Positions 1 through 36,091 of a DNA stretch of 36,091 nucleotides are shown here, piece by piece. Made by a program: the position numbers and the translations under genes. A model generated the notes under the pieces. The model saw nothing but the letters and a program-made list of their open reading frames with translations, ran no database searches and was not told where the DNA came from. How positions within the stretch are numbered: the stretch's first letter is position 1; each line of letters starts with the position of its first letter. The DNA comes from Rhodoferax sp. (GTDB taxonomy: Bacteria; Pseudomonadota; Gammaproteobacteria; Burkholderiales; Burkholderiaceae_C): positions 1-36,091 of the forward strand of contig NZ_JAABQC010000017.1 in assembly GCF_011391645.1 (NCBI RefSeq), given 5' to 3'.

Positions 1-545
1 CCGCCCAATTGCGCCTCGAAGCCTCGCGTGAGCAATTGTTCCCCTGGGTTGACGACAACACGCGACTGGTGCCGGCTGACAGCTGGATCGACACTGACCA
101 GGATCTGGTGATTGGCGGTGTGCTGTTTCAGGCCCGGATGATGGGGCCGGCCCACACGCCCGAAGACCTGGCCTTTTATCTGCCGTCCGAAAAGGTGCTG
201 TTTGCTGGTGATCTGGTGTTCAGAAATCGCATTCCTTTTGTCGGCCAGGCAGACAGCCGGCACTGGATCACGGCACTTGACCAGCTGTTGGCTTTTGACA
301 CCCGGGTGATCGTGCCGGGCCACGGTCCGGTGTCGAAAGAGGCGCGCCGCGACATGCAGCAAACGCGCGACTATCTGGTCTATTTGCGCACCGTGATGGG
401 CCGTGCCGCCGAGGCCATGGAGCCGTTTGAGGAGGCCTACAACAAAGTGGACTGGTCGAAGTTTGAGAAACTGCCCCTGTTCAGATTTGCCAACCGCATG
501 AACGCCTACAACACTTACTTGCAACTCGAACACGAGGCCAAATGA
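1..545 (+). CDS. MBL-fold metallo-hydrolase, 5' truncated (SoxH-like)
   Basis: This is the C-terminal part of a metallo-beta-lactamase-fold hydrolase. The frame stays open to the left edge, so the TTG at base 9 in the ORF track is not a real start. Metal-binding motifs of the fold are visible in order: GPAHTPEDLAFYLP (His of the third motif), FAGDLVF (bridging Asp) and VPGHGPV (last His). The N-terminal HxHxDH motif would lie outside the window. Its stop overlaps the ATG of the next gene (ATGA), so the two are probably translationally coupled. Sox clusters often carry such a hydrolase, called SoxH, thought to act on thiol esters or thiol-bound intermediates. The SoxH name here is inference from context; the fold assignment is firm. 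Confidence 0.85.
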   Translation, partial: AQLRLEASREQLFPWVDDNTRLVPADSWIDTDQDLVIGGVLFQARMMGPAHTPEDLAFYLPSEKVLFAGDLVFRNRIPFVGQADSRHWITALDQLLAFDTRVIVPGHGPVSKEARRDMQQTRDYLVYLRTVMGRAAEAMEPFEEAYNKVDWSKFEKLPLFRFANRMNAYNTYLQLEHEAK

Positions 546-1027
546 TGCACCCCCACCCGTTTTTTCTGACGCGTCGCCAGTGTCTGCTGGCGGGCGCTGG
601 CCTCAGCCTGCTGCGGGCGGGGCCGGCCGCGGCTGCCACCCTGCCAATGCCCGCGTCATTGCCAGACGCGCTGGCCGCTGCGCTCAAAAAGGGCAGCCCG
701 CTGGTGGTCATGGTGAGCCTGGTGGGTTGTCCCTTTTGCACGATCGCCCGGGACCACTACCTGGCCCCCATGCAGGGCCAATCGGGGTTGTCGATTGTGC
801 AAATTGACATGCGCAACCGCGACATGGTGAAAGACTTCAACGGTGCCAGCCAATCCCAAGACCAGCTGATCCGCAGTTGGGGCATTAAAGTCGCCCCGAC
901 AGTCTTGTTTTTTGGCCGCGGCGGTGTCGAGGTGGCAGAGCGCCTGGTGGGCGGCTACATCCCGGATTTTTACGGTGCCTACCTCGATGACCGCTTGCGC
1001 ACGGCCCGTGCCGCGGTGACAAGTTGA
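542..1027 (+). CDS. Periplasmic thioredoxin-fold protein (SoxW-like)
   Basis: A 161-residue protein with an N-terminal Tat-like or Sec signal (LTRRQCLLAGAGLSLL, then an Ala-rich cleavage region) and a thioredoxin-type active site CPFC near residue 63. KVAPTVLFF later supplies the cis-Pro region of the fold (VAPT). It overlaps the upstream hydrolase gene by 4 bases and probably shares its transcript. In sox clusters a periplasmic thioredoxin (SoxW), supplied with electrons by SoxV/CcdA, keeps the SoxYZ carrier cysteine reduced. No SoxV gene is in the window; it may lie upstream. The specific SoxW role is inference from the neighbourhood. Confidence 0.8.
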   Translation: MMHPHPFFLTRRQCLLAGAGLSLLRAGPAAAATLPMPASLPDALAAALKKGSPLVVMVSLVGCPFCTIARDHYLAPMQGQSGLSIVQIDMRNRDMVKDFNGASQSQDQLIRSWGIKVAPTVLFFGRGGVEVAERLVGGYIPDFYGAYLDDRLRTARAAVTS

Positions 1028-1038
1028 AGGAACCCCCT

Positions 1039-1743
1039 ATGATCCCCATGAAATCAGATTCAGCCTGGCGCGGCACCTCGGATTGCCGCCAATGCGGGAT
1101 TCGTGATATGGCGTTGTTTGCCGATCTCAATGAGCATGATTTTGGACTCATGCATGCGCCGATTGATGATCTGGAATACGCGCACGGGGAGACTTTGTAC
1201 GCTGAAGCCAGCCTGTCGCAGGGTATCTACACGTTGCGCAGCGGCATGGTGAAGCTGGTGCGCAGCACAGTTGATGGCCGACCGCGCATCGTGCGCGTTT
1301 TGCGCCCGGGGGATGTGATCGGGCTGGAGGCCCTGGCCGGTGCGCGTTATGACAGCGACGCTGTCGCCCTGACGCCGGTTGCGGTCTGCCGTATTCCACT
1401 CAATGTGATCCAGAAGTTGGCATCGCGCAGCCCAAGACTGCATACCCAGCTGATGTCCAAATGGCAGCGCGCCCTGAAGGACGCTGACGATTGGCTGGCG
1501 GACATGAACTTTGGCACCGCACGCCAGCGTGTGGCCAATCTGGTACTGAAAATGCGCAGCCCCAGCAACCACGAGGTGTCGGTGCTTTTTTCGCGCGAAG
1601 ACATGGGTTCCATGCTGGATCTCAAGTTTGAAACTGTCAGCCGCGAGGTCAGCCGGTTGGTGCGCGACGGCGTGATGGAGCAGCTCGACAAGCAGGGGCG
1701 CATGTACCGCGTGCTCAAGCCTGAGGCGCTGTCGGCGCCCTGA
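1039..1743 (+). CDS. Crp/Fnr-family transcriptional regulator
   Basis: A 234-residue cyclic-nucleotide-binding-like sensor domain followed by a winged helix-turn-helix. I chose ATG 1039 over the TTG at 1024 because AAGGA lies 7 bases upstream of it. The N-terminus has a CxxC pair (C16, C19) and the sensor domain has C117 in VAVCRIPL. These align with three of the four cluster cysteines of E. coli FNR (C20, C23, C122). The residue equivalent to C29 is Ala. The recognition helix reads FETVSREVSRL, keeping the ExxSR signature that reads TTGAT half-sites in FNR. A perfect TTGAT-N4-ATCAA site lies upstream of the transporter genes at 10066. A redox- or oxygen-responsive role is inference. Confidence 0.88.
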   Translation: MIPMKSDSAWRGTSDCRQCGIRDMALFADLNEHDFGLMHAPIDDLEYAHGETLYAEASLSQGIYTLRSGMVKLVRSTVDGRPRIVRVLRPGDVIGLEALAGARYDSDAVALTPVAVCRIPLNVIQKLASRSPRLHTQLMSKWQRALKDADDWLADMNFGTARQRVANLVLKMRSPSNHEVSVLFSREDMGSMLDLKFETVSREVSRLVRDGVMEQLDKQGRMYRVLKPEALSAP

Positions 1744-1893
1744 ATCTGCTCCCGGTCAGGGTAAATCCTGATAGGCATGCTTGCCTGCTTAAATAATCAT
1801 TGACTCATACGAAATGTTGCCCGCCGCGTCTCCGCTGATTCAGTGGGGCGGATGGCGGCGGCGGAGTCCATTTTCAACAGAAAGCCGCTATCC
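1744..1893. other. Intergenic stretch before the small cytochrome gene
   Basis: About 150 bases between the regulator and the small cytochrome gene. It has a short weak hairpin (AGGCA/TGCCT) and an AT-rich TTAAATAAT patch. I see no clear promoter, FNR site or strong terminator. Confidence 0.4.
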
Positions 1894-2211
1894 ATGAAGC
1901 ATCTCTTGTTTGCCTTGTCGGGTTGTTTGGCGATGGCTGCATTGGCGCAGGATGTGCCCGCGCTTTATCAGGGCGCTGATCTGAAACTCGGCGAAAAGTT
2001 GATTGCTGAAAACCAGTGCGATGCCTGCCACATCCGCAATGTGGGTGGCAATGGCAATGGCATCTATCGCCCGACCGGACGCATCAATTCATTGGGTTTG
2101 CTGCGTGGCCAGGTGGAGGCCTGCAACACCACCTTGAATCTGGGCTTTTTTCCGGAAGAGGTGACCTCGATATCGGCCGTGCTCAATCGCGACCATTACC
2201 GCTTCAAGTAA
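1894..2211 (+). CDS. Small periplasmic c-type cytochrome, no Met ligand
   Basis: A 105-residue protein with a Sec signal peptide (MKHLLFALSGCLAMAALAQ) and one haem-attachment motif, CDACH, near residue 45. I use ATG 1894, because the GTG at 1843 would add a tail ahead of an obvious signal peptide. The mature chain contains no methionine, so the usual His/Met haem ligation of class I cytochromes c is impossible. Another His (DHYRF near the C-terminus) or an open site are the alternatives. A further Cys lies in EACNTTLNL. It precedes the SoxR-like regulator and soxC, so an accessory electron-transfer or sensing role in sulfur oxidation is plausible. I cannot assign a named family. Confidence 0.8.
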   Translation: MKHLLFALSGCLAMAALAQDVPALYQGADLKLGEKLIAENQCDACHIRNVGGNGNGIYRPTGRINSLGLLRGQVEACNTTLNLGFFPEEVTSISAVLNRDHYRFK

Positions 2212-2235
2212 GTGAAAACCCCAATCGACTTTTTC

Positions 2236-2280
2236 TTGACTTAATTTACATTAATGAATCCGAATATATGGATTTAGTAG
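2236..2280 (+). promoter_or_regulatory. Putative SoxR operator and promoter region
   Basis: An AT-rich stretch just upstream of the ArsR-type regulator gene contains the inverted repeat AATCC-N8-GGATT at 2257-2274. Its size and placement fit an ArsR-family operator. TTTACA (2245) and TATGGA (2267), 16 bases apart, form a weak possible promoter overlapping the repeat. If used, the transcript would be almost leaderless for ATG 2281. Autoregulation is inferred. Confidence 0.45.
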
Positions 2281-2613
2281 ATGAGTAGTTCAAAACTCCC
2301 GGAAGTTTCCATGCTGTCGCTAGAGCGCACAGCCGAACTTTTTGGGGTTTTGTCAACGCCAGTTCGCTTGCAGATCATTCGGGCATTGTGTGACGGTGAG
2401 AAAAATGTGACGCATTTGCTGGCGCAAATTGAGGCATCCCAACCCAATATGTCTCGCCATCTGCAGGTGCTGTACCAGTCTGGCCTGCTGACCCGGCGGC
2501 GCAGTGGACATCAGATTTTTTATTGTCTGGCAGAGGCTCCCAAGGCGCTGGTTTGCAAGCTGGTGTGCATGCAACTGGCGCGTGATGAGCAGGTTTTTGA
2601 CATCCCGGTGTGA
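2281..2613 (+). CDS. soxR: ArsR-family regulator of sulfur oxidation (SoxR-like)
   Basis: A 110-residue ArsR/SmtB winged-helix repressor. The DNA-reading helix is around QPNMSRHLQVLYQSGLL (residues 54-70), followed by the wing RRRSGHQIFYCL. It has cysteines at 37, 82, 92 and 96. C37 before the HTH and C92/C96 in the last helix sit roughly where the persulfide sensors SqrR and BigR place their reactive pair. A role derepressing sox genes when sulfide or persulfide appears is therefore plausible. It lies directly upstream of soxC. ATG 2281 has no Shine-Dalgarno; ATG 2311 has GGAAG 5 bases upstream and would give a 100-residue protein, so the start is uncertain. Confidence 0.82.
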   Translation: MSSSKLPEVSMLSLERTAELFGVLSTPVRLQIIRALCDGEKNVTHLLAQIEASQPNMSRHLQVLYQSGLLTRRRSGHQIFYCLAEAPKALVCKLVCMQLARDEQVFDIPV

Positions 2614-2674
2614 AGCCCGGGAAGTTTCAGGCGTTTAGGTGTTGTGGTTGGGTTAGGTAACAGGAGCTTTTTGA

Positions 2675-4039
2675 ATGGAACAAAGTTTGAGCTCGGGCAG
2701 GCTGATCAAGGCCCCTGAGAATTTTCTGAATCAAAACGGCATCAAAACCGTTTTTTCAGAGGCCAAAAAAGGCCGGCGCGACTTTATTCGCAATGCCTTC
2801 GTTGCCGCTGCGTCGGGTGCCGCCGTGCCGGTGGCCATGGCGCAGGTCAACCCTGTGCCCACCGAGGGTGGCGACCCCAATATTTTGACTTTGCCGGCGC
2901 ATAGCGTGGGTTTGGGCCAGGGCGTGGCCCAAAACGACGGTTATGGCAAACCTTCGCAATTTGAGTCGGGCGTGCAGCGCCGGCAAAGCCCGGGTCTAAC
3001 CCAGACCACGCAGGCTTCGGTGTCGTTTGCGCCGCTGCAATCGCTGTTTGGCATCGTGACACCCAGCGGGTTGCATTTTGAGCGCCATCACCAGGGCTGG
3101 TGGGACATCGACCCGTCCAAACACCGTCTGATGATCAACGGCATGGTCAAGACGGCAAAGGTGTTTACCCTTGATGAAATCATGCGTTTGCCGGCGGTGT
3201 CGCGTTTCCACTTCATTGAGTGCGGCGCCAACACGGCCGTCGAATGGGGCAATGTGGCTGTGCCCACGGTGCAGTACACCCACGGCATGGTGTCGTGCAG
3301 CGAATTTACCGGCGTACCGCTCATCACGCTGCTGGAGCTTGCCGGTGCCGATCTGAAGAACGGCAAATTTGTGTTGGCTGAAGGCGCCGATGGCTCGTCC
3401 ATGACGCGCACCATTCCCATGAGCCTGATCAAGTCGGGTGAGGTGTTTGTGGCCTATGGCCAGAACGGTGAAATGCTGCGCCCCGAGCAAGGCTACCCGT
3501 TGCGTCTGATTGTGCCCGGCATTCAGGGTGTGAGCTGGGTCAAGTACCTGCGCCGCCTGGAGGTGGGTGACATGCCCTACGCCACCAAGGACGAGGCCAT
3601 TCATTACATGGACCTGATGCCCAGCGGCCTACACCGCCAATATTCCGGCATTCAGGAATGCAAAAGTGTGGTGACCACTCCCTCGGGCGGGCAGGTTCTG
3701 CTGGACAAGGGTTTTTACAACATCACCGGCTTGGCCTGGAGCGGCAAAGGCAAGATCAAAAAGGTCGATGTCTCGGTGGACGGGGGCCGCAACTGGCGCA
3801 CCACGCGCCTGCAGGACCCGGTGATGTCGAAGGCGCTGACGCGGTTCAACATCGACTGGGTGTGGGACGGCAAGCCCACCATCATCCAGAGCCGTGCCGT
3901 GGATGAGACCGGTTTTGTGCAACCCACTTACCAACAATTGCGGGCGGTGCGCGGCACGCGCTCGATCTATCACAACAATGCGATTCAGTCGTGGCTGGTG
4001 CAGGAAAACGGCGAGGTTAAAAATGTTCAGGTTTCGTAA
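2675..4039 (+). CDS. soxC: SoxC, molybdenum subunit of sulfane dehydrogenase
   Basis: A 454-residue protein of the sulfite-oxidase molybdopterin family. SoxCD removes six electrons from the SoxY-bound sulfane sulfur in the periplasm. A Tat signal (GRRDFIRNAFVAAASGAA) follows an N-terminal extension of about 30 residues, as expected for a cofactor-loaded exported enzyme. The molybdenum-binding Cys lies in FIECGANTAVEWG, and the dimerisation domain occupies the C-terminal third (VDVSVDGGRNWR). AGGAG lies 8 bases before the ATG. The gene overlaps soxD by 17 bases, which fits tight stoichiometric translation. Presence of SoxCD predicts full oxidation of thiosulfate to sulfate rather than sulfur-globule formation. 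Confidence 0.95.
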   Translation: MEQSLSSGRLIKAPENFLNQNGIKTVFSEAKKGRRDFIRNAFVAAASGAAVPVAMAQVNPVPTEGGDPNILTLPAHSVGLGQGVAQNDGYGKPSQFESGVQRRQSPGLTQTTQASVSFAPLQSLFGIVTPSGLHFERHHQGWWDIDPSKHRLMINGMVKTAKVFTLDEIMRLPAVSRFHFIECGANTAVEWGNVAVPTVQYTHGMVSCSEFTGVPLITLLELAGADLKNGKFVLAEGADGSSMTRTIPMSLIKSGEVFVAYGQNGEMLRPEQGYPLRLIVPGIQGVSWVKYLRRLEVGDMPYATKDEAIHYMDLMPSGLHRQYSGIQECKSVVTTPSGGQVLLDKGFYNITGLAWSGKGKIKKVDVSVDGGRNWRTTRLQDPVMSKALTRFNIDWVWDGKPTIIQSRAVDETGFVQPTYQQLRAVRGTRSIYHNNAIQSWLVQENGEVKNVQVS

Positions 4040-5123
4040 AGCAATCATCAGCCTGGCGCTGCTGGCGCTTGCCGGCGTTGCAGCTGCCCAGTCTGCAGCC
4101 AAAATTACCGGGCTGGGGCGCGATGCCACGCCAAAAGAAGTGGCGGCATGGGACATCGATGTGCGCCCCGACTTCAAGGGCTTGCCCGCCGGCTCTGGCA
4201 CCGTCGAGCAGGGCCAGGAGGTGTGGGAGGGCAAATGCGCCAGCTGTCACGGCTACTTTGGTGAATCGGGCGAGTTTTTCAGCCCCATCATTGGCGGTGT
4301 TCAGCCCAAAGACCTGCAGACCGGACGCGTCGCCAACCTGATCACCCCGGATTACCCCGGGCGCACCACCTTCATGAAAGTGGCGTCGATTTCAACGGTG
4401 TGGGACTTCGTGAACCGCGCCATGCCATGGACCGCGCCCAAGACACTGAAGACGGACGAGGTGTATGCGGTGGTGGCGTTCATGCTGAACATCGCAACCA
4501 TCGTGCCCGACAACTTCACGCTCAACGAGAAAACCATCCGTGATGTGCAGGCGCGCATGCCCAACCGCAACGGCATGAGCACCGATCACGCCTTATGGCC
4601 GGGAAAGGAATTTGGCGGTGCCAAAAAGCCCGATACCAGCAACGTGGCCTGCATGAAAGACTGCACGCCCGAGCCCAAACTTGCGTCCTTCCTGCCTGAC
4701 TTTGCGCGTAATGCACACGGCAACCTGGCTGAGCAAAACCGGCTGGTCGGCGCACAACTCGGTGCCGACACCACGCGACCAGAGCCCCAGGTGGGCGAAA
4801 AGCCAGCCGCGCCTGTGGCACCCAAGCCACCTGCGGAGGCCCCTGCCAGCGGCGCTGATGCGGGCAAACCGGATGCCAAGAAAGCCGTGGCCCTGCTGCA
4901 AAAACATGCCTGTCTGGTGTGCCACGGCATGAGTAACAAGATTGTCGGTCCGGCTTATACGGATATCGCCAAAAAATATGCGGGTCAGGTGGATTACCTG
5001 TCCTCCAAGATCAAGTCTGGTGGTGCCGGTGTCTGGGGTCCGATCCCCATGCCGCCTCAGGCCTTGAGCGTTGCCGATGCCAAAACCATTGCGGTGTGGC
5101 TGGCAGCGGGGGCTGGCAAGTAG
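4023..5123 (+). CDS. soxD: SoxD, dihaem cytochrome c subunit of sulfane dehydrogenase
   Basis: The start is ATG 4023 inside the soxC end, giving a 366-residue protein with a classic Sec signal (MFRFRKAIISLALLALAGVAAAQ). The longer track ORF from 3894 is a shadow extension. Two haem motifs are visible: CASCH at residues 72-76 and CLVCH at 297-301. The second domain has a likely Met ligand in GPIPMPP. A Pro/Ala-rich linker of about 30 residues (VAPKPPAEAPASG) joins the two domains. SoxD passes electrons from SoxC to the respiratory chain. Two extra cysteines (VACMKDC) between the domains may form a disulfide. Confidence 0.94.
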   Translation: MFRFRKAIISLALLALAGVAAAQSAAKITGLGRDATPKEVAAWDIDVRPDFKGLPAGSGTVEQGQEVWEGKCASCHGYFGESGEFFSPIIGGVQPKDLQTGRVANLITPDYPGRTTFMKVASISTVWDFVNRAMPWTAPKTLKTDEVYAVVAFMLNIATIVPDNFTLNEKTIRDVQARMPNRNGMSTDHALWPGKEFGGAKKPDTSNVACMKDCTPEPKLASFLPDFARNAHGNLAEQNRLVGAQLGADTTRPEPQVGEKPAAPVAPKPPAEAPASGADAGKPDAKKAVALLQKHACLVCHGMSNKIVGPAYTDIAKKYAGQVDYLSSKIKSGGAGVWGPIPMPPQALSVADAKTIAVWLAAGAGK

Positions 5124-5187
5124 CGCCCAGCACAGTCGCGTCAGCGTCAATTTTTCCCCCAGCATGAACTTAAAGAAGGAGATTTCA

Positions 5188-5643
5188 ATGCAAACTCGTC
5201 GCGAGACACTCAAACACAGCGCCATTGTGGCCGGCCTGCTGGCCACCACCGGCCTGTTTCCACACTATGCGTTCGCCTACAACAAGCCGGCCTTTGATGC
5301 CAAAAGCGTGGCCGACGTGCTCAAGGCGCTGGGCGCTGGCGCGCCGGCTGAGAGCAAGGACGTGACCATTGGTGGTCCGGACATCGCTGAAAACGGCGCT
5401 GTGGTGCCGCTCACCGCCAGCACCACCCTGCCGGGCGTCAAGCACATGCTCATCCTGGTTGAAAAGAACCCGGCGGCTTTGATTGCCCTGTTTAACGTGA
5501 CCGACAGCGTGGAAGCCAACTTTGCCACTCGCGCCAAGATGGGCCAGTCTTCGGACGTGTACGCCGTGGCCATCATGAATGACGGCAAGGCACTCTTTGC
5601 CAAAAAAGAAGTGAAAGTGACTCTGGGTGGCTGCGGCGGCTAA
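5188..5643 (+). CDS. soxY: SoxY, sulfur-carrier subunit
   Basis: A 151-residue protein with a Tat signal (QTRRETLKHSAIVAGLLATTG) and the diagnostic swinging-arm C-terminus VTLGGCGG. The single Cys there carries the thiosulfate-derived sulfur chain through the Sox cycle. I take ATG 5188, not the upstream track start, because AAGGAG lies 6 bases before it and the signal peptide begins there. SoxY is exported folded with SoxZ, which has no signal of its own and follows 81 bases later. The length is typical. Confidence 0.95.
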   Translation: MQTRRETLKHSAIVAGLLATTGLFPHYAFAYNKPAFDAKSVADVLKALGAGAPAESKDVTIGGPDIAENGAVVPLTASTTLPGVKHMLILVEKNPAALIALFNVTDSVEANFATRAKMGQSSDVYAVAIMNDGKALFAKKEVKVTLGGCGG

Positions 5644-5724
5644 ACCCGGCGTTCACCGACCCTGCGATTGAAAGCCAAGAGCTGGCAATTACCGCGTATT
5701 CATTAACTATTCAGGAGTTTAAAA

Positions 5725-6036
5725 ATGGCAGATCCAATGCGCATTCGCGCCAAAGCAGAAGGCAACATTGCCACCGTCCGTGTCTTGATGAGCCACGAGA
5801 TGGAATCCGGTCAACGCAAGGATTCAGCCGGCAAGGTGATTCCTGCCTGGCATATCAGTGAGGTTTCCGCCACGCACAATGGCAAGGTCGTCATGACCGC
5901 CGAATGGGGTCCTGCGGTGTCCAAAAATCCGTTCCTGCAGTTCAACGTCAAAGGTGCCAAGGCTGGCGACAAGGTGGGCGTGACCTGGAAAGACAACAAG
6001 GGCGACACCCGCACTGACGAAGCCACGGTTTCCTGA
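5725..6036 (+). CDS. soxZ: SoxZ, sulfur-carrier partner subunit
   Basis: A 103-residue all-beta protein with no signal peptide, as usual for SoxZ, which is carried out by the Tat signal of SoxY. It starts MADPMRIRAKAEGNIATVRVLMSHEMESGQRKD and ends in an Ig-like GVTWKDNKGDTRTDEA strand region, both typical of the family. CAGGAG precedes the ATG at normal spacing. SoxYZ is the central substrate carrier to which SoxXA, SoxB and SoxCD dock in turn. Confidence 0.95.
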   Translation: MADPMRIRAKAEGNIATVRVLMSHEMESGQRKDSAGKVIPAWHISEVSATHNGKVVMTAEWGPAVSKNPFLQFNVKGAKAGDKVGVTWKDNKGDTRTDEATVS

Positions 6037-6043
6037 GTTTCGT

Positions 6044-6075
6044 CACCCGGATACGGGTGCTCTGTTTCGCACCCG
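6044..6075 (+). promoter_or_regulatory. Two mutually exclusive hairpins between soxZ and soxA
   Basis: CACCCG (6044-6049) can pair with CGGGTG (6054-6059) around a GATA loop. CGGGTGC (6054-6060) can instead pair with GCACCCG (6069-6075). Sharing the middle strand makes the two stems exclusive, as in attenuators or RNA-processing sites. There is no long U tract, so plain termination is unlikely. Function is inferred. Confidence 0.4.
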
Positions 6076-6115
6076 CGTTGGTTGTCATGTCCATCAACAA
6101 TGAGGAGACCTGAGA

Positions 6116-6916
6116 ATGAAAAAAATCATAGCCACGTTGGTATTGGCCGGTATTGCTGCTGCCGGGGCTCATGCCCAAAAATCGGCTGCAGTGTTGGCCA
6201 TTGAGGAGTACCGCGCCATGCTGGCCGACGGTAACCCTGCTGATCTGTTTGAGGCCAAGGGTGAAGACCTGTGGAAGCAAAAGCGCGGCCCCAAAAATGT
6301 TTCGCTGGAACGGTGTGATCTGGGCCAGGGGCCGGGTGTGGTCAAGGCTGTGTTTGTGACGCTGCCACGCTACTTTGCCGACACCAACCGGGTGCAGGAC
6401 CTGGAGTCTCGCCTGGTGACCTGCATGGAGACTTTGCAGGGTTTTAATGCGGCCGAGATTGCCAAAACACCGTTTGGCAAGGGTGAGCAAAACAACGTGA
6501 CCGCGCTGGCCACCTGGATTGCGGCCGAGTCGCGCGACATGAAGTTCAACCTGCCGCAAGCCCATGCCAAGGAGCAAGTGGCCTATGAGATTGGCAAGCG
6601 GCTGTTTTTCCAGCGCGGTGGCGCGCATGATTTTTCATGCGCCTCTTGCCACGGAGCCGACGACTGGCGCATTCGCCTGCAGGATTTACCCAACCTGACC
6701 AAGAACCCGGGTGACGGCGTGGGTTTTGCCGCCTGGCCCGCTTACCGGGTGTCAAACGGGCAGATGTGGAGCATGCAATTGCGGCTCAACGACTGCTACC
6801 GTCAGCAGCGCTTTCCCTACCCCGGTTTTGGCAGCGATGCCACGGTTGCACTGGGGGTGTACCTGGGTGTGAACAGCCAGGGCTCCAAATCAATCGCGCC
6901 GGCCATCAAACGCTAA
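6116..6916 (+). CDS. soxA: SoxA, catalytic cytochrome subunit of SoxXA
   Basis: A 266-residue protein with a Sec signal (MKKIIATLVLAGIAAAGAHAQ). SoxXA oxidatively joins thiosulfate to the SoxY cysteine. The C-terminal domain has one haem motif, CASCH near residue 178, and the cysteine that becomes the persulfide haem ligand in DCYRQQRFPYP. The N-terminal domain lacks a CxxCH but has C67 and C103. In mono-haem SoxA proteins such a pair forms a disulfide in place of the lost haem, so I read this as the mono-haem type. The ATG follows GAGGAG, and soxX follows 17 bases after the stop. Confidence 0.93.
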   Translation: MKKIIATLVLAGIAAAGAHAQKSAAVLAIEEYRAMLADGNPADLFEAKGEDLWKQKRGPKNVSLERCDLGQGPGVVKAVFVTLPRYFADTNRVQDLESRLVTCMETLQGFNAAEIAKTPFGKGEQNNVTALATWIAAESRDMKFNLPQAHAKEQVAYEIGKRLFFQRGGAHDFSCASCHGADDWRIRLQDLPNLTKNPGDGVGFAAWPAYRVSNGQMWSMQLRLNDCYRQQRFPYPGFGSDATVALGVYLGVNSQGSKSIAPAIKR

Positions 6917-6933
6917 TGCAAAGGAACATCACC

Positions 6934-7587
6934 ATGAAAAAACAACATGCGTTTGTAGTCTCTGTGCTGGCATCTTTGCTGGTGGCAGGTTGCGCGACAA
7001 GGCCCGGCACGGCGGAGCTGGACAAAATGGCCGCTGATGTCGTCAAGGCTTCATTCCGTGATCAAGGCATTGTCAAGGTGTCGGCGCTGACGCCCGAAGA
7101 CATCAACGAAGCCTGTGCTGCGGCAGACGTTGCCGGCAAGCCGATCGATCCCGATCTGGCCGTCAAGCTGCAGGATGCCCAGCTCAAGACCATCAAATGG
7201 CCCGCCGATGGCAAGTACATGGGCGACTGGAAGGCCGGTGAACGGCTCGCCCAGAGCGGCCGTGGCCTCACCTGGACCGACACGGCTGACACGGCCAACG
7301 GTGGCAATTGCTACAACTGCCACAAGCTGGACCCGAAAGAAATTTCGTTTGGCACGATTGGCCCCAGCCTGGCGGGCTACGGCAAAACCCGTGGCGTGAT
7401 TGACGACCCGACCAGCCCGGCATCCAAAGCCATCATTGAGTACACCTGGGGCAAGATCTGGAACGCCAGGGCTTACAACGCCTGCTCGTCCATGCCGCGG
7501 GCGGTGCACAAGGGCATCATCACCGAGGCGCAAGCCAAAGACCTGATGGCCTTGCTGCTCGACCCCAAGTCGCCGGTCAACAACTAG
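6934..7587 (+). CDS. soxX: SoxX, haem subunit of SoxXA, lipoprotein-like
   Basis: The start is ATG 6934 after AAGGA; the track ORF from 6766 merely reads through soxA in another frame. The protein is 217 residues, with the haem motif CYNCH at 126-130 and a likely Met ligand in CSSMPRAVHKG. The roughly 100 residues before the haem make it longer than the short SoxX types and like the larger SoxX of Starkeya-type systems. The signal ends LLVAGC, a good lipobox with C20, so the protein may be lipid-anchored with SoxA attached. An intrinsic terminator lies directly downstream. Confidence 0.92.
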   Translation: MKKQHAFVVSVLASLLVAGCATRPGTAELDKMAADVVKASFRDQGIVKVSALTPEDINEACAAADVAGKPIDPDLAVKLQDAQLKTIKWPADGKYMGDWKAGERLAQSGRGLTWTDTADTANGGNCYNCHKLDPKEISFGTIGPSLAGYGKTRGVIDDPTSPASKAIIEYTWGKIWNARAYNACSSMPRAVHKGIITEAQAKDLMALLLDPKSPVNN

Positions 7588-7603
7588 GCTGTTTTTTTTC
7601 AAC

Positions 7604-7628
7604 AAGGCCCGGCCTGCCCGGGCTTTTT
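7604..7628 (+). terminator. Intrinsic terminator between soxX and soxB
   Basis: AAGGCCCGG, a five-base loop, then CCGGGCTTTTT form a 9-bp GC-rich stem including one G-U pair, with a U tract. This is a clear rho-independent terminator shape inside the sox operon, 16 bases after soxX. soxB begins only 26 bases later, so it likely depends on read-through. Confidence 0.75.
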
Positions 7629-7654
7629 AATTTTTACCTTTCGGTGGCAAGACA

Positions 7655-9388
7655 ATGAATTTGACCAAACGTGAATTTTTCCAGGTGCTGGGCGCTGGCA
7701 CCATGGCAGGCATGGGGCTGAGCGCTTATGCCCAGGCGGATGTGGCCACGGCCGCAAAGGGGCTCTACGACATTCCCAAATTCGGCAACGTGTCGTTCTT
7801 GCACATGACCGACTGCCACGCGCAGCTCAAGCCCATTTATTTCCGCGAGCCCAGCATCAATCTGGGTGTGGGCAGCATGAAAGGCAACTTGCCGCATCTG
7901 GTGGGCGAGCATTTGCTGAAAGTCGCCAAGATTCGCCCCGGCACCGCCGAGGCCCATGCGCTGACCTACCTCGACTATGAACAAGCCGCCAAGCGTTACG
8001 GCAAGGTGGGTGGCTTTGCCCACTTGGCGACGCTGGTCAAGCGCATGAAGGCCAGCCGCCCGGGTGCGCTGCTGCTAGACGGTGGCGACACCTGGCAGGG
8101 TTCTGGCACGGCGCTGTGGACCAACGGCCAGGACATGGTCGATGCCTGCAAGCTGCTGGGCGTGGACGTGATGACCGGCCACTGGGAATTCACCCTCGGG
8201 ATGGAACGCGTCAAGGAAATCATCGAGAAAGACTTTGCCGGCAAGGTTGATTTTGTCGCGCAAAATGTCAAGACCAACGACTTTGGCGACCCGGTCTTCA
8301 AGCCCTACGTGATCCGCGAGATCAACGGCGTGCCCTGCGCCATCATCGGCCAGGCCTTCCCCTACACCCCGATTGCCAACCCGCGCTACATGGTGGCCGA
8401 CTGGGCCTTTGGCATCCAGGACGACAACATGCAGAAGATGGTCGACGAGTGCCGCGGCAAGGGCGCGCAGGTGGTCGTCGTTCTGAGCCACAACGGCATG
8501 GACGTCGACCTCAAGATGGCCAGCCGTGTGAGCGGCATTGACGCCATCATGGGTGGTCACACCCACGACGGCATGCCGGTGGCCAGCATCATCAGCAACA
8601 AAGGTGGCAAAACCATCGTCACCAACGCGGGTTCCAACAGCAAGTTCCTGGCGGTGCTTGACTTTGACGTCAAGGACAAGAAAGTTGCCGATTTCCGCTA
8701 CAAGCTGCTGCCGGTGTTTGCCAACATGCTGCCCGCCGACGCAGAGATGGACGCACTCATTACCAAAGTGCGCGCGCCCTACGAGGTCAAGCTGGCAGAG
8801 AAGCTGGCCATCACCGAAGGCACGCTGTACCGCCGTGGCAACTTCAATGGCACCGGCGACCAGTTGCTGGTGGATGCGCTGATGGAAGTGCAGGGCGCCG
8901 ACCTGGCGTTTTCACCGGGTTTCCGATGGGGCACCACGCTGCTGCCGGGCCAGGCCATCACGCGCGAATGGTTGATGGACATGACGGCCACCACCTACTC
9001 TTACGCCACCATGTCGGAGATGACCGGTGCCACCATCAAGACCGTGCTGGAAGACGTGTGCGACAACCTGTTCAATCCCGACCCCTATTACCAGCAGGGC
9101 GGCGACATGGTGCGCGTCGGTGGTTTGCAATACAGCTGCAGCCCGCTGGAGACCATGGGCAAACGCATCAGCGACATGCGCATCAACGGCAAATTGATTG
9201 AGGCTGACAAAAAATACAAGGTGGCGGGCTGGGCACCGGTGGCCGAAGAGGCCAGAAGCCAGGGTAACAAACAGGTCTGGGAAGTGGTGGAAACCTGGCT
9301 GGCCGCGCGCGGTGGCAAGGTCACCCGGCGCAAGCTCAATGCGCCCAAGATCATTGGCGCGCTGCCCAACCCGGGTTATGCCGCCTGA
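7655..9388 (+). CDS. soxB: SoxB, sulfate thiohydrolase
   Basis: A 577-residue enzyme of the 5'-nucleotidase family with a dimanganese centre, which hydrolyses the terminal sulfonate from SoxY-bound thiosulfate. Metal-site motifs are visible in order: MTDCHAQLKP (residues 51-60), LLLDGGDTWQGSG, GHWEFT, LSHNGMD and GGHTHDGMP. The signal reads LTKREFFQVLGAGT. It is Tat-like but has Lys-Arg in place of the twin arginines, which is unusual and may lower Tat efficiency. There is no strong Shine-Dalgarno before ATG 7655. It is the last soxCDYZAXB gene and is separated from soxX by a terminator. Confidence 0.95.
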   Translation: MNLTKREFFQVLGAGTMAGMGLSAYAQADVATAAKGLYDIPKFGNVSFLHMTDCHAQLKPIYFREPSINLGVGSMKGNLPHLVGEHLLKVAKIRPGTAEAHALTYLDYEQAAKRYGKVGGFAHLATLVKRMKASRPGALLLDGGDTWQGSGTALWTNGQDMVDACKLLGVDVMTGHWEFTLGMERVKEIIEKDFAGKVDFVAQNVKTNDFGDPVFKPYVIREINGVPCAIIGQAFPYTPIANPRYMVADWAFGIQDDNMQKMVDECRGKGAQVVVVLSHNGMDVDLKMASRVSGIDAIMGGHTHDGMPVASIISNKGGKTIVTNAGSNSKFLAVLDFDVKDKKVADFRYKLLPVFANMLPADAEMDALITKVRAPYEVKLAEKLAITEGTLYRRGNFNGTGDQLLVDALMEVQGADLAFSPGFRWGTTLLPGQAITREWLMDMTATTYSYATMSEMTGATIKTVLEDVCDNLFNPDPYYQQGGDMVRVGGLQYSCSPLETMGKRISDMRINGKLIEADKKYKVAGWAPVAEEARSQGNKQVWEVVETWLAARGGKVTRRKLNAPKIIGALPNPGYAA

Positions 9389-9593
9389 GGTTGGCCTTGT
9401 CGCGCCATCGCTTCGCCGCTGGCGCAGAGGATTGGCCAAATCCTGGATGACCCGGCTGTCGTTTATGCGCCACGGCTTAGCGCATTCTCGGGTCAGGGTT
9501 ATCTGGCGCACAGACCGGTGTTGACGCCATCTCTACAGTGCGATGCAACAGTTGGGCAAAGTGCCCACTGTGTCACCGCACTGGAGCTTGGCC
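9389..9593. other. Spacer after soxB
   Basis: About 205 bases with no convincing gene. Short inverted repeats around CGCCATCG/CGCTGGCG are weak and lack a U tract. No clear promoter was found. Confidence 0.35.
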
Positions 9594-9929
9594 ATGAATG
9601 CCCATTTGAAGACGATCAGCCCCTCTGCCCACAACTTGGGTGGTCAGGACGCGTTTCGATTTAATTTGCTGGTCAGGCGACCCACTTTGCTGGTGCTGCT
9701 GCGCTCGCAGGCAGCGCTCGTCGCTCTGGCGGTATTTGCCGTCTTGGCACTCATGTTGGCGTTTCATCAGGTTGTCCTTGACGCGGTGGCACGGGGAGAG
9801 TCCCTGCAGCAGGCCAGAAACCTGCAAAGTCAGTCAGTGTGGCGCTGTGACAGAGTCTCGATCCCCGCTGCGCGCGCCGATTGCTTGCGCCGGGCCAATG
9901 CCACAGTGCGAGCTGACGGAAATTCCTAA
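9594..9929 (+). CDS. Small single-pass membrane protein of unknown function
   Basis: I chose ATG 9594, which has GGAG 7 bases upstream, over the track start at 9543. The 111-residue product has one strong transmembrane segment (ALVALAVFAVLALMLAF, about residues 40-57). It is preceded by an Arg-containing cytoplasmic part (LLVRRPTLLVLLRSQ), so the C-terminus probably faces the periplasm. That tail has two cysteines 13 residues apart (WRCDRVSIPAARADCLRR) that could form a disulfide. I recognise no family. It sits between soxB and the sulfur transporter genes, so an accessory role there is possible but unproven. Confidence 0.6.
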   Translation: MNAHLKTISPSAHNLGGQDAFRFNLLVRRPTLLVLLRSQAALVALAVFAVLALMLAFHQVVLDAVARGESLQQARNLQSQSVWRCDRVSIPAARADCLRRANATVRADGNS

Positions 9930-9935
9930 TATAAG

Positions 9936-9990
9936 AATGTATTGATTTAAATCAATACATTGGCTACCGCTTAATTTTTAGAATCATGTG
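9936..9990 (+). promoter_or_regulatory. FNR-type class II promoter
   Basis: A perfect 26-bp palindrome (9936-9961) has TTGATTTAAATCAA at its centre, an exact match to the FNR consensus TTGAT-N4-ATCAA. A -10 element TAGAAT lies at 9979-9984, predicting a start near 9990. That puts the site centre about 41.5-42.5 bases upstream, the canonical class II activator position. It drives the two YeeE/YedE genes. Confidence 0.8.
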
Positions 9991-10065
9991 TGCGTGGCCC
10001 GAACTGCGCACCTAACCGGTGCCAGTGGCCACTGGCAGCAGCGTTCTTTTATAAGGCGGTCAACC

Positions 10066-10596
10066 ATGAAAACCCAATCTCCAGGCGGCAAGCGTGTCGT
10101 CAAACCCTTTTGGTCGCCGCTGGCGGCGGGTATCGCACTCGGCTTGGTGCTGATGCTGAGTTTTGTCCTTTCCGGTCATGGACTGGGTGCCAGCGGCGCG
10201 GTGATCCATGTGGTGGCTGGTGCCGGATTGGTGATGGCACCCGAGGCGACACTGGCCAACTCCTACCTCCGGCCCATGGTGTCAGAGGGTAACCCGATTG
10301 GCTCCTGGATCACCTGGGAAGTGCTGGGCTTGATCATCGGTGCGGCCATTGCAGCCTTCATGGCCGGGCGGTTTCGGGTTCAACTGGACGGTGCGCGCAG
10401 CCTGGGGTCCGGGCGGCGTCTGACCCAGGCGCTGCTCGGTGGCACGCTGGCAGGTTTCGGCGCACGCGTGGCGGGTGGCTGCACCAGCGGACTGGGGCTG
10501 TCGGGGGCTGCCGTGTTCAGCATCTCTGCCTTTGTCTTCCTTGGCGTGTTTTTTGCCACCGGCTTGCTGGTTGGCCGTTTTGTCAAAGGAGTCTGA
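10066..10596 (+). CDS. YeeE/YedE family sulfur transporter, first half
   Basis: A 176-residue membrane protein with about four to five hydrophobic segments and the family signature GGCTSGLGLSG near residue 140. Its Cys corresponds to those that relay thiosulfate in the YeeE/TsuA family. The track ORF from 9988 begins too early; ATG 10066 follows AAGGCGGT. It is followed 1 base later by a second half-size gene, the split PmpA/PmpB-like arrangement. The pair probably imports thiosulfate or related sulfur species. Position after sox and behind an FNR-type promoter suggests expression under low oxygen. Confidence 0.87.
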   Translation: MKTQSPGGKRVVKPFWSPLAAGIALGLVLMLSFVLSGHGLGASGAVIHVVAGAGLVMAPEATLANSYLRPMVSEGNPIGSWITWEVLGLIIGAAIAAFMAGRFRVQLDGARSLGSGRRLTQALLGGTLAGFGARVAGGCTSGLGLSGAAVFSISAFVFLGVFFATGLLVGRFVKGV

Positions 10597-10597
10597 C

Positions 10598-11200
10598 ATG
10601 TTTCCCCTTCATGAAAGTGGCATGGTTTCGGGTCTGGTGTGCGGTGTCCTGTTCGGTTTTGTGCTGGAAAACGCCGGCTTTGGCAGCCCGTCCAAACTCA
10701 CCGGCCAGTTCCGGTTGACCGATTGGTCGGTGTTCAAAGTCATGTTTACCGCCATTGTGGTGGCTGCGGTCGGGCTGTGGGCGATGCGCGTTGTGGGGCT
10801 CCTGGCGCCGGACATCCTTTATGTGCCGCAGGCGCTGGTGATGGCCTCGGCCGTGGGCGGCGCCTTGATCGGTGCCGGCTTCGCCATTGGCGGATATTGC
10901 CCGGGCACCTCGATGGTGGGAATGTCGTCGGGGCGTTTGGACGCGCTTGTTTTTGTGGTGGGGCTGTTCATCGGCACGACCGCCTTTGCCGGCTTTTACG
11001 GTGATGCCATTCGCTCCATGATGGCGATCGGTGAAATCATTGACGGTGACAACTTTGCTGATGTGTATGGCATTGCCGATCCCATCATGTTGGGCATGAT
11101 GGTGGCTGGTCTGGTGGCCGTTTTTTACGCGGGCTCTTGGTTCGAGCGCCGCGGCCCGGGTCCGGTGACGGCCGAGCAAGCCGTCGCCGGTGCCGAGTGA
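10598..11200 (+). CDS. YeeE/YedE family sulfur transporter, second half
   Basis: A 200-residue membrane protein starting one base after the upstream stop, with AAAGGAG 8-14 bases ahead of the ATG. It has about five hydrophobic segments and the second-half signature GGYCPGTSMVG, whose Cys pairs functionally with that of GGCTSG in the first half. A loop (GDAIRSMMAIGEIIDGDNFADVYG) separates two late helices. It ends 12 bases from the convergent cbbO stop with no evident terminator between. Substrate is inferred from family and context. Confidence 0.87.
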   Translation: MFPLHESGMVSGLVCGVLFGFVLENAGFGSPSKLTGQFRLTDWSVFKVMFTAIVVAAVGLWAMRVVGLLAPDILYVPQALVMASAVGGALIGAGFAIGGYCPGTSMVGMSSGRLDALVFVVGLFIGTTAFAGFYGDAIRSMMAIGEIIDGDNFADVYGIADPIMLGMMVAGLVAVFYAGSWFERRGPGPVTAEQAVAGAE

Positions 11201-11212
11201 TTCGTCCACGCG

Positions 11213-13465
11213 TCAACGCGTCAATGCCATGAACAGCTTGGGCAACTGCTCCGGCAGCCGCGCAATGTTGTCGATCACCGTGTACTGGCGGCCAAAGATG
11301 TCGCTCACATAAGCGTCGGCGCTGGCGTCGAGGTTGATGCAGTAAGTAAATATGCCCTGTTGGTCAAGCTCGCGCACCGCCTGGTGTGCGTCTTCAATCA
11401 GCAGGCGTTCATCGTGCACATCGATGTCGGAGGGTTGGCCATCGGTCAGCACCAACAGCAGTTTTTTGTCAGCCTGCTGTGTGCGCAGGGTGTGCGCCGC
11501 ATGGCGCATGGCAGCCCCCATGCGGGTGCTGTACCCCGCCTGCATGGCGGCAATGCGGGCCTTCACCTCGTCACCCCAGCTTTCACCGAAGCCCTTGAGA
11601 TGCAGGTAACGCACGTCGTGGCGGGTGTTCGAGTGAAACCCGGCAATCGCCAGCGGGTCGCCGAGTTGCTGCACCGCCCAGGCCAGCAGCGAAACCGCCT
11701 CCTGGCTGAGCTGCAGCACAGTTTGCTCCGAGCCACGGGCTCTTTCGTTGAGAGATTGCGACAAGTCGAGCAGCAAGGTCACGGCAATGCTGCGTCCATC
11801 GGTGGTGTGGCTCATGTTGATGCGGGCGTCAGGCTGGCTGCCGGCCCGCAAATCAATCAGGGAGCGGATCGCCACGTCCAGGTCCAGTTCGCTGCCATCT
11901 TCCTGGTAGCGCAGGCGCACCTTGTTTTGTGGCTTCAGTAAATCCAGCAGGCGCTTGAGCTGTTTGGAAAGTGCGCTATGCTTGGTCAGCAAACCATCAA
12001 TGTCGGCCGCATTGCCGCTGGGGTGCAGCCGCTCATACAGGCTCACCCAGTCGGGCCGGAAGGTCTGGCTGGTGTAGTCCCATTCGGGGTAGTGGCGCGG
12101 TGGCAGGCTTTCAAGCTCCTCCTTCGACAAAGTTTGCGACGGCGCATCAAACATTTCCTCGTCATCGCTGAGCTCATGAAAACGCCACAAGTGGCGGTTG
12201 TCGTCCCGGTAATCGACCTCGGTGTCGGCAAACCAGGTGTTGGGCAACTGGTCGCTTTGCAGCCGGGTTTTGCCCAGGTAGCTCAGGGCCAGCCCGGCGA
12301 TTTCGGCAGTGCTGGAGTCGCCCAGCGCCAGCAACGCATGAAAGCGTTGCACCCAGTCGCTGATCTTCACATCCTGAAAGCGCGCCGGTGGGTTAAACAA
12401 GGCGCGCGACAGCATCGCCAATCGATGTCGCAAACATGAGTGTGTGGCCGGGTTGCATGCGCCTTCTGCCGGGTTGGGGTGCAAGGCCATGAAGATGCGG
12501 CGCAAGCCGGGGTACTCGCGCATGGCCAGGGCCTCCACGCGGGCATCTTCAAAACACTCGATGGCCATGCGCTGTGCCGGGCTGAAGTTGTCGCCAAAAA
12601 TGGCCGTGCTCCAGCGCCGGTGCGCCGCGATGTGCGCCAGCGCGGCGCGGTAGCGGTCCAGCCCGGAGATGCCAGCGCGCTCGTCATACACATCGGGCAG
12701 CCGGATGCCCATGGCATCAAAGTAGGGCATGGGCTGGCGCTGCGTATCAAACGCGGTGGAGTAGGGCACCAGCACATCCGCGTCTTGCCACAGGGCCCGC
12801 AGGTACAGGTCAAGCACACGGATGTGGTCCATCAGCAGCGTGCCGTGGCGCTCGCGCTGCAACACCGCGCGGCTGTCGGCGGAGGACAGGCTGAAATACT
12901 CCCGCTGTTGCTCAGGGTGATGGCTGTAGTTGCGGATGCCGTAGTTCACCCAGTTGCTCAGGCCTTGCAGGCTGAGCAGTTCCAGCAACTGGGGGGTTTT
13001 TTCGAAAAAAATTGCCAGACTCGGACTCGGGTAGGTTTTGTGAATGCCGTGGATGGATGTGCTGGTGCGCTCCATCAGGTGCAGACTGACATCCAGAAAC
13101 TGACGCATGTGCGCTTGTGTGGGCAACCGTCGCGCCACGGCTGCCAGGGCCTGCAAAAAAGGCGCAATGGCGTCGCCGTTGGGCGATTTGTTGATCAGTC
13201 GCGCTGCAGCAATCACCGGACTTAACGCGTCTTCGCCAACAAGGCTTGCGATCCGGGGCCATTCCTGCAAAAAAATCAGCGCGGGCTCCGGGCCGCGCCC
13301 CATCTTGCCAAGAAAGCGTGCCTGTGTCAGGTAGTCATCCAGGCCCTCCGCGCTGAGCTGAGCCTGCGCGTCGGCCATGCAGTTGGCAAAGACATCTGCG
13401 ATTTGCGGAAAGTTGCAGCCCAGCTGCGCGCGATAGCTGTCGAGTTGTTCAGCGTTGGGTTGCAT
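11213..13465 (-). CDS. cbbO: CbbO, VWA-domain subunit of RuBisCO activase
   Basis: A protein of about 750 residues with a long helical N-terminal part and a C-terminal von Willebrand A domain. The MIDAS motif reads LLLDLSQSLNER (DxSxS), with LVLTDGQPSD later. CbbO recruits the CbbQ AAA+ ring to RuBisCO so that inhibitory sugar phosphates are released. It is closely related to NorD, but the cbbM-cbbQ-cbbO order settles the call. The start is uncertain: ATG at 13465 is used here; an in-frame GTG at 13486 adds seven residues (MAVPHRT) and leaves 6 bases after cbbQ. Neither has a good Shine-Dalgarno. Confidence 0.92.
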   Translation of the reverse strand: MQPNAEQLDSYRAQLGCNFPQIADVFANCMADAQAQLSAEGLDDYLTQARFLGKMGRGPEPALIFLQEWPRIASLVGEDALSPVIAAARLINKSPNGDAIAPFLQALAAVARRLPTQAHMRQFLDVSLHLMERTSTSIHGIHKTYPSPSLAIFFEKTPQLLELLSLQGLSNWVNYGIRNYSHHPEQQREYFSLSSADSRAVLQRERHGTLLMDHIRVLDLYLRALWQDADVLVPYSTAFDTQRQPMPYFDAMGIRLPDVYDERAGISGLDRYRAALAHIAAHRRWSTAIFGDNFSPAQRMAIECFEDARVEALAMREYPGLRRIFMALHPNPAEGACNPATHSCLRHRLAMLSRALFNPPARFQDVKISDWVQRFHALLALGDSSTAEIAGLALSYLGKTRLQSDQLPNTWFADTEVDYRDDNRHLWRFHELSDDEEMFDAPSQTLSKEELESLPPRHYPEWDYTSQTFRPDWVSLYERLHPSGNAADIDGLLTKHSALSKQLKRLLDLLKPQNKVRLRYQEDGSELDLDVAIRSLIDLRAGSQPDARINMSHTTDGRSIAVTLLLDLSQSLNERARGSEQTVLQLSQEAVSLLAWAVQQLGDPLAIAGFHSNTRHDVRYLHLKGFGESWGDEVKARIAAMQAGYSTRMGAAMRHAAHTLRTQQADKKLLLVLTDGQPSDIDVHDERLLIEDAHQAVRELDQQGIFTYCINLDASADAYVSDIFGRQYTVIDNIARLPEQLPKLFMALTR

Positions 13466-13492
13466 GGTACGGTGGGGCACAGCCACAGGCGC

Positions 13493-14299
13493 TCAGCCAA
13501 ATACTGCGTCAATGGCGTGGTCCAGCGTGGCGCGAATGTCGGCATCGTCGGTGATGGGACGCACCAGCGCCATGCGGCACGCGTCCACTGGCGCGACCTC
13601 GCCCCGAATCAGCGTGGCGGCATACACCAGCAGCCGGGTTGAAATGCCTTCATCCAACCCGTGGCCCTTGAGCGCACGTGCTGTGGCGCCAACCTTGACC
13701 AGACGGGTAGCGTCAGCCAGGGCGATGCCGGTCTCGGTGGCGATGATGCGGGCTTCCAGGTCGGGCTGGGGGTAATCAAAGTCGAAACCGACAAAACGCT
13801 GCTTGGTGCTTTGCTTCAGGTCCTTCATCAGGCTTTGGTAACCAGGGTTGTACGAGATCACCAGTTGAAAATCAGGGTGTGCTTGAATCAACTCGCCCTT
13901 TTTGTCGATGGGCAACTGGCGGCGGTGGTCGGTCAGGGGGTGGATCACCACGGTGGTGTCTTGTCGCGCCTCGACGATTTCATCCAGGTAACAAATGGCG
14001 CCAATGCGCGCCGCGGTGGTCAGCGGTCCATCAAGCCAGCGTGTGCCGTTGGCCTCTAAAAGGTAACGGCCCACCAGGTCGGAGGCGGTCATGTCTTCGT
14101 TGCAGGCCACGGTGATGAGCGGTTTGCCCAGCTTCCAGGCCATGTATTCGACAAACCTGGATTTGCCACATCCTGTGGGGCCCTTGACCATGACCGGCAG
14201 TTTGGCCCGGTAGGCGGCTTCGTAAAGTGCAACCTCGTTCGACTGTTGTTGGTAGAACGGCTCCTGGTGGATTCGGTACTGCTGTGTGGTGTTGGTCAT
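13493..14299 (-). CDS. cbbQ: CbbQ, MoxR-type AAA+ ATPase of RuBisCO activase
   Basis: A 268-residue AAA+ protein. Walker A is GPTGCGKSR (residues 40-48) and Walker B is [13 protein letters not shown] sensor-like [20 protein letters not shown] segment follows. With CbbO it forms a motor that remodels inhibited RuBisCO. Length and order match form II cbbM-cbbQ-cbbO loci. GAGAGC lies just before the ATG. The gene is separated from cbbM by a 390-base spacer full of strong hairpins, which is unusual for genes expected to be co-transcribed. Confidence 0.94.
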
Positions 14300-14353
14300 T
14301 TGCAGCTCTCATTGAGTTGATATGAAAACAGGGTTCATTGTGCTTTGTGGGCC

Positions 14354-14457
14354 AGCAGCGCGCATTGGGTATCTGACGCCGCTCGTGTCCCCCGTGACGG
14401 GCTTTGCCCGTCCCTCCTCCTTTACCTCGCTATGTCAGACACCCAACGCGCGCTGCT
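14354..14457 (-). repeat. Covarying hairpin element, copy 1
   Basis: Two 24-base arms (14354-14377 and 14434-14457) are complementary except at two positions, both of which become G-U pairs when read on the minus strand. Inside are conserved blocks GCGAGGTAAAGGAGGAGG and CGGGGGACACGAGCGGC (minus strand) around a perfect 7-bp apical hairpin with a three-base loop (14396-14412). Copy 2 shares the internal blocks but has different, still self-complementary stems. This pattern suggests a structured RNA encoded on the minus strand. AAAGGAGG matches an ideal Shine-Dalgarno; the opposite strand would carry an anti-Shine-Dalgarno. Confidence 0.75.
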
Positions 14458-14472
14458 TAAGTTGTGGCTGTC

Positions 14473-14524
14473 TTTGTGGGGCAGACTTCAGTCTGTCATG
14501 GTCGACTGAAGTCGACCCCACAAA
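14473..14524. repeat. REP-like palindromic repeat
   Basis: TTTGTGGGG..GACTTCAGTC (14473-14493) pairs with its complement at 14504-14524 around a 10-base loop, with two internal mismatches. A diverged relative occurs at 28754-28800. It lies between the two larger hairpin elements in the cbbM-cbbQ spacer. Extragenic, probably a dispersed repeat family that may stabilise or terminate transcripts. Confidence 0.75.
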
Positions 14525-14549
14525 ATGCATCCAGTGCAAGTACAGCTCA

Positions 14550-14658
14550 GGCTTGGGGTGGCAGGGTGTCCTGCAAAGCGAGGTAAAGGAGGAGGCATTG
14601 GCCGCAAGGTCAGTGCCGGGGGACACGAGCGGCGCAGGGCACCCTGCCGCCCCAAGCC
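14550..14658 (+). repeat. Covarying hairpin element, copy 2
   Basis: This copy is inverted relative to copy 1. The 25-base arms (14550-14574 and 14634-14658) pair throughout on the plus strand, with two G-U pairs. The conserved blocks GCGAGGTAAAGGAGGAGG and CGGGGGACACGAGCGGC are nearly identical to copy 1, while both stems differ. The apical hairpin (14596-14615) is an 8-bp stem with two G-U pairs and a GCAA tetraloop, a GNRA loop typical of stable RNA. It begins 31 bases downstream of the cbbM stop. Confidence 0.75.
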
Positions 14659-14689
14659 CGCCGCAACTGTTAACTGCCCTGACCCCAGG

Positions 14690-16072
14690 TTACTTATGCA
14701 CACCCAACTTCTCACGCCAGCCCGGAAATAGCTTGTCGGCATCCCCCGGGAACGACTCAAACGCCCGGGCAAATTCCTTATGCTCTTTGGCGAACTCGAT
14801 CGGGTCCGCCCCTGCTTTCCAGCACTCATACGACTGGCGCAGGGAGATGGCGCCAGCTGCGGGCGAGTCAATGTGGCCGTAGGAGCCGCCGCCAGAGGTG
14901 TTGATCACGTTGCCGTGGCCCAGATTCTGGAAAAAACCTGGCAGACGCAGCGCGTTCATGCCGCCCGAGATGATCGGGGTGGTGGGCTTCATGCCATACC
15001 ACTTCTGGAAGTAAACCGGGCCCTGCGCTTCATCGCGTTCAATCATGTACGCAATGTTCCTGTCGTCGTTTTCGCCTTCCATCTTGCCGTAGCCCATGGT
15101 GCCGACGTGGATGCCTGAGGCGCCCTGCAGACGCGAAATCTTGGCCAGCACAAACGCGGTGTAGCCCCGCTTGGCAGAAGGCGAGGTGATCATGCCGTGG
15201 CCGGCGCGGTGGTAGTGCAGGTACTGGTTGGGGTACTGGCGGCGCGCTGTTGTGATCATGCCGGGGCCGCCGACAAAACCGTCGACCAGGAAAGCCACTT
15301 TGTCCGCATCCGGGCCGAAGGCTTCCAGAATGAAGTCAGCGCGGGCGCACATTTCATAGTGGTCGTCGGCGGTGATGTTGGCTGAGAATAGCTTGGCCTG
15401 GCCGGTTTCGTCCTGGGCGCGCTTCATGGCGTCATAGACCAGCGGGTAGACCTTCTTGGCCGGGCAGAACACCTGATTGCCTTGCGGTTCATCGTTCTTG
15501 ATGAAATCACCGCCCAGCCAGAACTGGTAGGCGGCCGCAGCAAATGGCTCGGGGCGCAGACCCAGCTTGGGCTTGATGATGGTGCCGGCAATGTAGCCAC
15601 CGTCTTTGATCGGGCGGCCCAGAATGCGCCACATGTCGGAGATGTCTTTGCTGGGGCCGTCAAACAACTGGATGGCACGCTCGGGGAAATAAATGTCGTG
15701 AATCTTGCCGTGCTCGATGTCACCCATGCCCTGGTTGTTGCCAATCACCAGCGTCAGGATCGACACCATCATCATGCGGCCATCGGTGATGTTGCGGTCA
15801 AACAGGTCCATCGGGTAGGCAATGCGCATGTCCTCGGTGGCCTCATCGATGTAATACACCAGCGCGTCGAGTCCGCGTGTGAAATCGTCGGTGGTGGAGA
15901 CTTCAACGTTGGTGCCGGTGGATGACTCGGCCGCAAAGTGGGCGGCGCATGACAAGTAGCTGCCAAAACCGGGCTTTGGCTTCATCTTGTAGGCGACGAG
16001 GATGTGCTTGCCGCCGGCAATGAGGTCTTCTTCCTTGAGGCTCAGGTCAGCGTAACGGTTCGATTGATCCAT
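14690..16072 (-). CDS. cbbM: Form II RuBisCO large subunit
   Basis: A 460-residue form II ribulose-1,5-bisphosphate carboxylase/oxygenase. The catalytic Lys lies in TIIKPKLG (K167) and the carbamylated Lys in [10 protein letters not shown] (K192). The phosphate-binding GGGSYGH motif is present near the C-terminus. Form II enzymes have no small subunit, and none is encoded nearby. They have low CO2/O2 specificity and suit high-CO2, low-oxygen conditions. AGGAGATCTCAC precedes the ATG. The promoter region carries inverted repeats that could be CbbR sites. No carboxysome genes are present. Confidence 0.98.
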
Positions 16073-16116
16073 GTGAGATCTCCTGTTGTTGAAAATGAAA
16101 GTTCGCGATGGGCTGA

Positions 16117-16168
16117 ACTATAGGCAGGCTTATTCATCATGAAAATTCATATAAATTGATTTTTCAAT
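16117..16168 (-). promoter_or_regulatory. cbbM promoter with candidate CbbR sites
   Basis: On the minus strand TTTTCA (16145-16140) and TATAGT (16122-16117), 17 bases apart, form a good promoter about 38 bases upstream of the cbbM start. Two inverted repeats overlie or precede it: ATGAAAATTCAT (16139-16150) and ATTGATTTTTCAAT (16155-16168). Their positions near -35 and -51 suit a LysR-type activator such as CbbR. Binding is inferred. Confidence 0.5.
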
Positions 16169-16280
16169 CAGTTTTTATTTATGAGTCTGCGTTAAAGCCG
16201 CATGCCGGGAGCGCAGCCAAAGTCACGGACAATGGAGCCTCGTATTGCGTGCTGTTCCATTGCCTAAAAGGAGTTGCTTT

Positions 16281-17048
16281 ATGCCTATCGTTGTGTTCAA
16301 TCAAAAAGGGGGGGTTGGCAAGTCCACCATTACCTGCAATCTGGCGGCCATCAGTGCCAGCCAGGGTCTGCGCACCCTGGTGATTGATCTTGATCCGCAG
16401 GGTAATTCCACCAGCTACCTGATGGGTGACACTGCCAGCGACGAGCAACCCAGCGTGGCGGGCTTTTTTGAGCAGACCTTGAGCTACAGCTTTCGCAACG
16501 TGCCGCCATCAGAGTACGTGGTGGAAACGCCGTTTGAAAACCTCGATGTGATGCCGTCCAGCCCGGCGCTCAACGAGTTGCTGGTCAAGCTCGAGTCGCG
16601 CCAGAAAATCTACAAGCTGCGCGAAGCCCTGGTGCAACTGGCAGAGACTTATGACCGCATCTACATCGACACGCCGCCGGCGTTGAACTTCTTTACCCGG
16701 GCCGCGCTGATTGGCGCCACCGGTTGCCTGATCCCGTTTGACTGCGACAGTTTTTCACGTCAGGCGCTGTATGCGCTGATGGACAACGTTCAGGAAATCC
16801 GCGCCGACCACAACCCTGATCTTCAGATCGACGGCATTGTGGTCAACCAGTTCCAGTCCCGCGCCAACCTGCCCCAGCGCATGGTGGCCGAACTGATCGA
16901 AGAAGGCCTGCCGGTGCTGCAGCCGTATTTGCCCTCGTCGGTGCGGATTCGTGAGTCGCACGAACAGTCCCTGCCGATGATCCACCTGGACCCCAATCAC
17001 AAAATCACCCTGGCGCTGGTGGAACTGCATGACGGGTTGCGGGCGTAG
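16281..17048 (+). CDS. ParA/MinD-family ATPase beside cbbM
   Basis: A 255-residue ParA-type ATPase with the deviant Walker A FNQKGGVGKST near the N-terminus, switch I-like IYIDTPPALNFF, and VIDLDPQGNST. AAAGGAG lies 7 bases before ATG 16281; the track start at 16245 is too early. It is transcribed divergently from cbbM. Carboxysome loci often encode a ParA relative, McdA, which spaces carboxysomes on the nucleoid, but no carboxysome genes and no McdB-like partner are visible here. ParB and parS are also absent, so it is not an obvious chromosome-partition pair. It might position or sort form II RuBisCO or another cargo; function unknown. Confidence 0.85.
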   Translation: MPIVVFNQKGGVGKSTITCNLAAISASQGLRTLVIDLDPQGNSTSYLMGDTASDEQPSVAGFFEQTLSYSFRNVPPSEYVVETPFENLDVMPSSPALNELLVKLESRQKIYKLREALVQLAETYDRIYIDTPPALNFFTRAALIGATGCLIPFDCDSFSRQALYALMDNVQEIRADHNPDLQIDGIVVNQFQSRANLPQRMVAELIEEGLPVLQPYLPSSVRIRESHEQSLPMIHLDPNHKITLALVELHDGLRA

Positions 17049-17082
17049 GCTGGCTTTCTGATGATGCGGGGTCTGATGTGCA

Positions 17083-17121
17083 TTGACATTTGATGCAGTG
17101 ATATACATCATGTGGCATATC
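17083..17121 (+). promoter_or_regulatory. vapBC promoter/operator region
   Basis: TTGACA at 17083 is a good -35 but I find no -10 at ideal spacing. Two overlapping inverted repeats, TGATG-N10-CATCA (17091-17110) and GATAT-N12-ATATC (17100-17121), precede the antitoxin gene. Such repeats fit the autoregulatory operator bound by VapBC complexes. Confidence 0.5.
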
Positions 17122-17140
17122 ATTAATAGAGAGTTGAACC

Positions 17141-17392
17141 ATGCAGCAAACCGCCAAAATATTTGCCACCGGCCGCAGCCAGGCGGTGCGCTTGCCGCTG
17201 GAGTTCCGCTTTGACGTTTCAGAAGTTTTTATTCGCCACGACCCCGTCACTGGGGACGTGGTGCTGTCACGCAAACCGCAAGACTGGCAAGGTCTGCTCG
17301 ACGTGGTGGCGCAGAACAAGGACGAAGATTTGCTCATTGAGCGCCGCCAAACTCGCGCTCGGCGCGACCCCTTTGAGGGCTGCGAGGAGTGA
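17141..17392 (+). CDS. vapB: VapB-type antitoxin (AbrB-like)
   Basis: An 83-residue protein with an N-terminal swapped-hairpin AbrB/SpoVT DNA-binding domain ([20 protein letters not shown]) and a charged C-terminal tail ([15 protein letters not shown]) expected to wrap the toxin. AGAGAGTTGAACC precedes the ATG. Its stop overlaps the GTG start of the toxin gene, the usual coupled antitoxin-toxin layout. It probably neutralises VapC and represses its own promoter. Confidence 0.9.
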
Positions 17393-17790
17393 GCCGGCGC
17401 TACATGCTCGACACCAAGGTGGTCAGCCACATGATGCAGGGGCGAGATGCCGACTTGTTGGCGCGCCTGACCCAACTGCCTGTGAGCCAGGTGGTGATTT
17501 CCAGCATTACGCTGGCGGAGTTGGAGTATGGCTTGCACCGCAAGGGCCAACCTGTTCGGTTAAAAAATGCCATGGCCCAGATCCTGCTGCGCATGGATGT
17601 GCTGCCATGGGATGAGTCGGTGGCACGCTGCTATGGAGAACTGTGTGCCACGCTTGAAGCCAGAGGCATTAATTTCAGCGACCTTGACATGATGATTGCA
17701 GCCCATGCAGTTGCCGTGGACGCCACGTTGGTAAGTCGTGATCGCGCTTTTACTCAGGCGGCGGATCGTTTGAGACTGGAAGTCTGGTAG
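17389..17790 (+). CDS. vapC: VapC-type PIN-domain ribonuclease toxin
   Basis: A 133-residue PIN domain beginning at GTG 17389, which overlaps the antitoxin stop by 4 bases. The acidic metal-binding residues are in place: D8 (MLDTK), E44 (TLAELEYG), D100 ([11 protein letters not shown]) and D118 (LVSRDRAF). Family members usually read LDTN at the first motif; here it is LDTK, a possible single-base change of Asn to Lys next to the active site that could weaken activity. VapC toxins cleave tRNA or rRNA when the antitoxin is lost. Confidence 0.9.
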
Positions 17791-17947
17791 CTTGGAACCC
17801 ATTTAACTGTGCCGTGACGATTGGCGCCGCCGGTAGCCTGACCCAGACTCAGTGGGTTCAGCCGGCGCGTCTAGCGGGCTGGTTGAGTAGGGACTGCATC
17901 CTCCGGGATGTGTCGTGAATACTCCTGTTTGGCTAATTGCTGGGAAA
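17791..17947. other. Spacer between convergent vapC and nuclease-helicase gene
   Basis: About 157 bases with one imperfect hairpin, GCCGG..CTGACCCA pairing with TGGGTTCAG..CCGGC around 17840-17870. There is no U tract on either side. It may be a weak bidirectional stop. No gene seen. Confidence 0.35.
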
Positions 17948-19930
17948 CTAGATTTCTCTGATTCCGATACTGCGCAAGTAATTGAACGTCGGGTCGTAAA
18001 ACGCGGGGGACCGTGTTGGATCTTCTTCGCTACCCTGCGGTACAACCAACACCATGCCTTGCCGTGCGCGGGTGAGGAGCACCCGGTACGCATTTTTCAA
18101 ATAGCCTTGACGTTCTGCTTTATGGATGTGCTGCCACTTGCAGCCGACAAACGAATGGTGTTGCCAGCCTGATTCGGCGAACCTGAAATCTGCATCCCAT
18201 ACAACGCAGGCCCAGTCCACTTCAAGGCCCTGCACATGAAATTCAGTGGCAACATCTTCAAGGTAGTACGACGACCGAACATCATCTTTGCCATCGAGAA
18301 ACCAATGAATGGGGTCCATTGGCGACTTGACGTCGATCGCGTGAGGTTTGAGGCGCTGCGCCTGTGAGGAAACAACCATGCCATAGCGCTCCGTGCCCCG
18401 CGCTTGCGCCCTAAGCCAGGCTTTGGCCTTTGTCAGATTCCGTGTCAGGACGATCGGGTAGCGATCTGCCAGTTCAGTTAGGAATTCTTTGATTTCGTGG
18501 GTGTTGATGTCCAATATGTTCTTGACCAATGCTGAAACGTGTTCGGCACGAAATGAGCGCATCGACACGTCCAGGTGTAAGTCTGAATTGAAGTGCACGT
18601 TGCTTTTGTGTTTCAGTTGCTCCAGGACGCGTCCTGCGCCGTATTCCACCTCGTGCAGGCGTGGAGAAATGTGAACATGCCATTCCGGAAAGGAACGCTG
18701 TAGTGCAGCTATCCATTCTTCAATGCCAGCCTCACCGGTGTTGATTTCCTGTCCGCCGCCCACCAGGCAAACCACCACTGCCCAATCCTTGTGCCTGTTC
18801 AGGCACGAAATTAAAAACTCTGGCTCTGACTGGTTGAAGTCAGCTTTCTGTTTCTTGCGCAACATGAATGAGGCGGTCTGCTCAAGGTTCCAGGCTCTCT
18901 GCGCCTCGTCGAATATGGCGACGTGCTCAATAGGCGGTCGCTCGGTGTCGATCAGGCACTCGTCACGGTAGTGGTGGACGTTCTGGATGAACAACTTGAC
19001 CTCGCTCATTGCCTCGCCCTTTTTCATGCGCCGGCCGGCCTCGGCCTCGCGCCTTACTTTGTCTCTGGTGAGTGCTTCGCGCAGGATTGACACGAGCGGG
19101 CCGTTGCCCGAGAGAAATACGGCGTGATCGACAGCCTCCTTGCTGGTGTGCTGTGTTGCAATGTTCAGCCCTACGAGTGTCTTTCCAGCACCCGGCACGC
19201 CGGTCACCAGGCAGATCGATTTTGTTGATTGTGCTTGTGAACTGCGAATAACTTCTGAAATGGCATCCGTTGTTCGTCCCAGGTTGATGGCTGAGGCGTC
19301 GTTGCGGGATATGTCCGTGACCGAATGACCGCCATAAAGCGCCATGGCAGCCTCAACGATGGTTGGCGTGGGGTGATAGCCACCGCCATCCCATACCAAT
19401 GGATTGATGGCGGGACCGTCACAAAACTGCAAGACATGATCCATCACGCCGCGAATCTGATCCGAAGCGGCATGCAGTGGTTGGAGTACCCCATCGTCTC
19501 TGGCGCTGGTGGCAATTACCGAGAAACCAATTTCTGCACCAGTCGCGATAAGGATTGGCGCTATCGCCTTGTCGTGACTTGTCTCGTGGAAGTTCTTTAA
19601 ATCAACTGCGTAATCCCACACCTGGTCCTTGGCACCCGAAAGAAACTGGGTTTCGCCTACTTTGAATTCCAGGACGAAAACAACATGGTCGAGCAAGACC
19701 AAAACGTCAATGCGTTTACCCAGCCGAGGCACGGCATATTCAAAATACACCTTGCCCTTGCCAAGGTCGTGCCGAAGCGTGCTCTTAAGAACAACCACTT
19801 GTTCCATCCATGCATTGCGCTGGGTGGTTTCAACGGCGAACGGGCTGCTGCGACTCAGGGTTCCTAGGATTTCGTCTGGGCTGCGCAGGAGAAAGTCTTC
19901 TATCAAATCACAATAATAGGCTCGGCTCAT
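17948..19930 (-). CDS. DUF2075-type helicase with N-terminal nuclease-like domain
   Basis: A 660-residue protein. Residues about 60-125 look like a PD-(D/E)xK nuclease core: KRIDVLVL with D75, then [11 protein letters not shown] with E88 and K90. A P-loop helicase follows: Walker [10 protein letters not shown] (to T251), Walker [12 protein letters not shown], a [13 protein letters not shown] segment and a late [11 protein letters not shown] motif like superfamily 1 motif VI. This matches DUF2075/Schlafen-type ATPases. Flanked by vapBC and cbbR, it looks like an accessory insertion, possibly anti-phage defence. No partner gene is evident. The helicase call is solid; the nuclease and defence role are inference. 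Confidence 0.8.
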
Positions 19931-19947
19931 GGTGTGCTTCCCGCTTT

Positions 19948-19967
19948 AAACCAAGACCGATTGGTTT
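19948..19967. promoter_or_regulatory. Inverted repeat upstream of the nuclease-helicase gene
   Basis: AAACCAA-GACCGA-TTGGTTT is a perfect 7-bp inverted repeat 17 bases upstream of the helicase start. As a minus-strand cbbR terminator it lacks a U tract, so an operator is more likely. Confidence 0.4.
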
Positions 19968-20009
19968 CTGTTTGTTTTCGTGACCCGTCTAGCTTCAAGA
20001 TAGCAATTA

Positions 20010-20921
20010 TCAACTCCAGGCATCAATCAAGGGCCCGCCTTGCTCAAGCAAAAAATCCTTGAAGGCCATCGCAGCGGGGGAGAGCTTCTTGCTGCTCAGA
20101 TGCGTCACATACCAGTGGTTGATCTGCGGCAGGCCCTGCACGTCGAGCAGCGCCAGGTGGCCGCTGGCGAGTTCGTGGCGCACCGTGCGCATCGACAAAA
20201 AGCTCAGACCCATGCCGGCCATCACCGCCTGTTTGATGGTCTCGTTGCTGGGCATGGCCATCACCATCTGGAGCGGCGTGGTGTTCTCCTCAAACAGCCT
20301 CTCCATCGCAGCGCGGGTGCCGGAGCCTTCCTCGCGCACCACAAACTTGAAATCTGCCAGCGCGCTGAATGGCAGGTTTTTGCGCCGCGCCAGCGGATGG
20401 TCGGGCGGGGCGACCATGGCCAGCGGGTTGGTGGCGAAGGCCTTGGCCTGGCAGTCCAGGTGGTTGGGTGTGCGGCCCATGATGACCAGGTCTGCGTCGC
20501 CGCGCGCCAGCAGGCCCAGCACGTTTTCACGGTTGTCAATGCTGAGTTGCACGTGAATGCCGGGGTTGAGCTGGCCGAAGCGCACCAGCAGCATCGGGAC
20601 AAAATATTTGGCGGTGCTGACCACTGCCAGGTCAATGCGGCCCTGTTTCAGCCCGACATGCTCGGCCATCTGGTCCTCCAGGTCCTTGAACTGGCGCATG
20701 GCATTGCCGGCATGGGTCAAAAAGATTTCGCCAGCGTGGGTGAGTTTGATATTGCGCCCCGTCGGTTCGATCAGTGCCAGGCCAAAGGCCTCTTCAAGCT
20801 GGCGCAGTTGCATGGACACCGCTGGCTGGGTGACAAACAGGCGCTCGGCGGCCTTGGAGACCGAGCGCTGGCGCGCCACCTCCAGAAAGGTTTGAATCTG
20901 CTTAAAGGTGTAGGGACGCAT
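20010..20921 (-). CDS. cbbR: CbbR, LysR-type activator of Calvin-cycle genes
   Basis: A 303-residue LysR-family regulator. The N-terminal HTH reads RSVSKAAERLFVTQPAVSMQLRQLEEAFG, followed by a substrate-binding domain with CbbR-like segments (STAKYFVPMLLVRF, IDNRENVLGLLARGDADLVIMGRTP). It is divergent from the cbb operon beginning with cbbY, the standard CbbR arrangement. CbbR senses metabolites such as RuBP or NADPH and activates cbb transcription. It probably also controls cbbM. Confidence 0.93.
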   Translation of the reverse strand: MRPYTFKQIQTFLEVARQRSVSKAAERLFVTQPAVSMQLRQLEEAFGLALIEPTGRNIKLTHAGEIFLTHAGNAMRQFKDLEDQMAEHVGLKQGRIDLAVVSTAKYFVPMLLVRFGQLNPGIHVQLSIDNRENVLGLLARGDADLVIMGRTPNHLDCQAKAFATNPLAMVAPPDHPLARRKNLPFSALADFKFVVREEGSGTRAAMERLFEENTTPLQMVMAMPSNETIKQAVMAGMGLSFLSMRTVRHELASGHLALLDVQGLPQINHWYVTHLSSKKLSPAAMAFKDFLLEQGGPLIDAWS

Positions 20922-20930
20922 AAATAAGCC

Positions 20931-20971
20931 AAATCTGATGAATTTTTAACAAATCGTGATTAGAGTTTATG
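20931..20971 (+). promoter_or_regulatory. cbbR-cbbY intergenic operator candidate
   Basis: AAATCTGAT at 20931 and AAATCGTGAT at 20951 are direct repeats exactly 20 bases, or two helical turns, apart in the divergent region. This is where CbbR tetramers would bind. A -10/-35 pair for cbbY is not clear; TTTATG (20966) and TAAATC (20989) are a weak option. Confidence 0.4.
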
Positions 20972-21046
20972 GGTTGGGGCGATTAAAGTAAATCCATGCC
21001 GCAAAAGTGGCCAATCCAGTCCAACCCAATCACAAGAAAGTAGCCC

Positions 21047-21787
21047 ATGTCCCCGTCGTCGACCGCCGCCAAGTTGCAAGCGCTCATTTTTGATGTGGAT
21101 GGCACGCTGGCTGACACCGAGCGTGCGCACATGGCCGCCTTTAACCATGCCTTCAAGGAAATGGGCATGGATTGGGTTTGGGACGAGGCCTTGTACACCG
21201 AACTGCTGAATATTTCGGGCGGCAAGGAACGCATCCTGCACTACTGGAAACAGGTCAATCCGGACATCAAGGCGCTCAACGCCCAGGCCCTGGACGACAG
21301 GATCAGTCGCATGCATGCACTCAAAACGGCAGCTTACGAGCATGCTGTCAACCACGGGGAAGTGAGCCTGCGCCCCGGCGTGCTGCGGCTGATGGACGAG
21401 GCGCTCAAGGCCGGGCTGCAGTTGGCGATCGCCACCACCACCTCGCCGGTGAACATTGCCGCCTTATTGCGCCATGCCGTCGGTTCTGACTGGCGCATGA
21501 ACTTCTCCGCCATTGGCGATGCCTCAACGGCGCCCATCAAAAAGCCGCACCCGCAGGTGTATTTGCAGATGCTGGACGCCTTGCATCTGTCTGCCAGCCA
21601 CTGCCTGGCGTTCGAGGACTCGAACAACGGTTTGCAGGCCGCCACGGCCGCCGGGTTGGCCACCATCATCACGCCCAACCCTTTCACCGCACACCACGAT
21701 TTCACCGGGGCGCTCAAGGTGGTGCCGGATTTGAGTCAGGTCAATCTTGCGCAATTGCGCCAGTGGCATGGCGCCCATTTCCGCTAA
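21047..21787 (+). CDS. cbbY: CbbY, xylulose-1,5-bisphosphate phosphatase
   Basis: A 246-residue HAD-superfamily phosphatase. The nucleophile motif FDVDGTLADTE is near residue 15, ATTTSP is motif II, and KKPHPQVY plus FEDSNNG supply motifs III/IV. Known CbbY enzymes dephosphorylate xylulose-1,5-bisphosphate, a misfire product that inhibits RuBisCO. As first gene of the cbb operon it complements the CbbQO activase, which releases such inhibitors. Length is typical. Confidence 0.92.
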   Translation: MSPSSTAAKLQALIFDVDGTLADTERAHMAAFNHAFKEMGMDWVWDEALYTELLNISGGKERILHYWKQVNPDIKALNAQALDDRISRMHALKTAAYEHAVNHGEVSLRPGVLRLMDEALKAGLQLAIATTTSPVNIAALLRHAVGSDWRMNFSAIGDASTAPIKKPHPQVYLQMLDALHLSASHCLAFEDSNNGLQAATAAGLATIITPNPFTAHHDFTGALKVVPDLSQVNLAQLRQWHGAHFR

Positions 21788-21841
21788 ACGGTGCTGAACT
21801 GCATTACCCTCAAGAATTTCAAACTTTACTGAAAGCACCCC

Positions 21842-22540
21842 ATGAGCACCTCCCCCATTCTGCGTTTGGCCCCCAGCATTTTGTCGGCTGACTTTGCCCG
21901 CTTGGGCGAAGAAGTGCGCGCCATTGAAGCCGCTGGTTGCGACCTGGTGCACTTTGACGTGATGGACAACCACTATGTGCCCAACCTGACCATCGGGCCG
22001 CTGGTGTGCGAGGCAATTCGCCCGCATGTGAGCATCCCGATCGACGTGCACCTGATGGTCGAACCCGTGGATTCAATCATTCCGTTGTTTGCCAAGGCCG
22101 GCGCCAACATCATCACCTTTCACCCCGAGGCCTCCAAACATGTGGACCGCAGCCTGTCGATGATTCGCGAACTCGGCTGCAAAGCCGGTCTGGTGCTGAA
22201 TCCGGCCACACCCATCGGCGTGCTTGACCACGTCATGGACAAGCTCGACATGATCTTGCTGATGAGTGTCAACCCCGGTTTTGGCGGTCAGAAGTTCATT
22301 CCCAGCACGCTCGCCAAGCTGCGCCTGGTGCGGGCAAAAATTGATGCCCATGTGGCCGCTGGCGGCCAGCCGATCTGGCTGGAAGTGGACGGCGGCGTCA
22401 AGATCGACAACATTGCTGAAATCGTGGCCGCCGGTGCCGACACCTGTGTGGCCGGCAGTGCCGTGTTCAGTGCACCCGATGCCGATCGCGGCTACAAGGG
22501 CGTGATGCAGGCGCTGCGCCGTGCGGCGCACCCGGCTTGA
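21842..22540 (+). CDS. rpe: Ribulose-phosphate 3-epimerase
   Basis: A 232-residue TIM-barrel enzyme that interconverts xylulose-5-phosphate and ribulose-5-phosphate (CbbE in cbb operons). Signatures: [16 protein letters not shown] at the N-terminus, [39 protein letters not shown] and EVDGGV with the catalytic Asp. It sits 54 bases after cbbY. It supplies substrate for phosphoribulokinase two genes downstream. Confidence 0.95.
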
Positions 22541-22583
22541 CGCTGCGCACCAAATCATAAATTTAAAACATCTGGAGACATCC

Positions 22584-23687
22584 ATGCCTTTGACCATCCG
22601 TTCCAACCGCTCCACGCTGACGCAGTTCCTCATTGAAGAGCGACGGCGCCACCCGAGTGCCAGCGGCGATTTCAATGCGCTGGTTCTGGACGTGGCGTTG
22701 GCCTGCAAAGGCATTGCCAAGGCGGTCGCCTATGGCGAGTTGGCCGGCATGACCGGCAACCATGCGAGTGAGTCCGGTGCTTCGGTCAATGTGCAGGGTG
22801 AAACCCAGAAAAAGCTCGATGTGCTGTCCAACGAAGTCTTCATGCGGCGCACCGAATGGGCGGGCAACCTGGCGGGCATGGCCTCCGAAGAAATGGACTC
22901 GCCGTATCAGATCCCGGCGCAATTCCCGCGCGGCAAATACCTGATCGTGTTCGACCCGCTGGACGGCTCCAGCAACATCGATGTGAATGTGTCGGTGGGC
23001 AGCATTTTCAGCATCCTGCGCGCGCCGCAAGACGTGATCGACTCCGGTCGCGACGTGGTCGATGCCGACTTTTTCCAGCCCGGTGCCAAACAAATGGCCG
23101 CCGGTTACGCCCTGTACGGCCCCACCACCATGCTGGTGCTGACCGTGGGCACCGGCGTCAACGGCTTCACGCTCGACCCAACGCTGGGCGAGTTCATGCT
23201 GACGCACCCCATGATGCAGATTCCGGCCGACACGCAGGAATTTGCCATCAACGCGTCCAACGCCCGCTTCTGGGAGGCGCCGGTCAAGCGCTATGTTGAT
23301 GAGTGTCTGGCGGGCAAGACAGGCGCCCGCGGCAAGGATTTCAACATGCGCTGGATTGCCAGCATGGTGGCAGAGGCGCACCGCATTCTGATGCGCGGCG
23401 GGGTGTTCATGTACCCGCGTGACACCAAAGACCCGTCCAAACCCGGTCGCCTGCGCCTGCTTTACGAGGCCAATCCGGTGGGCATGATCATGGAGCAGGC
23501 CGGCGGCCGCGCCTCCACCGGCGAGATGCCCATGATGAATGTGCAGCCCACCAGCCTGCACCAGCGCATCGGTTTTGTCTTTGGCTCCAAAAACGAGGTC
23601 GAGCGCATTGAGCGCTACCACCGCGAACCGGTGCAAGTGGAGCTGACCAACCCGTTGTTTGCTGAACGCAGTCTGTTCAGGGATTGA
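22584..23687 (+). CDS. fbp: Class I fructose-1,6-bisphosphatase
   Basis: A 367-residue class I FBPase (CbbF). The start is ATG 22584 after CTGGAGA; the track start at 22521 is too early. Metal-site motifs are visible: SEE-like ASEEMDSPY, and [28 protein letters not shown] and the C-terminal [21 protein letters not shown] are family blocks. In the Calvin cycle it hydrolyses fructose and, in many bacteria, sedoheptulose bisphosphates. No separate SBPase is present. A long antisense ORF (22563-23636) is only its codon-bias shadow. Confidence 0.95.
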
Positions 23688-23711
23688 TTTTTAACAATAG
23701 GAGACGCAACC

Positions 23712-24587
23712 ATGTCCATTCGCCACCCCATCATTGCCATTACCGGCTCAAGCGGAGCCGGTACCACCTCGGTGACCCGCACCTTCGAGAACATTTTCCG
23801 CCGCGAAAGCATCACGGCCGCGGTGATCGAGGGCGACAGCTTTCACCGCTTTGACCGCAAGGCCATGAAAATCAAGGCCGCCGAGGCTGAAGCTGCCGGC
23901 GACAAGAACTTCAGCCACTTCGGTCCTGAAAACAACCTGTTTGCCGAATTGGAGTCACTGTTTCGCGATTACGCCAACACCGGCACCGGCAAGCGCCGCA
24001 AGTACCTGCACGACCTCGAAGAAGCCGCGCCCTACAAGCAGGACCCCGGTACCTTCACGCCCTGGGAAGACGTGCCGGCCAAGACCGACCTGCTGTTCTA
24101 TGAAGGCCTGCATGGCGCCGTGGTCACACCTGAGGTCAACATTGCCCAGCACCCGGATTTGCTGATTGGCGTGGTGCCAGTCATTAATTTGGAGTGGATC
24201 CAGAAGCTGTACCGCGACAAGAAGCAGCGCGGTTACAGCACCGAGGCCGTCACCGACACCATCCTGCGCCGCATGCCCGACTATGTGAACTACATTTGCC
24301 CGCAGTTCATGCACACCCATGTGAACTTCCAGCGCGTGCCCATGGTGGACACCAGCAACCCGTTCATCGCGCGCGACATTCCGAGCGCCGACGAAAGCAT
24401 GGTGGTGATTCGCTTCAGCAACCCCAAAGGCATTGATTTTCAGTACCTGCGCAATATGATCAACGACAGTTTCATGAGCCGCGCCAACACCATCGTGGTG
24501 CCAGGCGGCAAAATGGAGCTTGCCATGCAACTCATCTTCACACCGTTTGTGTGGCGGATGATGGAGCGGCAGAAGAAGGCCGGCTGA
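23712..24587 (+). CDS. prk: Phosphoribulokinase
   Basis: A 291-residue prokaryotic-type phosphoribulokinase (CbbP), which makes the RuBisCO substrate RuBP. The phosphate loop reads ITGSSGAGTTSVTRTFENIF, as in class I enzymes. EGDSFHRFDR, FSHFGPENN and FYEGLHGAVVT form the substrate site. TAGGAGACGCAACC precedes the ATG. Together with cbbM it makes the Calvin cycle assignment certain. A palindromic repeat follows the stop. Confidence 0.96.
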   Translation: MSIRHPIIAITGSSGAGTTSVTRTFENIFRRESITAAVIEGDSFHRFDRKAMKIKAAEAEAAGDKNFSHFGPENNLFAELESLFRDYANTGTGKRRKYLHDLEEAAPYKQDPGTFTPWEDVPAKTDLLFYEGLHGAVVTPEVNIAQHPDLLIGVVPVINLEWIQKLYRDKKQRGYSTEAVTDTILRRMPDYVNYICPQFMHTHVNFQRVPMVDTSNPFIARDIPSADESMVVIRFSNPKGIDFQYLRNMINDSFMSRANTIVVPGGKMELAMQLIFTPFVWRMMERQKKAG

Positions 24588-24595
24588 TATTTGCC

Positions 24596-24668
24596 CGTCA
24601 TTGCGAGGAGCGCCAGCGACGCGGCAATCCAGGAAGTCATGGATTGCTTCGCTCTGCTCGCAATGACG
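24596..24668. repeat. Palindromic extragenic repeat between prk and tkt
   Basis: CGTCATTGCGAG at the left and CTCGCAATGACG at the right are perfect complements, with GGCAATCC/GGATTGC pairing inside, giving a long hairpin of 73 bases. This CGTCATTGCGAG palindrome family is widespread in bacterial genomes. It may stabilise upstream cbb mRNA. Confidence 0.8.
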
Positions 24669-24697
24669 ACTGACTCACACCATTCAAGATCAACACC

Positions 24698-26767
24698 ATG
24701 AACACACCCACCCCCGAATTTGCCAAACAAATGGCCAATGCCATCCGCATGCTCGCCGTTGACGCGGTTGAGAAAGCCAAGTCCGGCCATCCCGGCGCGC
24801 CCATGGGCATGGCCGACATTGCCGAAGTGCTGTGGCACCGGCACCTCAGCCACAACCCGGCCAACCCGCATTGGGCCAACCGCGACCGTTTTGTGCTCTC
24901 CAACGGCCACGGCTCGATGCTGATCTATGCCTTGTTGCACCTGACAGGGTATGACCTGCCGATGGAAGAGCTCAAAAACTTCCGGCAACTGCACAGCAAG
25001 ACCGCAGGTCATCCGGAATTTGCCATCACCCCCGGCGTGGAAACCACCACCGGGCCACTCGGTCAAGGCATCAGCAACGCGGTCGGCATGGCGCTGGCTG
25101 AAAAGCTGCTCGCCCAGGAGTTCAACAAGGCCGACGCCAGCATTGTTGACCACTTTACCTACGCCTTTTTGGGCGACGGCTGCCTGATGGAGGGCATCAG
25201 CCACGAAGCCTGTTCACTCGCTGGTACTCTGCGCTTGTCCAAACTGATCGGTTTTTATGACGACAACGGCATCAGCATTGACGGCCATGTCGAAGGCTGG
25301 TTCACCGACGACACGCCCAAGCGTTTTGAGGCTTACGGCTGGAACGTCATCGCCGCCGTGGATGGCCATGACCCAGCCGCCATTGACAGCGCCATCCTGG
25401 CCGCCAAGGCGCAGGCCGTGCTGTCAGATGGCAAGCCCACCCTGATTTGCTGCAAAACCGTGATCGGCCTGGGTTCGCCCAACAAGGCTGGCACTCATGA
25501 TGTGCATGGCGCAGCCCTGGGCGCCGCTGAAGTGGCTGCCACCCGCGAAGCGCTGGGCTGGACATCGGCCCCGTTCGAGATCCCGACTGACATTGCGGTC
25601 GCCTGGAATGCCGTATCACACGGCATTCTGGTTGAGCGCGCCTGGCGCGAGCGCTTTGAGGCCTACCGCAGCCAATTTCCAAAGGAAGCGGCTGAATTCG
25701 AGCGCCGCATGGCGGGTGACTTGTTGCCCGCGTTTGCCGAAAAGCTGCCCGAACTGCTGGCAGGAATCGCTGCCAACGCCACCGCGTTTGCCACCCGCAA
25801 GTCAAGCCAGAACGCGCTGGACGCGATTGCGCCGCTGGTGCCTGAATTCTTCGGTGGCAGCGCCGACCTGACCGGCTCCAACCTGACCAACTTCAAGGGC
25901 TGCGTCAAGGCCGGCCGTGACCAGTGGGGCAACCACATGAGCTACGGTGTGCGCGAATTCGGCATGGCCGCCATCATGAACGGCATCGCGCTGCATGGCG
26001 GCTACATCCCCTATGGCGGCACCTTCCTCACCTTTTCCGACTACAGCCGCAACGCGATCCGCATGGCCGCGCTGATGAAAATCCGTGTCATCCATGTGTT
26101 CACCCATGACAGCATTGGCCTGGGCGAAGATGGCCCGACGCACCAGAGCGTTGAGCACATTCCCAGCCTGCGCATCATTCCGGGGCTGGACGTGTGGCGT
26201 CCGGCCGATGGTCTGGAAACCGCCGTGGCCTGGGCCTGTGCCGTGCAACGCAGAGACGGCCCGAGCGCGCTGTGCCTGTCGCGCCAGAACTTGCCGCGCC
26301 TTGCCGACATCAGCCACGCCGACAAAATTCGCAAGGGTGGCTACATCCTGTCAGACATGCAGGGCGCGCGAGCAGCCATTGTGTCAACCGGTTCCGAACT
26401 GGAACTGGCCATGAAGGCGCAAGCCGCCCTGGCGGCTGAAGGCATTCCCACCCGGGTCGTGTCCATGCCCAGCACCAACGTGTTTGATCGCCAGACCGAG
26501 GCCTACCAGGAAATGGTGCTGCCCTTGAATTTGCCCACGGTGGCCATTGAGGCAGCACACCCCGACTTCTGGCGCAAATACGTGGGCCGCACCGGCGTTG
26601 TGATCGGCATGTCGACCTTCGGCGAATCGGCGCCGGCGCCCAAGCTCTACGCCCATTTCGGCATCACGTCCGAGCGGGTGGTGGAAGCGGTTGAGGTGCT
26701 GGTGCATCGCGCCGCCCATCGCCGCGCCGACGACTTGCCAGAAACCGTGGTTCCGGCCAGCAACTGA
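24698..26767 (+). CDS. tkt: Transketolase
   Basis: A 689-residue transketolase (CbbT). The TPP-binding motif is [18 protein letters not shown], with the N-terminal [21 protein letters not shown]. The pyrimidine-domain block [17 protein letters not shown] and C-terminal [10 protein letters not shown] are present. It transfers two-carbon units to regenerate pentose phosphates. Full length for the family, starting at ATG 24698. The next gene follows after a short gap. Confidence 0.96.
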
Positions 26768-26781
26768 AAGGTGTGTTGAAC

Positions 26782-27471
26782 ATGTCTACGCGCGCTTTTG
26801 ACCTGATGCTGTTTGATTTGGATGGCACGCTGGTGGAGACCGCGCCCGAAATCATGGACGCAGTGAACGATGTCCTGAGCCACTTTAACCTGTCGCTGGT
26901 ATCGCAGCAGCAGGTCAACGACTGGATCGGACACGGCACGCTGTCGTTGCTGGTGCAAGCGGTGGCAGACCGCAGCGGCCAGTCAGTTGAGGCGGTGCGC
27001 AGCGGCGAGTTGCTGCGCCAGATGCTGCCGGTCTACGACGGCTTTTACCAGCAGCGCTGCGGCACCCGCAGCCACCTCTATCCGCATGTGCGCGAAACCC
27101 TGCTGGCCTTGCGCGCCCAGGGTGTCAAACTGGCGGTGGTGACCAACAAGGAAAGCCGCTACACCAAGGTGGTGATGGATGTGCACCAGTTGGGTCCGAT
27201 GTTTGACGCCGTGGTCAGTGGTGACACTTTTCCCGCCAAGAAGCCGGATCCGGCCGGTGTGCTGCATTGCCTGGCACAGTTTGGTGTGACTGCAGACCGG
27301 ACCCTGTTTGTCGGTGACTCCAGCATTGATGCTGCCACCGCGCGCAACGCCGGTGTGCCCGTCTGGTTGCTGCCCTACGGCTACAACATGGGCCAGCCCA
27401 TTGAAGCCTGCGCACCGGACCGGGTGATTGCAGATTTTTCATCATTGCCGGGTTCTGACTTCGGGACTTGA
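26782..27471 (+). CDS. gph: Phosphoglycolate phosphatase
   Basis: A 229-residue HAD phosphatase (CbbZ). ATG 26782 has AAAGGTG 8 bases upstream and is preferred over GTG 26773. Motifs: LFDLDGTLVETAPEI (nucleophile), VVTNKESRYT, KKPDPAGVL and FVGDSSID. It clears 2-phosphoglycolate made by RuBisCO oxygenation, which is significant with a low-specificity form II enzyme. It lies between tkt and pgk. Confidence 0.92.
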   Translation: MSTRAFDLMLFDLDGTLVETAPEIMDAVNDVLSHFNLSLVSQQQVNDWIGHGTLSLLVQAVADRSGQSVEAVRSGELLRQMLPVYDGFYQQRCGTRSHLYPHVRETLLALRAQGVKLAVVTNKESRYTKVVMDVHQLGPMFDAVVSGDTFPAKKPDPAGVLHCLAQFGVTADRTLFVGDSSIDAATARNAGVPVWLLPYGYNMGQPIEACAPDRVIADFSSLPGSDFGT

Positions 27472-27546
27472 CAAATAGCCGTCTGCATCTGAGCCCCCAC
27501 TGATTTTTGGATTGAAAATGGAGCCTTAACAAGGAGTGAGTTCACC

Positions 27547-28740
27547 ATGAAAGTTTTACGTTTTGCCGATGTGATTGCCAGCGGTTTTGCAACGGGCAAG
27601 CGGGTCTTTATCCGCGCCGACCTCAACGTGCCGCAGGACGATGCAGGCAACATCACCGAAGACACCCGCATCCGCGCCAGTGTGCCCTGCATTCAAATGG
27701 CGCTCGCCGCAGGGGCTGCCGTGATGGTCACCAGCCACCTGGGCCGCCCGACCGAGGGCGCCTTCAAACCCGAAGACTCGCTGGCGCCAGTGGCCAAACG
27801 ACTGGGCGAACTGCTGGGCCGCGAGGTGCCGCTGGTGGCCAACTGGGTCGACGGCGTGACTGTGGCGCCTGGCCAGATCGTGCTGCTGGAAAACTGCCGC
27901 GTCAACGTGGGCGAAAAGAAGAATGCCCCTGAACTCGCCAAAAAACTCGCCGCCCTGTGTGACGTGTTTGTGCACGACGCCTTTGGCACCGCGCACCGCG
28001 CTGAGGGCACCACCTACGGCATTGCCCAGTTTGCGCCAATTGCCTGCGCCGGCCCGCTGCTGGCAGCCGAGATTGATGCCATCAACAAGGCACTGGCCGA
28101 CCCCAAGCGCCCGCTGGTGGCCATCGTGGCGGGCTCAAAGGTGTCGAGCAAGCTGACCATTTTGCAGGCGCTGGCGAAAAACGTCGACCAACTCATTGTG
28201 GGCGGCGGCATTGCCAACACCTTCATGCTCGCGTCAGGCTTGAGCATTGGCAAGAGCCTGGCCGAGCCGGGTTTGCTGGACGACGCCAAGGCTGTGATCG
28301 CCGCCATGAAGGCGCGCGGCGCTGAAGTGCCGATTCCGACCGACGTGGTCACCGCCAAAACCTTTGCCGCCGATGCCGTGGCCACCGTCAAGGAAGCTTC
28401 TGAGGTGGCGGAAGACGACCTGATTCTGGACATTGGCCCGGTTACGGCGGCCAAGCTGGCCGAGCAGCTCAAAAAGGCCGGCACCATTGTGTGGAACGGT
28501 CCGGTGGGAGTGTTCGAGTTTGCGGCTTTTGAGAACGGCACCAAGGTCATTGCGCACGCCATTGCCGAGTCGTCAGCCTTCAGCATTGCCGGCGGCGGCG
28601 ACACGCTGGCGGCCATTGCCAAATACGGCATTGAAAAGGACATCGGCTACATCAGCACCGGCGGCGGCGCCTTCTTGGAAGTGCTGGAAGGCAAAACCCT
28701 GCCCGCGTTCGAGATTTTGCAAAAACGCGCCGCGGGCTAG
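27547..28740 (+). CDS. pgk: Phosphoglycerate kinase
   Basis: A 397-residue phosphoglycerate kinase (CbbK). Signatures: [43 protein letters not shown] and the ATP-binding GGGDTLAAI near the C-terminus. AAGGAG precedes the ATG. It phosphorylates the 3-phosphoglycerate made by RuBisCO. No gap gene (glyceraldehyde-3-phosphate dehydrogenase) and no pyruvate kinase lie beside it, so gap must be elsewhere in the genome. Confidence 0.96.
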
Positions 28741-28753
28741 ATTTCCTGAGTTT

Positions 28754-28800
28754 CGTGGGATCGGCTTGAGTCGACCTGGCAGACTGGAGTCTGCCCCACG
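28754..28800. repeat. REP-like repeat between pgk and fba
   Basis: CGTGGG..GAGTCGACC and GGCAGACTGGAGTCTGCCCCACG resemble the reverse complement of the repeat at 14473-14524, at roughly four bases in five. The stem is less perfect here. It is followed by a small CGGGC/GCCCG hairpin. The gap otherwise has no gene. Confidence 0.65.
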
Positions 28801-28891
28801 GGCCCAAAGCCCGCCTAAATCATTCCCTACCAACTCACGCATCCAGTGCGTGGGCCGGAGTTCATTTTTCTAAAACCAACCGGAGATCACC

Positions 28892-29929
28892 ATGGCCTTT
28901 GTTTCCCTTCGTCAAATGCTCGACCACGCTGCCGAAAACGGCTACGGCGTGCCCGCCTTCAACGTCAACAATCTGGAGCAAATCCAGGCCATCATGGAGG
29001 CCGCTGCGGCCACCGACAGCCCGGTGATCCTGCAGGCTTCTGCCGGTGCCCGCAAGTATGCCGGTGAGGCCTACCTGCGCCATATGGTGCTGGCCGCGGT
29101 CGAGTCTTACCCCGACATTCCGGTGGTGATGCACCAGGACCACGGCACCACCGCTGCGGTTTGCCAGCAGTCGATCCGCTCGGGTTTCACCAGTGTGATG
29201 ATGGACGGCTCGCTGATGGGAGACGGAAAAACTCCGTCCAGCTACGAGTACAACGTCGACATCACCCGCAAGGTGTGCGAGATGTCGCACGCCGTGGGCG
29301 TGTCGGTGGAGGGTGAGTTGGGCTGCTTGGGCAGTCTGGAAACTGGCGACGCCGGTGAAGAAGACGGCATTGGCGCCGAAGGCAAGCTCAGCCATGAGCA
29401 AATGCTGACCGACCCGGTGCAGGCCAAGGACTTTGTAGAAAAAACCGGTGTGGACGCGCTTGCCATTGCCATCGGCACCAGCCACGGCGCCTACAAGTTC
29501 ACCCGCAAGCCCACCGGTGACATTCTGGCGATTGACCGCATTGCCCAAATCCACGCGCAAATTCCCAACACCCACCTGGTGATGCACGGCTCAAGCTCGG
29601 TGCCGCAGGAGTGGCTGGCCATCATTCGCCAGTACGGCGGCGACCTGAAAGAAACCTATGGTGTGCCGGTGGAAGAAATCCAGCGCGGCATCAAGAGCGG
29701 TGTGCGCAAGGTCAACATCGACACTGACATCCGCCTGGCCATGACCGGCGCCATGCGCCAGAGTTTTGCCCAAAACCCGAGCGAATTCGACCCGCGCAAA
29801 TCACTGATTGCCGCCCGCAAGGCCGCCATGGGCATTTGCAAACTGCGCTTTGAAGCCTTTGGCTGCGCCGGCATGGGCAGCAAGATCAAGCCGATTCACC
29901 TGGATGTGATGGCGGCGCGTTACCTTTGA
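28892..29929 (+). CDS. fba: Class II fructose-bisphosphate aldolase
   Basis: A 345-residue zinc-dependent aldolase of the Calvin-cycle subtype (CbbA). Motifs: [28 protein letters not shown] (zinc His and catalytic Asp), [21 protein letters not shown] and [10 protein letters not shown]. It condenses triose phosphates to fructose bisphosphate and probably also forms sedoheptulose bisphosphate. Last gene of the operon; the stop is 19 bases from a convergent gene. Confidence 0.96.
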
Positions 29930-29951
29930 CCAAGTCGTTCCCTCGTGGTCA
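29927..29951. terminator. Weak hairpin between convergent fba and DUF1499 gene
   Basis: TGACCA-N13-TGGTCA straddles the fba stop codon. It has no U tract, so it is at best a weak bidirectional stop. Confidence 0.25.
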
Positions 29952-30437
29952 GGGCTGTTTGACTGGCGCCAAGTTTGATTGCCGCAGGCCCTCAAAGCGC
30001 TCGGCGAATGCCGTCATGCGCGCGCGGTTCTTGCCAAAATCATAGCGTCCCAACAGGGATTGCGAGCGGAAATTGATCCGGCCGGACTCGGCATCCAGCA
30101 CAAAATCGACCTGGTCCCTGAACCCCAAAGGTGTGGTGAAGATCACCTCCAGCCAGACCGGGTCGCTGCGCACAATGGCCGCCTCAGGGTGGCTGACAAG
30201 GGTGGCGCGCAGCATGGCCATTGCTTGCGCGGCATCGCCGGCATAACGCAGCGCTGGCAGGCCGCTGCCGCCCAGCGAATTGACGCAATTGCTGCTGCGG
30301 GGGCAACTCAAGTCGGTGGGATGCGCATCGGGCCCGAGCCTGATTTCCGGGCCAGCGTCCTGTGCCGCACAAGATGCGAGCACAAGCGCGACCAGCGCAA
30401 TGGTGGCTTTGCTCAGGCGGTCAGGTTTGCTCAGCAT
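29949..30437 (-). CDS. DUF1499-family lipoprotein
   Basis: A 162-residue protein with a signal peptide ending in a lipobox (VLASC, C23). The DUF1499 pattern follows: LSCPRSSNCVNS, then IVRSDPVWLEVIFTTPLGFRDQVDFVLD and INFRSQSLLGRYDFGKNRARM. It is probably anchored in the outer membrane. Function of the family is unknown. The start overlaps the end of the upstream small secreted protein by 7 bases, so the two form an operon. This family often appears as a stand-alone gene in Proteobacteria. Confidence 0.82.
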   Translation of the reverse strand: MLSKPDRLSKATIALVALVLASCAAQDAGPEIRLGPDAHPTDLSCPRSSNCVNSLGGSGLPALRYAGDAAQAMAMLRATLVSHPEAAIVRSDPVWLEVIFTTPLGFRDQVDFVLDAESGRINFRSQSLLGRYDFGKNRARMTAFAERFEGLRQSNLAPVKQP

Positions 30438-30802
30438 GGGTAGGCCTGTTTCAGTGCATTCGTCATGACCAGGGGCACCGGCATGTCGGCTTCATAGACA
30501 TCCGCGTGGCGTTGACGCTCGGCGTCATACAAATTCCGCGCCATGCTGGGCTCAAGGTCACGCCCTTTTGGGCAGACGACGGCCTTGGCGCCGTTGCGGG
30601 CAACATGCAGATGCGCCTCAAGCGCGCCTTCCATGACGCCGATCAGGTAATAGTTGGCGTGGTTTTCGCCTTGTTGGTTGGTCATTTCAAGCGCCTGCAA
30701 CTCGCGCAGGCTCATTGCGCAGGCCTGGCCGGCCAACAAGGTGCCTGTCAGTGCAAGCGCCCCGGTTATTAACCAGGTGCTCGGCATGGGGGAGTAATTC
30801 AT
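30431..30802 (-). CDS. Small secreted protein, Rap1a/Tai-like
   Basis: From ATG 30802 the product is about 123 residues, with a signal peptide (STWLITGALALTGTLLAGQACA). The mature part has YYLIGVMEGALEA, a central VCPKG and a C-terminal NALKQAYPC. This loosely resembles the Rap1a/Tai immunity-protein fold (conserved G-D/E segment, two Cys, terminal Cys), but I am not certain. The longer start at 30832 lacks a ribosome site; so do the others, so the start is open. It is followed, overlapping, by the DUF1499 lipoprotein gene. Confidence 0.6.
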   Translation of the reverse strand: MNYSPMPSTWLITGALALTGTLLAGQACAMSLRELQALEMTNQQGENHANYYLIGVMEGALEAHLHVARNGAKAVVCPKGRDLEPSMARNLYDAERQRHADVYEADMPVPLVMTNALKQAYPC

Positions 30803-31112
30803 GTGTGCATGATGGCATGTTTGATTCCCCATTTTTGCTTGAGGCGCATTTCCGTATCGCCAGCGTGGACTTGTACCCTAACAGATACCGGGCAGCCAGG
30901 GTTTGGCAACGTGCAATCCGGGGTGTGCCTCTGGCTGGTGATGACTGGCGCCGGTCGCCAAAGCTTCGGGTAAAACCGCGACGAGCGCGCCGCTGTGGCA
31001 ACTTGGCCAACGCTGATCCTCCCGACGGGCTGGAAGACACGCAGGTCCTGATACGATTGAATGTCAGTATGTTCCTGACGACACTCATTCACCACGCAAC
31101 AGAGGATTGGCA
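30803..31112. other. Intergenic region upstream of the Usp gene
   Basis: About 310 bases between divergent genes. Overlapping ORFs here show no family features. No convincing promoter or repeat was recognised, though it must hold promoters in both directions. Confidence 0.4.
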
Positions 31113-31547
31113 ATGTACAAAACGATCGTATTGGCGTATGACGGTTCCAGTGCCGGGCAAAAGGCCCTTCTCGATTGCAAGGACCTTGCCCTGTGGAATC
31201 AATCGGTGCTTTGGCTTGTGGCGGTCATGCCCTACAACATCAATCTGGTCACCATGGAGGGCGGCTTTCCCGCACCGGATCTTGAGCAAAGGAACAAAGC
31301 CGAATTTCAGCAGATCCTTGCCGATGGACTGCATCGCCTGGAAGAGGCCGGCTACGCGGCCACCGGAGAACTGCTCGCGGGTGACGCGGTCCAGGAGATC
31401 ACCCGGTTCGCGCGCAAAGTCAATGCCGACCTGATTGTGGTCGGACACAAACACGTCGAGGGCTGGGCCCGGTGGTGGAGCGGGTCTATTTCGGGCGCTT
31501 TGGTGGAGCATTCGCCTTGCAGCGTTTTCTGCGTCGTCACGCAATAG
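31113..31547 (+). CDS. Universal stress protein (UspA family)
   Basis: A 144-residue single-domain Usp. The N-terminal strand MYKTIVLAYDGSSAGQKAL has the nucleotide-contacting Asp. The C-terminal VVGHKHVEGWARWWSGSISGALVEHSPCSVFCV resembles the ATP-binding loop (G-x9-GS), with the first glycine pattern somewhat altered. ATG 31113 has AGAGGA 6 bases upstream; the TTG at 31107 is rejected. It is likely induced under energy stress. The neighbouring PPK2 gene also fits energy homeostasis. Confidence 0.87.
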   Translation: MYKTIVLAYDGSSAGQKALLDCKDLALWNQSVLWLVAVMPYNINLVTMEGGFPAPDLEQRNKAEFQQILADGLHRLEEAGYAATGELLAGDAVQEITRFARKVNADLIVVGHKHVEGWARWWSGSISGALVEHSPCSVFCVVTQ

Positions 31548-31677
31548 GGTGTTCGTTTTCAGACCTTCAGCAGATTGACTGGGAAACATTGGAAAACTGT
31601 CTGTGGTAGTCAGCCAGGCCATGATCCGATCCCGGGTTGGTCAACCAGGCTTGGGCAAGGGATGGTAGTATTTGCCG

Positions 31678-32466
31678 ATGAGCAAGACAAAAAATGGTAA
31701 GTCCGGCAAGCTGGGCAAGAGCGAGTACTACGAGCTGCTGGCGCCGCTGCAGCAGGAGCTGAACGACGTGGCGCGCTGGCTGCAGCACACGGGCAAGCGG
31801 CTGGCCGTGGTCGTCGAGGGCCGTGACACGGCGGGCAAGGGTGGCGTGATTTCGGCTTTGGCGGAGACGCTCAATCCGCGCCACTGCCGCACCGTGGCGC
31901 TGGCCAAGCCGAGCGAGCGCGAAACCACGCAGTGGTACTTTCAACGTTATGTGCCGCATTTGCCGGCTGCTGGTGAAATTGTGCTTTTTGATCGCAGCTG
32001 GTACAACCGCGCCGGTGTTGAAACCGTCATGGGTTTCTGCACCGAACCCCAGACCCAGGCCTTTCTCAAGCAGGCCCCGGTGTTCGAGAGTCTTCTGGTG
32101 GACGACGGCATCCTGCTACACAAGTATTGGCTGACCGTCGACCAGGATAAGCAGGAAGAGCGCTTTGCTGAACGACTGGCAGATCCGCTCAAGCGCTGGA
32201 AACTCAGTCCGATCGACCTTCAGGCGCGCGAAAAGTATGCCCAGTACGGGCTGGCACGCGATGCCATGCTCAAGGCCACGCACAAGCCAAAAGCACCTTG
32301 GGTGCTGGTTGACTTCAACGACCAGCGGCAGGGCCGGCTCAACCTGATCCGCCACCTGCTCGACCATATTCCGGAAAGAAAAGTGCCAGAAGTCTTGTTC
32401 GAGTTTCCGCCCCTTGGCCATGAACCGCTGCGTGAGCAGTTTGGCGCACTCCCCAAGCCGATCTGA
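31678..32466 (+). CDS. ppk2: PPK2-family polyphosphate kinase
   Basis: A 262-residue protein of the polyphosphate kinase 2 family. Walker A is VVVEGRDTAGKGGVISAL and Walker B is VLFDRSWYNRAGVE, with YFQRYVPHLPAAGE between and an Arg-rich lid (RFAERLADPLKRWKLSPIDLQAREKY). PPK2 enzymes use polyphosphate to rephosphorylate nucleoside mono- or diphosphates. AAGGGAT lies 8 bases before an in-frame TTG at 31672, so translation may begin there, two codons earlier. Substrate class cannot be set from sequence alone. It converges with the LysR gene 4 bases later. Confidence 0.92.
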   Translation: MSKTKNGKSGKLGKSEYYELLAPLQQELNDVARWLQHTGKRLAVVVEGRDTAGKGGVISALAETLNPRHCRTVALAKPSERETTQWYFQRYVPHLPAAGEIVLFDRSWYNRAGVETVMGFCTEPQTQAFLKQAPVFESLLVDDGILLHKYWLTVDQDKQEERFAERLADPLKRWKLSPIDLQAREKYAQYGLARDAMLKATHKPKAPWVLVDFNDQRQGRLNLIRHLLDHIPERKVPEVLFEFPPLGHEPLREQFGALPKPI

Positions 32467-32470
32467 CGAT

Positions 32471-33442
32471 TCACCCGCTGGCGCCGCAGGGAGCCAATCC
32501 GCCATACATGCTTGAGGCCACTTTGCGGATAGCCTTTAGCAGCAGGTTGGCGCCGGGCGTCAGCACATGGTCCGAGCGCATGATGAGGCCATAGCTGTCC
32601 ATGTTGCAGGGTAGTTCAACCGGCAAGATCGACAGTTCGCCGGATGCTGCGTAATAGCGGGCGACCTCCAGTGGCATCAGGTGCAAAAAATCGGTCTGTT
32701 GCAGCAATGCCTTGATCACCGACATGGCGGTGGTCTCGATCACGTTGATCGGTGCCACCAGGCCATGGCGTCTGAACAGCATGTCGAACTGGTGGCGCAA
32801 GATGCTGCCCCTGGGCGACAGAATCCAGCACTTGCTGCTGAGGTCTTGCAGCGTAAGTGCACTGTGCTGCAGCAGCGGGTGGCCAAGGCGCACCACCGCA
32901 CATTCGGTCTCTTCTGACAAGTCTTGGTAGACCAGGTTCTGGTCCTCCTCTTGTGCCGGAATACGCGCGATCAAAAAATCGAGCCGGCCTCGCTTGAGCC
33001 CGTCCACCAGCACATCACTGGTGCCCACTTCGACACCAATGCTCAAGTGTGGAGCCTCGGCTTTGGTGGCGGCGATGGCCTGTGGCACCAGTGTCATCGA
33101 CGGCGTCAGGATGACACCCAGATTGACCTGCCCGGACAAGCCGGCTTGTAACGCCGTTATGGCGCTCTGGCCTTGCGCCAGGTTGTCCAGCGCCATGCGG
33201 ACGTGGCGCGTGAGCGTTTCGCCATAGACCGTGGGCCGCATGCCCCTGGGCAGGCGCTCAAACAATGCCACGCCAAACAGGTCTTCCATGTCCTTGAGCA
33301 TTTTCGATGCGGCTGGCTGGCTCATGTGTGTTGCCAGCGCGGCCTGGTGCAGGTTGCGTGATTCGTCGATGGCCATCAGCAAGGCCATCTGGCGGGTCTT
33401 GAGTTGGTGGTGGGGCCGCCGTGGGGCAGGGTTCTCTTCCAT
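32471..33442 (-). CDS. LysR-family regulator of the adjacent dehydratase
   Basis: A 323-residue LysR-type protein with N-terminal HTH NLHQAALATHMSQPAASKMLKDMEDLFG and a periplasmic-binding-protein-like effector domain. The N-terminal MEENPAPRRPHHQLKTRQMALLMAIDESRNL resembles the GbpR-like branch that controls sugar and aromatic catabolism. It diverges from the IlvD/Edd gene over a 134-base gap containing a perfect inverted repeat. It probably regulates that gene in response to the substrate. Specific ligand unknown. Confidence 0.88.
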   Translation of the reverse strand: MEENPAPRRPHHQLKTRQMALLMAIDESRNLHQAALATHMSQPAASKMLKDMEDLFGVALFERLPRGMRPTVYGETLTRHVRMALDNLAQGQSAITALQAGLSGQVNLGVILTPSMTLVPQAIAATKAEAPHLSIGVEVGTSDVLVDGLKRGRLDFLIARIPAQEEDQNLVYQDLSEETECAVVRLGHPLLQHSALTLQDLSSKCWILSPRGSILRHQFDMLFRRHGLVAPINVIETTAMSVIKALLQQTDFLHLMPLEVARYYAASGELSILPVELPCNMDSYGLIMRSDHVLTPGANLLLKAIRKVASSMYGGLAPCGASG

Positions 33443-33467
33443 GGTGAGCGCGTCCAGACCGTAAGGA

Positions 33468-33489
33468 TTGATATAAAAAAGTATATCAA
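33468..33489. promoter_or_regulatory. Inverted repeat, likely LysR operator
   Basis: TTGATATA and TATATCAA are perfect 8-bp arms with a 6-base spacer, between the divergent LysR and dehydratase genes. The T-N11-A spacing within it suits LysR-type binding. Confidence 0.55.
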
Positions 33490-33507
33490 AAGATCAGAAA
33501 TATTCAC

Positions 33508-33536
33508 TTGTTTTGTATGGATCAAGCGCCTACGAT
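33508..33536 (+). promoter_or_regulatory. Promoter of the dehydratase gene
   Basis: TTGTTT (33508-33513) and TACGAT (33531-33536) are 17 bases apart, 41 bases upstream of the ATG and downstream of the inverted repeat. A moderately weak sigma70 promoter, as expected for an activated gene. Confidence 0.5.
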
Positions 33537-33576
33537 GCGGCCACTCATGATTTTCCGTTGATTTGAAAGACGCCTT

Positions 33577-35325
33577 ATGTCCCCTACGCCCAAGAAGCCC
33601 TTGCGTTCTGCCGCCTGGTTTGGCACTGCCGACAAAAACGGCTTCATGTATCGGAGCTGGATGAAAAATCAGGGCATTCCTGACCATGAATTTCAGGGCA
33701 AGCCGATCATTGGCATCTGCAACACCTGGTCTGAACTGACGCCCTGCAACGCCCACTTTCGCAAGATTGCCGAGCACGTCAAACGCGGCATTTCCGAGGC
33801 CGGCGGCTTTCCGGTTGAGTTCCCGGTGTTCTCCAACGGCGAGTCCAACCTGCGCCCCACCGCCATGCTGACCCGCAACCTGGCCAGCATGGACGTCGAG
33901 GAATCGATTCGCGGCAACCCGATGGACGCCGTGGTGCTGCTGGTGGGCTGCGACAAGACCACCCCGGCGCTGCTGATGGGCGCGGCAAGTTGCGACATTC
34001 CCACCATCGTGGTCACCGGTGGCCCGATGTTGAACGGCAAGCACGAAGGCCGCGACATTGGCTCTGGCACGGTGGTCTGGCAATTGCACGAAGCGGTCAA
34101 GGCCGGCAAAATTTCGCTCAACGAGTTCATGTCGGCCGAAGCCGGCATGTCACGCTCGGCGGGCACCTGCAACACCATGGGCACCGCCTCCACCATGGCC
34201 TGCATGGCCGAGGCGCTGGGCACCTCGCTGCCCCACAACGCCGCCATTCCGGCAGTCGATGCGCGCCGCTACGTGCTGGCGCACATGTCGGGCATGCGCA
34301 TCGTCGAGATGGTCTGGGAAGACCTGAAGCTGTCCAAGGTGCTGACGCGCGAAGCCTTTGAAAACGCCATTCGCGTCAATGCGGCCATCGGCGGCTCGAC
34401 CAATGCGGTGATTCATCTGAAGGCGATTGCCGGGCGCATCGGCGTGCCGCTGGAACTGGAGGACTGGACGAACATTGGCAAGGGCACGCCGACTCTGGTG
34501 GATTTGCAGCCATCCGGCCGCTTCCTGATGGAAGAGTTTTACTACGCCGGCGGCCTGCCGGGCGTGCTGCGCCGCATGGGCGAGGGTGGCCTGCTGCCGC
34601 ACAAGGACGCGCTAACGGTCAATGGCAGGTCGCTCTGGGACAACGTGCTGGATGCGTCCATCCACAACGATGAAGTCATCCGGACGCTGGAAAATCCATT
34701 GGTCGCAGATGGCAGCATGTGCATTTTGCGCGGCAACCTGGCGCCGCGCGGTGCGGTGCTCAAGCCCTCTGCGGCCACGCCCGCGCTGATGAAGCACCGG
34801 GGCAAGGCGGTCGTTTTTGAAGACTTCGACCATTACAAGGCGCGCATCGGCGACCCCGATCTGGTGGTCGATGCCAATTCGGTGCTGGTGATGAAAAACT
34901 GCGGTCCCAAGGGCTACCCCGGCATGGCCGAGGTTGGCAATATGGGCTTGCCACCCAAGCTGCTGGCGCAGGGCGTCACCGACATGGTGCGTATTTCGGA
35001 TGCGCGCATGAGCGGCACCGCCTACGGCACCGTGGTGCTGCATGTGGCGCCTGAGGCGGCCGCCGGTGGGCCACTGGCGATCGTGCAGGACGGCGACTGG
35101 ATCGCCCTGGACAGTTTTGCGGGCAAGCTGGAACTGGAAGTGAGTGACGCCGACATCGCGCTGCGCTTCGCGGCGCGGCAAGCGCAGCAGCAAGCCGCTC
35201 TGGCGGCGCCGAAGGGCGGTTACCAGCAGCTCTACATCGACCGGGTGCTGCAGGCTGACGAAGGCTGTGATTTTGATTTTCTGGTGGGTTGTCGTGGCGC
35301 TGAGGTGCCCAAGCACTCCCATTGA
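33577..35325 (+). CDS. IlvD/Edd-family sugar-acid dehydratase
   Basis: A 582-residue iron-sulfur dehydratase. Cluster cysteines are in [22 protein letters not shown] and [11 protein letters not shown]. The opening [26 protein letters not shown] is the pattern of L-arabinonate and related sugar-acid dehydratases rather than of dihydroxyacid dehydratase IlvD. It would yield a 2-keto-3-deoxy acid. LysR control and the downstream aldehyde dehydrogenase suggest a catabolic operon rather than branched-chain amino acid synthesis. Exact substrate is undetermined. Confidence 0.88.
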
Positions 35326-35357
35326 ACACCGCTTGCCCTCCAACGCAAAGAACCGTG

Positions 35358-36091
35358 ATGACTTCAAAAATCAAATGTGCCGTGATCGGGCCGGGCAACA
35401 TCGGCACTGATCTGCTTTACAAGTTGTGCCGCAGCCCGGTGCTGGAACCGGTCTGGATGGTGGGCGTTGACGCCACCTCGGAGGGCCTGCAGCGCGCCCG
35501 CGAGAAGGGCCTCAAGACCACGGATCAGGGTGTTGACGGCCTGCTGCCGCATGTCCTGATTGATGGCGTTCAGATCGCCTTTGACGCGACCTCGGCCTAT
35601 GTTCATGCCGAGAACTCGTGCAAGCTGACCGAACTCGGCGTTTTGGTAATCGACCTGACGCCGGCCGCCATCGGGCCGTTTTGCGTGCCGCCGGTGAACC
35701 TGGCCGCGCTTCTTGGCCGGGGTGAGATGAACGTCAACATGGTGACCTGCGGCGGGCAGGCCACGATCCCGATGATTGCGGCTATTTCCAGCGTGCAGCC
35801 AGTCCAGTACGGTGAGATCGTGGCCACCATTTCCTCCAGGTCGGCCGGCCCCGGCACACGCAGAAACATTGACGAATTCACCCGCACCACTTCGCGCGCC
35901 ATCGAACAGGTGGGCGGTGCCGCCAGGGGCAAGGCCATCATCATCATCAACCCGGCCGAGCCACCGCTGGTGATGCGCGACACCGTGCATTGCCTGACCG
36001 AAACCGAGCCCGACCAGGAAAAAATCACCGCCGCCATCAGCGGCATGATCACCGAAGTGCAGAAATACGTGCCGGGCTACCGACTGGTGAA
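35358..36091 (+). CDS. Acylating acetaldehyde dehydrogenase, 3' truncated
   Basis: This ORF runs off the right edge and so is missing from the track. 244 complete codons are visible from ATG 35358. Features: Rossmann loop [26 protein letters not shown], and active-site Cys in [12 protein letters not shown], matching MhpF/DmpF enzymes that oxidise short aldehydes to acyl-CoA with NAD. A GTG at 35355 is an alternative start. It follows the sugar-acid dehydratase by 32 bases. A sugar-acid route yielding glycolaldehyde, or a meta-cleavage pathway, are both possible; a DmpG-type aldolase would be expected just outside. Confidence 0.9.

Follow-up and report, generated by a model that had tools for sequence, protein, structure and literature searches.

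Results

Gene organization of the locus

The window, by which we mean the whole stretch of 36,091 nucleotides of Rhodoferax sp. DNA that was analyzed, carries genes for a metallo-beta-lactamase-like protein, a thioredoxin-like protein, an FNR-like regulator, a cytochrome and an ArsR-family regulator, followed by soxCDYZAXB. Beyond the sox genes lie a small ORF and then a pair of YeeE/YedE-type transporter genes, which is convergent with cbbO-cbbQ-cbbM (form II RuBisCO). The features on which the analysis turns are the following:

1039–1743, plus strand: sox-linked FNR-like regulator (FNRL), with three of the four FNR cluster cysteines and an ETVSR helix
2281–2613, plus strand: ArsR-family regulator, BigR/SoxR-like, below the BigR equivalog cut-off
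9543–9929: small ORF between soxB and the transporter pair, 41–50% identical in relatives
9928–9933, plus strand: TAATAT, at about −62 to −57
9936–9961, no strand: 26-bp perfect palindrome, AATGTATTGATTTAAATCAATACATT
9942–9955, no strand: FNR-type operator TTGATTTAAATCAA, the core of the palindrome, centered at 9948.5
9979–9984, plus strand: −10 box TAGAAT, 23 bp 3′ of the operator core
9990–9991, plus strand: transcription start predicted from the −10 box
10020–10037, plus strand: 18-bp perfect palindrome, TGCCAGTGGCCACTGGCA, in the 5′ untranslated region
10066–10596, plus strand: first YeeE/YedE-type half-transporter gene, PmpA/SoxT-like, Sulf_transp, 176 aa
10598–11200, plus strand: second YeeE/YedE-type half-transporter gene, PmpB-like, 200 aa

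Both halves of the transporter score above the Pfam PF04143 cut-off of 27 bits (85.3 and 45 bits). The pair, consisting of two half-size proteins, falls far below the cut-offs of the NCBIfam TsuA equivalog for TsuA/YeeE thiosulfate transporters; its PmpAB-like name is an assignment that we assume from size and arrangement, and the predicted substrate is a sulfur compound. The small ORF has no family match, and it was not found in the corresponding genome region of one Rhodoferax relative, L029.

A conserved, probable FNR-type promoter precedes the transporter genes

The sequence at 9936–9961 equals its own reverse complement and is the longest perfect palindrome of the window, the runner-up measuring 18 bp. 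Its core has the TTGAT-N4-ATCAA form of an FNR operator, and nowhere else in the 36 kb is TTGATNNNNATCAA matched without a mismatch. Since TAGAAT follows this core after 23 bp and the predicted start lies near 9990, the center of the operator falls at about −41.5, as judged from the −10 box. The proposal of the earlier note that an FNR box occupies the class II position relative to TAGAAT is thus borne out by the geometry.

This arrangement is conserved. We aligned six promoters, that of the window and those of five other Rhodoferax orthologues (L027, L028, L029, L030 and L032), whose proteins are 81–94% identical to those of the window. All five carry the box at the same place with no or one mismatch, and in each of them TAGAAT is unchanged and the 23-bp spacing is free of indels, so that both the −10 box and the spacing are invariant in six of six promoters. 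Among the columns of the operator and the −10 box, 14/16 are invariant as compared with 19/69 of the others (p about 1e-5, an optimistic value because the sequences share ancestry). L029 retains the unit of box and YeeE genes in spite of lacking the small ORF, and the promoter therefore belongs to the transporter.

The same alignment limits what can be said of the palindrome as a whole. The earlier note had described a perfect 26-bp palindrome, and this description is correct for the present genome but does not extend to a functional unit, as only 7/13 palindrome pairs match in the relatives and none of the six columns of the left (upstream) outer arm is conserved. The full symmetry over 26 bp is thus peculiar to this genome. 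Palindromic conservation does not reach the outer six base pairs, so that the functional element is the 14-bp core together with the −10 box, and the term “perfect 26-bp” overstates it. The unconserved left arm also ruled out the full symmetry as a conserved operator for another protein.

Two further elements flank the operator and the start. TAATAT is kept in five of the six promoters and, being located at about −60, may be a contact for the RNA polymerase alpha C-terminal domain. We also considered that the palindrome might hold a sigma-70 promoter of the minus strand, and set this aside: the conserved TAATAT sits right next to the box, and we saw no conserved gene on the minus strand that would be transcribed from it. 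In the leader, the relatives preserve the 18-bp palindrome in the form of a GTGGC...GCCAC hairpin, in which a few pairs are G-U or show compensatory changes; it may act as a hairpin in the RNA or as a further operator.

FNR-family regulators and FNR boxes in the genome

The genome encodes three candidate readers of the box. The 1039–1743 protein possesses the E-x-x-S-R recognition helix (FETVSR). In the alignment of Crp/Fnr family members linked to Rhodoferax sox clusters (1039–1743, L070–L090, L112–L120 and L125), Cys21, Cys24 and Cys122, which align to C20, C23 and C122 of FNR, are invariant, whereas all aligned relatives have another residue in place of the third N-terminal cluster cysteine. 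The protein scores 81.9 bits against the NCBIfam Fnr profile, far below the cut-off of 228 bits, and its predicted structure has a mean pLDDT of 66, which is too poor for cysteine geometry. As one of the four cluster cysteines is missing, this protein is not a canonical FNR. The nomination of this regulator in the earlier note consequently survives for an FNR-like protein with an ETVSR helix, but not for FNR itself. The cluster of Bacillus subtilis Fnr, as cited in PMC3520743, is ligated by three cysteines, with an aspartate as the fourth ligand. By analogy, the 1039–1743 regulator could hold a cluster with another fourth ligand.

A canonical FNR is encoded on contig C80. It has the C-x2-C-x5-C motif, the central cysteine and an ETISR helix, and its gene is located about 2 kb from ccoN on the same contig. 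The third paralogue, on contig C21, has an ETVSR helix and is without cluster cysteines. Over the 2.74 Mb of the genome we counted 15 perfect FNR boxes, where about 0.7 are expected from base composition, and the reversed pattern, used as a control in the same genome, gave 0 perfect sites. One of the 15 precedes ccoN, and boxes are found at about −70 of ccoN in most of the Rhodoferax loci examined. Given this excess of boxes and the four-cysteine FNR beside ccoN, the FNR regulon of this genome is real.

FNR boxes are linked to the sox-linked regulator gene

Of 31 loci with the regulator gene, 12 carry a box of at most one mismatch in the 300 bp that follow it, and shuffled sequences gave a mean of 0.33 and a maximum of 2. 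None of the 31 loci has a box upstream of this gene, and the window itself has none downstream of 1039–1743. Perfect boxes are present in 7/19 stretches with the regulator gene (plus the window) versus 0/14 stretches without it, several of the latter coming from genomes whose regulator gene lies elsewhere. In two genomes, G258 and G272, the regulator gene is directly 5′ of the YeeE pair. The perfect box that separates the two is too near a −10-like sequence and the ATG for class II activation; G201 has a similar arrangement, but its YeeE gene is divergent. This linkage between boxes and regulator gene suggests that the readers include the sox-linked regulator. Against an exclusive role, G096 (perfect) and G197 (one mismatch) have a box before YeeE without a close relative of the regulator, and seven genomes show the reverse, with the regulator and no box before YeeE.

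The boxes adjacent to the sox-linked regulator gene have an all-A/T center in 18/20 cases, as against 6/about 26 for the ccoN boxes, which usually contain G. We considered this composition as proof of different readers and found it only suggestive, each set deriving from few ancestral sites. In five loci without an orthologous YeeE pair at the sox end (L096, L098, L099, L100 and L107), the box after the regulator gene precedes the gene for a lipoprotein (LTGCGTIST...) and/or a protein of roughly 450 aa (ATNGMLMEGY...).

Discussion

In our main reading, which we hold with a probability of about 0.8, the 9936–9990 segment is the promoter of the YeeE pair at 10066–11200 and is activated in the class II manner by a predicted FNR-type reader. 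An FNR-family dimer would bind TTGATTTAAATCAA at about −41.5, and the bound dimer would recruit sigma-70 RNA polymerase to the TAGAAT −10 box; this is the probable way in which an FNR-type protein turns on the transporter pair. The conserved FNR-type box, its class II geometry and its association with a YeeE/YedE pair, found in five orthologues at fixed spacing, are the supported part of the earlier interpretation. The reader would be a protein with an E-T-x-S-R helix, most likely the 1039–1743 regulator, the canonical FNR, or both acting on one box. Induction would then track the signal of that reader, namely low oxygen if it is FNR. If the three-cysteine regulator were the main reader, the signal could be a sulfur species, or else oxygen sensed by a cluster with different ligation. 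Low-oxygen control of the transporter pair is plausible.

Which protein reads the box can be argued in several ways. Simple anaerobic activation by the canonical FNR alone is in essence what the earlier note proposed, with a different protein. The four-cysteine FNR of the genome, the Rhodoferax boxes before ccoN and the boxes before YeeE in G096 and G197 are all consistent with it, as is the anaerobic induction of Shigella yedE and its drop in an fnr mutant (PMC4229854); the clustering of boxes beside the sox-linked regulator gene and, with the reservation made above, their A/T-rich centers argue against it, and we regard it as possible with the odds leaning the other way. That clustering, together with the three invariant cysteines, the constant absence of the third N-terminal one and the retained ETVSR helix, would suit the sox-linked regulator acting alone and reporting a sulfur-related or other redox signal rather than oxygen as such. 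However, three cysteines and another ligand can hold an oxygen-labile cluster, as cited for B. subtilis Fnr in PMC3520743, and this alternative is also one that we would sooner doubt than adopt. A combined scheme, to which we give somewhat under even odds, is that the three-cysteine FNR-like regulator, which is conserved among Rhodoferax and further genera of Burkholderiaceae, recognizes TTGAT(A/T)4ATCAA and couples sulfur import to a non-oxygen or additional signal, sharing its boxes with the canonical FNR. Joint use of one box has a precedent in the Burkholderiales, since the paralogous Fnr proteins of Herbaspirillum share and divide promoters, differing at particular motif positions (PMC5934665).

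Other origins of the site are less probable. DNR-type proteins have the FNR consensus in common, and the putative nitric-oxide-type DNR/NnrR paralogue on contig C21 has the same ETVSR recognition-helix motif, but we consider it an unlikely reader. A chance AT-rich origin of the palindrome, or a role for some other protein needing the full 26-bp symmetry, is very improbable. In this genome the perfect symmetry of the outer arms is more than an FNR site requires; against this stand the conservation of the core and the −10 box without the left arm, and a number of boxes far above chance.

The proposed promoter closely resembles known class II FNR promoters. In Escherichia coli dmsA and narG, TTGAT-N4-ATCAA likewise lies about 41.5 bp before the start, over the −35 region and upstream of a sigma-70-type −10 box, and the fnr1 gene of Herbaspirillum seropedicae has a class II FNR site centered at −42 (PMC5934665). 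Here, in contrast, the genes controlled would be those of a sulfur-compound transporter pair within a sox cluster, and the reader is only predicted. A link between FNR and the YeeE/YedE family is not new, because expression of Shigella flexneri yedE rises without oxygen (log2 +1.03) and falls in an fnr mutant (−1.8 to −2.0), a dependence that is possibly indirect (PMC4229854). That yedE is a single gene for a putative permease outside any sox context, unlike the pair described here. Beyond this case, the literature that we searched, which was incomplete, yielded no paper on FNR-type control of sox/soxT genes or of sox-linked transporters.

YeeE-type transporters linked to sulfur metabolism have been described together with ArsR-family regulators. 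In Hyphomicrobium denitrificans, SoxT1A is a sulfur importer and SoxT1B acts in signaling to SoxR, an ArsR-type regulator (PMC11582611), and in Acinetobacter the yeeE-yedE-pdo2 genes are under BigR control (PMC7315123). In both systems the control is exerted by a repressor responding to sulfane sulfur or persulfide, and FNR is unmentioned (PMC11582611, PMC7315123). The earlier note had contrasted oxygen control with a cluster usually viewed as thiosulfate-induced; this applies to Hyphomicrobium soxT1A, which is induced by thiosulfate, but is too simple, as soxT1B hardly responds and pmpAB does not respond (PMC11582611).

The usual discussion of sulfur-oxidation genes centers on sulfur-sensing ArsR-type repressors, and a conserved FNR-type promoter at a sulfur importer would bring an electron-acceptor or redox input into this picture. 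Such an input fits a facultative Rhodoferax with form II RuBisCO encoded next door. More interesting as a lead than the promoter itself is the three-cysteine sox-linked regulator: FNR boxes are consistently linked to the gene for this FNR-like protein minus one cluster ligand, a case in which sulfur metabolism may have adopted a member of an oxygen-sensor family for a new role.

The locus also includes an ArsR gene, as the SoxR and BigR systems do, and its product (2281–2613) is a possible sulfur sensor of the sox genes. The AT-rich TTAATTTACATTAA at 2241–2254, directly 5′ of this gene, is a possible ArsR operator. In the YeeE promoters of more distant Burkholderiaceae (L045, L050, L051, L040 and L041), TACCCC...GGGGTA-like sequences replace the FNR boxes or stand beside them, and we take these to resemble CsoR/CstR operators.

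Follow-up and report, generated by a model that had tools for sequence, protein, structure and literature searches.

In Escherichia coli, a REP/BIME sequence lies between malE and malF, of which the first encodes a highly expressed binding protein and the second a permease, and has been proposed to keep the upstream product in excess. BIMEs, or REPINs, are inverted pairs of REP elements (PMC8266576). In Escherichia, Pseudomonas and Stenotrophomonas they are extragenic, multi-copy, placed at 3' ends and apparently non-autonomous, and they combine two different hairpin subtypes, irregular and strand-specific, inverted around a variable linker. MRSC-65-2, a mobile or repeat sequence candidate of diverse phyla with a conserved UYCCGG repeat, has a single long covarying stem, occurs in dozens of copies per genome with inconsistent orientation to genes, and may be of RNA or DNA form (PMC11109978). 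RF02278 is present in several copies per genome in Betaproteobacteria, and its published members are transcripts of 57-92 nt with terminators (PMC4603805).

The window analysed here is the whole stretch of 36,091 nucleotides from Rhodoferax sp. (GCF_011391645.1, contig NZ_JAABQC010000017.1, positions 1 to 36,091, forward strand), in which an earlier reading of the letters (the original prediction) had noticed two inverted copies of a structured element between cbbM and cbbQ. In this paper we describe the family to which these hairpins belong, a large one of small mobile DNA repeats in bacteria of the Rhodoferax type, which appears to be undescribed in Rfam and in searchable papers. It shares the traits of BIMEs listed above. 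Its unit, however, is two to three times longer and contains three helices along with an internal loop that is purine-rich and invariant, its outer stems diverge freely yet remain complementary, it lacks the GTAG tag, and several carriers have no detected RAYT. Because three defining REP features fail, namely tag, size and RAYT, we call the family BIME-like and not a member of the REP family. It has the traits given for MRSC-65-2 in common with that candidate, apart from its different core and narrower range of taxa (the window's own family, Rhodocyclales and Xanthomonadaceae-type genomes, the only ones in which it was seen in the analysis). It resembles RF02278 in its occurrence in Betaproteobacteria and in having several copies per genome, but a T-tract is practically absent here and the RF02278 model gave no match even at E<10, and the suspected kinship to that family of toxic small RNAs is not supported.

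Two hairpins between cbbM and cbbQ

The features of the locus are collected in Table 1, in which the name cbbO is a presumptive one, taken from the position of the gene adjoining cbbQ. Elsewhere in the window, at 17141-17790, two short overlapping genes resemble a VapB-type antitoxin and a PIN-domain (VapC-type) toxin.

Table 1. Genes and hairpin features at the cbbM-cbbQ junction of the window
Feature	Positions	Strand	Basis or remark
cbbO-like gene with VWA domain	11213..13486	-	Pfam PF00092
cbbQ, RuBisCO activase AAA+ ATPase	13493..14299	-	Pfam PF07728, PF08406 CbbQ_C; downstream gene
Element copy A, 104 nt hairpin, adjoins cbbQ	14354..14457	-	covariance model 106.9 bits, E 1.9e-22; fold
Copy A outer stem (24 bp), 3' arm	14354..14377	-	complementarity and fold
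Copy A conserved 3' core GGGGGACACGAGC	14381..14393	-	family alignment
Copy A apical hairpin	14394..14414	-	covarying helix 3
Copy A conserved 5' core GCGAGGTAAAGGAGGA	14415..14430	-	near-invariant in 75 members
Copy A outer stem (24 bp), 5' arm	14434..14457	-	complementarity and fold
Linker between copies A and B	14458..14549	.	not conserved in ortholog alignment
Extra inverted repeat within linker	14473..14524	.	without counterpart in closest orthologue L116
Element copy B, 109 nt hairpin, adjoins cbbM	14550..14658	+	covariance model 102.8 bits, E 1.9e-21; fold
Copy B outer stem (25 bp), 5' arm	14550..14574	+	complementarity and fold
Copy B conserved 5' core GCGAGGTAAAGGAGGA	14578..14593	+	family alignment
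Copy B apical hairpin, GCAA tetraloop	14594..14617	+	fold, covariation
Copy B conserved 3' core GGGGGACACGAGC	14618..14630	+	family alignment
Copy B outer stem (25 bp), 3' arm	14634..14658	+	complementarity and fold
cbbM, form II RuBisCO	14690..16072	-	Pfam PF00016 E 1.2e-120, PF02788; upstream gene in operon direction

The original prediction had placed both inverted copies exactly, and the internal blocks that it described as common to them, GCGAGGTAAAGGAGGAGG and CGGGGGACACGAGCGGC, are identical. Watson-Crick complementarity of the outer stems is 92% in each copy (24 nt in A, 25 nt in B). When the G-rich strand is read, all the mismatches that are left become G-U pairs, so that the stems run uninterrupted in both; these G-U pairs, like the GCAA tetraloop of the second copy, had been read correctly. 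On this strand each copy forms an outer stem, the conserved internal loop and the apical hairpin, with folding energies of -64.2 kcal/mol for copy A and -79.8 kcal/mol for copy B (z -9.0 and -8.8), and none of 200 shuffled sequences matched the fold. The opposite, C-rich strands fold more poorly and their outer stems are broken. A local G-quadruplex, evaluated with ViennaRNA, is marginally favoured in copy A and not in copy B. The inverted repeat within the linker is 21 bp long (TTTGTGGGGCAGACTTCAGTC..GACTGAAGTCGACCCCACAAA) and separate from both hairpins, and no other fetched locus outside the cbbM-cbbQ site has it.

Extent of the family and covariation of its core

A pattern search with the two core blocks, run on 151 genomes of the window's family and on GTDB genomes, found members in 10 of the former and in at least 118 stretches of the latter, from Rhodoferax, Hydrogenophaga, Aquabacterium, Methylibium, Ideonella, Ramlibacter, Rhodocyclales and Pseudoxanthomonas. 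With a covariance model (R1) built from 75 diverse members, 13 copies were found in the window's genome, and members were present in 71 of the 151 genomes of its family; within its genus, 51 of 61 genomes had them, with a maximum of 61 copies. Closely related genomes are included in these counts. Homologues thus exist in many genomes. In a phylum-wide draw, positives were confined to the window's family and one other family of the same class; viral contigs gave no match, and plasmids and phages only chance-level matches with no true homologue. Rfam 15 returned nothing at the gathering cut-off for the window or for five further loci, so that the scan proposed earlier named no family; relaxed thresholds added chance-level matches only, mostly to eukaryotic microRNA models. 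A search of the literature for the core strings or for such repeats returned nothing relevant.

The unit of the family is an imperfect hairpin of 90-110 nt with three helices, an outer stem of approximately 24 bp and a variable apical hairpin. In the alignment of 75 members, 94.1% of pair cells are standard pairs and 36 of 39 pairs include double changes. The covariation score, 0.752, compares with 0.186 in shuffles (none of 500 reached it) and with at most 0.139 in slid controls; the shuffles ignore phylogeny, and the slid controls and the fixed-locus analysis given below agree with them in direction. Covariation in the larger alignment is thus significant. Within a fixed 18-bp segment of the outer stem, 136 G-U combinations were counted against 11 A-C, and among 403 elements G-U exceeded A-C in 332 and A-C exceeded G-U in 12, with a choice of stem that did not reward G-U. 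The large excess of G-U over A-C identifies the G-rich strand as the target of selection for folding. Repair of palindromes templated by the hairpin could also give changes that look compensatory, but it would not yield this asymmetry. Selection on a strand-specific single-strand structure is thus strongly supported, as had been proposed; the strand in question may act as RNA, as the proposal had it, or as single-stranded DNA. A shape that is preserved while its letters change means that the elements probably do something beyond hitch-hiking.

The core is made up of a G-C/C-G step, a tandem G.A, a covarying G-C pair and the strands U-N-AAGG-A-GG-A and GG-G-GG-ACA. In some members the core pair G32-C83 is exchanged for A-U and C29-G86 for U-A, and in some Rhodoferax species Watson-Crick GA/TC or GG/CC stands in place of the tandem G.A step (30-31 with 84-85). 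Positions 40 and 77 covary among the 403 elements (A.G in 361, G.A in 24, C-G in 12 and G.G in none). Because its variation keeps step with position 77, A40 follows a partner inside the element rather than 16S rRNA; the Shine-Dalgarno string noticed in the core is real, and the meaning first attached to it is not borne out. Copies within a genome tend to have the same core variant: 26 of 38 pairs are identical where 10.8 would be expected over all genomes, with a slight excess within pairs over the 21.2 expected within a genome (P 0.009). This sharing fits a trans-acting partner, common descent and conversion between arms alike. An insertion of approximately 18 nt, GGACTTGGGGTTTTGCC, recurs across different copies and species (L311, L313, L324, L329, L375 and L409), in each case at the same position in the 5' strand of the core.

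Placement and mobility

According to a codon-scored gene caller, 383 of the 403 elements lie outside called genes, and in 152 cases the element edge is less than 50 bp from a gene 3' end. Neighbouring elements are arranged (-,+) in 115 of 119 pairs and (+,-) in 4. Few elements lie between divergent genes: 8 of 107 singles and 4 of 224 paired ones do. The flanking genes are diverse, and it is mainly those of cbb and sugar-ABC operons that recur; Pfam and all-against-all clustering of the flanking proteins disclosed no transposase or binding protein as a partner. In Ideonella (L118 1300-2120), several elements and degenerate copies form a tandem cluster, and at L051 6033-6872 an apparently interrupted HNH endonuclease frame lies between left and right elements approximately 1 kb apart.

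One copy in the window's genome, a single hairpin (L252), is absent from the orthologous sites of at least six congeners, where approximately 130 bp are missing, and near-identical hairpin subfamilies (AATCAG..CTGATT and AGGAGCC..GGCTCCT) are found at unrelated sites. From these empty sites and near-identical copies it follows that the elements are mobile. In LinL3, a 349-bp two-hairpin unit (L227 44-392) is bounded by inverted CGGCCYRTTGCAGTCGTTC ends. Neither the empty sites nor the LinL3 termini show a recognisable target-site duplication. The LinL3 unit, with terminal inverted repeats CGGCCCRTTGCAGTCGTTC, is present about 30 times in that genome.

Retention in operons and competing explanations

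Elements are carried by 23 of the 26 cbbM-cbbQ junctions recovered from the genus, a sample that favours occupied sites, as the query contained the elements, and beside which further empty junctions are visible. Among these orthologues 95.6% of outer-stem cells are paired in arm A and 97.9% in arm B, and over the whole structure double changes affect 10 pairs of arm A and 19 of arm B, a result that none of 500 shuffles reached; the linker is unalignable while the arms covary. A pair is likewise held at the cbbM-cbbQ junction of Hydrogenophaga (L031, L039, L040, L060, L126), and L031 and L126 have a second, single element between cbbS and another cbbQ. That many species, and Hydrogenophaga too, retain the pair while its stems undergo compensatory changes suggests a local function, perhaps intercistronic stabilisation of mRNA, although gene conversion from other copies is possible, given the shared subfamily stems. 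A pair between cbbL and cbbS was seen in two genomes, both from a single further genus; these are the only cases among 48 inspected form I RuBisCO loci, and RuBisCO operons are thus no universal site. The architecture of malE-malF is found again in Rhodoferax sugar-ABC operons, where elements occupy the junction of binding-protein and permease genes (L128, L156, L172, L297, L299, L304, L342, L361, L397), and cbbM-cbbQ may be likened to it by analogy; the repeat family here is unrelated in sequence to that of malE-malF. We infer a stabiliser or processing role because the upstream product is needed in excess there, as in malE-malF.

We consider it fairly probable that the cbbM-cbbQ pair is one insertion of a BIME-like, non-autonomous mobile repeat family, with a factor and an operon role as follows. 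By way of the purine-rich core, a putative trans-acting factor would recognise the folded G-rich strand, be it RNA or single-stranded DNA, and would disperse or maintain the elements. Where copies are retained in operons, at cbbM-cbbQ and between sugar-ABC binding protein and permease, the hairpins may form barriers to decay or points of processing in the mRNA and, being intercistronic, would keep the upstream product in excess.

That the elements are instead a host structured RNA, with a G-rich strand that is transcribed and to which a specific host protein binds, and with dispersal only secondary, for example a conserved 3'-UTR or intercistronic regulator, would suit mismatches that are G-U and not A-C, the non-canonical covariation inside the core, the conservation at cbbM-cbbQ and the sugar-ABC operon, and the core variants common to the copies of one genome. 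We judge this unlikely: singles between co-directional genes show no orientation preference (32 sense, 34 antisense), which speaks against most copies having a role in mRNA only, every pair includes an antisense copy, and copy number is as high as 61.

It is a decidedly speculative thought that the family is a new class of mobile nucleic acid, with a three-dimensional purine-core signal and a non-RAYT enzyme, some copies of which have been domesticated in RuBisCO operons. The two GG-N-GG tracts, with central bases that covary (A.G, G.A, C-G), could form G-quartet layers, within one hairpin or between two; the enzyme could recognise the core as RNA or single-stranded DNA with no sequence tag; and the domesticated copies could set stoichiometry at cbbM-cbbQ, cbbS-cbbQ and cbbL-cbbS.

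A true REP/BIME (REPIN), moved as single-stranded DNA by a RAYT/TnpA-REP Y1 transposase, is very unlikely, even though the elements match BIME anatomy (PMC8266576) in their inverted extragenic pairs, their placement at 3' ends, their hairpins specific to one strand and their mosaic of subtypes. The elements measure 90-110 nt and not 20-50, and GTAG stands near the hairpin base in only 12 of 389 on the 5' side and 9 of 389 on the 3' side (CGTC in the flanks: 37 and 43 of 389). Y1_Tnp (PF01797) was undetected in element-rich genomes such as G061 (19 copies, 2 contigs), G021 (21) and G012 (19), among others, and is common in genomes without elements. RAYT was rejected as the partner, its occurrence being uncorrelated with that of the elements.

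A toxic or regulatory small RNA that mimics the Shine-Dalgarno or anti-Shine-Dalgarno, which has in its favour AAAGGAGG and, on the opposite strand, CCTCCTTT, is most improbable in view of the failed RF02278 match, the answer of A40 to position 77 and not to rRNA, a region in which neither a promoter-like site nor a convincing terminator was seen, and a C-rich strand, the bearer of the anti-Shine-Dalgarno, that is not the structured one. Hardly more credible is a pair of intrinsic terminators or an integron attC-like recombination site, suggested by the location between gene 3' ends, as TTTT follows the hairpin in 3 of 389 elements against 27 in a nearby control stretch and both attC boxes (RYYYAAC and GTTRRRY at the two ends) occur together in none of 385.

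The BIME-like family is abundant in environmental Burkholderiales, and hundreds of natural variants define its folded core by covariation, non-canonical pairs included. This raises the question of which enzyme or protein reads the core, the usual REP transposase being sometimes absent. It also offers, in cultivable autotrophs, a natural test of whether mobile hairpins have been recruited to set the ratio of RuBisCO to its activase.
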